Shown: piece by piece, positions 1 to 64,000 of the stretch
Numbering within the stretch: the stretch's first letter is position 1
How the letters are laid out: each line of letters starts with the position of its first letter
Assembly: GCA_003194525.1 (NCBI GenBank)
Contig: NBIV01000060.1
Coordinates: forward strand, 248,001 to 312,000
DNA: 64,000 nucleotides
DNA from: Gracilariopsis chorda
Taxonomy: Eukaryota > Rhodophyta > Florideophyceae > Gracilariales > Gracilariaceae
Direction of reading: 5' to 3'
Translations under genes and position numbers: made by a program
Notes under the pieces: model-generated
What the model was told of the DNA's origin: nothing
Seen by the model: only the letters and a program-made list of their open reading frames with translations
Database searches by the model: none

Positions 1-448
1 CAGAGCCCTCCGTTCCATCCTTAATGCGGGCTTAACTTCCACGCTGGATTCAGGCAGTACCTACGGAGGTGTCATTCGAAATGATCAAAGGAAGACCGTC
101 AACTCTGTACAATATCAGAAAATTCGGGAACGTGAAAGCCAACCAGAAAAAGAAAGAGAGCCGCAAGAGATGCAACAAGCGGTAGGAGTTCCAGCGATGG
201 GGGAAAAAAGAAAAGGGGGAGTGACCGGAGACGAAAGACAAGAAAAGCAATATACAGGGTCGAAAATGTGTCCTCGAAAGGAACCGCAAAGCAGTACACA
301 GTGTAATATAGTGAGAGTAATATCTGGCCACGTGGGCAATGCAACGCGCGCAGTACCAACTGGTTAGTGTGCCACGTGTGTTAGAATGTCTAACTAATTA
401 GAGTACTAATTCATGTAATTATTTTAGATAGGCAGTTACACTCCACTA
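1..448. other. No gene recognised
   Basis: Only short overlapping ORFs with no recognisable motif lie here. It precedes the gag remnant of the old Ty3 element and may include its leader or LTR, but no second LTR copy exists in the window to prove that. Confidence 0.4.
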
Positions 449-784
449 GTGTGGCGTGGGGCCATCCCACTATGGCAAACCCCAATGTATGCAACGTGGC
501 AGACTGCACCTGAAGTTGAGCCTCACGCAACGTTAAGGTCTGCGCAGCGCTCCATCTCCAAGAATGGTAAAGCTCAGAAGATTACCAAGCAGTACAAATA
601 CCTTGGCCTCCAAATGAGTGATACTACCTTCGCAGGTTATAATCCCATTGGGATCATTGAATTCCTTCAAAAGTTCAAGATCGCTTGTGACCAGAATGAT
701 TTGTCAGAAGTCGAAGTCATATGGTTGTTTCCATTCTGCTTGAAGAAGCAAGCCGCATCCCTACTCCACAGTACGATGCAATAA
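449..784 (+). pseudogene. Ty3 family C gag fragment
   Basis: The frame has a gag capsid-like stretch (AGYNPIGIIEFLQKFK, then LFPFCLKKQAASLLHS), as in Ty3 gag proteins where a helix-rich capsid is followed by a zinc knuckle. About 110 residues remain. The rest of capsid and nucleocapsid is missing, since protease sequence begins about 75 bases later. A large internal deletion is inferred. The start is arbitrary because the upstream part is not recognisable. Confidence 0.6.
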
Positions 785-857
785 AACCAGAAGTGCTAGA
801 AGACAAATCGGTACATATCTGCATTCTGGAGCATGATAACTACAAGGTGAACATCAC

Positions 858-1346
858 CCTGGGGTTTTCCGTTAATCATGGGTCCCGTGGAATTCGATCT
901 TGGATACGGGAGCTGCACCAAAACTGGTTAGCGCGAATTTATTATCACCGAAGGTGTTGGACATGGTACAGCCATGTACCCTTGCGAACCCTTTGTTGGA
1001 TGCTAATAAGCGACCATTAGCGGTCTGCGGCAGCGTAGACCTAATGGGGACCGTAAGAACCTTCAAGGTCGGGGTACGGTTTATCGTGATCAACGAATTG
1101 ACAACGGATTGTATCCTTGAAACTACGTTAATTACCAACTATTTCCGAGCAATTTTGCATCAAAACAGAACGGTTTTGCTCCACAGTGGTCCGAGAGTAT
1201 CCATAATTGCACCACATAAGTCGAAAACTACATCAAGATCAATGCAGGAAACGCCTTCGGTGACAGTATCCATTAAGGTGCGAGTTGCGAAGTCCATTCA
1301 GATCCTGCCCATGCACCAAGTGGTAGCCAAAGTGGTATGCGACTGA
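858..1346 (+). pseudogene. Ty3 family C retropepsin fragment
   Basis: A retroviral-type aspartic protease is recognised by LDTGAAPKLV, with the D-T-G codons at 903-911, followed by hydrophobic beta-strand-like sequence (GSVDLMGTVRTFKVGVRFIV). This domain would process the Gag-Pol polyprotein in an intact element. The typical second hydrophobic-Gly motif (ILG) is degraded to ILET. No initiation codon is expected because it is part of pol. Frame is lost after about 1346, and a poorly readable tether follows to about 1870. Confidence 0.65.
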
Positions 1347-1879
1347 CCTGATCTCCTAACACTAGGAAAACACCATAAGTTATTCGAGCGCCACATGAAC
1401 ATGATGGTAAATGGAGTCGTATACAACGTACCAAATCAAGCTTTTCAGGTATGCTCAAGCAACTTCAGTAACTATACGGTCAAATTACCTACGAACGGGG
1501 TTTTCGGATTAGCATCTTTTGCCCCGGGTTGCATTTTTGCGATGACAATACAAAGTTCTTCCGGAGAATTCCACCCTAGGGGGTGGGGGCGGAACCGATC
1601 GCGGAAGAAGAGAAACCAACCAGGCGAGTAAACGCCGAAACGGCACTAACACCGAGCGGAAGTACCAAATGAAATAAGGATGTAATCATCCGTTCCAAAG
1701 GCCAACCAAGGAAGGACTGCATCCCCGTCCTATTGGATCCGTTTAGTACCATGTTTTCAGGTCACCTAAGGGTGATCAAAGCCACGTAACACCATATCGA
1801 CTTCGTTCCTGCAGCCAAACCAATACACCAACAACCATACCGGGGAGATCCGAAATCCCAAGAGGTTGAAATCCAAGCG

Positions 1880-2660
1880 GTGGAAAGAATGTTGAATGTA
1901 TGGGTTATCGAACCCACATACGCGGAGTGGGCAAGCCCAGTGGTATTGGTCCAAAAGAAGAGAAATAAAAGAATGAGTTTTTGTATCGACAATAAAAAGA
2001 AACGCCGTTACGGTCAGGGAATCGTACCTGATACCTAGAATAGGTAAATGTAGATTCCCTCGGTGATGCGAATTCTTCACCACATTGGATGCCAATTCCA
2101 GTTACTGGCAGGTGGGGATAACCAAGAACAACAGGGACAATACTAAATTCACCTACCTCGCTGATCTCTTCAACGTCTTGCGAATGCCATTTGGTTTGCA
2201 AAAGGCCCCCGTTACGTTCCACACGGCTCTCGATACAATCCTATCTAAGGTAAGACGGCAGACCACACTGGTGTATACAGATGACATATTCGTCTACTTC
2301 AGATCGGTTGAAGAACACTTTGGGCACGTCCGAACGGTAACCCAACTCTTGAAAGATGCCGAGATGATCCTCAATTTAGGCAAATGCTGTTATTTGACCA
2401 ACATTCGGAGTATCTGGAATGTATGATCAGCCCAGGTTGCCTGCAGGTAGCCGAAAGGAACTTCCAAGTGGTTTGCGATGCTAAACGTCCACAGATCCAA
2501 ACAGATGTACATTCCTTTATTGTTTTGTGTAATTTATACCAACGATATATCAAAGGGTTCGCCAAACTTGTGGCTGCCCTTAACAGGAAACTGGAGAATG
2601 GACAACCAGATCGGTTTGGATACCTTGGAGGAGACGAGATACAAGCGTTTTAGAAGCTGA
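1880..2660 (+). pseudogene. Ty3 family C reverse transcriptase fragment
   Basis: Frame pieces contain the RT landmarks EWASPVVLVQKK (about 1924), SSYWQVGI, RMPFGLQKAPVTFHTALD and the catalytic box VYTDDIFVYF at about 2271-2300, then the thumb and connection (SFIVLCNLYQRYIKGFAKLVAALNRKL). The box is YTDD where most Ty3 elements have YLDD or YVDD, so both aspartates remain. Several frame changes, one near 2000-2085 and another near 2430, prevent a single product. It would copy element RNA into cDNA in virus-like particles if intact. Confidence 0.75.
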
Positions 2661-3439
2661 ACGCTGCGCTCATCTCCCCACCAATATTGGCCTTTTCCGA
2701 GTCTGTTTATCACTGCATCCTTGAGACGGATGCATCTTCCGATCAGGTAGGATGTTGCCTAATGCAACATCTAGCGAATAGAGTCAAATCAACATTTGGT
2801 TAGTGGAGTAAGGCGATAACCAGAACTAAGCAGAACTACAACGTGATGGAGAAGTAATGCTTAGCGGTTGTATGGAGAATGCTAATGCTCCGTACTTACC
2901 TATATGGAACGGCGTCCACCCTCTGGACAGATCACGATGCCTAACGGTGGATATTGGACCTCATGGACACTTTTGGACGGTTAGCCAGATGGAGGTTAAA
3001 AATATGAGAGTTCTAGTACAAAGTACAATACTGCCCGGTTGTGAAACACAATGTGGCTGATGCCAGGTCACGCTTTCTTGAATAGCAATGCATTAGAAGA
3101 AAAATTAGTAGAGGACGAAATCTCGTGCTTCACTATCCAATTCGTTACGCATGGACAAGAAGAGGAAACCGAATTGGGTACTTTTGGGATTAGGAGAGGG
3201 CGTTCCATCATTTTATCGTCGCAGATGATCTAACAGACGTATTGTTCGGGGTGAAAGAGGAAGAATAGTCTCTCATTTAACAAAGAGGAATTCTTGCGAG
3301 AGAGAGCAACCGATAGGTACTGCAAGTCATTATTACACCTCCTTGTGCAGAAGTATACGCAGTTCGAGGTGGAACATGGAGGTTATTTAATCAGGCGATC
3401 CACCTTGGATGGGCTGCTCCAAAAGATCGTAGCCGAGTC

Positions 3440-4115
3440 GCTTCGCCAAAACATTCTTCATCTGAACCACTAGCCCCGGTTTTCATGCCATCCAGGAGGT
3501 ACAAGAATATACTATAACCTAATGAGAGACTTTTATTGGCCCCTTTTGGCTCACGATGTTTATACCTATTTGGCAGGATGCACCTTTTGCATCAAAACCC
3601 GTGGTGGTATTCGGCAACATTGTAAGTTTGTGAAGCCATTCCCGGCGGCCAGTTCATTGGAGTTCATAGCGATTGCCATTCTGGGACCACTTCCCTAAAC
3701 CGACAAGGAATACAAGTGCGTCATGATAATTACCGATCAGTACAAAAAGCTCACTCGAGCTATCCCGCTCAAGCGCACAAACTGTACGGTATTGACCGAA
3801 GCCTTTCTCAAACATTTGGTATTTCTGTACCTTCCTCCACTATACCTACTCACCGCTAATGGCTCTAACCTGGCTTTGAAGGTCTTCGAATCAGTGCGCA
3901 CCATGTGCAGCTTGACGCACTTTTTCACCCCTGCATACCACCCCCAAACCAACGGGCAAGTGGAAAGGTTTAAAAGAACCTTACTGACAAGTTTGCGTTA
4001 CTATTTGAAGAACAACAATCGTATTGACCTGCGTTCGCACAATCCCTGGCGTATATTTAAAACCTGCAGGTACATCTCTCCACGGGAACCAACCCTTTTG
4101 ACTTGATTCTATCAT
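3440..4115 (+). pseudogene. Ty3 family C integrase fragment
   Basis: The reading frame from about 3723 contains an rve-type integrase core: MIITDQYKKLTRAIPL, then PPLYLLTANGSNL, FFTPAYHPQTNGQVERFKRTLL and TGTNPFDLILS. The HHCC zinc-binding region is just recognisable upstream (about 3450-3600). The second catalytic aspartate of the usual SDNG is alanine here (LTANG, about 3853), and E of QVERF is kept, so the enzyme would be dead even in a restored frame. RNase H residues lie between 2690 and 3060 but are too damaged to delimit. Confidence 0.75.
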
Positions 4116-4121
4116 GAAACC

Positions 4122-4946
4122 TGAAGTGCAACGCCCACAGGGAGGGATTCTGGGTACTTGAACGCTTTCCCGATATTATCGGTTGTGTAGTGTGTATATG
4201 AACTACGCCCCACTATGGTGGGTATGGACACGTGGGACACGGTTTTGGGTCAATTGGCGGTTGGCCACAGTAGTGGATGTTGCCACGAAATGTGGAGTAT
4301 TTTAGCTAATATTATTTATTATTTTCACACCCATTTCTGGGAAGCTAGTACTTAGTGCGACGGCGCACTGCCGTCGCACCAGTAAACCTTCCCCAACAAG
4401 GGACCCCAACCTGGGGAATTGGCTCTAGTTGTTGCCGCTTGCGCGCGTACTCTACTCCTCCTTGGAGGGAAACGCCGTAAACCACGGGACATCTAACCCC
4501 CTTGCACATCTAAAGGGACCCATCACTGGGAGTATAATTGTTCCAATTGCATTGGTGTTTCGCCCTGTATAGGGATATTGTTACCGGCATCGCCGTATCC
4601 GTTCGTCGCTCTCGCGACTCACATCGTCCTCTCTTCCTCCTCTTCGCCCTTCCCTTTCCCCCTTTTTAGGGTAGCACCTCCCGCTATCCGCGGCCCTCGT
4701 GTGCGCATCCGCTCACACACCCCCACTTACGTGGAAACATACCTCTACCGAGGACCACATCCCGCTCACGCGGATACCGATTCTTCGCCTTCACCTCCCT
4801 GCGCAAGTCGCGACAGGTGTCCCTGGTCTTACAAACCGGCTTCGCCGTGACACCTCTGGGAGGGCTCTACCCAACTGGGTTCACCTCGTGAGAGGAAGAT
4901 CCCGAACGTCTTTCGGTGTTTTTCCCCTTTGGGGCATTGCACCACA
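4122..4946 (+). repeat. 5' LTR of family A copy 1
   Basis: It runs TGAAGTGCAACG... to ...GCACCACA and aligns with 14775-15600 at roughly 97 percent by eye (about two dozen differences) and with 44622-45448. An AT-rich block at about 4306-4326 and TATA-like TGTATAG at 4566-4572 could position transcription. The LTR has several perfect hairpins, the longest at 4355-4379 with 10-bp arms and a 5-nt loop. Confidence 0.93.
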
Positions 4947-4949
4947 AAG

Positions 4950-4970
4950 TGGTCTCCCGACCTAGATTCG
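4950..4970 (+). other. Primer binding site for a tRNA primer
   Basis: Three bases after the LTR, a TGG (complement of tRNA CCA) begins a 21-nt stretch, TGGTCTCCCGACC then TAGATTCG. Its complement reads as CCA end, discriminator A, a 7-nt acceptor strand, a 5-nt T-stem strand and the start of a T loop (CGAAT). This matches tRNA 3' anatomy well beyond the usual match length. The tRNA identity cannot be named from this alone. Copy 2 has lost this region. Confidence 0.8.
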
Positions 4971-5051
4971 GTTTTTGTTTTCCCTCTTACGAGGTTGGTT
5001 TTCATTCACCGGAAGTTCCGTGATCGTTTCCCGTCGTAACGGTATTTTCTC

Positions 5052-7163
5052 ATGTCGAGAAATCCCTCCGATGCGGAGCCAGTGGTTACGCGTAGTCGCT
5101 CCCGCGACAACGCGGACACATCCGAAGTTCGGTTCGTACCCCGTATCTCTTTACGTACAAGTTCCAGCCGTGCTGGCGCCGCTTCATCGCGGAATGATAT
5201 CCCCGACCGGGATCCCCGGAACCTCCTTTTGCCCTCGTTATCACCCCCACAGGGGAATGCAGCATCGACTCCGGCTGTTGCCGCAGTGCCCCAGGGGACT
5301 TCCCTGGAACCCCAGGTCCGCGCTCTGTGGACCGCCAATGACACCCTTGTAGGGGAACTAAAATCCCTCCAAGAGGTGGTCTCGGCAACCCCCGTAAAGG
5401 AGGTCGCCGAGGAACTCCGTATTTTACGGTCTGACGTCAACTCCGTGTTGGAGAGTTTGGGACAACCCACCGCCTTCATCGAAGGAGTTGAAGCCCGATT
5501 TGATCGGATTGGTGCCCGCCTGGAGACGCTGGAGCAGTTCGTCCTCATGGACAAACCATCCCCGGATGATCCGGTGAACGAGGCATCGCACAACGACCAG
5601 CTTGCTGGGAAGAAGAAACGCCGTCATCGACGGAAACACCACCGGAAATATTCGGACTCCGATTCTTCGACATCGTCGGAATCATCCCGAAACCATTCGG
5701 TTAGCTCGAGCTCCTCGAACTCCGACTCGGAGGACGAGAAGCGAGGCTACTCCTCCCGCTCGAAGCGGTCATCGGCCACGGAAGGTGTGGTCCGAACCCG
5801 CCAGAAGGGGAGAAGACACCCCGGTCTCCGGGAATTGAAACCGACAAACCCGGATTACCGGAAGCTTTTATCATACCGGTACTACCGGCTCGAAGATTCG
5901 TCACTTGGACGTACGCCCCGTGGTACGGGAAAGGTGCGAGAATGCATTAAGCGAATGCAGCTCTTGCTCCTTAACCAGTATTTTACTGGAGAGGACCCAG
6001 TCCTAGTACTGGATTTCCTATCCCGCTTTGTAGCGGAGGCCGATATCCTCGGTATGAATGAGGGACAAGCCTATTTGGCTTTACCGTATTTCTTACGGGG
6101 AGTGGCGGAGGACCAATACACCTCTGTCAGAGGATCTTCTCGCGCCTCCGAGGGAGGAGTTACTTGCTGGCTGGAGGCTGTGCAGTATCTTCTGCGCTCC
6201 TACGCCACCAACACCGCTATTCAGCAGGCTATCCTCGCTTTGCGAGATACACGCCAGCGTGCTGGAGAGACCGAGACCGATTACTCGGTGCGCCTTAACA
6301 AGGCTTTCCACAGATGTGGTAACGTATACCCCGCTGGGGAGCGCAGTACCATGTTCATTGATGGTCTTGACCCGGCAATCCGGAGTTTAGTTACCCGTTA
6401 TCGGGAGGACAAGCGAAGGATCACCTACCTCGAGCTGGTCCAACACGCTCGAGCGGAAGGGGATGCACTTCGTGCAAGAACTCCGAACAATCGGTCTAAA
6501 TCCGCCAAGGCGTTGTTGCTGGAAAGCGAAGCTTCCTCTCTCCCGCTCACCGCGGATGGGAACCCTGGACAGGGATTTGATACTGTGCATTTAGCGCAGG
6601 GAGATGGTGTGTCGATACCCACCAGTGAGTTACCGTCAACGACGGAGGTGACCCATGATACGGGAGCAGAAGATCCCGTTCTATACGACGGTAACGGTCG
6701 GGTCCAACCCCAACGACTCCCGTTTTCAAACGGTCAATCCCGTTATCAACGGCCTGGATGGACTGACACCCGCCCTGCGGTTCGCTTCTCCGATACTCGG
6801 AATAATAATCCGCGTGTCGCAGTGTTGGCTCTCATTTGCAACCTTTGTTATGCCAATGGCCATACCTCACCTCAGTGTATCTGCTCACTGAAGGATATGG
6901 CCAAGGTGGTGGCAAACTACGAGGCCCTCACTCCAGAGGAGAAACTTTCCGTCCCGACGGCTTCCTATCTCCGTGCTAAAACGAACTTTTCCCACGCCCT
7001 ACCACAGACCTCGCGTGCGCGGCAAGCTTCATACGCCCCGATTCGGGAGATCACGCAACCATCCGCTGCAACCCCCGCTTATGCGGATAGAAACCCCCTC
7101 AACGGGATGAAGCACTCGTTGTCGAGGAACCGAACCCACCGCCAAAGGCGGAAAACTAACTGA
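5052..7163 (+). CDS. gag: Gag polyprotein of Ty3 family A
   Basis: Structural protein of the virus-like particle, 703 residues, long for a Ty3 gag. Start ATG 5052 is the first in the frame after the leader. N-terminal 180 residues are low-similarity with a possible coiled-coil; residues about 187-240 are an Arg/Lys block (KKKRRHRRKHHRK) followed by a Ser/Asp run; residues about 295-480 form the capsid-like region (YFLRGVAEDQY, FIDGLDPAIRSLV); residues 596-609 are a CCHC zinc knuckle (CNLCYANGHTSPQC), the RNA-binding nucleocapsid. Compared with copy 2, one G is missing near 7100, so the last about 20 residues are out of frame and the stop moves from TAA 7157 to TGA 7161. Pol lies in the -1 frame relative to the copy 2-type gag end. 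Confidence 0.88.
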   Translation: MSRNPSDAEPVVTRSRSRDNADTSEVRFVPRISLRTSSSRAGAASSRNDIPDRDPRNLLLPSLSPPQGNAASTPAVAAVPQGTSLEPQVRALWTANDTLVGELKSLQEVVSATPVKEVAEELRILRSDVNSVLESLGQPTAFIEGVEARFDRIGARLETLEQFVLMDKPSPDDPVNEASHNDQLAGKKKRRHRRKHHRKYSDSDSSTSSESSRNHSVSSSSSNSDSEDEKRGYSSRSKRSSATEGVVRTRQKGRRHPGLRELKPTNPDYRKLLSYRYYRLEDSSLGRTPRGTGKVRECIKRMQLLLLNQYFTGEDPVLVLDFLSRFVAEADILGMNEGQAYLALPYFLRGVAEDQYTSVRGSSRASEGGVTCWLEAVQYLLRSYATNTAIQQAILALRDTRQRAGETETDYSVRLNKAFHRCGNVYPAGERSTMFIDGLDPAIRSLVTRYREDKRRITYLELVQHARAEGDALRARTPNNRSKSAKALLLESEASSLPLTADGNPGQGFDTVHLAQGDGVSIPTSELPSTTEVTHDTGAEDPVLYDGNGRVQPQRLPFSNGQSRYQRPGWTDTRPAVRFSDTRNNNPRVAVLALICNLCYANGHTSPQCICSLKDMAKVVANYEALTPEEKLSVPTASYLRAKTNFSHALPQTSRARQASYAPIREITQPSAATPAYADRNPLNGMKHSLSRNRTHRQRRKTN

Positions 7164-10100
7164 GGCAGTCTCCCCTTTGGGAGAGGCATCCTCAGACAAG
7201 AGTCTGTTGGCGCCCGAAGCGTCCTCGCCTCGCTCCCCGGTGAAAGTCCTCTCGAGGAAAGACACCGCTGACGCGGACTCTGCGCACATCTGTGTGTTGC
7301 GTCGCCCGTGGATACGGAGTAAAAATCCCCGGATTCCCGGTAGAGTCTTGGTCTTGACCAAGCGCAATTATAAGGTCTATGCCGACCTTGGCCGTGACCC
7401 CCAGTTTATGGTGAGGTTTCTCACCGTCCTGGATACAGGTGCAGGCCCCAACTTTGTTGTGGAATCATTGTTACCCCCGCTTGTGCGGTCGCGTATCCGC
7501 TCTGACGCGGTCCCCGACATTTCGGATGCGAACAACAATCCGTTACAAACGGTGGGCACAGTGGACCTCGTCGTGAGACTTGGTACCTCTGTGGTGAAGT
7601 TGGACTTCATCGTTTGTCGTTCATTGGCAGCACCAGTCATACTGGGATGGGATTACTGCGACAGATTTGTCGACGCAATCAGGCCCCGCCTCAGGCGTGT
7701 AGAACTTGACGACGGATCGTCGGTTCCGATTGTTCGCCGCCCGCTAAAGCGGTCCTCTCGGAAACAAGCTCCGCTCCCTGCTGCGCAGGAACCACCGCCC
7801 GCGTCCCGCGAGTCCACCAAGCTCCGCGTCGCTGCCTCGGTTTCTTTACCGGCTGAGTCCCAAGTCTGGGTGCAGGTAAATTCCGGTAAACACGGTCTTC
7901 GGGTTATACAACCCCTCGCCTCGTTGTACGATAAATCCCAGCTGGCGCTGGCTAATGGAATTGTCTCCATTTCCCCGGATGTTCCTTTCCGGATATTGGT
8001 TGCCAACCTTGGCAAACACCCCCAGTATCTGGTCAAACAACAAGTAATTGGGAGTGTAACCCCCCATCCTATGGGAATGATGCCAACGAAGATGACAGCC
8101 ACCGATGTACTCGGAGTTACCACCTCTTCTGAGGAGTTCGCCCCGCCGTCCGAAGACGTCAAGTCTAAAGAGGGGGAGGAAACCGCTACTTCAGCGTCGA
8201 ACATACCGAGTAACTTGGAATTACGAACCACACCTGTTCCACAGGACAATGCTCCATCGAGCAATGACCGGATTGATCCGGAAAAAGCACTTGAAGCGCT
8301 GGACTCCAGCCACGTGCCAGAGTCGCACCGCGACAAACTCCGTACTATGCTACCGGAATTCACCACAATGTTGGATGGCTCGCTTGGCGAGATTGATGCA
8401 ACGGAACACCGGATCGATTTAATCCCCGGTGCGCGACCGGTTGCACAACCCCCTTACAGGGCAGGTCCGAAAGCTCGGGAAGAGGAGTAGTCCCAGGTGG
8501 ACAAGATGCTCCGCGCAGGTGTGATTGAGCCCGCTCAATCACCCTGGGCATCCCCAGTTGTACTGGCTTTAAAGGCCGACAGAACCTGGAGGTTCTGTGT
8601 CGACTACCGCCGGCTCAATGCCGTGACTGTTAGGGACACGTACCCCATCCCTTGTATGGACGAGTGCATTCACTCCCTTGGAGACGCCACCGTGTTCACG
8701 GCCCTTGATTCCAATTGGGGATATTGGCAAGTACCTGTCAGACAGGTGGATCGCGACAAAACCGCATTCACCTGCCATGCAGGAACGTACCGCTTCAAGC
8801 GGATGCCATTTGGGTTAACCAACGCCCCCGCCACCTTTCAGCGTGCAGTAGATATTCTACTCAACCGCTTTAAGTGGCGGAGTTGTCTGGTCTACCTTGA
8901 TGATATTATCATCTTCTCCAACTCGTTGGACGACCATCTCACTCACGTCCGAGACGTGCTGACCGTACTCCGCGATGAGGGAATTACCCTCAAGTTGAGG
9001 AAATGCGAGTTTTTCACAGATACTGTGAAGTATCTGGGTCACATTATCCGTCCTGGACGGTTAGCGATCGAGAAAGCTCGAGTCAAATCCCTCGTTGAGG
9101 CGAAAGAACCCCGTACTCAAACGGAACTGCGCTCCTTTCTGGGGCTGGTCAACGTCTATCGACGGTTTATCCCGAACTTTTCGGATACTGCAGCGCCCCT
9201 GAACGCGTTGTTGCGAAAGGGGAACCCCCAAAACTGGGAACATTTACGCTCGAGCAATCGGAAGCTTTTAACTTCTTAAAGGAGGCTGTTACATCAGCAC
9301 CAATCCTACATCTCCCAAAACTTGGGTTGCCATACTCCGTAGATACGGACTCGAGCGACTACCAAGTCGGGTGTGCTCTTTTTCAAACCACCCCCGAGGG
9401 GGAAGACATCCAATTGGTTATTGGTCATGTTCGCTCAATGTTCATGAGCGGAACTACTCCGTATCGGAGAAAGAGTGCCTCGCCGTCGTATGGGCGATGA
9501 CCAGTCTGCGCCCCTACCTTATGGGAATTCACTTCACCGTGTACACGGATCATTCCTCATTGAGGTGGTTTGATGACTATCTCCGACCCGTCGGGACGCC
9601 TCATGCGCTGGAGACTCCGCCTCGCGGAATATGACTTTCAAGTCATTTATAAAAAGGGTGCGCAGAACACCCAGGCCGACGCTTTATCGCGGTTACCCAC
9701 AAGTGGGGAGGCACTCCCAACGGAAGATGATGAAGTCCCATGCTTCATGGCTATAGACCCGGATGATCCGGAATATGCCGTCGAGGCTAGGCCAGAAACC
9801 TGGGACGAGGATGCTGATTTTGACGAACTACTCGCATCGCGAGATAAATCTGAGAACCCGTTACCGGGAAACTTTGTACCGGTATCACCGGAAGAAATGA
9901 TCCGAGAACAATTCGGCGACCCATTCTGTACGAGAATTCGTGCCCGTATCAACGGTGGTGAAGATCTCCCTTTCGGGGTAAATGACGAAGGCTACCTCGT
10001 AAGAAAGGTCGAAGCCCGCCCACAGATTGTGGTACCACATTCCCTGCAATCGCGGGTGTTACATCTATCACACTACGCCCCCATTGGAGGTCACCCAGGT

Positions 10101-12739
10101 GGGAGGAAACTCTACCTAACCCTGCGAAGGGATTTCTATTGGCCCGCAATGGCGGTGGATTGCTACGCAACTGTGCGGTTTTGTAGCGAATGCGCGAAGA
10201 ATCGCGTCAAAATCCGCAAAAATGCGAAGAAGATGAAACTATTCCCCGCAAGGGCGCCGCTCGAGTTTATTGCGAATTCGATCTTCTCGGACCATTACTC
10301 ACCACGAAAACGTGGAAACAAGTTTCTACTTGTCATCACCGACCGCTTTTCTAAGCTGGTACGGACTGTCCCTCTTCGGAGGATAACCGCTCTCACGGTG
10401 GCCCAGGCTCTGGTGACGCACTGGATTTTTGTCTACGGTCCCCCTGTGGAGGTGCTCTCTGACAACGGGAAGCAGTTCGTGAGCAAGTTCTTCCAGGATG
10501 TTTGTCGCATCCTGGATGTCAAGAACTTGTTCACGACTACCTACCACCCCCAGTGTAATGGGCAAGTTGAACGGTTTAACCGGACGTTACTCGCGGCGTT
10601 ACGTTCCTACGTCGCTGACCACCCAACGAATTGGGATCTCTATGCTGATGCGGTAACCTACGCGTACAATACGCAGGTACACCGGACTACCGGAGTTTCG
10701 CCATTCGACTTGGTTCTATCTAGAACACCCCCGCCTGTGGCGCTGGAACCCCAAGCTACCTTGGACAATTTTCCATCTGTGGGTATCTACCGGCAGCAAT
10801 GGAAGCAATGGCTTTCCAAGCTGTTCCCCGCTGCGCGGAAGTCTATGGCACGGGCCCAAGCCGCTTACAAGCGGAATTTTGACGCTCGCTTGCGAGGAAA
10901 ACACCCCCGATTCGGGCAAATAACTACGTCTTCATCAGGAAGGAGTACTACAACCCGGAACGGGAGAAGCGTCACAAACTCTCGCCTGTGGCGGATGGAC
11001 CCTTCAAGGTCATCTCTGTTAACACCGACACCATCGTGGTAGAGATGGGCGACACGCACGAACGGATTTCCCGTGATCGTGTTGTCCTTGCCCCTCCTCC
11101 CTCGTCAGAGGTAGTCCTGGATCCAGGCAACCCCGTTTGTACGGACTCTGCAACACCGGAACCATCCGGGAGTACTAGACCTACGGTACTACAACACCCC
11201 AGCCGGGGACTCTCAGACCTACCGACTCTGTCGGACTCACCGGCTCAGCCGGGTAATTCGGGCCCCTCAGCGCCCGCCCCTACCACGTATGCCCCACTGG
11301 CGCGCATCTATACCCGCCAGGCGGGGAATGTTATCCCTTATCCCGCCGCTCCGTCTAAGGAGGGGGAGGAGAACACTCGTCTTCGAGGAACAATATCGCC
11401 GTCGCAACGGGAAACACACCGTAACATACGGAACACGGACCGTGGAGCACGGAGTATGTCACGCGACACTAATCCCCCGTTCCCGGGCAGTGCTGTGCAA
11501 CAGGAACCAGACGCGCAGGCCCCGCAAAAGCGGCAAATACACCGTTTGTCACGGGAAAACGAGAAGCCTCACTCCAATACCGCAGCAGCGGAAAGGCAAT
11601 CGCCCGATGCCTCGAAGCCGCCATTGGCGGAAGGCCCCGCGGAAGCGGTTCAATCAGGTCGATCAGACCCGCGCCTTGCGGAGAAGGGGCGCCCAGATAC
11701 GCCGGCCTCACAGGGAAATACCCACACCCCTCTTGGGGAAAAAGGCAGCCAAGCCGCAGTTGAAGCTTTAAGCCCTGGCTCGCAAGCACCGGAAACGCCT
11801 CCCGTCGTTGACGGAATCGAAGCCCCCGCTACGGGAAATAATTTGCGCCAACCCGCGCATCGCTGCGGCGAAGAACCGAGGAACTCGGGAAAAACGCGCG
11901 CCATCACACGCTCGAAACCGGTCGTACCGGACGCTGCTCCTCCTCATGGAGATGGTGCACCGCGCTTAGCGGCAATTCCCCTGAAAAGGGTATCATCGGC
12001 ACCTGCCCGGCACCCCCCAAAGGGGAATTTTGACCAAAATACCGGTGTACCGGAGTTAGCCCCAGGCAACCCGTCAGTAGCCGGGGACACCACGGCATTG
12101 CCGGAACGTATGGTGCAGAGCGCTCATGCGCCTGGCAGGGAGGCGGTTTGCCACCCAATCACCGTGTCGCACGGGGCCCCCCAGGGGATTGTGGAAATGC
12201 CGACCCCGCAGGAGCGGTCATCTTCCCGCAAACTCGCGGTTCGTGAGCTCAACCGTGAAGGCGGAGCCCAAGTCCCCCGCCGACTGGCGGTTCGCCCGCA
12301 ATAACGCGAAAGCGGAAATGAACCGGCCCCAATGGGGAATGACTTGCCGGTGAAAACCGTGGCACCACACACCCTCTTGAGGGATATCCTCCCGCACGAG
12401 CAACGCCCGCTACCACAGCGCATGGCAACGCCGGAGTTATCGCCGAACACTCTGCTAAGGGACATTATACCGCACAGCGGGCAGCCCCCGCAAGGAATTA
12501 CAACCACCACCCGGCACGGCCGGCAGGTCTACGAACGAGAGTTCGTAGTAGACCGACTTGTCGGACACACCTGGGACCAGGATGGTATTCTACAATACCG
12601 CGTCCGCTGGTACGGGTACGACCCCAGTGGGGATACGTGGGAGCCAATTGAACACCTCCCACGGTCGCAGGTCCTGCGATACCACCGTCAAACGGGAACT
12701 GCAGCCCCAGCCACGCTGGTTAATGCCCAAGTTGGGTAA
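7111..12739 (+). pseudogene. pol: Pol of family A copy 1: protease, RT, RNase H, integrase, chromodomain
   Basis: The frame opens at 7111, overlaps the end of gag, and has no ATG, so it should be made by frameshifting. Retropepsin: LDTGAGPNF at about 7428. RT: RMPFGLTNAPATFQRAV and YLDD at 8893-8904. RNase H: TDSSDYQVG and YTDHSSL. Integrase: HHCC zinc region (about 10070-10200), SDNG, TTTYHPQCNGQVERF, and a GPF motif at about 11000. A Pro-rich linker (about 11050-12530) precedes a chromodomain (QYRVRWYGYDPSGDTWEP, about 12590-12650) that would target insertion to modified histones. Lesions relative to copy 2: TAG for CAG at 8488; one-base indels near 9230, 9405 and 9568; a frame-shifted patch at about 10274-10315 that removes the first catalytic Asp of integrase; and an indel near 10905. 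Not functional. Confidence 0.9.
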
Positions 12740-12930
12740 CGTTGCCGCGCAAGCGGAGAGCGAAAGGAAAGGATAACAAGACAAGGTCCGTCGAAGACGG
12801 GGAACTCAACCGAGAAGCACCGTTCTAAACGGGAAAGTTTATTCAAGGGAGCAGCTAGCTCCCCACAACACTACACTACACTAACTGGCATAGCTAGGGA
12901 AAGAAGAACCAGGAAACTGGACTAGAGGTT
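12740..12930. other. Spacer between convergent pol and antisense gene
   Basis: 191 bases between the pol stop and the antisense stop, matching 187 bases in copy 2. It contains perfect hairpins such as GGGAGC-AGCTA-GCTCCC at 12847-12863, CCGTT-CTA-AACGG at 12819-12831 and CCAG-GAAA-CTGG at 12910-12921, any of which could act in ending either transcript. No separate gene is seen. Confidence 0.5.
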
Positions 12931-14718
12931 TCACTCACCCCCATCGTCCGGGGCGTAACCCCCAGCAAGGCGGTAGGCCAACGCGTCCGCCATGGTGGTG
13001 ACATCCCCCGATACCTCGGCAGCGCTAAGACCGGCACCCCGGAGGAAAAGTGCGATGATTTCGTTTTCATTCGCCGTCACCCCGCTGGGGATAGAAAGTC
13101 CGGCACTTGCCGCCGAAGGGTCAGCAGCCGGCTCGGCCGGAGACACTCCCTCTGGGAAAGCTTCCGCGCTAGCGCCGGTCTCCTCTACGTCCATCTCCCT
13201 GGGTTCTTCCGGTTTGTTATCGACCATTGGGTCATCCCCGCCGTATGCGCGGTAGTAGTCGTCAGAATCGACGTACCCCACCGGGTGGTCTTCCGGCACA
13301 TGCCGAGGCGTATCGCGAAGCTCGCGCGCCTCCTCGGAGGAAATTTCCCGGAACTACCAGGGGTCGAAGTAGATAAAATCCCCCGCAAGGGCGGTGTTTC
13401 TACCGAGTCCCGGACCACCGGTATTACCGCTACCGCCATCCAGACGACCGCTTTGCTCCAGCGGGACCTTACTCCAGCTAACGCTGTCGATGTACCCAAG
13501 TAATTGGAGGACCTCTTCATTGTTGGCCTGGCCCCCAAGGGGGATGCGAAGATCCAGGTTTCGGATCGCTGCCCGCACACGCGGTTGAAGGAACCAGAGA
13601 CGATACTGGTCGTACGCCTCGTTGAGGATATAAGCCGCAGTGCGGGCCGCCCACTCCGTAACCACTATGGACCACAACCCCAACCGGGGATCCTGCATGA
13701 GCAGCGAACCAAGGTACGTAAGTACCGGCGGGAGTTCTATGTAGCACCCCCGGCAGGCTTCATGGAAGCGCCACCACTCGGGGAGTGCTACATACCGACC
13801 TAGTCGGTGAGGCGGCGCAATCCGCTCTATCTCCACGTTCTGATACGGGATAAAATACCCGAATCGGGATCGCCAACGCCGCTCGTAGCGGATGAAGTTT
13901 TGGAGAAAGTTGGACCGGTATTGCCGGGGAAGGTACCTGAACTCCGCCCGAATAATCGGTCGCTCCCAGCAAAGGGCTTCTTGCCGCGCTGCGGGAAAAT
14001 TCCTCCAAGCGAGGGTCTCGAGGCGGAACAGGTTCTCGCCGTACCCAATCTCCCCGCGAGTGCGGAAGTAGCTAACGTCGAAGCCAAACTCCGGTGGGAC
14101 CGGTACATCGAATGGAGCCCGGCTCTGCCGTTGGTACGCCATGCGCTTCAACGCGGTCTGCGCTGCAGCGACGGTCTCGCCCGAATTTCATCGGAGGTGG
14201 TGACGCGGAATCGCAATCCGGTGACGCCAATCCCACGACGTGGTGACTGCTCTGGGCAGATCCCCCGGAAGGGTGTCTGAGCCATCCGCATAAGCGGTGA
14301 CCAATCCCTCATTGAGGACATCGACCGGGTGAAACCACGGGGCAAGGCGCAGGCGCGACGCGTGATTCCGATTCATCGGGTTGAGCCCCACCAGGGTGTT
14401 GTAGGTTGGCCAGTTGGACACCGGAGTGGTTCCGGAGGACACCACTGAAGGTGGTAGTGCGAAGGGATGGTCGGCTGCAGCAGCCATATTCCCCGGTTGT
14501 ACCGGATGTAGATCGCCCTGAGGCAGGGGAACTGACCGGAAACCGGTGGTGTATCGCCCGAAAAGTCTCGGAGGTAGGCTGTGGTTGTTGATGTTGTTGT
14601 CGTCGTTCATTTCTCCCTTGTCGAGGGTGGCTGTTGTTGTCGTTTGTGTGCTTGATGAATCTGGTGCAGAGGGATTTACCGGAGAACCGGGGACAGAGCA
14701 CGCGCTTTTATCACCCAT
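12931..14718 (-). pseudogene. Antisense gene of Ty3 family A (copy 1), unknown 595-residue protein
   Basis: Function unknown; I recognise no family. The frame runs from ATG 14718 (57 bases from the 3' LTR) to TGA 12931, opposite in direction to pol, and is open except for TGA at 14188-14190 and TAG at 13354-13356. Copy 2 has AGA and GAG at these points, so both are nonsense changes. Residues 1-60 are polar (Ser/Thr/Asn-rich) and vary between copies; residues about 70-460 are nearly identical in both and rich in Trp, Tyr, Arg and Pro (HRLGRYVALPEWWRF, LGLWSIVVTEWAARTAAYIL); the last 120 are acidic and Pro/Ala-rich. No signal peptide or clear membrane span is visible. Position suggests transcription from an antisense promoter in the 3' LTR. 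Antisense ORFs in this position are known in some plant Ty3 elements; homology to those is not claimed. Confidence 0.8.
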
Positions 14719-14761
14719 TTTCGTCTGGGAATCCTCCGCGTCCGCGGTCGTTTTCCCGTCT

Positions 14762-14774
14762 TAAGGGGGGGATA
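14762..14774 (+). other. Polypurine tract of family A copy 1
   Basis: TAAGGGGGGGATA lies directly before the 3' LTR, where plus-strand DNA synthesis would start. Copy 2 has the same run on the other strand at 45449-45461. Confidence 0.85.
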
Positions 14775-15600
14775 TGAAGTGCAACGCCCTCAGGGAGGGA
14801 TTCTGGGTACTTGAACGCTTTCCCGATATTATCGGTTGTGTAGTGTGTATATGAACTACGCCCCACTATGGTGAATATGGACACGTGGGACACGGTTTTG
14901 GGTCAATTGGCGGTTGGCCACAGTAGTGGATGTTGCCACGAAATGTGGAGTATTTTAGTCAATATTATTTATTATTTTCACACCCATTTCTGGGAAGCTA
15001 GTACTTAGTGCGACGGCGCACTGCCGTCGCACCAGTAAACCTTCCCCAACAAGGGACCCCAACCTGGGGAATTGGCTCTAGTTGTTGCCGCTTGCGCGCG
15101 TACTCTACTCCTCCTTGGAGGGAAACGCCGTAAACCACGGGACATCTAACCCCCTTGCACATCTAAAGGGACCCATCACTGGGAGTATAATTGTTCCAAT
15201 TGCATTGGTGTTTCGCCCTGTATACGGATATTGTTACCGGCATCGCCGTTCGTCCCCGTCGCTCTCGCGACTCACCTCGCCCTCTTTTTCTCCTCTTCGC
15301 CCTTCCTTTTACCCCTTTTTAGGGTAGCACCTCCCGCTATCCGCGGCCCTCGTGTGCGCATACGCTCACACACCCCCACTTACGTGGAAACATACCTCTA
15401 GTGAGGACCACACCCCGCTCACGCGGATACCGATTCTTCGCCTTCACCTCCCTGCGCGAGTCGCGACAGGTGTCCCTGGTCTTACAAACCGGCTTCGCCG
15501 TGACACCTCTGGGAGGGCTCTACCCAACTGGGCTCACCTCGTGAGAGGAAGATCCCGAACGTCTTTCGGTGTTTTTCCCCCTTTGGGGCATTGCACCACA
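14775..15600 (+). repeat. 3' LTR of family A copy 1
   Basis: Starts TGAAGTGCAACG and ends GCACCACA. About two dozen differences from the 5' LTR are visible by eye. The next base, 15601, starts sequence of the Harbinger accessory gene. The antisense gene starts 57 bases upstream, so this LTR may carry promoters in both directions (inference). Confidence 0.93.
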
Positions 15601-15966
15601 AAGTTCACCAGAATCAAGCAGGAATATTCTACTTTTCTAGCACAGATCGCACAGTCTGGACGCCACGGAGATGATGAAGACCTTTACAACCGGCCTCAGT
15701 ACTTCGAATTGATGCATGAGATTGAGAGAGGAAAAGCTCGTCACGATCCACCGGGCCAATGTTCGACTGACGCTATTAGACGCTTAACAGAATCCGGCAT
15801 GTCTAGTGCACGCAAGAAAGCAAAATTAGGACACCAGTTAATTGTGGAGTCCTACTTCGAAGCGCAAGAGAAACGCCATAACCTGCTCTTGGAGGAATTG
15901 AAGCGCGGCAATGAGGAGAGAGCCAAAGTTCGCAATGTTCTGGAAGAACTTGTCCGCAAGTTTTAA
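15601..15966 (+). pseudogene. PIF/Harbinger second protein, 3' part, cut by the LTR
   Basis: About 120 residues remain of a charged, helical protein (NRPQYFELMHEIERGKARHD, then LLLEELKRGNEERAKVRNVL), open from the LTR junction to TAA 15964-15966. PIF/Harbinger elements encode a transposase and a Myb/SANT-like DNA-binding partner that brings it to the ends. This is most likely the C-terminal part of that partner, because it converges on the transposase next door; the SANT domain itself would have been in the lost N-terminal part. The reading frame runs back into the LTR only by chance. Naming rests mainly on position. Confidence 0.6.
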
Positions 15967-17207
15967 GGATTATTGCCTAATTCGTTCACGGCATAGTAGA
16001 GTAATGCATCTCGTTGCTTCTTACCTGCAGATGTTTCTGCAGTAATTGGATCGTCCTCCTCCACAACGTCGTCTTGCGGTAACACGAAGTCTTCGAACTC
16101 TCCGTCATGCACAGAAAGATTGTGCAGTATCATACAAGCAATACACATCTTAGCAATTTCGTTTTCATGATGAAGGCGTACTCCATCTTTCAAAGCCAGA
16201 AACCTTTGCTTCACCATTGCGAATGCGCACTCTAGTGGCTTCCTAGTTTGACTAGCAATGCCATCCCAATACTTCAGTACTGGGTTTGCCGCCTGCTCAC
16301 GTGTACTAGTGGTCTTCATCAGGTTCACTGATGTCGTGAATGCGCAGTCTCCGATCAGGTAGGGTCTGACAGGAATGTCAGCAATTACTAAATCCGGGAT
16401 ACTGTTTCCCAACCATAAACCGTTTTCAATGTGGGCCTTTAAGCTACTGCGGTCGTAAATGGTAGAATCGCTGAGCACCCCAGGACGACCAACATCGGCA
16501 TAGATAAACTTCCGATTTGCAGTAGCCACTGCAAAAATGACAATACTGGGGAATCCTTTGTAGCATCTGTATTCATAGAACTGCTCATCAGGGCATGAGA
16601 GCCACTTAATGTGAGTTCCATCAACTGCTCCGACACAATATGGCAAGCCGCGGATGTCACTGAATCCTTTCATTGCTGTTGCTACTGTTTCTTCTTCGAC
16701 CGGAAACCGAATTGCCTGCTCGTAAGTAAGCGCTATACAATGCGACATCTCGGATATGATTGTGCTAACAGAGCTCGTTCCTATTCCCAACTGGCATGCA
16801 GTTTTTTCGCATGTGGATCCTCCTGCATAGAGCAGAAATGCTGCTAGTTTGATTTCTGCTAGCAATGCTTTTCGAAATTGTGTGTTGCTGCGCTCGATTG
16901 TAGGCCAAATCTCACTCCCAATTTTGAAGAACAAGGTATATGGAATTTGAAACATTCTAGACCAAAAAGCAGAGAGTAGGAATTCTGTCGATATGGCATA
17001 GTCATAAAACCAATTTGGATTGTTGCGAGATCGCTTCCGAGATCTCCCAGGGATACCCTTTCGATTATCGGTGTTGATAGATAGAATAACTGGGACATCA
17101 TCGACCAGTGACTTTGAAAGAGCCCCAAGAGCTACGTTGTCGTCATCGACAGAAAGATAGGCGGCTACAGCCATGAGTAGTATTCGCCGGCGGTGATCAT
17201 AGTTCAT
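15963..17207 (-). CDS. PIF/Harbinger transposase (DDE_Tnp4 type)
   Basis: A 414-residue protein from ATG 17207; the frame is open 34 codons further upstream but has no ATG. It cuts and joins the element DNA, usually at 3-bp targets. An N-terminal helix-turn-helix-like part (CQLGIGTSSVSTIISEM) is followed by the RNase H-fold core with the three acidic residues in good context: YCVGAVDGTHIKW, RPYLIGDCAFTTS and TRKPLECAFAMVKQRF. Length is normal for the family and no stop or frameshift is seen, so the gene could be functional, although its partner gene is truncated. The stop codon overlaps that of the convergent partner gene (TTAA at 15963-15966). Terminal inverted repeats were not identified. 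Confidence 0.9.
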   Translation of the reverse strand: MNYDHRRRILLMAVAAYLSVDDDNVALGALSKSLVDDVPVILSINTDNRKGIPGRSRKRSRNNPNWFYDYAISTEFLLSAFWSRMFQIPYTLFFKIGSEIWPTIERSNTQFRKALLAEIKLAAFLLYAGGSTCEKTACQLGIGTSSVSTIISEMSHCIALTYEQAIRFPVEEETVATAMKGFSDIRGLPYCVGAVDGTHIKWLSCPDEQFYEYRCYKGFPSIVIFAVATANRKFIYADVGRPGVLSDSTIYDRSSLKAHIENGLWLGNSIPDLVIADIPVRPYLIGDCAFTTSVNLMKTTSTREQAANPVLKYWDGIASQTRKPLECAFAMVKQRFLALKDGVRLHHENEIAKMCIACMILHNLSVHDGEFEDFVLPQDDVVEEDDPITAETSAGKKQRDALLYYAVNELGNNP

Positions 17208-17309
17208 GTTGAAGATCTGTGGCGGTGTTGTCCACAGCGTGTACCCGCCTTCAAGGCGAGCCCAAGATCTGAACTGTTTGGACGCGAGTGGGACAGAAAT
17301 CAAAATGCA

Positions 17310-18093
17310 CTAAGAAAACGGAATTTGACAATACTCGGGGATTTTTGACAGTATGCTCTATGTCTTGTCCTAATGTAGAACGGCCCTAAGGGAGGATGGC
17401 CTTGCTGTTGCACCCTGGAGTAAAGAAAGGCTGTGAATCAGCTCTCAGATTATCACCTGCGCGAAGGGAACAATTTCTGCAGTGGTTTGATTGCGTTTGA
17501 TCTCGTTACAAGTACCTGCAAAGCATAAAAAAGACCGCTGATCTGTCCTATCCCGTGAATTTGCGCAGTGTTCACTCTTTTTACCGTTTTGTTTATCTTC
17601 TATTGTCGGAAAAGATAGTAGTTCGACTCAGTATTGATTTTTGCCACGCTGGCTGAACCAGAAAGATCCCCAAAAGCCGGGTATCTTTCAGCTTTTCACG
17701 CAACCCGTCGGGTTATACTTTTTTTGGTTTTTTTTTCTTTTCCCTTGCTGATTTTCTGTGGAGCAGAATACTGCTCACAAGGACCTGGACCAGCTGGTAA
17801 CCCAATTCTCGGTATCAGGTCCGTCATTATAGCAGGAAGCTACCTTGGTTTTACACGTGAATACTGTGTGGTATGGAGGGCCCTTTTGCTGCACCTATCC
17901 CGCAAGAGAGAAAATCTGCAAACATCTTGGGAGGATTTAACGCCTAGGGATATTTCTCTACAAAATCCTATTGGTAAAGCCATTCGAAGTACCCGTATAC
18001 TCTTCTTCCTATTTAGGACTGGGTCTTCAATGCACAGAATTTGCCCGCCGGGCTTTAACCTGATATAGGCCAACCTCTCTCCTACGAAAGAAA
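17310..18093. other. No gene recognised
   Basis: The 144-codon ORF at 17634-18068 has no motif and unconvincing composition. The end of the Harbinger element should lie in the first part, but its terminal repeat cannot be paired because the other end is lost. Confidence 0.4.
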
Positions 18094-19160
18094 TCAAATT
18101 AACACACCAATTATTTGTAAATTATCGTCACGCGATACACGGTTTGGAGCAACAAATACCATAGGTCTCCTTAGGCCCTTTTTTCCGACAATTTCTACCA
18201 ATGCTCCTCTCCTCAGACACATTGTGTCCGCCGCATTCATAGCTGATCCAGAAATAGCTTTAACCCAGTACTGTTCTTTACAGCATGCAGGAAACGCTCG
18301 TACATCTTCATTGCGTTGGTTGGGATCATCATAAGTAATATCGTTTCTCTCTTCTTCACCGTTGCTCACGCAAAAGATTTCAAGCTTCATATATAAGGTA
18401 CTTATGTTTGAGCTCACTTTCACGCTATATTGTAGGTGGTTTGGAATACTGAATCTCCCAACAAGCATGCCAAAAGCGTGCTACACATTCACACGTAGTG
18501 AGAAAAGAAAATACTTGAATCCGTCCTGCCACCAGAACGTAACCTGAGATATTAGGATCGGCGTGATCAGGCTCTCCGTGCATATATAAGCCTCGTCTCC
18601 AGCTATCTAAAACTCGGCGTGTAGCCCTTTTACTCCAAAAACCTCCCTAATCTAGAGATAACGTGAGCCAGGGCGTCATTTGTCGAACCCACACATCTAA
18701 TAGACACATCCAGGAAGAGATAAGATGTGTCAACCACTGCACATACTGGAACAATGTACTATCGTCTACAGCAGTGATATGTAACGGCGTTACGGCAAGT
18801 AAGCTTTCTGATATTAATCACAATGCTGTGAATAGCACCAACACAGCCATAAATTGGACTATTCCTTTTTCGAGAGTATTTGAAGCTGAAAACTGATCAT
18901 GAAGCTCATCGATTGTGCGTGGAATAGCTGATAGCTTCAACACTTTCCCCAGTGCCGCACATGTTTCGTTATATACAGCATATGGTGTCAAAGCCCCCAC
19001 TTGAAACCGAACCATTATGTCCAAGTAAATTGAACCAGCCAAAATCTTTAACGTTATACCTAGTTTCATGCGCGATGAAATTGTTGGGCTTCTTGATCTT
19101 TGCCCTATGCGTCGGTCCTTCTGAATGAAAATCTCTATTCTGGTGTGGAACTTCTCAAAA
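18094..19160 (-). pseudogene. Decayed second PIF/Harbinger-like transposase
   Basis: Different in sequence from the transposase at 15963. On the minus strand, several frames read in order: RSRSPTISSRMKLGITLKIL then AGSIYLDIMVRF (about 19000-19110), a GAVDG-type box degraded to GCVGAIHSIVINIRK (about 18800-18840), YIVPVCAVVDTSYLFLDVS with GSTNDALAHVI (about 18660-18760), and a C-terminal MCLRRGALVEIVGKKGLRRP (about 18150-18215). These are the stretches expected of DDE_Tnp4-like transposases in oomycete- or alga-type Harbinger families. The catalytic GAxDG aspartate is His, and stops and frame changes are frequent. Clearly dead. Confidence 0.65.
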
Positions 19161-19199
19161 TGTTTCTTCGATACCCGAGACGCATATTTAGATGATCGA

Positions 19200-19868
19200 T
19201 AGGTTAAGTCTGCTTTCTATGCTCTCAAGGTTAATTGTCCGCTTGATAAGTGAAGGCAATATGGGCTTGAGAGGTTTGCGTTTCTGTGTAGTCTCTAGAA
19301 TGGATACAGAGCATCTGAGTAAATACGAAGCTACATAAGCATGAAGTAGTAAAGAGTTGGCTGGTGATTCGCTAAAACCATAGTAGGATAAGTAAAACGT
19401 GTCCGTACTGATTGCAGTATAAGTAGTTGCAGATAATTACTGGACGTCGTTAGATCAATGTATCCTTTTTAGTTCTCGAGTGTAGCCAGGACCACAGAGA
19501 GTAGTATGATTCATATGTTAGCTGAAAACTTGCCGAGCATCATGGTATGAATAACGATCAAGGCGGAAAACAGACGTAATGTGCGCTTCCGGCGTAAGCG
19601 CTGGGAGAGGTGTGAAGATGTGGAGTTCGATGCCCCTTGCTTAATGACAAAGCGCTATAAGATGGCTTTAAGTACGCTGTTTTGAACTCCCTCGGAGCTC
19701 CGTTCAAACTAAAGCGCTACTCGAATTTGGAGTGCTACCCAGAAATGCGGCTGTGTGTGTTGTAATACTGTCATGCTGACGTATGCCTGGTGCTTTGCGT
19801 GGGTAGCAGTCAATCTAAACTATCAATACTTGATGTCCGTTCTAAGTGGTTGAATAATGGCCACTACA
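19200..19868 (-). repeat. Probable 3' LTR of Ty3 family B, outer edge unresolved
   Basis: On the minus strand, the integrase stop at 19879 is followed by a purine run (AAGGAAGGGGAG) and TGTAGTGGCC starting at 19868, as expected for a PPT and LTR start. The region to about 19200 has no gene. No second LTR was found to the right of gag, so the left edge is a guess. Confidence 0.4.
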
Positions 19869-19878
19869 CTCCCCTTCC

Positions 19879-21775
19879 TTAGAGGCCGAGTAGCTTTCTG
19901 GCTTTCTCGGCGAGTTTCTTAGGAGTGCGTTTTCGTAGCAGTAAACGCTTCAACAAAACTGGCATGTCTTTGTAAATTCGATCGAGAGGTTCTAAGGTAT
20001 CTTCTTCTTTTCCAAGTCCTTTCCAACGAACGTGAACAAGCAAACATTCCTTAGTCTCGACCAAGTTGAGAAGCCGGGAGACCGGCATGCCAGTTTCTGA
20101 AGAAACGACATCAGACATTATCCCATTTTGATCTAAAGATGCGTCGTGATAGAATTTCAAACGCGTTCCGTGAACTTCATCGTGTGCGCCATTTCTCAAA
20201 TCCTCTACTTGATAGACGTAGTTCGAAAGAGCCTTAACCACGCGTCGTGGCCTACGCCAGCGCAAAGCCAGCTTCTCTCCTTCATGAAAGTGTTCGCGAG
20301 CAACCAGCACGAAATCGCCTTTCTCAAAGTTTGGCAACTGCCCTTTCGAGTCCTTGGACCGTGACGCCTCGTGGTTGCGCCGGAGATTGCTCTGGACCAG
20401 GGAGTGTAGGTTGGCAATCTTCGTTTTGAGTGCCTCAATGTTGACAAATTTTTCCAGCAGTGCTGCCTTCACAGTCATAGGTTGAGTTTTTGCCGTGCGA
20501 ATGAATGTAGCAATTGGAGGAGTGGGCTCTAGACCGAGAAAGGCGGTGATGGGAGGTGTGTTTCCGCGTTGAGGGGAGGGTGCATTGTTCAGTGCGCTTT
20601 GAATGGGTAGAAGGTCCGGCCACTCGGAGAAGTCCATTTGAAACTCAGACACAAGGGCACGAAATGTACGAATGACTTCCTTTCCTAGGCGTTCTACTGC
20701 TCCATTGCTCCACGGGGTGTACGGCAAAGTAAAATGGTGCGGCACGCGAAGAGTCTTCGTAACCATGCGCACAGTTTCATTACGAAAATGCGTGGGGCCA
20801 TCAGACATTTGCCCCTGTGGTACATTGAAAGCGGCGCACCAATCAATGATTGCCAATGCAGCGTTCTCCGCGGATGTTCCAGGAGTTGCAAAAAACCACT
20901 TGTAGTCAGAATGATCGCCATGAAGCATCAAGATGTACTTCGGTCCCGTTCGACTGTTTCCGATTTCAATGTAATCGAACTGGAGCAAGTCGTTGGCTTT
21001 TGCTCGTGTACGGCATGTCCAAATGGCCGAGGTACCTTTTCGCCACCTATGGTGGAGATGCAATGGATGCAGAACTCTACGAACGTGTGGACGTCGTCTG
21101 CCAAGGCGCTCCAATGATAATGATTGCTCAAAATCTTCAAGGTGGTGTGCCTGCCGCGGTGGCTAGCTGGTCTGGTGTGTGCAATTATGCATAGCCGTAG
21201 CTGAAGATTTTTGGAACCATCTGGGATCCAAACAGCTCCGTCCGAAATCCGCCAGAGGCCCTCAGTGGAGTGGGAGGTCAGAGAACGGTCGTTAGCATGG
21301 TGCGTTTGTTGGTCAGCGATTTCAGCCGGCGAGGGCCAGCAGAAATGTTCAGCATTCGATGAAGGCAAGACGGGAATTGTGACCAAACGTCGGACGGTGG
21401 GGGGAACGGACCAGCGAGTCATCAGGTCGGTCCATACGTTGTCCAAGCCCGTGATGTGGAAACATAGATGAGGGTAGGAGCTTAGACGAACAGCCAAACG
21501 AAGCACCTTCCTAATCGAAGATGGGCTGAGATCAGGAAGCAACGAAAGAGGATCGAATAAAAAAACTAAGTTGTTGTGATCTGTGAACAAATCGAATCCC
21601 GCAGCGGTGGCTGCCAACCAATGCATGCGTTCTACTGTGGCCATGATCGCAAAGCCTTCTTTCTCCAGAGTGGACCATCCAATTTGGGTTGCATTAAAAC
21701 GTCCGGAACAAAAAGTAAGTGGGGTGTGTCGCTGTTCGCTGTGGGGCTTCGATAGGTCTTCGTAGGGTACCTGGG
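19879..21775 (-). pseudogene. Family B RNase H C-terminal part, integrase and chromodomain-like end
   Basis: Two overlapping frames. The first (21775-20928) continues RNase H: HTPLTFCSGRFNATQIGWS, EKEGFAIMATVERMHWL, TDHNNLVFLFDP, then the integrase zinc region with CIHC. After a frameshift near 21000 the second frame (to 19879) has the integrase core with LLQFDYIEIG, MSDGPTHFRNE and WSNGAVERLGKEV, i.e. all three acidic residues, then a basic C-terminal part with RWRRPRRVVKAL and a chromodomain-like LLVHVRWKGLGKEEDTLEPL. The integrase half is one open frame of about 370 codons, much better kept than the RT. Confidence 0.85.
21765..21775 (+). repeat. Left target-site duplication of the LINE
   Basis: GGGTACCTGGG, identical to 25931-25941. 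Removing the LINE and one copy rejoins the family B RNase H frame (ATQVP to YEDLSKP on the minus strand), which proves both edges. Confidence 0.93.
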
Positions 21776-21837
21776 GGCACAAGCGATCCGCCTTCACGTG
21801 GTGTGCCTGTCTTCTCGCAAGAGAAGCGAAACGGATC
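21776..21837 (+). ncRNA. HDV-like self-cleaving ribozyme at the LINE 5' end (predicted)
   Basis: Pairings seen by hand: P1 21776-21781 (GGCACA) with 21802-21807 (TGTGCC); P2 21785-21790 (GATCCG) with 21832-21837 (CGGATC); P3 21791-21792 with 21800-21801, only two clear pairs; P1.1 21795-21796 (CA) with 21808-21809 (TG); P4 21811-21816 with 21821-21826 closing a GCAA tetraloop; J4/2 begins with C21827 in CGAAA, the position of the catalytic cytosine. The order and nesting are those of HDV-like ribozymes, which are known at the 5' ends of R2 and other LINEs, where they cut the element RNA from an upstream transcript. The cut would fall just before G21776, exactly the element's first base. The short P3 is the weak point. 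Confidence 0.82.
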
Positions 21838-21884
21838 TGCGGTAGGGTCTCCAACGGAGACCAGCATAATTCAGGCTGTGGAAG

Positions 21885-24800
21885 ATGAAAAAATCCAAAA
21901 ACAACAGCGAAAGAAGAACATTACGCATACTCCAGCTTAACTGCAGGAGCTTACTTGCGACAGTGAAACGAAGCTAGATCGCGCGCATAGCTCATGCTTG
22001 GAAGGTGGACATCCTTTGTCTTCAGGAAACTCACTTCCAGGAGTTAGATCGGACACCTCGAATCCAAGGTTTCAAGTTAGTAGGAAGATGTGACAGAGAT
22101 GCCGACTTTGGACAACAAGGAGAAAGGGGAGGAGGAGTGGCAACGTATCAACGAGACGACCTCACAATAGACCTATTGACAGACGAGCCAATTCAGAAAT
22201 GATTAAAGAGAGTGACAGTACTAGTCAGGTCTCCAAGAGGTCCGCTCTCAATTGCTAATGTATACGTTCCTCCACAACTGCACGCTACAGAGTGGTACAA
22301 GGCATTGGAAGACCAGGATATGGTAGTAGCTGACAGCAACACATGCGGGTCGTGGTATCCATCAAGAGCGGAAGCTTCTGGAATCGCATTAGAAGAGTAC
22401 CTCGGAGAAACCGAACGCGTCGTCCTCAACGTAGATGGGGTCGCAACCCATACGGATCCAAGGCATGGAACGCAAAGTGCGATAGATATAACGGCGATAC
22501 CAGAAAAATGGGTTCCGCTAACCACATGGGAGGCATCCGACCTTCCATTTTCAGACCATCACCCGTGCCTTGTGTCCATAGATATTGGGCGTAAGTCTTG
22601 CGTCCAGAAGAAATGGAAGACTTGGAGTATCAAAAATGCTGACTGGACCAAATTCCAAACGTACGTAGACGATAACCTTAGCATGATTGAAGATAATAGT
22701 ATAGAGAGCTTAGACGAACAGTATCATCGCTTTTGCGAAGTAGTGCTAGGAGCAGCAAGGATGCATGTACCATTTGGAAGACGGAGACGCGAAGCACCAT
22801 GGTGGAGTCCGGAAGCATCGGGAGTGATCCAGCTGAGAGCAGAGAAATGGAGAGAGTATCGAAACGATCCGAGTGCAGGAAATAGGTTAGCATTACAGCA
22901 GGCCCAAAAACATGCGCGAATAGTTATTGACAGACTCAAACGGGATGCATGGCAGGAACTCACAAGTTCACTACACCCAAACGATAATGATGCAAAGTTA
23001 TGGCGAATAACGAAGGCAATTGAAAAGGGAAAATGGGAACGTCCATCACTTTGTCCTCCAGGGGGCGAACAATGGTTTGATAAGAAGAGAGCGAAGTGGT
23101 TTGTCAAATCAGAGATCAGAAGTGTGCGGACACACGTCAAAAACAGAACAGTGAGAAACGAGTACAGACGGGCACTGGACACATATCATAAACATGCAAA
23201 AGAGTCAGTGATAGGAAAGGTATTTCAACCTCAACACCTTGATGTGGAGTTGAGAAATATGACCCCGAAGAAGGTAGGAGGCCCGGATGAGATACAGATA
23301 GCTTTCCTACAGAATCTTCCTCCAATTGGAAAAGAGTGGCTACTGCACCTTATAAACAGAAGTTACAAGGAAGGGCGGACTCCGGCAAAGTGGAGATTAT
23401 CCCGACTCATTCCAATTCCTAAACCAGGCGTCAAGGGAAAGTTTCGGCCCATATCTCTCACATCGGTCGTGGCACGGCTTGCGTAACGGATGGTTAATAG
23501 GGAATTCATGAAATGGTTGGAGCCAAAACTCCCTGCGTGTCAAGCAGGATTCAGAATGAGCCGAACGACAGACGAACATATTGCTGCCCTTTGCGAACAT
23601 ATAACGCATGGCTGGCAGCAACGCCGACAGACATTAACACTTTTCTGTGACTTCTCTAAGGCTTATGACTGCGTTCAACATCACCGACTGTTAGTAAAGC
23701 TGGCGAATCTTGAGTGTCCGACTTACCTCTGGAGATGGATAAGAGCATATGTAATGGACCGCAGATGGACTTGCATATGGAACACAGCTGATACCAGACC
23801 TTATGTAGTAGCTCAAGGTCTACCACAAGGCGGGACTCTTTCCCCAGGACTATGGCTTGCATATGTCGCAGATCTTCCCGAGCGAGTGCAGCAGGGTGAT
23901 TCAAGAATTGCGGTAACAATGTTCGCCGATGATGTATCCATATCAGCGACACAACGAAAACTGGATTTCTGTGCCCATGTTATTCAATCTTCAGTACAAA
24001 GACTGGAGCAACACTGCGAAGAAAATAACATCAAGATGAATCCGAAGAAAACCACACTAGTTCCGTTCACATACGCACAATGGAAAAAAGACCGTAGCAA
24101 GTAAGAAGTACAAGTAGCTGGAACGTGGATAGAGCTTTCAGTTTTCACGAGATTTCTAGGAGTCATCATGGATAGCTGCCTTACATTCCACCATCATATA
24201 CACAAGGTGGCTGCACGGTACAGGTCACGGTCGCGCATTCTTCGGTGTCTAACTGGAACCACGTGGGGGGCAGACTGGGTGACCATGCACGTATTTATAA
24301 TGGGTTTCGTTGAACCCATTGCAAGGTATGCAGCGTGCGTAGTCATACAGAATGCTCTATCTTGTGCAGTACAAGAATTGGAAAGAACCCGAAATGAAGC
24401 AGCCCGAATTCAAACAGGCTGTACACGATCTTCCCCTGTGAGAAAACTTAGAAACCTTTTGAGTCTACCCTCTCTTCAAGAAATTGCGGCTGCACAGGCA
24501 GCACAGTTATACGAGAAAGCGAAACTATGTCGTGCAGAGGATCCAACAACTATTGCTTTAGCACTTAACAGAGAGTCTTCGGCACGTATTCGCAAGAACA
24601 GGTCGTCATTCAAGAAGACAGCAGAGCAATTATTGGCTGAGTGTGCTTTGTTGCAGCTCAACAGAGCACCACTCCCAACAGAGCCAGGCGTGGCCCAAAC
24701 AGGAGGCATCAGCTTCTGTTACACGTCATGCACTAAGGAAGATTCTGTTGAACATCTGCAGTAACAGGCTCTACAAACATTGACAAAGCTCCCACCGCCC

Positions 24801-25900
24801 GATTGCGAGATCTGGAGTGATGGCTCAGTGGGGCGACCGAAGTGGCTTCAAGAAGCACAACCGTTACGAGCAGCTGTGGAGTGGGACGAAGGATGGTACA
24901 CGGGATCGATTGATTATCCGAACAGCTTCACGGCCCATGCGGAGGTTGTTTCCAACTTTCAAAACAAACATAATCGGACACCGAGTATAGTGATACGATA
25001 TGACGATGGATTTGTGATGGGATACGAAATAGACGCTGAACATCAAGAGTTACTGGATGCCGATGGACATAAGCTTAAATGGCGTGTACTTAACATTTCC
25101 GAGGTTTGGGGAAGTGCTTTTGCGATCTGGTGGAATGCATCAATTACCCCCCAAACTGGCATGGAGCCCGCAGGGATAGGGACAACGTCGTTTTATGCGG
25201 GAACATGGGAAATATATCACTCACTTCAAGTTGTTAAGGGAAGAATAGGATCTGGGTGGACTGGACACATAAGGCTGATAACGGATTCTCAGAGCGTGGT
25301 TGAGAGTATTCGAGGAGCTGTAAGAGATCAACCGTATTCTTTGCAACAAGTATCACGTACGAGATCGGCAAAACATGCACTATAGATATGGTCTGGATAC
25401 CGAGCAATTGGGGTTTGCACCGCAACGACCTTGTAGACAGTTTGACCAAAGAAGCATTGGAACTACCTCAGCATTTGCAGATAACCGTGCCAGTGGACTA
25501 CGCAGAAGTGAAACGAAGAGTGAAGTCTCGAACACGATGTAGGAAAATTATTCAGTCTATACCTCAGGAGCTCACACAAGTGGTATCACAAAGAGAAGCG
25601 GAAGTTACATTGTCGCAGTTTGCAGTAGGCCATACACCTCTTTTGCACCCGCTCGGAACGCACTTGTACAAGCAAAGAATCGTGTGTACTTGCCGACCGG
25701 GAGTACTGAATGATGTGGACCACTTTGTTCTAAGGTGTCCTTTGCGAACAAGGTCTCGGCGAACCTGCCTGCCAAGTATGCGAGAAAGACACGGGATGGA
25801 TGTTGGAGAAATCATCAAAAAGTGGCCGGAATGTATGCTGGTCTTCCTAGCGAGAGAACGCTTTTTTCACATGAAGCGATCTACACTATGTAGGAATTAG
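21885..25900 (+). pseudogene. LINE polyprotein: endonuclease, reverse transcriptase, RNase H
   Basis: Start ATG 21885, then one frame of about 1338 codons. Endonuclease (about 21920-22600): LRILQLNCRS, DILCLQETHF, SAIDITAIPE, SDHHPCLVSI, as in APE nucleases that nick the target. RT (about 23240-24100): GGPDEIQIAFLQ, KFRPISLTSV, DFSKAYDCVQHHRLL, GLPQGGTLSPGLW and MFADDVSIS, the FADD catalytic box. RNase H (about 24790-25440): IWSDGSVG, TDSQSVVES and WIPSNWGLHRNDLVDSL. A Cys/His tail follows (CTCRPGVLNDVDHFVLRC). Stops: TAG 21975, TGA 22200, TAA 23484, TAA 24102, TAA 24762; frame changes before 25352. The rest of the frame is kept, so decay is by point changes. Confidence 0.92.
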
Positions 25901-25930
25901 ACTAGTGTACCCGTAAAAAAGAGAGAGAGA

Positions 25931-25941
25931 GGGTACCTGGG
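25931..25941 (+). repeat. Right target-site duplication of the LINE
   Basis: GGGTACCTGGG directly after the A-rich/(GA)n tail; identical to 21765-21775. Confidence 0.93.
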
Positions 25942-27364
25942 TAGCTATCTCAGACCAATGGGTATCAGAAGCGTCCGTGTAAATGCACAGTCGCTGATTC
26001 TCATCCCGATGGGCAAGCGTTACTGTGTGGGAAAGTGCCTGCATGCATTGTTCGAAAGCTCGAGTTTCAGCGGTGCTCCAACCCAATGACTGCAGTTGTA
26101 CGGCTGCTACAGCCCTCTTGGTTCGCTTTCCAGCATGTTCGTAAACTTGTTCCATGAAGTCGTGCATTGGAGAGATTAGCCCATTGAAGCCTGGGATGGC
26201 GGTCTTTACCCATTGCATGGCACAAAACAATTGCTGCAAGTGGGCGCCTGTGGACGGGGGCTGCATGTTCACCAAGCCGTCGAGCTGTCTAGGATCATAT
26301 CGTACGCCGTCTGCAGAAACAATTCGACCACACCAACGGATTGATTTTGCGAACAGGATGCACTTTCGTGGGTGCAGTCGAATGCAATACTGCGTAAAAG
26401 TACGGAAGAGAAGACTATTTCCATCCAGAAGTCCTTCAATGCTATGGCTGTGGAGCAGAAGGTCGTGAAGCCAATAGAGCAGCTGCTGAAGCAGCTCCTT
26501 GGGAAACACGGTGGCAAGTGCAGACTGCAGATGTGTCGTAGCGTTTGTGGTGCCATGAAGAACTCTAGTGGGAGAGAGCACCCCATCAGGTGTGATGAAT
26601 GACTGTATTACCTGTGATTCCTTGTCAAGAGGAAATTGCCAATATTCATGGGAGAGATCAAAAGATGCCAAGAAACGTGCTTTAGTTAGCTTCAAGAGTT
26701 CCTGTTCTATGTTCGGCATGGGTTATTGATGCTTCACAGTGTACTTGTTGATCGGGCGTAGATCCACTGTGAAGCGAAAGTGAGCTGCTCCAGGTTTCAG
26801 GACGATTAGAGGAGCGGAAGCCCAAGGGGAAGATGGGTTGGGATAAGCCATTCCAGCTTGGATGAGGTCTGTAACGAAGTTGTCCAGAAATTGGCGCTGC
26901 TCTTGAGAGTACTTTCTAAGACGGACGCAAACTGGACGGGCGTCAGGCGTCAGAGAAATCTTTAGAGGAGCGACCTTCGCAGAGGGTCTAGAAGAAAGCG
27001 TGGTGCGGGAAATATTCAGGTTTTCTTGAACGATTTGGATGAGTGTGCCTCTTGCTGCCGCTGGGAGACCATTGACGATAGGTGTTTCGATCATCTCATC
27101 GGCTGCTGTACGAATGTCTTCGTGCTGATCTGCGTCTATGGAACCCAGCAGGGAAGGGTCGGGGAAGGGGTCCTCGTCACAACGGGCTTTGTCGTACATG
27201 ACTCGAGGTCGGTCGGGAGCTGACGGTGCTCGGCCCGCTTCTGCAGGTACACGATTGATTCGAGCAATCATTAGGCGACTGACATGGCCCTTAGCAGAAT
27301 GCGACGTAGGTTTACCCACTTCCGAGCAGTCTGAACCATTGAGAGCGAATAGGTTGTTGTCCAA
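25942..27364 (-). pseudogene. Family B reverse transcriptase and start of RNase H
   Basis: Minus-strand frames from 27364 to 26723 and 26719 to 25942, separated by TAA in the frame (VKHQ stop PMPNIEQ). Landmarks: AGMAYPNPSSPWASAPLIVL, FTVDLRPINKYT, ASFDLSHEYWQFPL, TRVLHGTTNATTHLQSAL, LLYWLHDLLLHS, then the RNase H start LCIYTDASDTHWSEIATQVP, where the LINE sits. In the catalytic box the expected WLDDLL is WLHDLL, so the first of the two metal-binding aspartates is lost. Dead by residue and by stop. Confidence 0.85.
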
Positions 27365-28263
27365 TAGGGTGTGGGTGTCAACACGTAGATGCTGCAGGAC
27401 AGGTGTTCCGATGAGAAGTTCTTCGCATGCGAGGTCATCGTCGGCGACTAAGAACGATATGTTCCTGAGAGCAAGGTTCCCAGACGCCAGATGCAGGATG
27501 GTGCGTGTTACAGTTCATGTTCGCGACAATGAAAACTTCTCTGTGGATTCATTGTTGCCTTTCTTCAGAGCTACCGCTAGCGAGATTGTCTGGATAGCTG
27601 CGATTTTCCCAATGCCTTTGATTGCTGCTGCTTCGGCAATTTGTGGTGACACAATGCTGTCGTCACTGCCATCATCGCATCGACCAGTGGAATTAATGGA
27701 AGATAAGCCATCGGAGACGGTGACACAACAGTTCGCTAACAGTTTCCTTTCTGCCGGCTGTAAAGGGGCTACAACACCAGGGTCCTTAACATTCCTGCTC
27801 TGTTAGTCATGAGAGCTCTGACGGAAGGTATAATGGCAATCCTGGACCTTCTATCTAATGAGGATTCCCCAGTGAGATATATCTCGAATTGCCTTTCCGA
27901 CACATCTGGAGGTCTCTTCAGTGTTAGGGTAGGCTGTTCGCTTATGACCTTTGTCATGCTGTAGTGACTGACGTCGAGTCCTACGTTTAGTGGGTAGTCA
28001 TCGTCCACGAAGTCGAATGTGAACTCTGCGTGTGTGTTCTTGATGTCCTGTATGGGTAGTGTCCATGAGCAGACTACAGTCATAGCGTTTAGAAGTTCGT
28101 GCCCCCATCCTCTCCTATATATTCGCGTCGGTCTATTTGGTTTGAACTTGATTCCGAAGGCCCCGCATAATTTCATGGCAGATCTTATTCCGCCTGACGA
28201 AAATGGGTTTCTTTCGTCCATAATGAGGTTCGGATCGTATGTCTGATGTTCCGAACCTCTCAT
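27365..28263 (-). pseudogene. Family B protease region, two retropepsin-like stretches
   Basis: The first stretch (28263-27769) has IMDERNPFSSGGIRSAMKL, CSWTLPIQDIK and PLNVGLDVSHYS, which looks like a retropepsin with D-E-R in place of D-T/S-G. The second (about 27700-27360) has DDGSDDSIVSPQIAEAAA and DDDLACEELLIGTPVLQHL, also retropepsin-like with the hydrophobic-Gly motif. A stop and frame changes separate them. Having two such stretches in tandem is odd; one may be a tether domain or a related non-catalytic fold. Confidence 0.5.
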
Positions 28264-28439
28264 TGAAAAAACCGCTTGTCTAGTTTCCTCTGGGATCGAA
28301 GTCGTGCATTGTTATGATATTCATTGCGTGGTCTGCCCTTAGAGTAGTTTTACTTCTTTTCGTTCCTCTCTTTTTGGTCTTCATTCGCTCTTCCCTCATG
28401 CGAGTGTTTCGTTGTATCTTTGTTGTCTTCATTTTGCTC

Positions 28440-29413
28440 TCAACTACGTTTGCGCTTTCTATTGGAATTCTTCCAGGGCTTGTTTCTATTCATGTATGCC
28501 CTGCTGTCGCGTAAACTTCCTGGACTGGGCTTCTTTACCTCGAGATCTTTTCCTTCTATTCCTGATTCTCCTAAGGCCTGCATTGCGTTCTGCAGTCCAA
28601 TTCGCGAACATCCATTTCCATCCTCTTCGTCCTTCTGGCGGTAGGTTATCGCAGACCTTAGAGTGGTGAAGCAGCTTAACGAAATCGCCCTTGCCACTCC
28701 TGTGATCTCACCTTCCTCAACATTCTTAAGTACGATTAGAAGTTTGCCGATTCGCTCCTGTTTCAATGGTATCAAAGACTGAGTATTGCTTGGAAGGTTA
28801 TTTGCTGAAAATACGAGATTACTAATAATGTTGCTAAACATCTGCGGTGCGAGTCCGGCGTTTTGCAGGAAGACAATTGCAAATTTTTGACTGTCGCAGA
28901 GGTCTTGTTCTGCTCGCGTATGAATAAGGTACGATAGCGCTGGTCCAGAGAAGTGATCAATTTACTGAGCGATGGATTCGCCATCTCTGCACCTGCAGTT
29001 GTTTATCTCCTGGTAAAGCCTGACTATACGCCTGAGACGATCGATGGTGCTGTCTTTTGCTACGAGGCTGACAATATCGCCGAAGATCTTCATTTGATCA
29101 ATTGTTTGATCAGTGTCTCAGGTAAAAGCTAAATCACCGCTCTTTATGCCTTTTTAACTGCCTCTTTCTTCGAAAATTCAAGGGAGCGATATAAAGTCAT
29201 TACGAATGATGCTGCTACGCCTTCTGCTCTTGAGTCTCAGCCAGTAGCGCATGCTTTAAGATTCTCAGTCCATTCCATCACAGACGCTTTCCACATCAGT
29301 TCGTTTGTGTCTGGGAGTAGTCTGGGTGGGGGTAATATGTTATTTGAAGGTAGCCCGTCTTCTGGGCCCATACATTCTAAGCTAGCCTCCGTAAGCGATG
29401 TAAGATTCATCAT
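28440..29413 (-). pseudogene. Family B gag remnant
   Basis: From a plausible ATG at 29413, pieces read as a helix-rich gag: LMWKASVMEWTENLKA, TLIKQLIKMKIFGDIVSLVA, RIVRLYQEINNC, IDHFSGPALSYLIHTRAEQD and NAGLAPQMFSNIISN. The last part is polar and basic (YMNRNKPWKNSNRKRKRS). Stops interrupt it near 29250, 29140 and 28970. No zinc knuckle was found. Assignment rests on position before the protease and on the general pattern. Confidence 0.55.
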
Positions 29414-29455
29414 TCGTAAGTGGCGAAGGGGGCTAGCAGCTTCAAACAACGGCAA

Positions 29456-29720
29456 TCAGCACAAGATGATGCCGGGAGCTTTTTGGGAGCTCCTGGTATC
29501 TTTATTGGAGTTTAAATCGGGATACAAGGCGACCCTTAGGGTACTATAGAACGTGGCATAGGACGTGGAGGAGAACGTTCCCTGCTAACGATGTCGATTG
29601 TCGGTTGGGACGACAGTTTTCTCTTCGTTATTGTCAGTGCGTTATCGACAACAGTACGTGTTGATCATCGTTCCTCAGATTAGCTCCGTTACGCATAACG
29701 CTATACGAGAGCATCGACGG
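29456..29720. other. No gene recognised; expected site of family B leader
   Basis: The 5' LTR and primer site of family B should lie here or just to the right, but no match to the 19868 LTR start could be found. Confidence 0.3.
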
Positions 29721-29721
29721 C

Positions 29722-29852
29722 CGGCATAGTCTGATACAGGATGCCCGAAAGTTGTTAGCTTTCCTGAGGAGAGAGAGGTTTTTTACATGAGAAACCTCTA
29801 CCAGCATGCAGTAATCAGGCATACTGAACCCACAATAAAGAAGAAGAAGAAG
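29722..29852 (+). repeat. LINE 3' end, strongly 5'-truncated
   Basis: The stretch from GTTGTTAGCTTTCCTGAGG through GTAATCAGGCATACTGAACC to (AAG)n aligns with the 3' end of the LINE fragment at 35240-36075 (other strand) and, more weakly, with the end of the full LINE at 25860-25930. The Leu-rich ORF on the minus strand here is just the tail read backwards. Confidence 0.7.
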
Positions 29853-32109
29853 ATACAGGAGGACGTCTTTGAGGACTCTGGGGTTCACTTTTTCCATGTA
29901 TTCTACTTTTCTCATGTTCCGCGGTGCGTCGGCATCGATTGCGCCAGCAGTCGATGAGAAGAAGTAATCACTGAAAGCTGCTGTGTTCCGCCTGTCGTAC
30001 CGTAGTGCCTGAACGCGATGCATCTCAATGTTAGCAACAAGCAGAGCCCTGCTGCAGATAGGGAGCAGTTCCAGTATGAGTATAAAAGTTCCGCGTTGGT
30101 ATGTGTATCTGAGGTGACTGGGGAGGTCAGTTACAGCAAAAGGCATGCACACTGATCCTGAAAGATAATGCGGACGAGGAGGATGACGAGGACACGAAAC
30201 TAGTATCCCGAAATGAGCCGGGCGCAGCAGAAATGACTAACAGCGCTGACGGGGGCCTTTGTTTACCCAGCAGAGGCTTAGGCAAAGCTGGAACCTCCAC
30301 TACCGTTGATAGCCATAGCCTTGCGAAGATCTGCAAAGGAAATCCTGTTATCACCGACGGTACCATTGGTACCTGTTCCTGCATGGCTGAGAATGGCGTG
30401 GGGTTGCTTAAAGAAGAGCGAAGACGAACGGCTACGCCAGCGCAACCCTCTATAGAGGTTAGCGATTGCTACAAATTTGCTGCTCTGCACCACGAACAAT
30501 CGGTCTCGGAGCCAAATCTTTGTATATGACACCAATTCATCTCGACGGTCGAGATTCAGCCATCGTATTTCCCCTGTGGCTACCGAGGTGAAAGTTTCTC
30601 AGACTCCACTGAATTACAATATTGCCTCTCTCAGTCGGTTCTTTTGAGATGCACAAAACTTTCACAGGTGTACGGAAACCTTTGTTCGCCTGCATTGACA
30701 ATGCTCGCGCTCCTATTTTAGCTGTTAGTATTAAAACACAAGTGATGAGCATTTTTTCTTCGAAGAATGTATCACTTCATGATGCGACATACGCCAAATG
30801 TGTGCATGTTTTGGGGAAACAGATGGAAAACTGCACAAGGACAGGGGTGGCAGGGAACGAGGGCATTATTGAGGGGTGCCCACACGGATCTTCTATCATT
30901 TCGAAGGCGAAACAGTACAATACTTGTGGACATGAAGATAAAATAGCGGACCACCGTATCTGCATAGGTCATCTTATGGACTTTCTCACCAGTTTGTGGA
31001 CTCCATTTTACTTTGTCTCAACACCACATTCGCAATAGTAATATTATTATGCAAAAGAAAGACCAGATGCAGGGGGAACGTGCAAATGCTCGATCTTTTA
31101 GGGTTGCCGCCTTCCCATTTTGGTAGTTAAGACCTGTGCACACCCCAAGATCGAACATTTGCACGCAGTCCCCCCGGCATCTAACCATTCTTCTTTTCTT
31201 CTTAAGCGGTACACGCAATTCTGCAAGACTGAAACAGTACCTGCAGCAACGTGACCATTTACTCTCCAGCAGTTAACTGTAATAGCAGTCGAATTGAAAT
31301 AAATGGCAAGTTTCAATAATATGTTGTTGTTGTCTTCAAACCCAGTTCTCATATCGCGAGCCGATTGCATTTGCAGGTGAAAGAGAAAAAACCAACCTGA
31401 AGGCCCTGCAATTTTGTTTTTTCGAGGCATATTCAGACTCCATTCATCTCCAAGCACTCACCGAATAGGTGCATCAGCAACCCTAACGGTCTACTCCACA
31501 CTCAATATCAGACCACATCGCTTGAAGGAATGCGCCAAGAACGTTTAGCAGTTAGGTAAGATTAAGGGTTACGTTTGGCATCCTTGCTTTGCCTGCTCTT
31601 TGGTACAACGCCTGAAGCAAGCGCGTGATTGTGCAGTTTTGTCGATTATCGATGGTACAAACTCGCAATACTTGTATCGCATGGCATCCCAAGCTTTCAT
31701 ACACAATGCTATTTAACGGGTGACGCAGATTGGTTCTCAATGAATTATCGTTTACGCTCGACCTCTTTGAAGGACTGCAGCAAAGTTACACTCCAGTGTA
31801 CCATTTTAACTCTATCCCACGCCGTGTTTGAAAGCAAATGTGTCAAATATGAAACCGAAAGTTGTACCCATGGCACCCTGGGGACCTACACGGAGCTGTT
31901 GCAAGTTGCGGGATTGGGCGAACGGTTTCGTGTGATGAGTCAAGACGGAAAATATGGGTACCGCGTTCGAATGAGTATAAAACGCGAATGCTTGCACACA
32001 TCAGTTGAGTCCAAAACCAAGCCTTTACGTACTCGAAGGTCACCTCACGGTACAAACTGTTCCCTCTATCAACCTTTCCTTGCTACTTCGAATACCAGGT
32101 AATCTCACC
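29853..32109. other. No gene recognised
   Basis: ORFs of 70-160 codons on both strands (for example 30233-30529 +, 30622-31038 +, 31629-32102 +) overlap each other and carry no known motif. A decayed retroelement part near 29860-30530 is possible but not shown. Confidence 0.35.
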
Positions 32110-32655
32110 ATGAGGCTCCTTACCCTATTCTTCTTCTGTATATGCCTAGTCGTTTTCACTGCATCGGCGGCAAATGTGCGTGAAGTGGACGAGATAGATA
32201 TAATCAATGAAGAGTATGATGTTCCACCGGTCGTGGCTTATTGTATGGATCTGATACATTTGGGGAACAGCTTCGAAACGAACTCTTCTCGAGGAAACAG
32301 AGAGCTGCAGCAACTTGTAGACGAAGTGCCACTCGGCATGTGTGCATGGGGCGACTGTGCAGGAAAGATTGCCGCAGATGTATGCGTTCAAGTTCTGATT
32401 GAGTACGCTGCTGCGGAGAAGGAGGAAGGAGCGTTAAGCAATGTTGAGAACGACATTGATACGGTGTACACGACGAGCAGGTTCTTTCGAGGGTTCACAC
32501 GTGGATTCAAGCATTTTTTGACGAGGTTCGGAAGGAGAGCGAAGAAATCTACCAATACGATCCGCCGTACCGTTCGAAGAGTTGCGAAAGTCTGCAGGAG
32601 GCGTAATGCGATTTGTGAGGGGGCAAGTGAACTGGGGAAAGTGTCTGTGGCATGA
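32110..32655 (+). CDS. Small secreted protein with a strongly basic C-terminal region
   Basis: 181 residues from ATG 32110. The frame is open 35 codons upstream, but this ATG starts a clear signal peptide (MRLLTLFFFCICLVVFTASA) with a likely cut after Ala-20. The mature part begins acidic (residues 24-40), has cysteines in AYCMDL, MCAWGDC, DVCVQV, KVCRRR and AICEG, and ends with an Arg/Lys-rich, amphipathic-looking stretch (RFFRGFTRGFKHFLTRFG at about 127-144, then repeated RR and RRVAKVCRRR). It resembles in layout a precursor with an acidic pro-part and a cationic peptide, but I recognise no family. The frame continues 35 codons beyond the TGA with plausible sequence. Host gene likely; no neighbours of known function. 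Confidence 0.6.
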   Translation: MRLLTLFFFCICLVVFTASAANVREVDEIDIINEEYDVPPVVAYCMDLIHLGNSFETNSSRGNRELQQLVDEVPLGMCAWGDCAGKIAADVCVQVLIEYAAAEKEEGALSNVENDIDTVYTTSRFFRGFTRGFKHFLTRFGRRAKKSTNTIRRTVRRVAKVCRRRNAICEGASELGKVSVA

Positions 32656-33045
32656 CCCGATCCCGGCTTCACGGTCTTCTGCAATAAGACTACTCACGGT
32701 GGTTACCCAGCTGAGCTGTGGCCGCTCATGTGCTTGCCCTGGGCACATGGCTGGAGGTGTTGACTTTGTGAGTGTCTTCGATCAGCATCTCACTGACACT
32801 ACAAGCATGCCGCAACCATGTAGCATCGAGTCGCAACAAGAAGGTGGTGAAAGTGACGATCCCTCTGATGACGGGCCCTTTTTGCGCCAATACGATGGTA
32901 AGCGCAATCCATAAACGGTAGTTTCCGAGCGCTCGTAGGATGGTAAACGTACAGAGATTAAAGTAGACTTAGAAGACCAGAGCTAATAACAGCCTCTGTA
33001 CGCAGCCGGACACGGACAACCGTGTTTCCGTTTACTGCTAATGTT
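32656..33045. other. Downstream of the secreted protein; no separate gene
   Basis: In-frame sequence to 32760 could be a lost C-terminal extension of the upstream protein. A 110-codon ORF (32582-32914) in another frame has no motif. Confidence 0.3.
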
Positions 33046-33246
33046 CTACATCTGCATCTTCGTTCGAAATGGATTATACATTGGGGTCCGCCCGTAGAAC
33101 TTTTGCACCATTCTACTACGTCTTGGAATACCAGTTGGTGAGCGTAACACGGCTGCTCCATGGTGGGAGCACGCAACAGCTATCAACAATATTTTGAGTC
33201 GGAAGTTAAGAATGATGTAACGGGGTAGAGGGAACTTGTCATTCAC
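33046..33246 (-). repeat. Diverged inverted repeat, left arm
   Basis: Read on the minus strand (IAVACSHHGAAVLRSPTGIP, FYGRTPMYNPFR), it aligns with the plus strand at 33440-33640 over about 190 bases with many substitutions. Possibly two remnants of the same old element or gene in opposite directions. Confidence 0.55.
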
Positions 33247-33317
33247 GAGAAGTAGCTAGCAGTTTACCTTAGTTGAGAGATTGAGAAGGAATTATGATAA
33301 GTTCTACCACAGGGTCG

Positions 33318-33480
33318 CAATTCTTCTTCTTCTTCTTTTTTATGGGCACACATTACCTGATTACGACATTGTGGTAGAATCTAACTCTACAGGGGAGCTT
33401 TTCTTCGTCTAGCATGCTAAACTCTATGTACGTAAAGCTCCTCGGAAAGAAAGATTTTCTCTGTCCCGTAGTACCAATCT
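33318..33480 (-). repeat. LINE 3' end fragment
   Basis: On the minus strand, AGATTCTACCACAATG, CGTAATCAGGTAATGTG and then A-rich (AAG)n match the other LINE 3' ends at 29722 and 35240. Only the last 100-150 bases remain. Confidence 0.55.
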
Positions 33481-33640
33481 CTATTCATGTCCCCGGAATG
33501 TAGCCGATGACTGCTGCTTGCTCTCACCTTGCAGCAGCCGTGTTGCGCTCACTAGCTACTATCTCGGAACATGGAAAGATTAGTACCAAGCTTCTACGGG
33601 AAGACCTGAGATCGGATCCATTTCGTTCTGACGCGACTCG
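33440..33640 (+). repeat. Diverged inverted repeat, right arm
   Basis: Counterpart of 33046-33246: MTAACSHLAAAVLRSLATIS and LLREDLRSDPFRSD on the plus strand. No function recognised. Confidence 0.55.
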
Positions 33641-35239
33641 CCTTTTCCATTCTTTTCTCTGCTATTCCTTCCCTTTCCACCAGAGGACGTCAGCTAAGGG
33701 GCACACCACGACAAGGCGGATTCCAATGTGCCTCGTTTTCGTCGTCTAGAAGCACTAACGACGTTCTACCCACCCTTTCCTCTTTACCCTTGGCGATTTC
33801 GGGTAGTTGAACCGACCTAACACACGTGCGTTTCTTCAATCCTGGCGCAAGTTCCGTAAAAACCCTGTAAAACCATTCAGATCCTTGTACGGGCGGGCCT
33901 GTTTTCTTCCATTATCCACGCGATGCTGAGATGCTGCGTGAGGTAAGACTGCCGCCTCAGCTTCCGTAGGAAACTCCTGACCCTTCCGGGAAAACTCAGG
34001 GAAAGGCTGGCAAGATCTTCCGGGAAGCGCGTGCGTCGTGCCTACCGTTTCGCACAGCTTAGCGGGGGCCTTTTCTGGACAGTGCCACCCAGGTCGCTTG
34101 GGGCCGTCGGTCTGCCGACTGCCTGGTCGCTTTTAGAGACATCCCAGGTCGACGAAGGCGACCAGTCCGCCGATCGCCTGGGCGAGGGGTCGCAATTAAA
34201 CAATGTGCACCCATAAAGAACAACAACAAACAACGAAGTACGTCTAATACGGTTCAGTAGCCAGCGTAAATAAAATTATTTTAACTAGCGAAACGGTCTA
34301 GAAACTTCTGTCCAAATGGGAGCGCCGACACAACAAGTATGGCTTGCAGGCACACATGCCCAGAAAGATGTTGCACAGTAAGCATAATCAGGCATTGGTC
34401 GGTTATGGTTGAGGAGAGACACCAGAGGTGATCACTCAGTGGCAGCATTATCGGAAGTAGAAGCGGAGTACACTGATACCAACAGTGCGGCTGCCGACTA
34501 ATAACTTCACTGCAAAGCGGATTGCAGACAGTGATGCCCAAACTATCGATGTGCAATTTATGCAAAAGCAGTAAGCTATTTCGGAGTGCGTCGCAAGCGC
34601 GGGTCGAGAGAGTAGTTGGGATACTGAATGGGCTCGGAGGCGAAGGCGAATAATAGCGGGCACAACGTCCCCCTCTAGCGGTTGCTCCCTGACGAAGGAC
34701 GTCCAAATACCGCTCGGGCAAAGTTTATTCGAGCAGCGTGAGCTCCACGAGATCAGTAGCCGGCGACGGTGCTGTGCGCAGCCAGCAATGCAGGGCCATG
34801 CACAACGGCTGTGCACAAGCAGACAACCACCCACGGAGATTTATTTTTAGGTGTATTTGCACCGCTTACGCCGTTTTAAGCCGCCGAAGATGCGTCCACC
34901 TCCGCAATAAATATACTGCTACCTACGCAGCTCCTTCAAGTCGAAGGGGAACACAGCCGTTTCTGGGTATCAGAAGTTTCTCTCTAGAGAAGAGCTTTGT
35001 AGCATAGCGAACAGACGCTCGCACCTCAGAAAGCCCGTGGTCTACTATCTAAAACATTTCAACCGTGTACCCTCGCGCCCTACACTATCATGATCGTACA
35101 AGATAAGGCAGGGAAGACACGCACCACATTCACACGACACAAACACCAATTTGTAAGTACAGACAGCCAGGCTGTGCCTTACATCTTGGCGGTTGTGGTG
35201 TTGTCGTCACGCCTCACATTGTACCATCGTAAATGGGGC
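33641..35239. other. No gene recognised; GC-rich duplicated segment at 34088-34188
   Basis: A segment of about 55 bp starting CCCAGGTCG is repeated in diverged form (34088 and 34143), with 8-bp inverted arms CTGGTCGC/GCGACCAG at 34123-34130 and 34158-34165. The minus-strand ORFs at 34281-34834 have no known motif. Confidence 0.4.
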
Positions 35240-36075
35240 TGATTATATACGGTTTTCTTCTTCTTCTTTGTTTTTGGGTCTAATATGTCTGATTACGGCC
35301 TATTGATAGAGTTTTTTCCTTTTTATGAGAAAAAACTCTCTCTTGTAAGAAAAGCTAACACCTTCTGTGGCCCCTGGCGGACTATCTCCGCCAAAGTCTT
35401 ACCTTTTCTCTCTGCTGCGGCAGGAAGCTCGGGTCTCCTAGAATCTGTCCGCTTAGGCCAACGAAGCACATAGTGTTCAGTGCTGTTGGTAGCGTGCGTG
35501 TTACTGTCACATTGTGATGGTTTCCCTCCTATGTATCTTACACCAGGGTGAAGCTTCAGCTTGTGTCCTACATAGACCTGAGACAGTGTGACGTCTGCTT
35601 TCCGCGGTAATATGATGCTTTGTAGTTCTTCTGAGAAATCATTGATCAAAGGCTTGGCTCTAGATGCAGCCATTATTCGTGTCTTGGCGTCCTCAAAGTA
35701 GACCGGTACTCTGAATTGATCTTTCAAGGGAGTGCTTAAACCGCGCTTTGCAAGGCTATCCACCCGTTCATTCTGCGGAAAGCCGCAATGCCCGGTTATC
35801 CAAACAATATCCTCGAAACAGCCTCTTTTGTCGGTGATGGAACTTAGTATTCGCGAAGCAGTTTGTACCGAAGAGGATTGCTGTCAAAGCGAGCTCTGCA
35901 ACCCATCTACAATATTTTTGGAGTCCGTTGCCAATCTGATTCGTCCTTTTCATCCTTCTCCACAACTTTGCAAAACCTTTTCAAGTGCGCATTTTGCAGC
36001 GGTGACTTCTGCTGTGAACGGGGACACTTCTACTCCAGCCGGGAGTGTGGCATGTTCGTTCTCGTCCCACGAGAT
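35240..36075 (-). pseudogene. 5'-truncated LINE: end of RNase H and zinc tail
   Basis: On the minus strand: DIVWITGHCGFPQNERVDSL (RNase H last acidic motif, as WIPSNWGLHRNDLVDSL in the full LINE), then ADVTLSQVYVGHKLKLHPG, a Cys/His tail degraded to STEHYVLRWPKRTDSRR, and VLAFLTRESFF before the stop. The 3' UTR ends in (AAG)n near 35250. Same lineage as the full LINE but clearly diverged. The frame from 35763 to 35323 is still open for 146 codons; further upstream it is broken. Confidence 0.75.
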
Positions 36076-37176
36076 AGGATAGGCCGCAGCTCCTAACCTA
36101 AGTGGTTGATGGGTTCACTGGAGACAATTCGTTCTTTCCCGCGAATTAACCACACCAGTACGTGCAGTCCGCGGGATTGTGACACAAAAGAAGGTCAGCT
36201 CACTTGACGAGCAAAGTCTCGTGGCGAAGTACAGAGTCGTACAAATCTGGGTGAAATAAAACACAAATTAGCTTCACATTGCCAGAAATCTGCACAAAAG
36301 GGTTCAGTTCGGTTCAGGACGCCAAACAATGCACAATCGAACAGTTTCTGGCTTCACCCCGTAGCCCTACACCTTATGCAGAAACAGGCAAGGGATAGCA
36401 AACTCTTGGTGTGACCGCTATCAATTGTATGAGAATAGACCGCTAACCCTCGTTAACATAACTTACCCAGGCCAATCAATGGTAACGATGACCAACATTC
36501 GGTTTGTTTTCGATACCCGCATGTGGGGATCTGGGGATCTGGGATTCAGTCCGCCCCGATGCATACGTGTGGCGGCCTCTGTGCCCTCGTACGCCAGAGT
36601 GCACCATAGCGGCTTCCAATTTGACAAAGACATGTGAATACCAAAGCTTTCCTAATGTACAGATAACGCTCGTATCTCGACGGCAGAATAAGGTTGGTTC
36701 GTTCGTACAGTCCATTTTTTCCAATTTTCATTTTGACCGTAGACACAGCACAGCTAATTCATTCACCGCTCCTCCTTGTTACTCGCTCACTGTCCCTTTA
36801 TACACCCAAATCTTTGGACGACTGAAGGGGACCTTGACGCCTGCCTTGAATTGTCGTATAGCGTATGAGTTGAAGGCTTAAAGCTCCTGATTTTGTTCCA
36901 AATTGAGCCTTCGAGAGGGTTGTCCCTGTAACCCTTACCGTACCATTGGTGTCTGCCCCAAGGTTACGGTTGCATACAGCTCATTATAAGATACTTCGCC
37001 TAGGCGTTCAATAGAAATGCAACAGCTCAGGAACTGTAGTCCCAGCCTAGAGTTCCGTACGCCTCTTTGCAACAATCCGTGAAGCGACGAATGCAACTGG
37101 CGAATCCCTGCTTCTTGCTCAACGCTCTCCCCATCTCAGCCAAGAACTTTCAATACTTCGTTGCCAACTTGAAGGA
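36076..37176. other. No gene recognised
   Basis: Only short overlapping ORFs without motifs. Confidence 0.4.
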
Positions 37177-37860
37177 ATGCTCACACAAACCAGCGGTCTA
37201 GCAGCATTGTTGCTGTACTTTTCATCCTTCCTTCTTCTCGCCAACGCGAGGTACTTCTCATTCCCGGCCATATCGCTCATGGCGTGAACGATTTCAATGA
37301 CAACCTCCTGGAAAACTACTATTCATCGTCCAACATATTTTCCTCATGTCCTCCGCTCGCAGAAATGGGCGTCATCACACCGGGTGGCACAAACCCCTCG
37401 CTCATTACGAAGAACACATCACAGTCATCTTGAGTGGCCACCATCGATGCGTTCGATTTTCGAACCTTCCTTACATTTCCTCCTGGCGCTGAACCATTCA
37501 ACATCCCAATATCTCAGGCACCTGCTTTCAACTTGTTCTCGAGTTCTCTGCTTGAATATGTAACACCGTCTTCCTTTCCAAACTCCAGCGATCCCAACGT
37601 AGTCGGAGAGGTTTACCTCTCAGCAGGAGTGAACAATAACGTCACAGTGGCGGATTGGAATCGTGCCCGCAGGACGCATAACGGGGACTTGTCGCAGTGG
37701 AACGGCACATGTGTACATTGAAATGCAGAATGTCCTACCAGATGGGTTGTTAAGCATGTGGGACGTAGGCGTCAGCACGGCACTAACACCAACTGACTCC
37801 CTTTCTCTCAGTCTGTTTGGCGGCATTCCAAACGTGTTAGGGGCGTCAAAGTTGTCGTAG
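37177..37860 (+). pseudogene. Decayed gene for a secreted protein
   Basis: An ATG at 37177 starts a signal-peptide-like stretch (LAALLLYFSSFLLLANA). After a frame change near 37275, a second frame reads NDFNDNLLENYYSSSNIFSS, PPLAEMGVITPGGTNPSLIT, a TGA at about 37432, then DFRTFLTFPPGAEPFNIP and SDPNVVGEVYLSAGVNNNVT. A further frame change near 37660 leads to AGRITGTCRSGTAHVYIEM, LPDGLLSMWDVGVSTA and SLFGGIPNVLG before TAG 37858. The compositional continuity over three frames suggests a real protein of about 225 residues that is now broken; introns could also explain frame changes but not the TGA. Family not recognised. Confidence 0.55.
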
Positions 37861-39684
37861 CCCATCTGTAATCACGATGCTAAATCGCTTTGCGCTGGAT
37901 ACCGTTGTGGTGAGAAACCACTGCAAGGCACTAGCGAGTCCCGCTCAGGGCACATGCACTTCCGCCCGTTGAGGTGTGCCGGCCTTCCGAAAAGGCTATA
38001 AAATACTATAACGTTACGCCGGATGAGGAAAACAAATGGAGATGCGATTGGGTCTATTAGGGAAACCTAGCCGTCGAATAGATAATTAGCCTTCTACTTG
38101 TAGAAAGTGAATACCGTTGCCTTGGAGTTAAAGAGGTTTTTAAAGGCATATCAACACTTTCTTTCCCTCCAAAAACCGTCATTAAAGCACCAAAACACCA
38201 TAACAGGTTGAAGTCCGTGTGCAATTCCGAGAAATCTCGCCATATTCAATCACCCGAAGGTTATCACAAGCCGGTAGTGCATGTGGCGTAGATTTGTGAT
38301 TGATTTTGGGGCAATTGGCACGCCGTCAACACGCGCGACGAATTCGATGCATATGGAAATTGGAACTGTTCGACGCTGTCTATTGTTCTTGTTCCCCCTT
38401 TCAAACTACCACACTGTATGCCCTGAAACTTTCCTGTCTTGTTTTTTGCTCAATAAGCATTTATACGAATCTTGTAAAGCGAAAATGTAATGAATGTAGG
38501 CTGCGTTTTGGATTATGAGATTGGTGCGGTCATCGGAATGGGGGTGATGCGACGAAATATATTTTGAACAGTTACCTTGTTTGCAGGTTTACCGGTCTCT
38601 CCGCTAAGTATGGTAGCACTTTATTCTATTATGTGTGGATGCGCAATTGAACTGTTTGCATCTTTTCTAGTGTTGTCTGCGTCGTAGGTTTTATCTTTCT
38701 ATCAACCGATATCACCGTTTTTGCACTGTCGCAGGGTAACTAACTTGTAGTTCTATTGTGTTGATCCCAATCGCTCTTTGAACCCACGTGTGCACTCATG
38801 GTTGTGCACAACGATGACAAATGAGTTTCTACTCTCTTTGGATGGCTGATACTACACTGCTTAGGAAGAGAGCTTCCTTGCGTCGTTCTTCTGGCTTCTT
38901 CTAGGCACTCGCTACTCCTCGAGCACTGGATCACATTAGAGCACTCGCTCTCCTTTGTTCAGTACTCACACCGCTAACCCTGCCCTTCAGGTAACGGATC
39001 ATTTCCCGCTTCATATTTCTCATCACCAAACCACTCGTCATTCCTTTTTGCTGTACTCCATATTTCCCATAGCATCATTCTTCAGTCCAAAAACCGCCGA
39101 AGGAGAAAAGTTCGTTCAAGTACAAATCATGAAGTGCGCCTTGTGAACTGAAAGTCTTTTTCATCATCAGCCCTCATTCGCTATTCTCTTCTTCCACCAG
39201 ATTGTTTACATTACTCTCCACTTATATCTTTCGATAAGGCTTGTAGCACGCTCTGAACGACCGTTGGTTTCAGCGAATTCCCAGAACGAATCATCATTGA
39301 TCTTAGAGAACATGAAATCTCCAACTTCCTTAGTTAACTACGTGTACTGTGCTGGCGGCCGCCACCGCCGTCAAAGGCACATTAACCACTCACGCAGCGT
39401 CCAGAGAATGCTCTGGAGCATTCCAGTTTCACAAATACCGATTCCATGGCAACCCGAAGGTCATCTTTGACGAGTCGCTCTTGACCTGAAATGAGGTTGT
39501 AGGGGCGATCACCTGCACTTTAGAGGGGAAGCTGGTAGTTCGTTGGGGTGGAGGCCAATACCTTTAGGCGACGATGATGGGGTCTACCTGGAAGAGAATT
39601 CCTTTACTGAGCTAGAATAGGTTTTGAGACTTGCTAGCTTTGGTACTTCAGATTACTGCAACTTGCAATCAGCGGCCCTGGTGC
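37861..39684. other. No gene recognised
   Basis: ORFs up to 72 codons only. The sequence is AT-richer from about 38500. Confidence 0.4.
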
Positions 39685-40959
39685 TCAGGGCAGTTTGGAA
39701 CAAACAGAGTTGATGTAGTCCTGTCTGGACGTTCCTTGAGACAAGAAGTATACGTAGTTATATGTCAGGCGTAACTCAGCTGTGAGATTTGAGAAGAATT
39801 CGGGTTCGGCCATTACCGAGTCGGAGTAAATGTCATGCATGAGAGCGCCATAATTGTCTAGGAAAGGTGGTGCGTGGTCACATGGTGGAAGCGGAAGGAA
39901 CAGTTTCTCATATGCTGGGCGAATCGACACCGCCAACGCCTCCTGAGTCTCCTCTCTCGAGATCGGGGTGGTCATGTGATTGCCACCCTGCACATGAAAT
40001 TCCGCATCGAAAGTATGTATCACGGACGGATCGGATGGGCACGTGAATGAGCAGTACGGCAGCGGAACTCCGATTCGATTGTACATGAATTTGGCTTCTG
40101 GGCAGCCTCCCTGTAGGTCTGCAAACGAGCCAACTTGTGCATCGGAGGTCAAGAAGCCGTAGCAACTCTGCTCAATCACTGACTCAACTTGGCAAGAGCA
40201 CTCTCGGAGCGTGACCAGTTCACTGCAAAGCGAATCGTCGGTGTTCGAACAGCTGGCGACGACGTCTTTGGTTTCCATGATGGCATCCGCTATCATCGAC
40301 ACGCTCACGTTGCAGTCCACTTCTCCAAGTTTGGTTCCAAGTTGTTCGAGCAACGTCTCAGCCCATTTGGTAGCTTCATTCGGCGTCACAGCTTTCACTC
40401 GTTTCTTTGTTTGTGCGGTGATAGGCATAGTTTTACTTCGCTTAGTGTATATGTAGTACCCAGCCTGCACTGTGATGCCCGCGTCGTTCTTGGTCACCAC
40501 CAGTCGCGCCCTGCACCACAATCCGACGCTGCAGTCCCTCGTGGGTACCGCCTCCTGTGTAACAGAATCTACTTCACATATATTGCTGCGGATGGCACTA
40601 TGCAACAACGAGACCGAGGACCGCGCCTTCCAATGAGAGAACTTGCGATCCGAATACAAGTGGCTGTGTACAGCATCGAAATGAAACGGATTGGAGTTGC
40701 GAGATGTTGAAAGACGCGGAACCAGGCGAGATTCGTGATAGCTGAAGCGCGGGAGCTCTAAGACATAATTATTGACCAAGAAGATGACGGCAACCAGAGC
40801 GGCGGCGATGGTCAGCAGTGAGAGTAATTTGCGACCGACAGAGGGGAAGCTAAAACGACCGTTTGCTTGATTACGTGAACCATGTTTAAGCGGAGAAGCA
40901 GCTGTTACATTGCCAGGCGCTGGGTTTTGCGGAATTGAGTTGTACCCGACACTGCTCAT
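39685..40959 (-). CDS. Type II membrane protein with a cysteine-rich outer domain
   Basis: 424 residues from ATG 40959; the frame is open 22 codons upstream without a better ATG. Residues 1-42 are a short polar tail with basic residues before the membrane, residues 45-63 a single hydrophobic span (LSLLTIAAALVAVIFLV), and the remaining 360 residues carry 14 cysteines, all after the span (DCSVGLWCRARL, RECSCQVESV, YCSFTCPS), and N-glycosylation sites (NVS, NLT). This layout fits a type II protein with a disulfide-bonded domain in the secretory path or at the surface. No catalytic motif seen and no family recognised. It is uninterrupted, and a decayed relative lies next to it (41230-41480), which supports a real host gene. 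Confidence 0.75.
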   Translation of the reverse strand: MSSVGYNSIPQNPAPGNVTAASPLKHGSRNQANGRFSFPSVGRKLLSLLTIAAALVAVIFLVNNYVLELPRFSYHESRLVPRLSTSRNSNPFHFDAVHSHLYSDRKFSHWKARSSVSLLHSAIRSNICEVDSVTQEAVPTRDCSVGLWCRARLVVTKNDAGITVQAGYYIYTKRSKTMPITAQTKKRVKAVTPNEATKWAETLLEQLGTKLGEVDCNVSVSMIADAIMETKDVVASCSNTDDSLCSELVTLRECSCQVESVIEQSCYGFLTSDAQVGSFADLQGGCPEAKFMYNRIGVPLPYCSFTCPSDPSVIHTFDAEFHVQGGNHMTTPISREETQEALAVSIRPAYEKLFLPLPPCDHAPPFLDNYGALMHDIYSDSVMAEPEFFSNLTAELRLTYNYVYFLSQGTSRQDYINSVCSKLP

Positions 40960-41229
40960 GTTTTGGGATACCTGGACAGGCACGGCTATGGTGCTGTGCG
41001 AAAGAAGAGAGGTGATGCAGAGCAAGTTTGGTAGCCAGATATGTCTTAGTCGAGTTTATATGGCCATGAACGAAATGCACAAAGACCATCTCACAAGAGA
41101 CCTGGGGTAAACCCAATTATATGGTACTGTCGTGAGAGCGATGTGGTTCTTTCATGGAAGTGCACCTCCCGGTGCCCACTGACGCGCACGTGCTTGTTGG
41201 ATGCAGATGCAGCTGATGCAAAAACGGTG

Positions 41230-41480
41230 GTCGTTCATCGTGACGGATGCATGTGCTGGCGGTGGAATGATTCATTACCGATGGCTGGGAAGGGAACTCG
41301 CGAGCATTGTAGCGGGCCATCGTTCATGCGGTGGCGTTTGCTCACGAGCACATATCCAATCTGCACTGTAATGCTGTTCATCACGTATTCGAAGCACTCG
41401 AAGCACCGTCCGACACGGCCCCCATTTACAGTCCAGATCCCCAAAGAACCCATTTATGTCGCACAGGTTCTGTACTTCTT
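41230..41480 (-). pseudogene. Decayed tandem relative of the type II membrane protein
   Basis: On the minus strand, DCKWGPCRTVLRVL in one frame and SITVQIGYVLVSKRHR in the next resemble DCSVGLWCRARLVV and GITVQAGYYIYTKRSK of the neighbouring gene, in the same order and spacing after allowing one frameshift. Only this core is recognisable. The duplication is inferred. Confidence 0.5.
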
Positions 41481-44400
41481 TGACAGATCTTTTATTCTTG
41501 GGTAGAAGGCGCCAGTAAAAACTGACCGGCCTAGACAGGGGTGAGCATCCACTGTCTGAAGAGGCTTAAAAGCCTGCTTAAAGTCAAAAGAACACCAGTG
41601 GGAATGGGAGGGATGGGAAAAGAGAAATTGGTCAAGGAGCGGAGACAGCGACACACGACGATCGCGAGAGATGACGACCACGCGAGCGAACGACGGCGGT
41701 GCTTTGACCGCTCACAGCGCTATTCCATGCAACGTGTCAGTCGCAGTCCCCTGCTTGGATAAATCAACTTCTTCGTCCCTCGAAAACCCAATAAATATTG
41801 CATGTGCTGTAAGCATCAGCGTTGCGCCCAATTTCACCGTCGTCGCTCCGCAGCATGAGTTCTTGTTAGTGTCCGATTGAACATTGCCTCGCAGCTGTAG
41901 GGTTTCCACAACCATTGGTGGCGAAGCTTGGTATCTGCCACTAGTGAAGAAAAGAAACCCTTTATCTCTATGGAGTGTAAGTTGGAATCCAACGCGTTGG
42001 TATAGGCCAATCGCGGCACATGTATGAGCTACATCCAAAACCAAGTGCAGATAGAGGGCCGCGAGACACACAATCATCGTCAAAACCTGTCTTGTCCGTT
42101 GTCACTGTGTCATCGTAACATTGGAGGTCAAAGGTAACGACAAATTGACACCAGCGGGCACCATAGCGTACTCGTTTTGGGTACAAGCCATCATTGAAAC
42201 AAAGGCGCGTGCAGATGTCCACAATCCTTTGCAACAGTACCAAAGTTTCATCCCAAAGGCACGTTTCCCTTTCCGTGCATATGCGCCCACAATCTCGCTG
42301 CGAAAAGCTGGTTTGTTGCGAATTGCGTCAAAATCTCTTCAACAAAATCATTTCCTGTAGTCTTCCGACGTTTTGTCGTGCTGACGTGTCGACTGAAATT
42401 GCAACCGACACTACCGACACTCAAACTGACAATGGACACATTGCATTGCAGACTAATGCAACCGACGCTGTGATGGTGACATGATTGTAGTTGTACGTGT
42501 CTAGCATTATTGTACGTCTTCTGATGCTGACATAATGGTAGTTGTACGTGTCTAGCATTAGGGTACGTGTTAGTTCGCGGTACACTCAGCACATAAGTAG
42601 TAGGAGAGGCCGCGAGACCTCTATAAAAAGGCTCGCCGAACGTTCAGTAAAATCAAAGAAGAACCGGCAGGTGTCTGATTGAACTTGAGCGCCTCCCTCC
42701 TTCGGCTCCACAGCACGTTTGATAAGGAAAAGTCACCCGATACTGCCAAAATAGATTCTATCAAACATAGTAAAGTACTTCCTCTTTATCAGCACTGTCA
42801 AACATCGATTAGGATACCAAATTATTTTGAACAGCATGCACCAGCGTGATACTAATCCCGATAAAGACATCAATATCTCTTCATGACATACATCGCAGCT
42901 CATCGTGTAACAGTTTTGGGTGCTTGGAGTTTAGATCTGCATGATAAAAGTCGCCCCAAACCATTTCCATTAAACGACGCGTATTAAACGACCAACGAAA
43001 ATGACTATCGGCCTTCAAAATACCAATTACCATGATAGTAACGGAGAAAAGAGGGAAAATTATTCCAAACAAGTGGAAAAAACACCATCTTCGTATTCTT
43101 TGCTTTTTTGTCTCAAATTCGGCATTCTGTTCCTAATCTCTTTTGCAGACTTAGATCGACACGCGCGGTCTTAATCGCACCAAAGTGAAGCGAATGGAAA
43201 GCAAACTTGACTTCTCTCTGCTGCTTCGGGAGGTGTGACGTTATGGCACAACGCTAAGCATTGCAATCTGCAGCCTGAGCGTTCCCTTTTTCTTATTGTC
43301 AATCTCAATCTGCGTCATTGACGTATGCATTTCACACTTCCCCATTCTAAACAGATCCCATCTTTTGCAAACCCGCTTTTTGTTGCTCGCTTAGAACAGT
43401 GATCACATTCACGGCACTTACAATGCCATTTTGCACACTATCAATCAACTCAAACATTCCTGAATAGTCTCCTTCAGACCATGTATATTTTTTTAATTCG
43501 TTCAATTTCATCACTTCCTTCGCCCATATCGGAGCACGCAACTTGTTCATGCTGCAACCTTTTATTCCACAGAGTCCCTGAATTGCGTTTCGAATCTTGG
43601 TAAAGAAAATTCAGAGATCCCGCCTTCATTTACACAGTCATCACAATAAAGATTCTGACATTTAGAGATACAAAACCTAGAGCAAATACACTCATCTGCA
43701 AGGGATCAGTTTTTAGCGGATCTTCTGGTACCATTTGAAGGTCCTTGCTTTGGTCGTGATCCTTTAGCTTGTACTAAGCTGATTTTGCCGTTTTAGGGGT
43801 TTTTAGCTAAATCTAAATACCGAGGCAGAGCCTGTTCAAATAATCGAACTTCTGAGAACTGAATACCCTTTAGACAAGTTACTTACGTTTACACCTGTAA
43901 GTAATAGGATGCCTATGCGCAAGCTCTCAAAGTTTTTAAAATATCTTGGAATTAATCTCGCAGAACATGAAAGCGTTAGTCTCTTAAAAAGAGTGGCCAA
44001 AACTATTTTTTGAGGAGTCTAATCTAGAGGATGCTTTCAATGCTATATATTTATTCGATCAAACGCCAAAACCTGCCCGAACTGCACTATAGCAAGCCCC
44101 GAGATATAGTGAAGGTGAAAAAGACAGCAAAGATGAAAAGCAACGAGATTTTTCACCTGGAAAAGGCGTGAATGAACATAATCGCCAATGCCAGCCACGG
44201 CGTTCTCAACAACTCAACATTAAGGAACAGAATAACTTAGAAGACAAGAAAAATAAACTTGCGCAACACATTTTTCTCGCTTCAAATATGACTCTTTGAA
44301 GTTTTCTGGAGCTGTTGGTAAGTGCTGGAATAACTCTCTGAGCGAGTAACAATACGCTGAATCGGAGTTGAACCTATCCAATCATCAGCAACTCCAGTAT

Positions 44401-44621
44401 TTACACCATATTTTGCGTGGAAATGAAAAACGATATTACATAACACATATTGATGGCAGAGTGCGAAGGTTTAGAGAAGTCGGCAGTTATAGAAAATAGT
44501 ACAATTCTCTGTTTCATCATAATAGAATTGCTGCCTACCTGTCTAACTAACGAACTCAGAAGTTTGTGTCATAGAGTTTCTCATTGAGTGATACTTTGGA
44601 GATATGTAATGAATAAGTGTC
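41481..44621. other. No gene recognised; AT-rich
   Basis: Short ORFs only (the longest, 41712-42083 minus, 123 codons, has a hydrophobic stretch but no family). A 23-bp stretch is repeated with a 51-bp period at 42487 and 42538. From 42700 to 44600 the sequence is AT-rich with no open frame over 70 codons. Confidence 0.4.
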
Positions 44622-45448
44622 TGTGGTGCAATGCCCCAAAGGCCAAAAACACCGAAAGACGTTCGGGATCTTCCTCTCACGAGGTGAACCCAGTTGGGTA
44701 GAGCCCTCCCAGAGGTGTCACGGTGAAGCCGTTTTGTAGGACCAGGGACACCTGTCGCGACTCGCGCAGGGAGGTGAAAGCGAAGAATCGGTATCCGCGT
44801 GAGTGGGGTGTGATCCTCAGTAGAGGTATGTTTCCCAGTAAGTGGGGGTGTGTGAACGGATGCACACACGAGGGCCGCGGATAGCGGGAGGTGCTACCCT
44901 AAAAAGGGGAAAAAGGAAGGGCGAAGAGGAGGAAGAGAGGACGAAGTGAGTCGCGAGAGCGACGAACAGATACGGCAATGCTGGTGGACAGGACTCCCTA
45001 TACAGGGCGAAACACCAATATGATTGGAACAATTATACTCCCAAGGATGGGCTTCTTTAGATGTGCAAGGGGGTTAGATGTCCCTTGGTTTACGGCGTTT
45101 CCCTCCAAGGAGGAGTAGAGCACGCGCGCAAGCGGCAACAACTAGAGCCAATTCCCCAGGTTGGGGTCCCTTGTTTAGGAAGGTTTACTGGCGCGACGGC
45201 AGTGCGCCGTCGCACTAAGTACTAGCTTCCCAGAAATGGGTGTGAAAATAATAAAAAATATTAACTAAAATACTCCACATTTCGTGGCAACATCCACTAC
45301 TGTGGCCAATCGCCAATTGACCCAAAACCGTGTCCCACGTGTCCATACCCACCATTGTGGGGCGTAGTTCATATACACACTACACAATCGATAATATCAG
45401 GAAAACGATCAAGTACCAAGAACCCCTCCCTGAGGGCGTTGCACTTCA
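44622..45448 (-). repeat. 3' LTR of family A copy 2
   Basis: 827 bp, TG...CA on the minus strand, aligns with both LTRs of copy 1. The outer end is fixed at 44622 because the flanking sequence (…GTGTC on the plus strand) differs from both flanks of copy 1, which confirms that the LTR ends in CACA. Confidence 0.92.
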
Positions 45449-45461
45449 TATCCCCCCCTAA
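45449..45461 (-). other. Polypurine tract of family A copy 2
   Basis: The minus strand reads TTAGGGGGGGATA just before the LTR. Confidence 0.8.
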
Positions 45462-45503
45462 GACGGGAAAACGACCGCGGACGCGGAGGATTCCCAGACG
45501 AAA

Positions 45504-47290
45504 ATGGGTGATAAAAGCGCGTGCTCTGTCTCCGGTTCTCCGGTAAATCCCTGTGCACCAGAGTCATCGAGCGCACAAACAATAACAACAGCCACCCTCA
45601 AAAAGGGAGAAATGAACAACGACAACAACATCAACAACCACAGCCAACCTCCGAGACTTCTCGGGCGATACACCACCGGTTTCCGGTCAGTTCCCCTGCC
45701 TCAGGGCGATCGAAATCCGGTACAACCGGGGAATATGGCTGCTGCAGCCGACCATCCCTTCGCACTACCACCTTCGGTGGTGTCCTCCGGAACCACTCCG
45801 GTGTCCAACTGGCCAACCTACAACACCCTGGTGGGGCTCAACCCGATGAATCGGAATCACGCGTCGCGCCTGCGCCTTGCCCCGTGGTTTCACCCGGTCG
45901 CTGTCCTCAATGAGGGATTGGTCACCGCTTATGCGGATGGCTCAGACACCCTTCCGGGGGATCTGCCCAGAGCAGTCACCACGTCGTGGGATTGGCGTCA
46001 CCGGATTGCGATTCCGCGTCACCACCTCCGAAGAAATTCGGGCGAGACCGTCGCTGCAGCGCAGACCGCGTTGACGCGCATGGCGTACCAACGGCAGAGC
46101 CGGGCTCCATTCGATGTACCGGTCCCACCGGAGTTTGGCTTCGACGTTAGCTACTTCCGCACTCGCAGGGAAATTGGGTACGGCGAGAAGCTGTTCCGCC
46201 TCGAGACCCTCGCTTGGAGGAATTTTCCCGCAGCGCGGCAAGAAGCCCTTTGCTGGGAGCGACCGATTATTCGGGCGGAGTTCAGGTACCTTCCCCGGCA
46301 ATACCGGTCCAACTTTCTCCAAAACTTCATCCGCTACGAGCGGCGTTGGCGATCCCGATTCGGGTATTTTATCCCGTATCAGAACGTGGAGATAGAGTGG
46401 ATTGCGCCGCCTCACCGACTAGGTCGGTATGTAGCACTCCCCGAGTGGTGGCGCTTCCATGAAGCCTGCCGGGGGTGCTACATAGAACTCCCGCCGGTAC
46501 TTACGTACCTTGGTTCGCTGCTCATGCAGGATCCCCGGTTGGGGTTGTGGTCCGTAGTGGTTACGGAGTGGGCGGCCCGCACTGCGGCTTATATCCTCAA
46601 CGAGGCGTACGACCAGTATCGTCTCTGGTTCCTTCAACCGCGTGTGCGGGCAGCGATCCGAAACCTGGATCTTCGCATCCCCCTTGGGGGCCAGGCCAAC
46701 AATGAAGAGGTCCTCCAATTACTTGGGTACATCGACAGCGTTAGCTGGAGTGAGGTCCCGCTGGAGCAAAGCGGTCGTCTGGATGGCGGCAGCGGTAACA
46801 CCGGTGGTCCGGGACTCGGTAGAAACACCGCCCTTGCGGGGGATTTTATCTACTTCGACCCCTGGGAGTTCCGGGAAATTTCCTCTGAGGAGGCGCGCGA
46901 GCTTCGCAATACGCCCCGCATGTGCCCGAAGACCACCCTGTTGGGTACATCGATTCTGACGACTACTACCGCGTATACGGCGGGGATGACCCAATGGTCG
47001 ATAACGAACCGGAAGAACCCGGGGAGATGGACGTAAAGGAAACCGGCACAAGCGCCGAAGTTTTCCCAGAGGGGGTATCTCCAGCCGAGCCGGCTGCTGA
47101 CCCTTCGGCGACAAGTGCCGGACCTTCTATCCCCAGCGGGGTGACGGCGAATGAAAACGAGATCATCGCACGTTTTCTCCGGGGGGCCGGTCTGAGCGCT
47201 GCCGAGGTATCGGGGGATGTCACCACCATGGCGGACGCGTTGGCCTACCGCCTCGCTGGTGTTTACGCCCCGGACGATGGGGGTGAGTGA
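45504..47290 (+). pseudogene. Antisense gene of Ty3 family A (copy 2)
   Basis: Same gene as 12931-14718. It is open from ATG 45504 for about 472 codons without a stop, then a one-base deletion near 46919 (ACGCCCCGCATGTG against ACGCCTCGGCATGTG in copy 1) shifts the frame; the true C-terminal frame (EDHPVGYIDSDDYYRVYGGD) resumes at 46922 and ends at TGA 47288. The total, 1787 nt, is exactly one base short of copy 1. Differences from copy 1 gather in the first 60 and last 110 residues, while the centre is almost unchanged. The start lies 56 bases from the LTR. Function unknown. Confidence 0.82.
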
Positions 47291-47477
47291 AACCTCTAGT
47301 CCAGTTTCCTGGTTCTTCTTTCCCTGGCTATGTCAGTTAGTGTAGTGTAGTATGGAGCTTGCTGCTCCACTAGGTAAATTGTCCCGTCTCGGACGATGAT
47401 TTCCATTTATAATTCCCCGTCTTGGACGGACTTTCCCTTGCTATCCCTTCTTACTGCCCTCCGCTCGCGCGGCAGCG

Positions 47478-50400
47478 TTACCCGACTTGGGCATTAACAA
47501 GCGTGGCTGGGGCTGCAATTCCCGTTTGACGGTGGTATCGCACGACCTGCGATCGTGGGAGGTGTTGAATTGGCTCCCACGTATCCCCACTGGGGTCATA
47601 CCCGTACCAGCGGACGCGGTATTGTAGAATACCATCCTGGTCCCAGGTGTGTCCGACAAGTCGGTCTACTACGAACTCTCGTTCTTAGACCTGCCGGCCG
47701 TGCCGGGTGGTGGTTGTATTCCCTTGCGGGGGTTGTCCGCTGCGCGGTATATTACCCCCTATCCGGGTGGTCGGCGATGTCTCCGGCGTTGCCGTGCGCT
47801 GTCCTAGTGGCCGCTGCTCATGCGGGAACATATCCCTCAAGAGGGTGTGTGGCGTCACGGTTTTCACCGGCAAGTCGTTCCCCAGAGGGGTGTCGTTGTT
47901 CCCGTCTTCACGGTAGGCCGGGCGAACCGCCAACCGGCGGGGGACTTGAACTCCGCGAGTGCGGTCTTCTTCGCGAACCGCGAGCTTGCGGGGTCTTTGC
48001 CACGTATGCGGGAACGGCGTTTGCGACATCCCCTGCGGGGTCCCGTGCGACACGGTGATTGGTAAGCGTTCCGCCTCCCTGCCAGGTGCACGAGCGCTCT
48101 GCACCATACGTTCCGGCGACGCCGTGGTGTCCCCGGTTACTGATGGGTTGCCTGGGGCTAACTCCGGTACACCGGTATTTTGGTCAAAATTCCCCTTTGG
48201 GGGGTGCCGGGCAGGTGCCGATGACACCCTTTTCAGGGAAATTGCCGCTAAGCGCGGTGCACCATCTCCATGAGGAGGAGCAGCGTCCGGCATGACCGGT
48301 TTCGAGCGTGCGATTGCGCGCGTTTTTCCCGAGTTCGTCGGTTCTTCGCCGCAGCTTTGCGCGGGTTGGCGCAAATAATTTCCCGTAGCGGGGGCTTCGA
48401 TTCCGTCAACGACGGGAGGCGTTTCCGGTGCTTGCGAGCCAGGGCTTAAAGCTTCAACTGTGGCTTGGCTGCCTTTTTCCCCAAGAGGGGTGTGGGTATT
48501 TCCCTGTGAGGCTGGCGTATCTGGGCGCCTCTTCTCCGCGGGGCGCGGGTCTGCTGGACCTAATTGAACCGCTTCCGCGGGGCCTTCCGCCAATGGCGGC
48601 TTCGATGCATCGCTCCGTCCAGGGGATTGGGGGCAATCGTCACCATACTCCCTTGTCGGGGACCCTTCCCTGACAGGGGTGTGCGGTAGTTGCGCTTCAA
48701 CTTCCCGTGTAGCACGGTATATTTCCCGCGTTTGTGGCGATGCCTCCGGGGATGAATCGGGCGATTGCATTTCCGCTGCTGCGGTATTGGATGGAGGCTT
48801 CTCGTTTTTTCGTGACAAACGGTGTATTTGCCGCTTTTGCGGGGCCTGCGCGTCTAGTTCCTGTTGCACAGCCCTGCCCGAGAACGGGGGATCAGCGTCG
48901 CGTGACATACTCCGTGCTCCACGGTCAGTGTTCCGTATGTTACGGTGTGTTTCCCGTTGCGACGGCGATATCGTTCCTCGAAAACGAGTGTTCTCCTCCC
49001 CCTCCTTAGACGGAGCAGCGGGATAAGGGATAACATTCTCCGCCTGGCGTCAGTGGGGCAGGCGTGGTAGGGGCGGGCCCTGAGAGGCCCGAATTACCCG
49101 GCTGAGCCGGTGAGTCTGACAGGGTCGGTAGGTCTGAGAGTCCCCGGCTGGGGTGTGGTAGTACCGTAGGCCTAGTACTCCCGGATGGTTCCGGTGTTGC
49201 AGAGTCCGTAGAAACGCGGTTGCCTGGATCCAGGACTACCTCTGACGAGGGAGGAGGGGCAAGGACAACACGATCACGGGAGATCCGTTCGTGCGTGTCG
49301 CCCATCTCTACCACGACAGTGTCGGTGTTCACAGAGATGACCTTGAATGGTCCATCCGCCACAGGCGAGAGTTTATGACGCTTCTCCCGTTCCGGGTTGT
49401 AGTACTCCTTCTTTATGAAGATGTAGTTATTCGCCCGAATCGGGGACGGTTTCCCTCGCAAGCGAGCATCCAAATCCTGCTTGTAAGCGGCTTGGGCCCG
49501 TGCCATCGACATCTGCGCAGCGGGGACCAGCTTGGAAAGCCACTGCTTCCATTGCTGCCGGTAGATACCCACAGATGGGAAATTGTCCAAGGTAGGGGGG
49601 TTCCAGCGCCACAGGCGGGGGTGTTCTAGATAGAACCAAGTCGAATGGCGAAACTCCGGTAGTCCGGTGTACCTGCGTATTGTACGCGTAGGTTACCGCA
49701 TCAGCGTAGAGATCCCAATTCGTTGGGTGGTCAGCGACGTAGGAACGTAACGCCGCGAGTAACGTCCGGTTAAACCGTTCAACTTGCCCATTACACTGGG
49801 GGTGGTAGGTAGTCGTGAACAAGTTCTTGACATCCAGGATGCGACAAACATCCTGGAAGAACTTGCTCACAAACTGTTTCCCGTTATCGGAGAGCACCTC
49901 CACAGGAGGACCGTAGATGAAAATCCAGTGCGTCACCAGAGCCAGGGCCACCGTGAGAGCGGTCATCCTCCGAAGAGGGACAGTCCGTACCAGCTTAGAA
50001 AAGCGGTCGGTAATGACAAGTAGAAACTTGTTTCCACGTTTCGTGGTGAGTAGTGGTCCGAGAATATCGAATGCAATACACTCGAGCGGCGCCCTTGCGG
50101 GGAATAGTTTCATCTTCTTCGCATTTTTGCGGAGTTTCACGCGACTCTTCGCGCAATCGCTACAAAGCCGCACGGTTGCGTAGCAATCCACCGCCATGGC
50201 GGGCCAATAGAAATCCCTTCGCAGGGTTAGGTAGAGTTTCCTGCCACCTGGGTGACCTCCAATGGGGGCGTAGCGTGATAGATGTGACACCCGCGATTGC
50301 AGGGAATGTGGTACCACAATCTGTGGGCGGGCTTCGATCTTTCTTACGAGGTAGCCTTTGTCGTTTACCCCGAAAGGGAGATCTTCACCACCGTTGATAC

Positions 50401-53280
50401 GGGCACGAATTCTCGTACAGAATGGGTCGCCGAATTGTTCTCGGATCATTTCTTCCGGTGATACCGGTACAAAGTTTCCCGGTAACGATTTCTCAGATTT
50501 ATCTCGCGATGCGAGTAGTTCGTCAAAATCAGCATCCTCGTCCCAGGTTTCTGGCCTAGCCTCGACGGCATGTTCCGGATCATCCGGGTCTATAGCCATG
50601 AAACATGGGACTTCATCATCCTCCGTTGGGAGTGCTTCCCCACTTGTGGGTAACCGCGACAAAGCGTCGGTCTGGGTGTTCTGCGCACCCTTTTTATAAA
50701 TGACTTGAAAGTCATATTCCGCGAGGCGGAGTCTCCAGCGCATGAGGCGTCCCGACGGGTCGGAGATATTCATCAAACACCTCAATGAAGAATGATCCGT
50801 GTACACTGTGAAGTGAATTCCCATAAGGTAGGGGCGCAGAGTGGTCATCGCCCATACGACGGCGAGGCACTCTTTCTCCCATACGGAGTAGTTCCGCTCA
50901 TGAACATTGAGCGAACGTGACCAATAACCAATTGGATGTCGTTCCCCCTCGGGGGTGGTTTGAAAAAGAGCACACCCGACTTGGTAGCCGCTCGAGTCCG
51001 TATCTACGGAGTATGGCAACCCAAGTTTTGGGAGATGTAGGATTGGTGCTGATGTGACAGCCTCCTTTAAGGAGTTAAAAGCTTCCGATTGCTCGGGCGT
51101 AAATGTTCCCAGTTTTGGGGGGTTCCCCTTTCGCAACAACGCGTTCATGGGCGCTGCAGTATCCGAAAAGTTCGGGATAAACCGTCGATAGACGTTGACC
51201 AGCCCCAGAAAGGAGCGCAGTTCCGTTTGAGTACGGGGTTCTTTCGCCTCAACGAGGGATTTGACTCGAGCTTTCTCGATCGCTAACCGTCCAGGACGGA
51301 TAATGTGACCCAGATACTTCACAGTATCTGTGAAAAACTCGCATTTCCTCAACTTGAGGGTAATTCCCGCATCGCGGAGTACGGTCAGCACGTCTCGAAC
51401 GTGAGTGAGATGGTCGTCCAACGAGTTGGAGAAGATGATAATATCATCAAGGTAGACCAGACAACTCCGCCACTTAAAGCGGTTGAGTAGAATATCTACT
51501 GCACGCTGAAAGGTGGCGGGGGCGTTGGTTAACCCAAATGGCATCCGCTTGAAGCAGTACGTTCCTGCGTGGCAGGTGAATGCGGTTTTGTCGCGATCCT
51601 CCTGTCTGACAGGTACTTGCCAGTATCCCCAATTGGCATCGAGGGCCGTGAACACGGTGGCGTCCCCAAGGGATTCAATGCACTCGTCCATACGAGGGAT
51701 AGGGTACGTGTCCCTAACGGTCACGGCATTGAGCCTGCGGTAGTTGACACAGAACCTCCAGGTTCCGTCGGCCTTTAAAGCCAGTACAACTGGGGATGCC
51801 CAGGGTGATTGGGCGGGCTCAATCACACATGCGCGGAGCATCTTGTCCACTTGGGACTGCTCCTCTTCCCGAGCTTTCGGACCTGCCCTGTAAGGGGGTT
51901 GTGCAACCGGTCGCGCACCGGGGATTAAATCGATCCGGTGTTCCGTTGCGTTAATCTCGCCTATCCCACATTGTGGTGAATTCCCGTAACATGGTACGGA
52001 GTTTGTCGCGGTGCGACTCTGGCACGTGGCTGAAGTCCAGCGCTTCAAGTGCCTTTTCCGGATCAATCTGGTCGTTGCTCGATGGAGCATTGTCCTGTGG
52101 AACAGGTGTGATTCGCAATTCCGAGTTACTCGGTGTGTTCGACGCTGAAGTAGCGGTTTCCTCCCCCTCCTTAGACTTGACGTCCTCGGACGGCGGGGCG
52201 AACTCCTCAGAAGAGGTGGTAACTCCGAGTACATCGGCGGCTGTCATCTTCGTTGGCAGCATTTCCATAGGATTGGGGGTTACACTCCCAATTACTTGGT
52301 GTTTCACCAGATACTGGGGGTGTTTGCCAATGTTGGAAACCAATATCCGGAAAGGAACATCCGGGGAAATGGAGTAAATTCCATTAGCCAGCGCCAGCTG
52401 GGATTTCTCGTACAACGAGGCGAGGGGTTGTATAACCCGAAGACCGTGTTGACGGGAATTTACCTGCACCCAGACTTGGGACTCAGCCGGTATAGAAACC
52501 GAGGCAGCGACGCGGAGCTTGGTGGACTCGCGGGACGCGGGCGGTGGTTCCTGCGCAGCAGGGAGCCGAACTTGTTTCCGAGAGGACCGCATTAGCGGGC
52601 GGCGAACAATCGGAACCGACGATCCGTCGTTAAGTTCTACACGCCTCAGGCTGGGGCTGATTGCGTTGACAAATCTGTCGCAGTAATCCCATCCCAGTAT
52701 GACTGGTGCTGCCAATGAACGGCAAACGATGAAGTCCAACTTCACCACAGAGGTACCAAGTCTCACGACGAGGTCCACTCTGCCCACCGTTTGTAACGGA
52801 TTGTTGTTCGCATCCGAAATGTCGGGGACCGCGTCAGAGCGGATACGAGACCGCACAAGCGGGGGTAACAATGATTCCACAACAAAGTTGGGGCCTGCAC
52901 CTGTATCGAGGACGGTGAGAAACCTCACCATAAACTGGGGATCAAGGCCAAGGTCGGCATAGAACTTGTAATTGCGCTTGGCAAAGACCAAGACTCTACC
53001 GGGAATCCGGGGATTTTTACTCCGTATCCACGGGCGACGCAACACACCGAGGTGCGCAGAGTCCGCGTCAGCGGTGTCTTTCCTCGGGAGTACTTTCACC
53101 GGGGAGCGAGGCGAGGACGCCTCGGGCGCCAACAGCCTCGCTTTTGAGGACGCCTCGGGTGCCAACAGCCTCGCTTTTGAGGACGCCTCTCCCAAGAGGG
53201 AGACTCCCTCAGTTAGTTTTCCGCCTTCGGCGGTGGGTTGGTTTCCTCGACAACGAGTGCTTGATCCCGTTGACGGGGGT
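47478..53280 (-). pseudogene. pol: Pol of family A copy 2
   Basis: The protease part (to about 51955) has LDTGAGPNF and carries a 33-bp tandem duplication (53113-53178, ASSKARLLAPE twice). A deletion of about eight bases near 51960 shifts the frame before RT. From 52234 to about 49600 one frame of about 875 codons is intact: RT with VYLDDIIIF, RNase H with VDTDSSGYQVG and YTDHSSL, integrase with the HHCC region, CIAFDILGP, SDNG and NGQVERF, so all catalytic residues are present. A shift near 49600 follows, then GPF (VADGPFKVISV), the Pro-rich linker with further shifts, and a chromodomain near 47560-47620. Stop TAA 47478. Confidence 0.9.
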
Positions 53281-55167
53281 TTCTATTCGCGTAAGCGGGG
53301 GTTGCAACGGATGGTTGCGTGATCTCCCGAATCGGGGTGTATGAAGCTTGCGGCGCACGCGGCGTCTGTGGTAGGGCATGGGAAAAGTCCGTTTTAGCAC
53401 GGAGGTAGGAAGCCGTCGGGACGGAACGTTTCTCCTCTGGAGTGAGGGCCTCATAATTTGCCACTACCTTGGCCATATCCTTCAGTGAACAAATACACTG
53501 AGGTGAGGTATGGCCATGGGCATAACACAGGTGGCAAATGAGAGCCAATACCGCGACACGTGGATTATTATTCCAAGTATCGGAGAAGCGAACCACAGGG
53601 CGGATTTCAGTCCATCGAAGCCGTTGATAACGGGATTGACCGTTTGAAAACGAGAGTCGTTGGGGTTGGATCCGACCGTTACCACCGTATAGAACGGGAT
53701 CTTCTGTTCGCGTATCACGGGTCATCTCCGTCGTTGACGGCAAATCACTGGTGGGTATCGACACACCATCCCCCTGCACTAAATGCACGGTATCAAATCC
53801 CTGTCCAGGGTTCGCATCCGCAGTGAGCGGGAGTGAGGAAGCTTCGCTTTCTAGCAACAACGCCTTGGCGGATCTAGACCGATTGTTCGGAGTTCTTGCA
53901 CGAAGTGCATCCCCTTCCGCTCGAGCGTGTTGGACCAGCTCAAGGTAGGTGATCCTCCGCTCGTCCTTCCGATAACGGGTAACTAAACTCCGGATTGCCG
54001 GGTCAAGACCATCAATGAACATGGTACTGCGCTCCCCATGGGGGTATACGTTACCACATCTGTGGAAACCTTGTTAAGGTGCACCGAGTAATCGGTCTCG
54101 GACTCTCCAGCACGCTGGCGTGTATCTCGCAAAGTGAGGATAGCCTGCTGAATAGCGGTGTTTGTGGCGTAGGAGCGCAGACGATACTGCACAGCCTCCA
54201 GCCAGCAAGTAACCCCTCCCTCGGAGGCACGAGAAGATCCTCTGACAGAGTTGTATTGGTCATCTGCCACTCCCCGTAAGAAATACGGTAAAGCCAAATA
54301 GGCTTGTCCTTCATTCATACCGAGGATATCGGCCTCCGCTACAAAGCGGGATAAGAAATCCAGTACTAGGACCGGGTCCTCTCCAGTAAAATACTGGTTG
54401 CGGAGGGAGAGCTGCATTCGCTTAATGCATTCTCGCACCTTTCCCGTACCACGGGGCGTACGTCCAAGTGACGAATCTTCGAGCCGGTAGTACCGGTATG
54501 ATAAAAGCTTCCGGTATTCCGGGTTCGTCGGTTTCAATTCCCAGAGACCGGGGTGTCTTCTCCCCTTCTGGCGGGCGCGGATCACACCTTCAGTGGCCGA
54601 TAACCGCTTCGAGCGGGAGGAGTAGCCTCGCTTCTCGTCCTCCGAGTCGGAGTACGAGGAGCTCGAGCTAACCGAATGGTTTCGGGATGAGTCCAACGAT
54701 GTCGAAGAATCGGAGTCCGAATATTTTTGGTGGTGTTTCCGTCGATGACGGCGTTTCTTCTTCATAGCAAGCTGGTCTTTGTGCGATGCCTCGTTTACTG
54801 GATCATCCGGTGATGGTTTGTCCATGAGGACGAACTGCTCCAGCGTCTCCAGGCGGGCACCAATCCGATCAAATCGGGCTTCAACTCCTTCGATGAAGGT
54901 GGCAGGTTGTCCCAAACTCTCAACACGGAGTTGACGTCAGACCGTAAAATACGGAGTTCCTCGGCAACCTCCTTTACGGGGGTTGCCAAGACCACCTCTT
55001 GGAGGGATTTTAGTTCCCCTACAAGGGTGTCATGGGCGGTCCACAGAGCGCGGACCTGGGATTCCAGGGAAGTCCCCTGGGGGTTGTTATCGCCCGTTCC
55101 ACTGGGGCTTGAGGCCGCGACAGCGGGAGCAGGCCGGGGTGCTTGGGGCACTGCGGCAACAGCCGGA
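53213..55167 (-). pseudogene. gag: Gag of family A copy 2, truncated and frameshifted
   Basis: The sequence matches copy 1 gag from PAVAAVPQ onward. Frame changes near 54850 and 54010 split it. It keeps the Arg/Lys and Ser/Asp region, the capsid-like part and a CCHC knuckle (CHLCYAHGHTSPQC). It has a 63-bp in-frame insertion relative to copy 1 (rich in Pro/Ala, about 55083-55145). The C-terminus (ALVVEETNPPPKAEN, TAA) is probably the original one, because copy 1 has a deletion just before it. Confidence 0.85.
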
Positions 55168-56110
55168 CCCTGAAAGAAATTTTGCAAAATTTGGATAGCA
55201 AAATGAGTGCATTGTGGACATTGGCAACCCACAAATCTGGCTTGGAAGTAGGGGTGAATTATTTCAAAAATCTGAGTTCAATTTGAGTGCAATTGGACTA
55301 TGGGACACTCCACGGGCATTCATCATGCGTTCAGGGGATGTTCCAAATGGGCACCCTTGGATGCCTCCAAAGCGCACTTTGAAAAACTTTACGCAGAATG
55401 CAATCCATGGACACTCATATTTGCAGAACACTATGACATACGTATTGTCTAGGGCACCACCGTTTCGTCCAGGGCACTTCCTTAAGGACGTGCACCAGAT
55501 ACATCCAAGCGCACTCATACTACGCTTTTTCGTCTCGCTCTTCCACACTCCACGCATTCTCATCACGCCCTCATAACAAGCTCGAAATGAGCACCCTTGA
55601 ATCCCATGAAAACGGGCAACGCTAAAACCGTATCGCTGAATGCAGTCCATCGGCACTCACATTTACCAATACTCATCACATATACATGGTTGCTGACACC
55701 AACTTCCCATCCAGAGCACTTCTCGGTCTGGCCGTGCGCCAGAGACATCCAAGCACACTCAAGTTTCCCCTTTTTCTCTCGATTCTCGTCCACACTCCAT
55801 ATACACTCATCGCGCCTTGAGAAGAAGCTCGAAATGAGCACCATTGAGATACATTAAAGACGTAGCGATAAAACCACTTCGCAGAATGTAGTCCATCCAC
55901 ACTCCTAGTTACAGAAAGCCATCACTTACACATAGTTCTTGACACCACCGTCTAATCTCAAGCACTTCTGTACGGTCGCGCAGCATGTCCATCCAAGCGC
56001 TCTCAGGTACCTTTCTTAGTGTTCCTTCGCGTCTGATCCTGCAAACATCCAGATGCATCGTTCGGACTTCTGACATCATGATGGTCCACGCCCGCTCAAG
56101 TTATTCTCCA
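55168..56110. repeat. Degenerate 245-bp tandem repeat, about three units
   Basis: The marker GC(A/T)GAATG followed by (C/T)A(A/G)TCCAT occurs at 55393, 55635 and 55881, i.e. periods of 242 and 246. Around it, blocks like GAGCACC, CATCCAAGCGCACTC, CCACACTCCA and CTCATCACGCC recur in the same order. The pentamer CACTC (or GAGTG) appears about ten times. No coding frame spans the units. A decayed fourth unit may follow to about 56300. Confidence 0.7.
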
Positions 56111-56504
56111 TTAATTTTCTCTTAGTTCATATTTCTAACAACCAAGATGCTCCAGTTAGAGCTCACCTCACAGCTCCAAGTGCACTTACGTAACCATGTA
56201 TGATTCTGCTATCTTTGAGGATCTCATGGCGTTTTAGCCACTTTCCAAAGTCATATTCACATTCGCATCCATTAACACTCAGAACAGCCTTCTTCATTCT
56301 GCTCTGCATCCCCTACTTTCACCATGCTCTTTCAATACTTGGAACCAGTTTGACGTCACCTTCTTACTCAGTCCTGCTCCTGCACGCGCATTGGGTGTGA
56401 CATAAAAGTGGTTTGGGCGTTTCCGCGCTGCATCACAAATGCACCATCTCGTACGCACGCAAAAGAAGAGCGGTGTTTCAGTTACTATGTAAACAGAAGG
56501 GATA
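56111..56504. other. No gene recognised; 3' flank of the CACTA transposase
   Basis: Probably the subterminal part of the CACTA element; no CACTA-type terminus could be fixed. Confidence 0.35.
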
Positions 56505-59500
56505 TCAGGTATGCCTGAAGGTTACGTTCTCACCCCTCATTCCTCGAAGAACTTTCTGGGAGCCATTCAATGATTCCTGATCATTTCGAAGCAAGTTATC
56601 CGACAGTCTCCTTTCGTCAATAAAGTAGCATTGGTGCCATCCCCGTGACTGCGAGCTTCCAGAATGAACTACATGATCGACAACTGAAATCAATCGAGAT
56701 ATGATCGCAATATCTTCTACCGTCTTTAATCCAAATGCATCGACTGAGCGGCCTCTCTTGTACACTTGTCCTTGAGTGCCAGCTTCCAAACCAGAGACCC
56801 AATCAAGAAGTGCAACGTTGTATGATTGCTGCCAATGCTGCCATCCTTCTGAAAGGTTGGAGTCCACCTTGAAGTCAAACAGCATCAAGAGACGTCCATA
56901 GTGTACATCTACAGCTCTTCCATTCTCCATTTCGCAAGCAACATTCGAATTTTCGCGCCGTCGAGGAGCCATATTGCGCAAAGTGGCTGGAACTAGTTTA
57001 GTGGTGGCATTCTGGACTTTATGTTTACTGTAGAAGAAAAAAAGCGATCTGAACCCTACTTCATGAACACCCTCCAGAACCTGAAGTGCCTGAGCGGATG
57101 TTAAACCATCGTACTTTCTGATTAGATAGCTTTTGAGGCAAGCTGAAAGTATGTCGTCGAGGTTCGGATCTTCCCCTACAATGTATGGGTAGCATTGACC
57201 ACGAAACTCATAGTCTCCAGTCATAGTTTGGTTCTCATCTGTTTCATGGGGGTCTCTTATGAGAAGCTTGTAAGCTTCAACGAACTTTGCGTTGTTGAAC
57301 AAAGATGAGGAAGCGAGATTGCGGGCATTCATACGGCTTAAGATCCAGCCAATGTATCTCTCCATCCAATATTTCGAGTAGTAAAGGGGGGGACGGCATT
57401 CTGCTACACACTCTGCAAGATGCAGGAGTAGGTGAAGAGTGTACTTGCACATGTTCACACGACCAACGTCTCCTCTAAAATAATACTGCTCAAAGTGTTC
57501 ATAGAACCGAAGACATAACACATGACGCTTCCCTACCTCAGCCTCGGTTAGTACTGTACGCCAGCAGATATCAAAGACCTCCACAAAGTCTCTCCATCCA
57601 GAGAGTAAAGCATCAGGAAGATATCCATCCAGAACAACCAGACTATAGGAAAGAATAAACTCTTTCACCTCAGCAGACTTCCATTCCGCAAAACGACTAA
57701 GTGGTCTCGGACAACAACCTAGTTGACTTGATACACCGTTTCCGTACTGTACCAATTCTAAATCAATAGCACGAAGGGACATTTTGCTTATCGAGTAAAG
57801 TTCATCACGGCTGCTGATCCATGCACGGATGATGTTCTTACCAATGTTGTAGAAGAGATGCATTATGTCAATAGGAAAGGATCTGTATGGTACGATGTTT
57901 GGAAGGGCGAACAACAGACTTCCTTCGTTGATTCCTGTCTCAGTTTGAAGTTGTGCTTTCGGTTGCCCTCTCATCTGAGAAAGTTGATAAATAGTTTCTC
58001 TGCTTTGACTTTCTGTGCGCAACGGAAGATTTGAAGGATCAAACCCACGACGATTACCTTCCGAGGTCCTGATATAGCTTGGGAAGTAGTAATGACGATG
58101 TGAAGCTGACCACACCCCAGAGACAACACAATACCTGCAGGGGAACTTTGCATTGTGACCTTTGATACCTGATACTTTCTTCACAGCCGGAAGATCTCCG
58201 GTGAAGCACAACATATGCACCCTTACTCTTCTTCTCTTCCCATCGTAAAACATAAATTCTGTGCCCCTCCCGTCGTTCTCCAATTCCTTCAGCTCCTCGA
58301 TCAGAGGACACAAGGAATGACTGAAGATCCGACGGTTCCGTCGGACCCGGTACGAAAGTAAGAGGCATGACGTTTCGGACATGAAATCGTTCAGCGGGAT
58401 GGAAGTTGCATATAATGGCTGCAATGGGCCAAATAGTTTGCGTTTGTTTGTCAAAGTCTTGAAAGCCGTCGGTGGAGACAGTAATAAATACGTCATACAT
58501 CACCGCTTCAACTCCACCATACCTATTTGCTATTCCGCAGAACGAATCTGTAGAGAAAACGTCACACAGCCCACCATTGACCTTGTTAAGCGTCGAGTGA
58601 AAGTAATCATACATCCGTTTGCAAAGCGTTTTGTCACGTAAGATTGATGTCAGACGTCCACGGATAGTAAACCAAGATATACGAGAGGCCAATCGATCAT
58701 CAGTTTTTGGCCGCATACTACCACAAACAGAACATTTTGTGAGGTCATTTTTGTAGAAGCACATATGGCCTGGGCAAATTGGAATGTTGACCACTGCATC
58801 TTCAATTCCAGACTCACGAAACATACGCGAGACAACGGTTTTCCAACACTTGTATGGAGAGTTGATGTTTCGGAGAATGTCGTTCATTACTACTTGAGTG
58901 ACATTATGTTTGTAGAAAAGGTCAATCCATACCCTATTTTCCTTTACCCATGATGCAAAAATTGTCCTCACTGTCTTTCTTTCATCTTCTGTGCCGTGAC
59001 AGTGTTCGAAAGACTCAAAGATAGACCGACCATGTTCAGATACGTTCGTTTGGTCATCAACTAGGTCGAGGATGCTAGAAGCACTTCTGTCTGCGTCGGA
59101 ATCGTTTCCATGTCCTATTGCGACGACTGACGGTGATCTACTCTCTATGGGCATTAAATGATCGTGACTGAACTCATATTCTAGACGCAAACCACCCTCT
59201 GCCAGTTCTTTCTCTGGGTCATCTTCGTGATCCAGTGCGATATCATCAAAATGTACTTGTTTGCTGTTCACCGATTCGCAAAGATGACCACCAGAATCAA
59301 TTCCTAGTTCAGAGTTTCTAGCTGTAGAGTCCTCTACCGTTCTTGTAATCAACGTATTTGTGTCAGAAATATCGGAACGGCAACGAGACGAATTCACGGT
59401 ACCCACTCTGTTCGGAGTTTCCCCTTGAGGACAGTGAAGAGAGCTATCGCGTAAGGACTGATCTGCATCAGATGATACCCCAAATGGCAATGAATCAATT

Positions 59501-59991
59501 GCCATTGGCGGCCGAGCAGATGCCAATTCATTACATTCACCCGAAGGCGGGCTTTCCGTATCCTCGTAATTATCTTCTTCATTAGTAACAGCATGGGCTT
59601 GAGACTCTGCCTCTTGAAGATGTTCATGGTCGAGTACTTGTTCTCCAAAACTTAGATGCGAAGATCTAGTAATGACATTGCTTTGTGACCCTCCCTGACC
59701 TTGAAGACGGCACTGAGACATTTCGTTGACGTTTTGTTGACTTTCTTCACTTGGCGTTTCAGTAGCAAGTCCTTCAGCTAAAGAGTTATGCAGTAATGCT
59801 TGATAATGGGCTCTCACTGACATACTTTCAGTTTCACGAGGACCCCAAGGCAGATTTCCGCTCAATCCACGACGAAGACGATCTTCTTTTGCAGCTCTTC
59901 TATGTCTCAACATAGTATTTCGACTCACGGATTTTCCTTTTGGGTAGCAGAGACAGTGATACGGAGGAAGACAGACATATTTAGATGTCAT
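56505..59991 (-). pseudogene. CACTA (CMC) transposase, Transposase_21 type, one frameshift
   Basis: From ATG 59991 to TGA 56505, about 1160 codons in two overlapping frames. The N-terminus has a Cys-containing, Arg-rich start (PYHCLCYPKGKSVSRNTMLR) and a long acidic, Ser-rich stretch (residues about 40-310), then the zinc-binding CPGHMCFYKNDLTKCSVCGS. The catalytic part reads VSTDGFQDF, TIWPIAAIICNFHP, FVPGPTEPSDLQSF, CPLIEELKEL, MLCFTGDLPAVKKVSGIKGH, FPCRYC and FPIDIMHLFYNIGKNI, as in TNP2-type transposases. The two frames meet at about 58310, where removal of one T from a TTCCTTG would join them, so there is a single one-base insertion or a sequencing error. Otherwise it looks complete. It would excise and insert the element. 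Confidence 0.88.
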
Positions 59992-60411
59992 TCTAAACGT
60001 TAACGTCACACAAATGCAAGAGAATGACGCAAAAGCTCAACAGCATATCCAAAGACTTGAGAACAATGTGCCTATCCGCTGTATCAGCTGTCCCGTACGC
60101 TGTCGTGTAGAGATAGAGATACATTATCTTCATCACTGAGACAGTGAGCTTTCAGAAAAGTTTTGCCATTTTCCTTTCGGCAGTTCTGTTTGAATTGTTG
60201 TTTCTGGACATTTTCCATTTTCGATTCATACTTGTATTGCCAACGTAAAAGACAATACAAGAAAATAAAATGCATGACGCAGTCTGAGGGTATCCGGTTC
60301 TCATAAGGCTTCTATGTGCCCTTCGCTGCTTCCGAACTTCGTTGTGAGCCCGAACATCTGGTCTTTCCCCGATCAAATATCCTGTTCCTCTGCAGCACAA
60401 AGAACACAGCA
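59992..60411. promoter_or_regulatory. Divergent promoter region of the CACTA element
   Basis: 420 bases between two head-to-head genes of the element; it presumably holds both promoters. No specific motif can be asserted. Confidence 0.45.
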
Positions 60412-61740
60412 ATGGGGTCATCAATACCGAGTACACATTTAGAGAGATTCCTACAGGTTACAAAAGAAGAAATTGTTCGCACATGGAAAGAGGATCTTAC
60501 GAAGCTCAGTCGAAGATTAGAAGTTCTGGAGCCAACCTCAAGACTTCCGCCTATTCCAAGTCCTATGCGCGGAAAGGATTTTGTGAGGGAAGCTAACGTT
60601 TCATCATTGATGAGAGCGGCCATTGAGTATCACAATGCACTCATACCACCGGAGAAAGAGAGCTACATACAGTTTCCGGCTAGAGCTTCCGACAAGAAGC
60701 TCAACTCCGACGCCAAAGATGCCTTGGAAATGATCATGATTGACAAGCTGGGCGAGAACTATGGCTCTCTTTCCTGGGCGACGGCTTCGAAGACAACACA
60801 TTTTTCAGAATGCGAAGCTGTGATACAGACTGCAGCTGGATCAAGGGATTTCGTCGTTTTCAGACAGAGCAGTAACTTCTGGAGTATTCGGTGGTTAGCA
60901 GAACAGAAGATGAAGTCAAAGAGACGCCCCTCTAAGATGAGGGAACTAACAAGAGAGGTACAGACCACACTTAGAAATCAACATGGAAACCTCGACGAGG
61001 ACCGGCTGAATCGCAATCCAAATGATTTCCATTCAGCAGTGAAAACGAGAAATGCAGAAGGTGTTGCGCATCTGAGCTGCACATCTCCAGGTATTCATCA
61101 TGGTAAAACAGACAACATTGAATGGGCAAGGAACAACCGTTCCCGACGAAAGACTCCCAAAGATGTAACTTCAAATGTTCTTGACATTACCAATTCAGGA
61201 TTGAACGAAAGACGTGTTTGTGGTGAGATCAATCGTGACGCAGAAGTAGCTCCATCGCATAACGCAATCGTTCCCGCTTCAAACCTTTCCCATGTTAATT
61301 CAAACCCACGTACACCCGGTCCGAACGCGACAGTACAACCTTTCTCAGTTCTTCTACGGCTACGTATCAAGAGCCATAGAGCATCAGCAGCTCACAAATG
61401 CATCGCACAGCCGGCCGATCTGCCAATAACTTACTCTTCTGCTGAACAACATGCACAAAGTGAAGAACAAAGTGCTACTGTTACAGCCCCATGTAGAGGG
61501 TATCGCAATCCACGTCTTACTCTTCGTGATAGTCACCTGAATGAAGGATCAAGTTTCAAAGTCGTCCGTCACAATCAGAAATCCATGAAACAGTCCATTC
61601 GGAAGGAAGGAAGAGGAACAGGAGTTAAGGACAGCTGGTCGACAAAACGTGGTACAGGGAGAGGTGGAAGCAGCAAACGCAGAGGGAAAGCAATGAAAAC
61701 AGTTGTTAGCAACCGTGAGAGAGTAGGTTTAGGGGCTTAA
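60412..61740 (+). CDS. Second protein of the CACTA element (function unknown)
   Basis: 442 residues from ATG 60412, intact, divergent from the transposase. The frame is open upstream to 60316, but MGSSIPSTHLERFLQ starts a coherent helical region. Residues 1-190 look globular (TWKEDLTKLSRRLEVLEP, ATASKTTHFSECEAV, SNFWSIRWLAEQKMKS); the rest is basic and low-complexity, ending in RGTGRGGSSKRRGKAMK. CACTA elements commonly encode an accessory DNA-binding protein with the transposase (TnpA/TNP1 in plants). Position suggests that role here; no sequence similarity to those proteins is claimed. The conserved BEN-like look of residues 100-190 is only an impression. Confidence 0.65.
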   Translation: MGSSIPSTHLERFLQVTKEEIVRTWKEDLTKLSRRLEVLEPTSRLPPIPSPMRGKDFVREANVSSLMRAAIEYHNALIPPEKESYIQFPARASDKKLNSDAKDALEMIMIDKLGENYGSLSWATASKTTHFSECEAVIQTAAGSRDFVVFRQSSNFWSIRWLAEQKMKSKRRPSKMRELTREVQTTLRNQHGNLDEDRLNRNPNDFHSAVKTRNAEGVAHLSCTSPGIHHGKTDNIEWARNNRSRRKTPKDVTSNVLDITNSGLNERRVCGEINRDAEVAPSHNAIVPASNLSHVNSNPRTPGPNATVQPFSVLLRLRIKSHRASAAHKCIAQPADLPITYSSAEQHAQSEEQSATVTAPCRGYRNPRLTLRDSHLNEGSSFKVVRHNQKSMKQSIRKEGRGTGVKDSWSTKRGTGRGGSSKRRGKAMKTVVSNRERVGLGA

Positions 61741-61813
61741 AGAAAAACTTGAAGCATTGATAGGCCACCAAAGACTTGCCCATACATTCTCCTACAAGTC
61801 ACTTCGTTAATTT

Positions 61814-62206
61814 CTATTCCATGGAATCCTTATCTGCATATGAAATAAAATCTTGGGGTACCACGCAGTTTTGAGCGAAGAGTACCAGTTCGTGTCTCAG
61901 GATGTACTTGATATGCATATAATGATACTTCATGTCATTCGTGGGAGAATGCACGAGAAAAAGGGCCTTTTCTCTTGTAAAGAAACGTACGTCATGATCT
62001 GGCCCTAACCCGGAAGAGTTTCTTACCGAACGCAACGCAGCCGCAAAGTTGTCCGGATTGTGTCCATCGTTCGTGGGAAAATTGTAGAGCAGCCTTGTTG
62101 CGAGTCCGTGGCGTTCTATCGCGTTCTGCTCCACTCCATGCAGCCCAGTTTCTTGCATTGTCGCAAGGTGCAAAAGATAGTTCACTGTGACTTTCGTTGG
62201 TTCCAT
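61814..62206 (-). CDS. Hypothetical protein, 130 residues
   Basis: ATG 62206 to a stop at 61814, convergent with the CACTA second gene. Composition is balanced (VNYLLHLATMQETGLHGVEQ, LRHELVLFAQNCVVPQDFIS) but no motif or signal is recognised. Another frame just upstream (62270-62200, FDCIMVREWMSYVENNTSQ) also looks protein-like, so this may be the surviving part of a broken gene. Confidence 0.3.
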   Translation of the reverse strand: MEPTKVTVNYLLHLATMQETGLHGVEQNAIERHGLATRLLYNFPTNDGHNPDNFAAALRSVRNSSGLGPDHDVRFFTREKALFLVHSPTNDMKYHYMHIKYILRHELVLFAQNCVVPQDFISYADKDSME

Positions 62207-62655
62207 GTTGTGAAGTGTTGTTCTCGACGTAACTCATCCACTCTCGTACCATTATGCAGTCAAACGGCACGGTCCAATGAAGGCGTCTAAGAGCCTCAAC
62301 ACCTACTTTGAGTTGCGAAGCGAGACTCGTACAGAGTACAGGAAGCTACGGTGGTTGCCAATAATACTCATCCATGCAGTGAACAACGACAGAAAGATGT
62401 TGGTAAATTATCTGTGGAAAATACCGTCTCAAAAAATTTGAGGGTGACGAGAATCCTCGAATATTATTGGTTGATTGTGGGGACGAGGTCATGAAATTTC
62501 GCTCAAGAAGCACTCTCTCTGACCAGCACCGAAATCTTCAGCAGTCTGGTCATCTGTGATAATCTTTGAAGCCGCGTATACAATTAACTTGATTTGTTGA
62601 AGCGCCCTTTTCTCCCTGTTTTTCTTCTTTCTCACCAAAGGCGGAGTAATCAGCA
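62207..62655. other. No gene recognised
   Basis: No open frame with a motif between the two hypothetical genes. Confidence 0.35.
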
Positions 62656-63066
62656 ATGCGGACGTATTATTGTGTCGAGAGTTTCAGAAACAATTGTCGC
62701 GAGTCAAATGGATTGATTGGTTCCAGTCCGAGTCACTTTTGTCTGGCGTGCAAGCATCCAATTCCTAGTACATGTGGAACTGTGCCCGAGCCATCAATTT
62801 CTCGTAGATATGCCTCTGGTTGCCCAGGTGAAGGTTCTGGCGCTCGAAAGGTTTGTAGTGAATGTCACCTCAAACCCTGTACAATCAATAAATCGGTGAC
62901 TCGAAATGAAGCTTCTCATACGTATCTGGTTATGGATGATGTGCTTCCAAAGCATGTGCAAAGCTTCACATACAGTGTCAGTCAATATCAACCCGTTAGG
63001 AGGTCTTTCAATCACAGCGTTCATATAGCTTGCACCACGAATTCAAACCCGTTTATGGAGGCGTAA
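62656..63066 (+). CDS. Hypothetical cysteine-rich protein, 136 residues
   Basis: ATG 62656 to TAA 63064. It has 12 cysteines, including paired ones that could bind zinc (FCLACKHP, VCSECHLKPC) and CGTVPEP. No signal peptide. No family recognised; it might also be a chance frame, because flanking sequence gives no support. Confidence 0.3.
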   Translation: MRTYYCVESFRNNCRESNGLIGSSPSHFCLACKHPIPSTCGTVPEPSISRRYASGCPGEGSGARKVCSECHLKPCTINKSVTRNEASHTYLVMDDVLPKHVQSFTYSVSQYQPVRRSFNHSVHIACTTNSNPFMEA

Positions 63067-63249
63067 ATAATCAAAAGGCAGAGTCTGATACTACCCGGAA
63101 TCAAGCACCGCTCATTCTGTGCAGATCATGATCTATAAATTTCTCGAAAGCAAAGAAATGCCGCAAAGGCTCGTCGGTATAGAGCGCGGCATAAGAAAGC
63201 AATCAATCAGAGGGCAAGATCACGATACAGCAAGGATAAAACTCAAGTT

Positions 63250-63883
63250 TCAACACAAGCTTCCGAGCTCAGCAGCAACGGATCTCTTCCCAAAAACTCG
63301 AAAACAACTGAACACTCCGGAGATGCAGCGCATACAAGCATCGAATCTAAACCGTGTTTTCTTAGTGTTCGTAACGATATGAACGCCAATGAAGAGAATG
63401 CTAGTGATGGCCAATACCATGTTCATACTGTGACTGACGTCTACGAAGTTAGACGGTCGTTTCATATATTTAAACGCAGCTGCTCCATCACTCCAAGCCG
63501 TGGCGCCGTTTTTCGAGTACAGGTTCACAGCACAGGTGATAGAGTGTTGCTGCGGAGGTCTTTGGATGGCGGCAAAAACTAAGTTGACTTTGCCATCAAA
63601 CACTCTATGAGTGGATTCATATCGAACCAAGTATGGTTCTCTTCGCTTCTCCGCAGCCCACCGTGCATCGATTTTTGGGCCCGTGCTGTTGAGAATAAAG
63701 CATCCTGTCGGTGATGGAGTACTCGTCAATGTAGCTGACCACAATTTCATTTGGGTCATTTTCCTTCTTGGTTAGATTATTGTAGATAGACCTCGGTGTT
63801 GTCCCGTGGTAGAAGCGGAACACCCCATGGTAACCAAGCTTGGAATTATTGCAACGCACGCCACTATGACCAAACCTCTTCAT
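63250..63883 (-). pseudogene. Broken gene for a possible membrane protein
   Basis: Two overlapping frames on the minus strand: 63883 onward (LGYHGVFRFYHGTTPRSIYN) and 63759-63250 (SPTGCFILNSTGPKIDARWA, FDGKVNLVFAAIQRPPQQ, then a hydrophobic segment MVLAITSILFIGVHIV). A frame change near 63760-63700 or a small intron would join them. No family recognised. Sequence beyond 63884 to the window end shows no continuation. Confidence 0.35.
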
Positions 63884-64000
63884 GTGGGACGTGGAAGGGG
63901 CGTTGCATGTAGCGGTCCCAGCTCAGATGCTCTATAGTCTGACGGCAAAGGGACTAATTCTGACTGTATGCAAATCTCCACTTTCCAGAAATGTCATCAG

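Follow-up and report, generated by a model that had tools for sequence, protein, structure and literature searches.

HDV-like self-cleaving ribozymes have been published for retrotransposons of the R2, R4, L1 and RTE groups (PMC3774820, available text). In the literature seen, LINEs with such ribozymes are described from animals and trypanosomatids, and HDV-like ribozymes as such also from plants (PMC4035085, accessible sections). Among the closest known systems is L1Tc/ingi of the trypanosomatids, in which the ribozyme, Pr77, forms the very 5' end of an endonuclease-reverse transcriptase LINE, as does the ribozyme described here (PMC4035085, same sections). The initial annotation of the present locus expected that an endonuclease-RT-RNase H LINE would extend the set of ribozyme-bearing elements; this holds for the host group, but not for the type of element, which is already represented by L1Tc of Trypanosoma cruzi (PMC4035085, in part). 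Like the short elements of the alga, the trypanosomatid NARTc and RIME are internally deleted and keep the ribozyme and the 3' end, as far as the same text describes them. Compared to L1Tc/ingi, the host is here a red alga and the short forms go down to about 110 nt.

The R2 ribozyme releases the LINE RNA, as is proposed below for the algal LINE (PMC3774820 and PMC3414825, available parts), and the R2 SIDEs, which consist of the ribozyme and the LINE 3' end, resemble the algal short elements (PMC3414825, available part). R2 inserts specifically into 28S rRNA genes, and many R2 RNAs are cut within the flanking rRNA (PMC3774820 and PMC3414825, in the portions available), whereas the algal LINE occupies dispersed sites with duplications of 7–14 nt and has its predicted cut at the first base of the element. 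Compared by description, the R4/Dong and RTE ribozymes cut at the LINE 5' junction, as is likewise predicted here, but differ in clade and host (PMC3774820, in part).

The window analysed is a 64,000-nt stretch of genomic DNA from the red alga Gracilariopsis chorda. This host agrees with a phycobilisome-domain protein of the assembly (P0122, 182 aa), for which a match with 100 % identity over 55 % of the query is named as a G. chorda protein. We consider it highly probable, judging from sequence, that the first 66 nt of the RNA of a LINE in this window are an HDV-like self-cleaving ribozyme, and the ribozyme trick known from other retrotransposons probably operates in red algae too. The fold is conserved with compensatory changes, it is present in several LINE lineages and its 5' boundary is sharp. 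The candidate lies at 21775–21840 on the plus strand, as are all features of the LINE given below, and was delimited with a descriptor, Rfam, covariance models and pair counts; the predicted cut is 5' of G21775. P1, P2, P3, P1.1 and P4 of the nested double pseudoknot are all present and in order, and every part listed in the initial annotation was seen on reading the sequence, although three of the helices have other lengths than it gave. P1 had been counted as 6 bp and has 7: GGGCACA (21775–21781) pairs with UGUGCCU (21802–21808, assigned by pair counts), the first pair being the G.U pair G21775-U21808. HDV ribozymes usually have such a G.U pair next to the cleavage site. The 6-bp P2, GATCCG/CGGATC (21785–21790 and 21832–21837), is present as described, but it is longer by two pairs, G21783-C21840 and C21784-G21839, formed around a bulged U21838, so that the strands of this pseudoknot helix, the 3' one assigned by pair counts, are 21783–21790 and 21832–21840. 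P1.1 exists, but it is better read from the pair counts as one pair, C21795-G21809, with C21795 inside L3, than as the two proposed; of the 69 distinct sequences, 63 retain it.

As already observed, P3 has two clear pairs, CC/GG (21791–21792 and 21800–21801), which together with the 7-nt L3, UUCACGU, occupy 21791–21801; in HDV-like ribozymes P3 is about 3 bp closing an L3 of 7–8 nt. The 6-bp P4 with its GCAA loop and the CGAA in J4/2 were found as annotated: CUUCUC (21811–21816) and GAGAAG (21821–21826) form the hairpin at 21811–21826, and J4/2, CGAAA (21827–21831), begins with the presumed catalytic C21827, the conservation of which was seen in two of the alignments discussed below (A4 and A5). 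Directly 3' of the ribozyme, reading of the sequence showed a second hairpin, GGUCUCC-AAC-GGAGACC (21846–21862), and a hairpin resembling it is also present in relatives, again by reading.

The whole LINE copy, from the ribozyme to an (AG)n tail, spans 21775–25929, as traced by sequence reading, domains and genome matches, and its ORF is broken by stops and a frame change. The annotated 11-bp target site duplication was confirmed, although its right frame is 21764–21774 (AGGGTACCTGG, with the end fixed by other copies) and 25930–25940, located by sequence reading and identical to it. The likely start codon of the LINE ORF is the ATG at 21885–21887, followed in this copy by a TAG at 21975. The assignment to the EN-RT-RNase H LINEs is clear for the reverse transcriptase (PF00078, 23415–24065; E 1.1e-32 in the read-through and 5.1e-27 in the piece 23487–24104), but weak for the endonuclease and for RNase H. 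An apurinic-type endonuclease domain is present in two pieces at 21978–22565, with PF03372 at E 3.8e-5 (24 bits, cut-off 24.5) and PF14529 at E 3.3e-4 (21 bits, cut-off 27.4). Pfam finds no RNase H in the window copy; the last RNase H motif is matched in a short alignment to one relative with E 0.001, and the comparison of the first motif gave only E 0.6. As PF00075 is carried by 17 of the 20 best relatives, the last-motif match makes an RNase H likely in this LINE as well. Against solved structures the reverse transcriptase gave matches named R2, LINE-1, 'reverse transcriptase-like' and bacterial intron RT, which indicate no clade. Since the sequence left of the LINE has RNase H and integrase-zinc-binding domains on the opposite strand, the LINE sits in an LTR retrotransposon.

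A strict descriptor (P1 7, P2 6 and P4 6 bp, L4 of at most 12 nt, C[AG]AA) matched one place in the 64 kb, 21775, and none in 100 dinucleotide-preserving shuffles, whereas a loose descriptor matched two places in the window and gave 50 matches in the shuffles, 41 of 100 having at least one; only the strict descriptor is therefore informative. The frequent loose matches and the shortness of the helices are what could speak for short inverted repeats having come together by chance in a single decayed element. With no strict match in the shuffles and with covariation across several LINE lineages (A5), which in practice refutes it, we regard that explanation as negligible. Of 4227 Rfam families, the best for 21700–21900 was the CPEB3 ribozyme (RF00622), the match of which is full-length but by itself weak (16.4 bits against a cut-off of 35, E 0.054). 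The CPEB3 model shares with the window copy L3 UUCACGU, CCUGUC around the P1 end and GCGAA in J4/2; the CPEB3 ribozyme is named mammalian by Rfam, and P3 is 3 bp in its model compared to 2 bp in the algal ribozyme. At the gathering threshold Rfam had no match in the window, and at E ≤ 1 none at the ribozymes of seven related loci; at six further loci nothing was found at the ribozymes, and the sole result was an inverted repeat of microRNA-like type in flanking sequence. Two weak genome-wide matches to the CPEB3 model were dropped, because a covariance model built from algal copies (R1, see below) finds nothing at either locus and because, at that E limit, the CPEB3 model also matches 12 of 14 prokaryotic controls. 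One exact ribozyme pattern had no match in viral contigs.

The 5' end of the element could be fixed by its relatives. A first genome search with the LINE 5' part gave 41 rows, 40 besides the window copy; 27 of the 41 begin at 21774–21776, and 16 of these at 21775. Since other LINE copies that are preceded by unrelated sequence start with GGGCACA, the element most likely starts at G21775, giving a P1 of seven pairs with the G.U pair adjoining the cut. The ribozyme stands precisely at the 5' end not only of the annotated LINE but of many copies. The predicted cut is one base earlier than had been placed; in the window copy this difference was masked, as the target site itself has a G at the junction. 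The boundary was profiled with 81 references aligned at the first P1 base, 78 of which have distinct 12-base upstream flanks; the profile does not include L132, L133, L140 or copies lacking the 5' part. Over these 78 insertions conservation rises from 0.0 bits at -1 to 1.4 bits at +1, where 70 have G.

Cap copying can put an extra G at the 5' ends of LINEs, so it was considered whether the first G is unencoded, added at insertion as a copied cap or an untemplated base, with the cut then 5' of G21776. The eight insertions with another base at this position would fit such an addition. We nevertheless find it very improbable, given the G in the great majority of insertions, the usual G.U pair at the cut of HDV ribozymes and the first P1 pair itself, which is G-C in 32, G.U in 27 and A-U in two of 69 distinct sequences in A5, i.e. 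a standard pair with the matching P1 base in 61, and unpaired in eight.

With a start at G21775, the target duplications of other copies were searched at a minimum of 7 nt, and those found were 7–14 nt long. In family 1, the family of the window LINE, 14 of 27 rows have one: seven end exactly before the first G, four before that point and three at +1 or +2, where the right copy shares the base. The duplication of L015, one of the four, lies inside the element and was rejected as chance. Family 3, introduced below, has duplications in 20 of 37 rows, five of them exact, eight at +1, four at -1 and three further out; among those at +1, L082 and L121 are one place and the duplication of L115 is inside the element. 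Upstream of the family 1 insertions a weak T-A-A preference was seen at -12 to -10 (65 %, 65 % and 51 % of 29), where an 11-bp duplication would begin. It is possible that this is a nicking preference of the LINE endonuclease.

Related ribozymes were found across the genome. In the aligned family 1 copies the core is kept, and the P4 loop differs in length and sequence between copies and families. Searches with divergent copies led to family 3, in which 35 other places (among 45 rows) match one segment over about 100–115 nt with 87–93 % identity. The LINE endonuclease part had 89 genome matches of 29–100 % identity (85 of 109 candidates scored). Twenty LINE regions were picked for diversity and for reaching the ORF start, and from each 501 nt around and upstream of that start were taken. 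A covariance search of the host genome had been suggested for deciding whether other copies keep the pairing. Covariance model R1, built from family 1 copies only, matches 17 of the 20 regions, none of which was used in building it, with E 2.8e-5 or better, and misses L126, L135 and L137; covariance model R2, for which families 1 and 3 were used, likewise finds 17 of them, with E 0.0071 for the weakest match. The ribozymes of the different lineages have different sequences on both strands of the helices. P1 is GGGCACA/TGTGCCT in the window family, GGGTACA/TGTACCC in L141 and GGACACA/TGTGTCT in L130; P2 is GATCCG/CGGATC in the window family, AACTCG/TGAGTT in L122 and AGCCCG/TGGGCT in L130; and P4 starts with CTCCG and ends with CGGAG in L130, L131 and L136. 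Some LINE copies are without the ribozyme (L126, L135, L137, L019 and L020). In L019 and L020 (C74 and C24) the LINE 5' end is replaced by an unrelated sequence common to both. In L032 (321–416) two ribozyme 5' parts stand head to head, inverted, with one shared junction, perhaps as a product of twin priming or of an inverted insertion.

Covariation was counted in several alignments. A1 held 20 of 27 distinct family 1 forms; L011, L028, L032, L039, L040, L042 and L044, whose 5' half is missing, rearranged or interrupted by indels, were omitted. A2 held 55 of 58 references, with L089, L114 and L121 omitted as duplicates. A4 held 35 of 75 rows spread over the families, omitting L037 and L045–L047 (broken pairs), L132 and L133 (decayed) and others. 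As rows with broken pairs and decayed rows were left out, the A4 figures are flattering, and A5 was therefore made with all 75: 21 rows of family 1, 17 LINE regions and 37 of family 3, with 69 distinct sequences and 24 pairs. The seven forms omitted from A1, the decayed L078 and L079, copies whose ribozyme is the same as that of an included row, and families 2 and 4 stand outside A5.

In family 1 alone the covariation is unconvincing, with two pairs having two-sided changes in A1 and 256 of 500 shuffles as high; it becomes convincing only with the other families added. In A5, 88.4 % of the cells are standard pairs (shuffled mean 85.1, slid versions 32–45 %), 86 cells have two-sided changes (25.1 on average in shuffles, no more than 30 in slid versions) and the covariation score is 0.214 (shuffled 0.156, slid versions at most 0.096), with none of 500 shuffles as high in any of the three. 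Since copies share ancestry and changes within a family are inherited by descent, these cells are not independent events. Two further A5 figures are unremarkable. Two-sided changes occur in 12 pairs, against a shuffled mean of 8.7, but 25 of the 500 shuffles are as high and slid versions also go up to 12; the further pair types number 37, a value that 55 of the 500 shuffles reach. In the flattering A4, 91.0 % of cells are paired, 52 have two-sided changes compared to a shuffled mean of 15.4, and the pairs with such changes number 11 (mean 7.1; 6 of 500 shuffles reach that number, and slid versions do not exceed 8).

A lack of complementary changes in P1, P2 and P4 had been named as what would speak against a ribozyme; such changes are present in all three helices of A5. 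They occur in five of seven P1 pairs (90.9 % of cells paired), in four of eight P2 pairs (82.2 %), the pseudoknot included, and in three of six P4 pairs (92.2 %), some of them resting on one or two sequences only. P3, with 91.3 % of its cells paired, and P1.1 are both conserved, but neither shows a compensatory change. The two middle pairs of P2 are open in 43 and 36 of the 69 sequences, mostly of family 3, in which, as we read the alignment, the pairs outside them take over. The C after P4 is kept at the catalytic position in at least 90 % of the sequences of both A4 and A5, exceptions in A5 including L037, L084 and L139.

These changes bear on whether the 5' stretch could be mainly a DNA element, i.e. 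an internal promoter fixing the start at G21775, with the fold secondary or inactive. A promoter would also predict a conserved LINE 5' end, and in L1Tc the Pr77 sequence is reported to serve as promoter and ribozyme at once (PMC4035085, in the available sections). It predicts, however, neither the two-sided changes in P1, P2 and P4 nor a nearly invariant C after P4, and a mainly promoter role is in our opinion very improbable; it is possible that the stretch has both roles.

For the ribozyme, comparison with R2 and L1Tc points to a likely task, the freeing of the LINE RNA from a longer transcript started in the flank. The LINE would be transcribed from a promoter upstream in the flank, and the nascent RNA would fold into the nested double pseudoknot. 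With C21827 as the general acid, cleavage 5' of G21775 would then yield a LINE RNA whose 5'-OH end coincides with the first base of the element. Reverse transcription starting at the nicked target could run to the 5' end of this RNA, and new copies would regain the full ribozyme whatever the flank. The cleavage, the upstream promoter and the 5'-OH RNA as template are what we infer from the conserved fold.

Many copies are internal deletions, which consist of the ribozyme, the next hairpin and the LINE 3' end with the (AG)n tail. The shortest family 1 elements, counted from the first G to the 3' duplication, have 111 nt (L043, with an ambiguous duplication) and 115 nt (L025), and family 3 has short elements of 108–112 nt, among others L087, L090, L093, L095 (110 nt), L096 and L102. 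Elements of about 110 nt, hardly more than the ribozyme, bear target duplications. That some elements contain little besides the ribozyme, the next hairpin and a tail suggests that these suffice for mobilisation in trans. Many family 3 short elements end in AACCTTTC or its repeats and not in an (AG)n tail, and AACCTTTC is perhaps what that LINE lineage recognises as its tail.

Two other repeat families in the window have ribozymes or similar sequences. The family 2 ribozyme, HDV-like, is at 33612–33733 on the minus strand (R1 E 2.5e-6 for 33733–33615; partial match of model R2, E 2.7e-4). Family 2 is a SINE-like repeat of about 535 nt (window 33300–33860, minus strand) with a GAA-type tail; 499–540 nt are common with 12 copies, and 40 places including that in the window were scored, with 96–100 % identity. 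Its ribozyme is about 125 nt inside the 5' end of the repeat and has a long P4 arm, and reading of the alignments gives a G-C pair as P1.1 instead of C-G. In divergent copies a P4 pair is changed from A-U to G-C (L117, L118 and L080) or broken (L119), also by reading. The 3' part of the repeat is found in L048 too. In L080 (140–370) a divergent family 2 copy has a family 3 short element, with the duplication ATGCGCAATC, inserted immediately after its ribozyme.

The ribozyme-like part of family 4 is at 37948–38045 on the plus strand (model R2 E 3.6e-5, R1 only E 0.013), in a repeat at about 37850–38140 on the same strand with a (CA)n tail and 40 scored places including that in the window. That the match at 37948 is due to chance was rejected, as eight of eight other copies also match covariance model R2 with E 6.1e-9 to 2.7e-4. 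Family 4 has a long P4 loop; as its J4/2 is CCAAA and its first P1 pair is broken, its ribozyme-like sequence may be inactive. Scans of the repeat loci found no tRNA.

In both families the ribozyme is roughly 110–125 nt inside the repeat. Only tentatively, and with rather more doubt than confidence, we suggest an old and diversified HDV-ribozyme system in red algae, in which several LINE lineages and short-element families share one ribozyme ancestor, the elements of about 110 nt, little longer than the ribozyme with its adjoining hairpin, have reached many sites, and families 2 and 4 carry the ribozyme internally. If this is true, self-cleavage in families 2 and 4 would remove the repeats' own head; if active, they would be retroposons with a ribozyme acting internally and not at the 5' end.

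Among the open-licence papers listed in our searches we found no report of an HDV-like ribozyme from red algae. The ribozymes of the red-algal LINEs appear to belong to a known type, here in a group of hosts new for it, and they are more varied than expected. The covarying set places LINEs with ribozymes in a further major eukaryotic branch and is relevant to the question of whether LINE ribozymes are inherited with the LINEs or have been gained repeatedly. With many divergent natural variants, some hardly longer than the ribozyme, it also provides a ready test series for what a LINE RNA needs at its 5' end.
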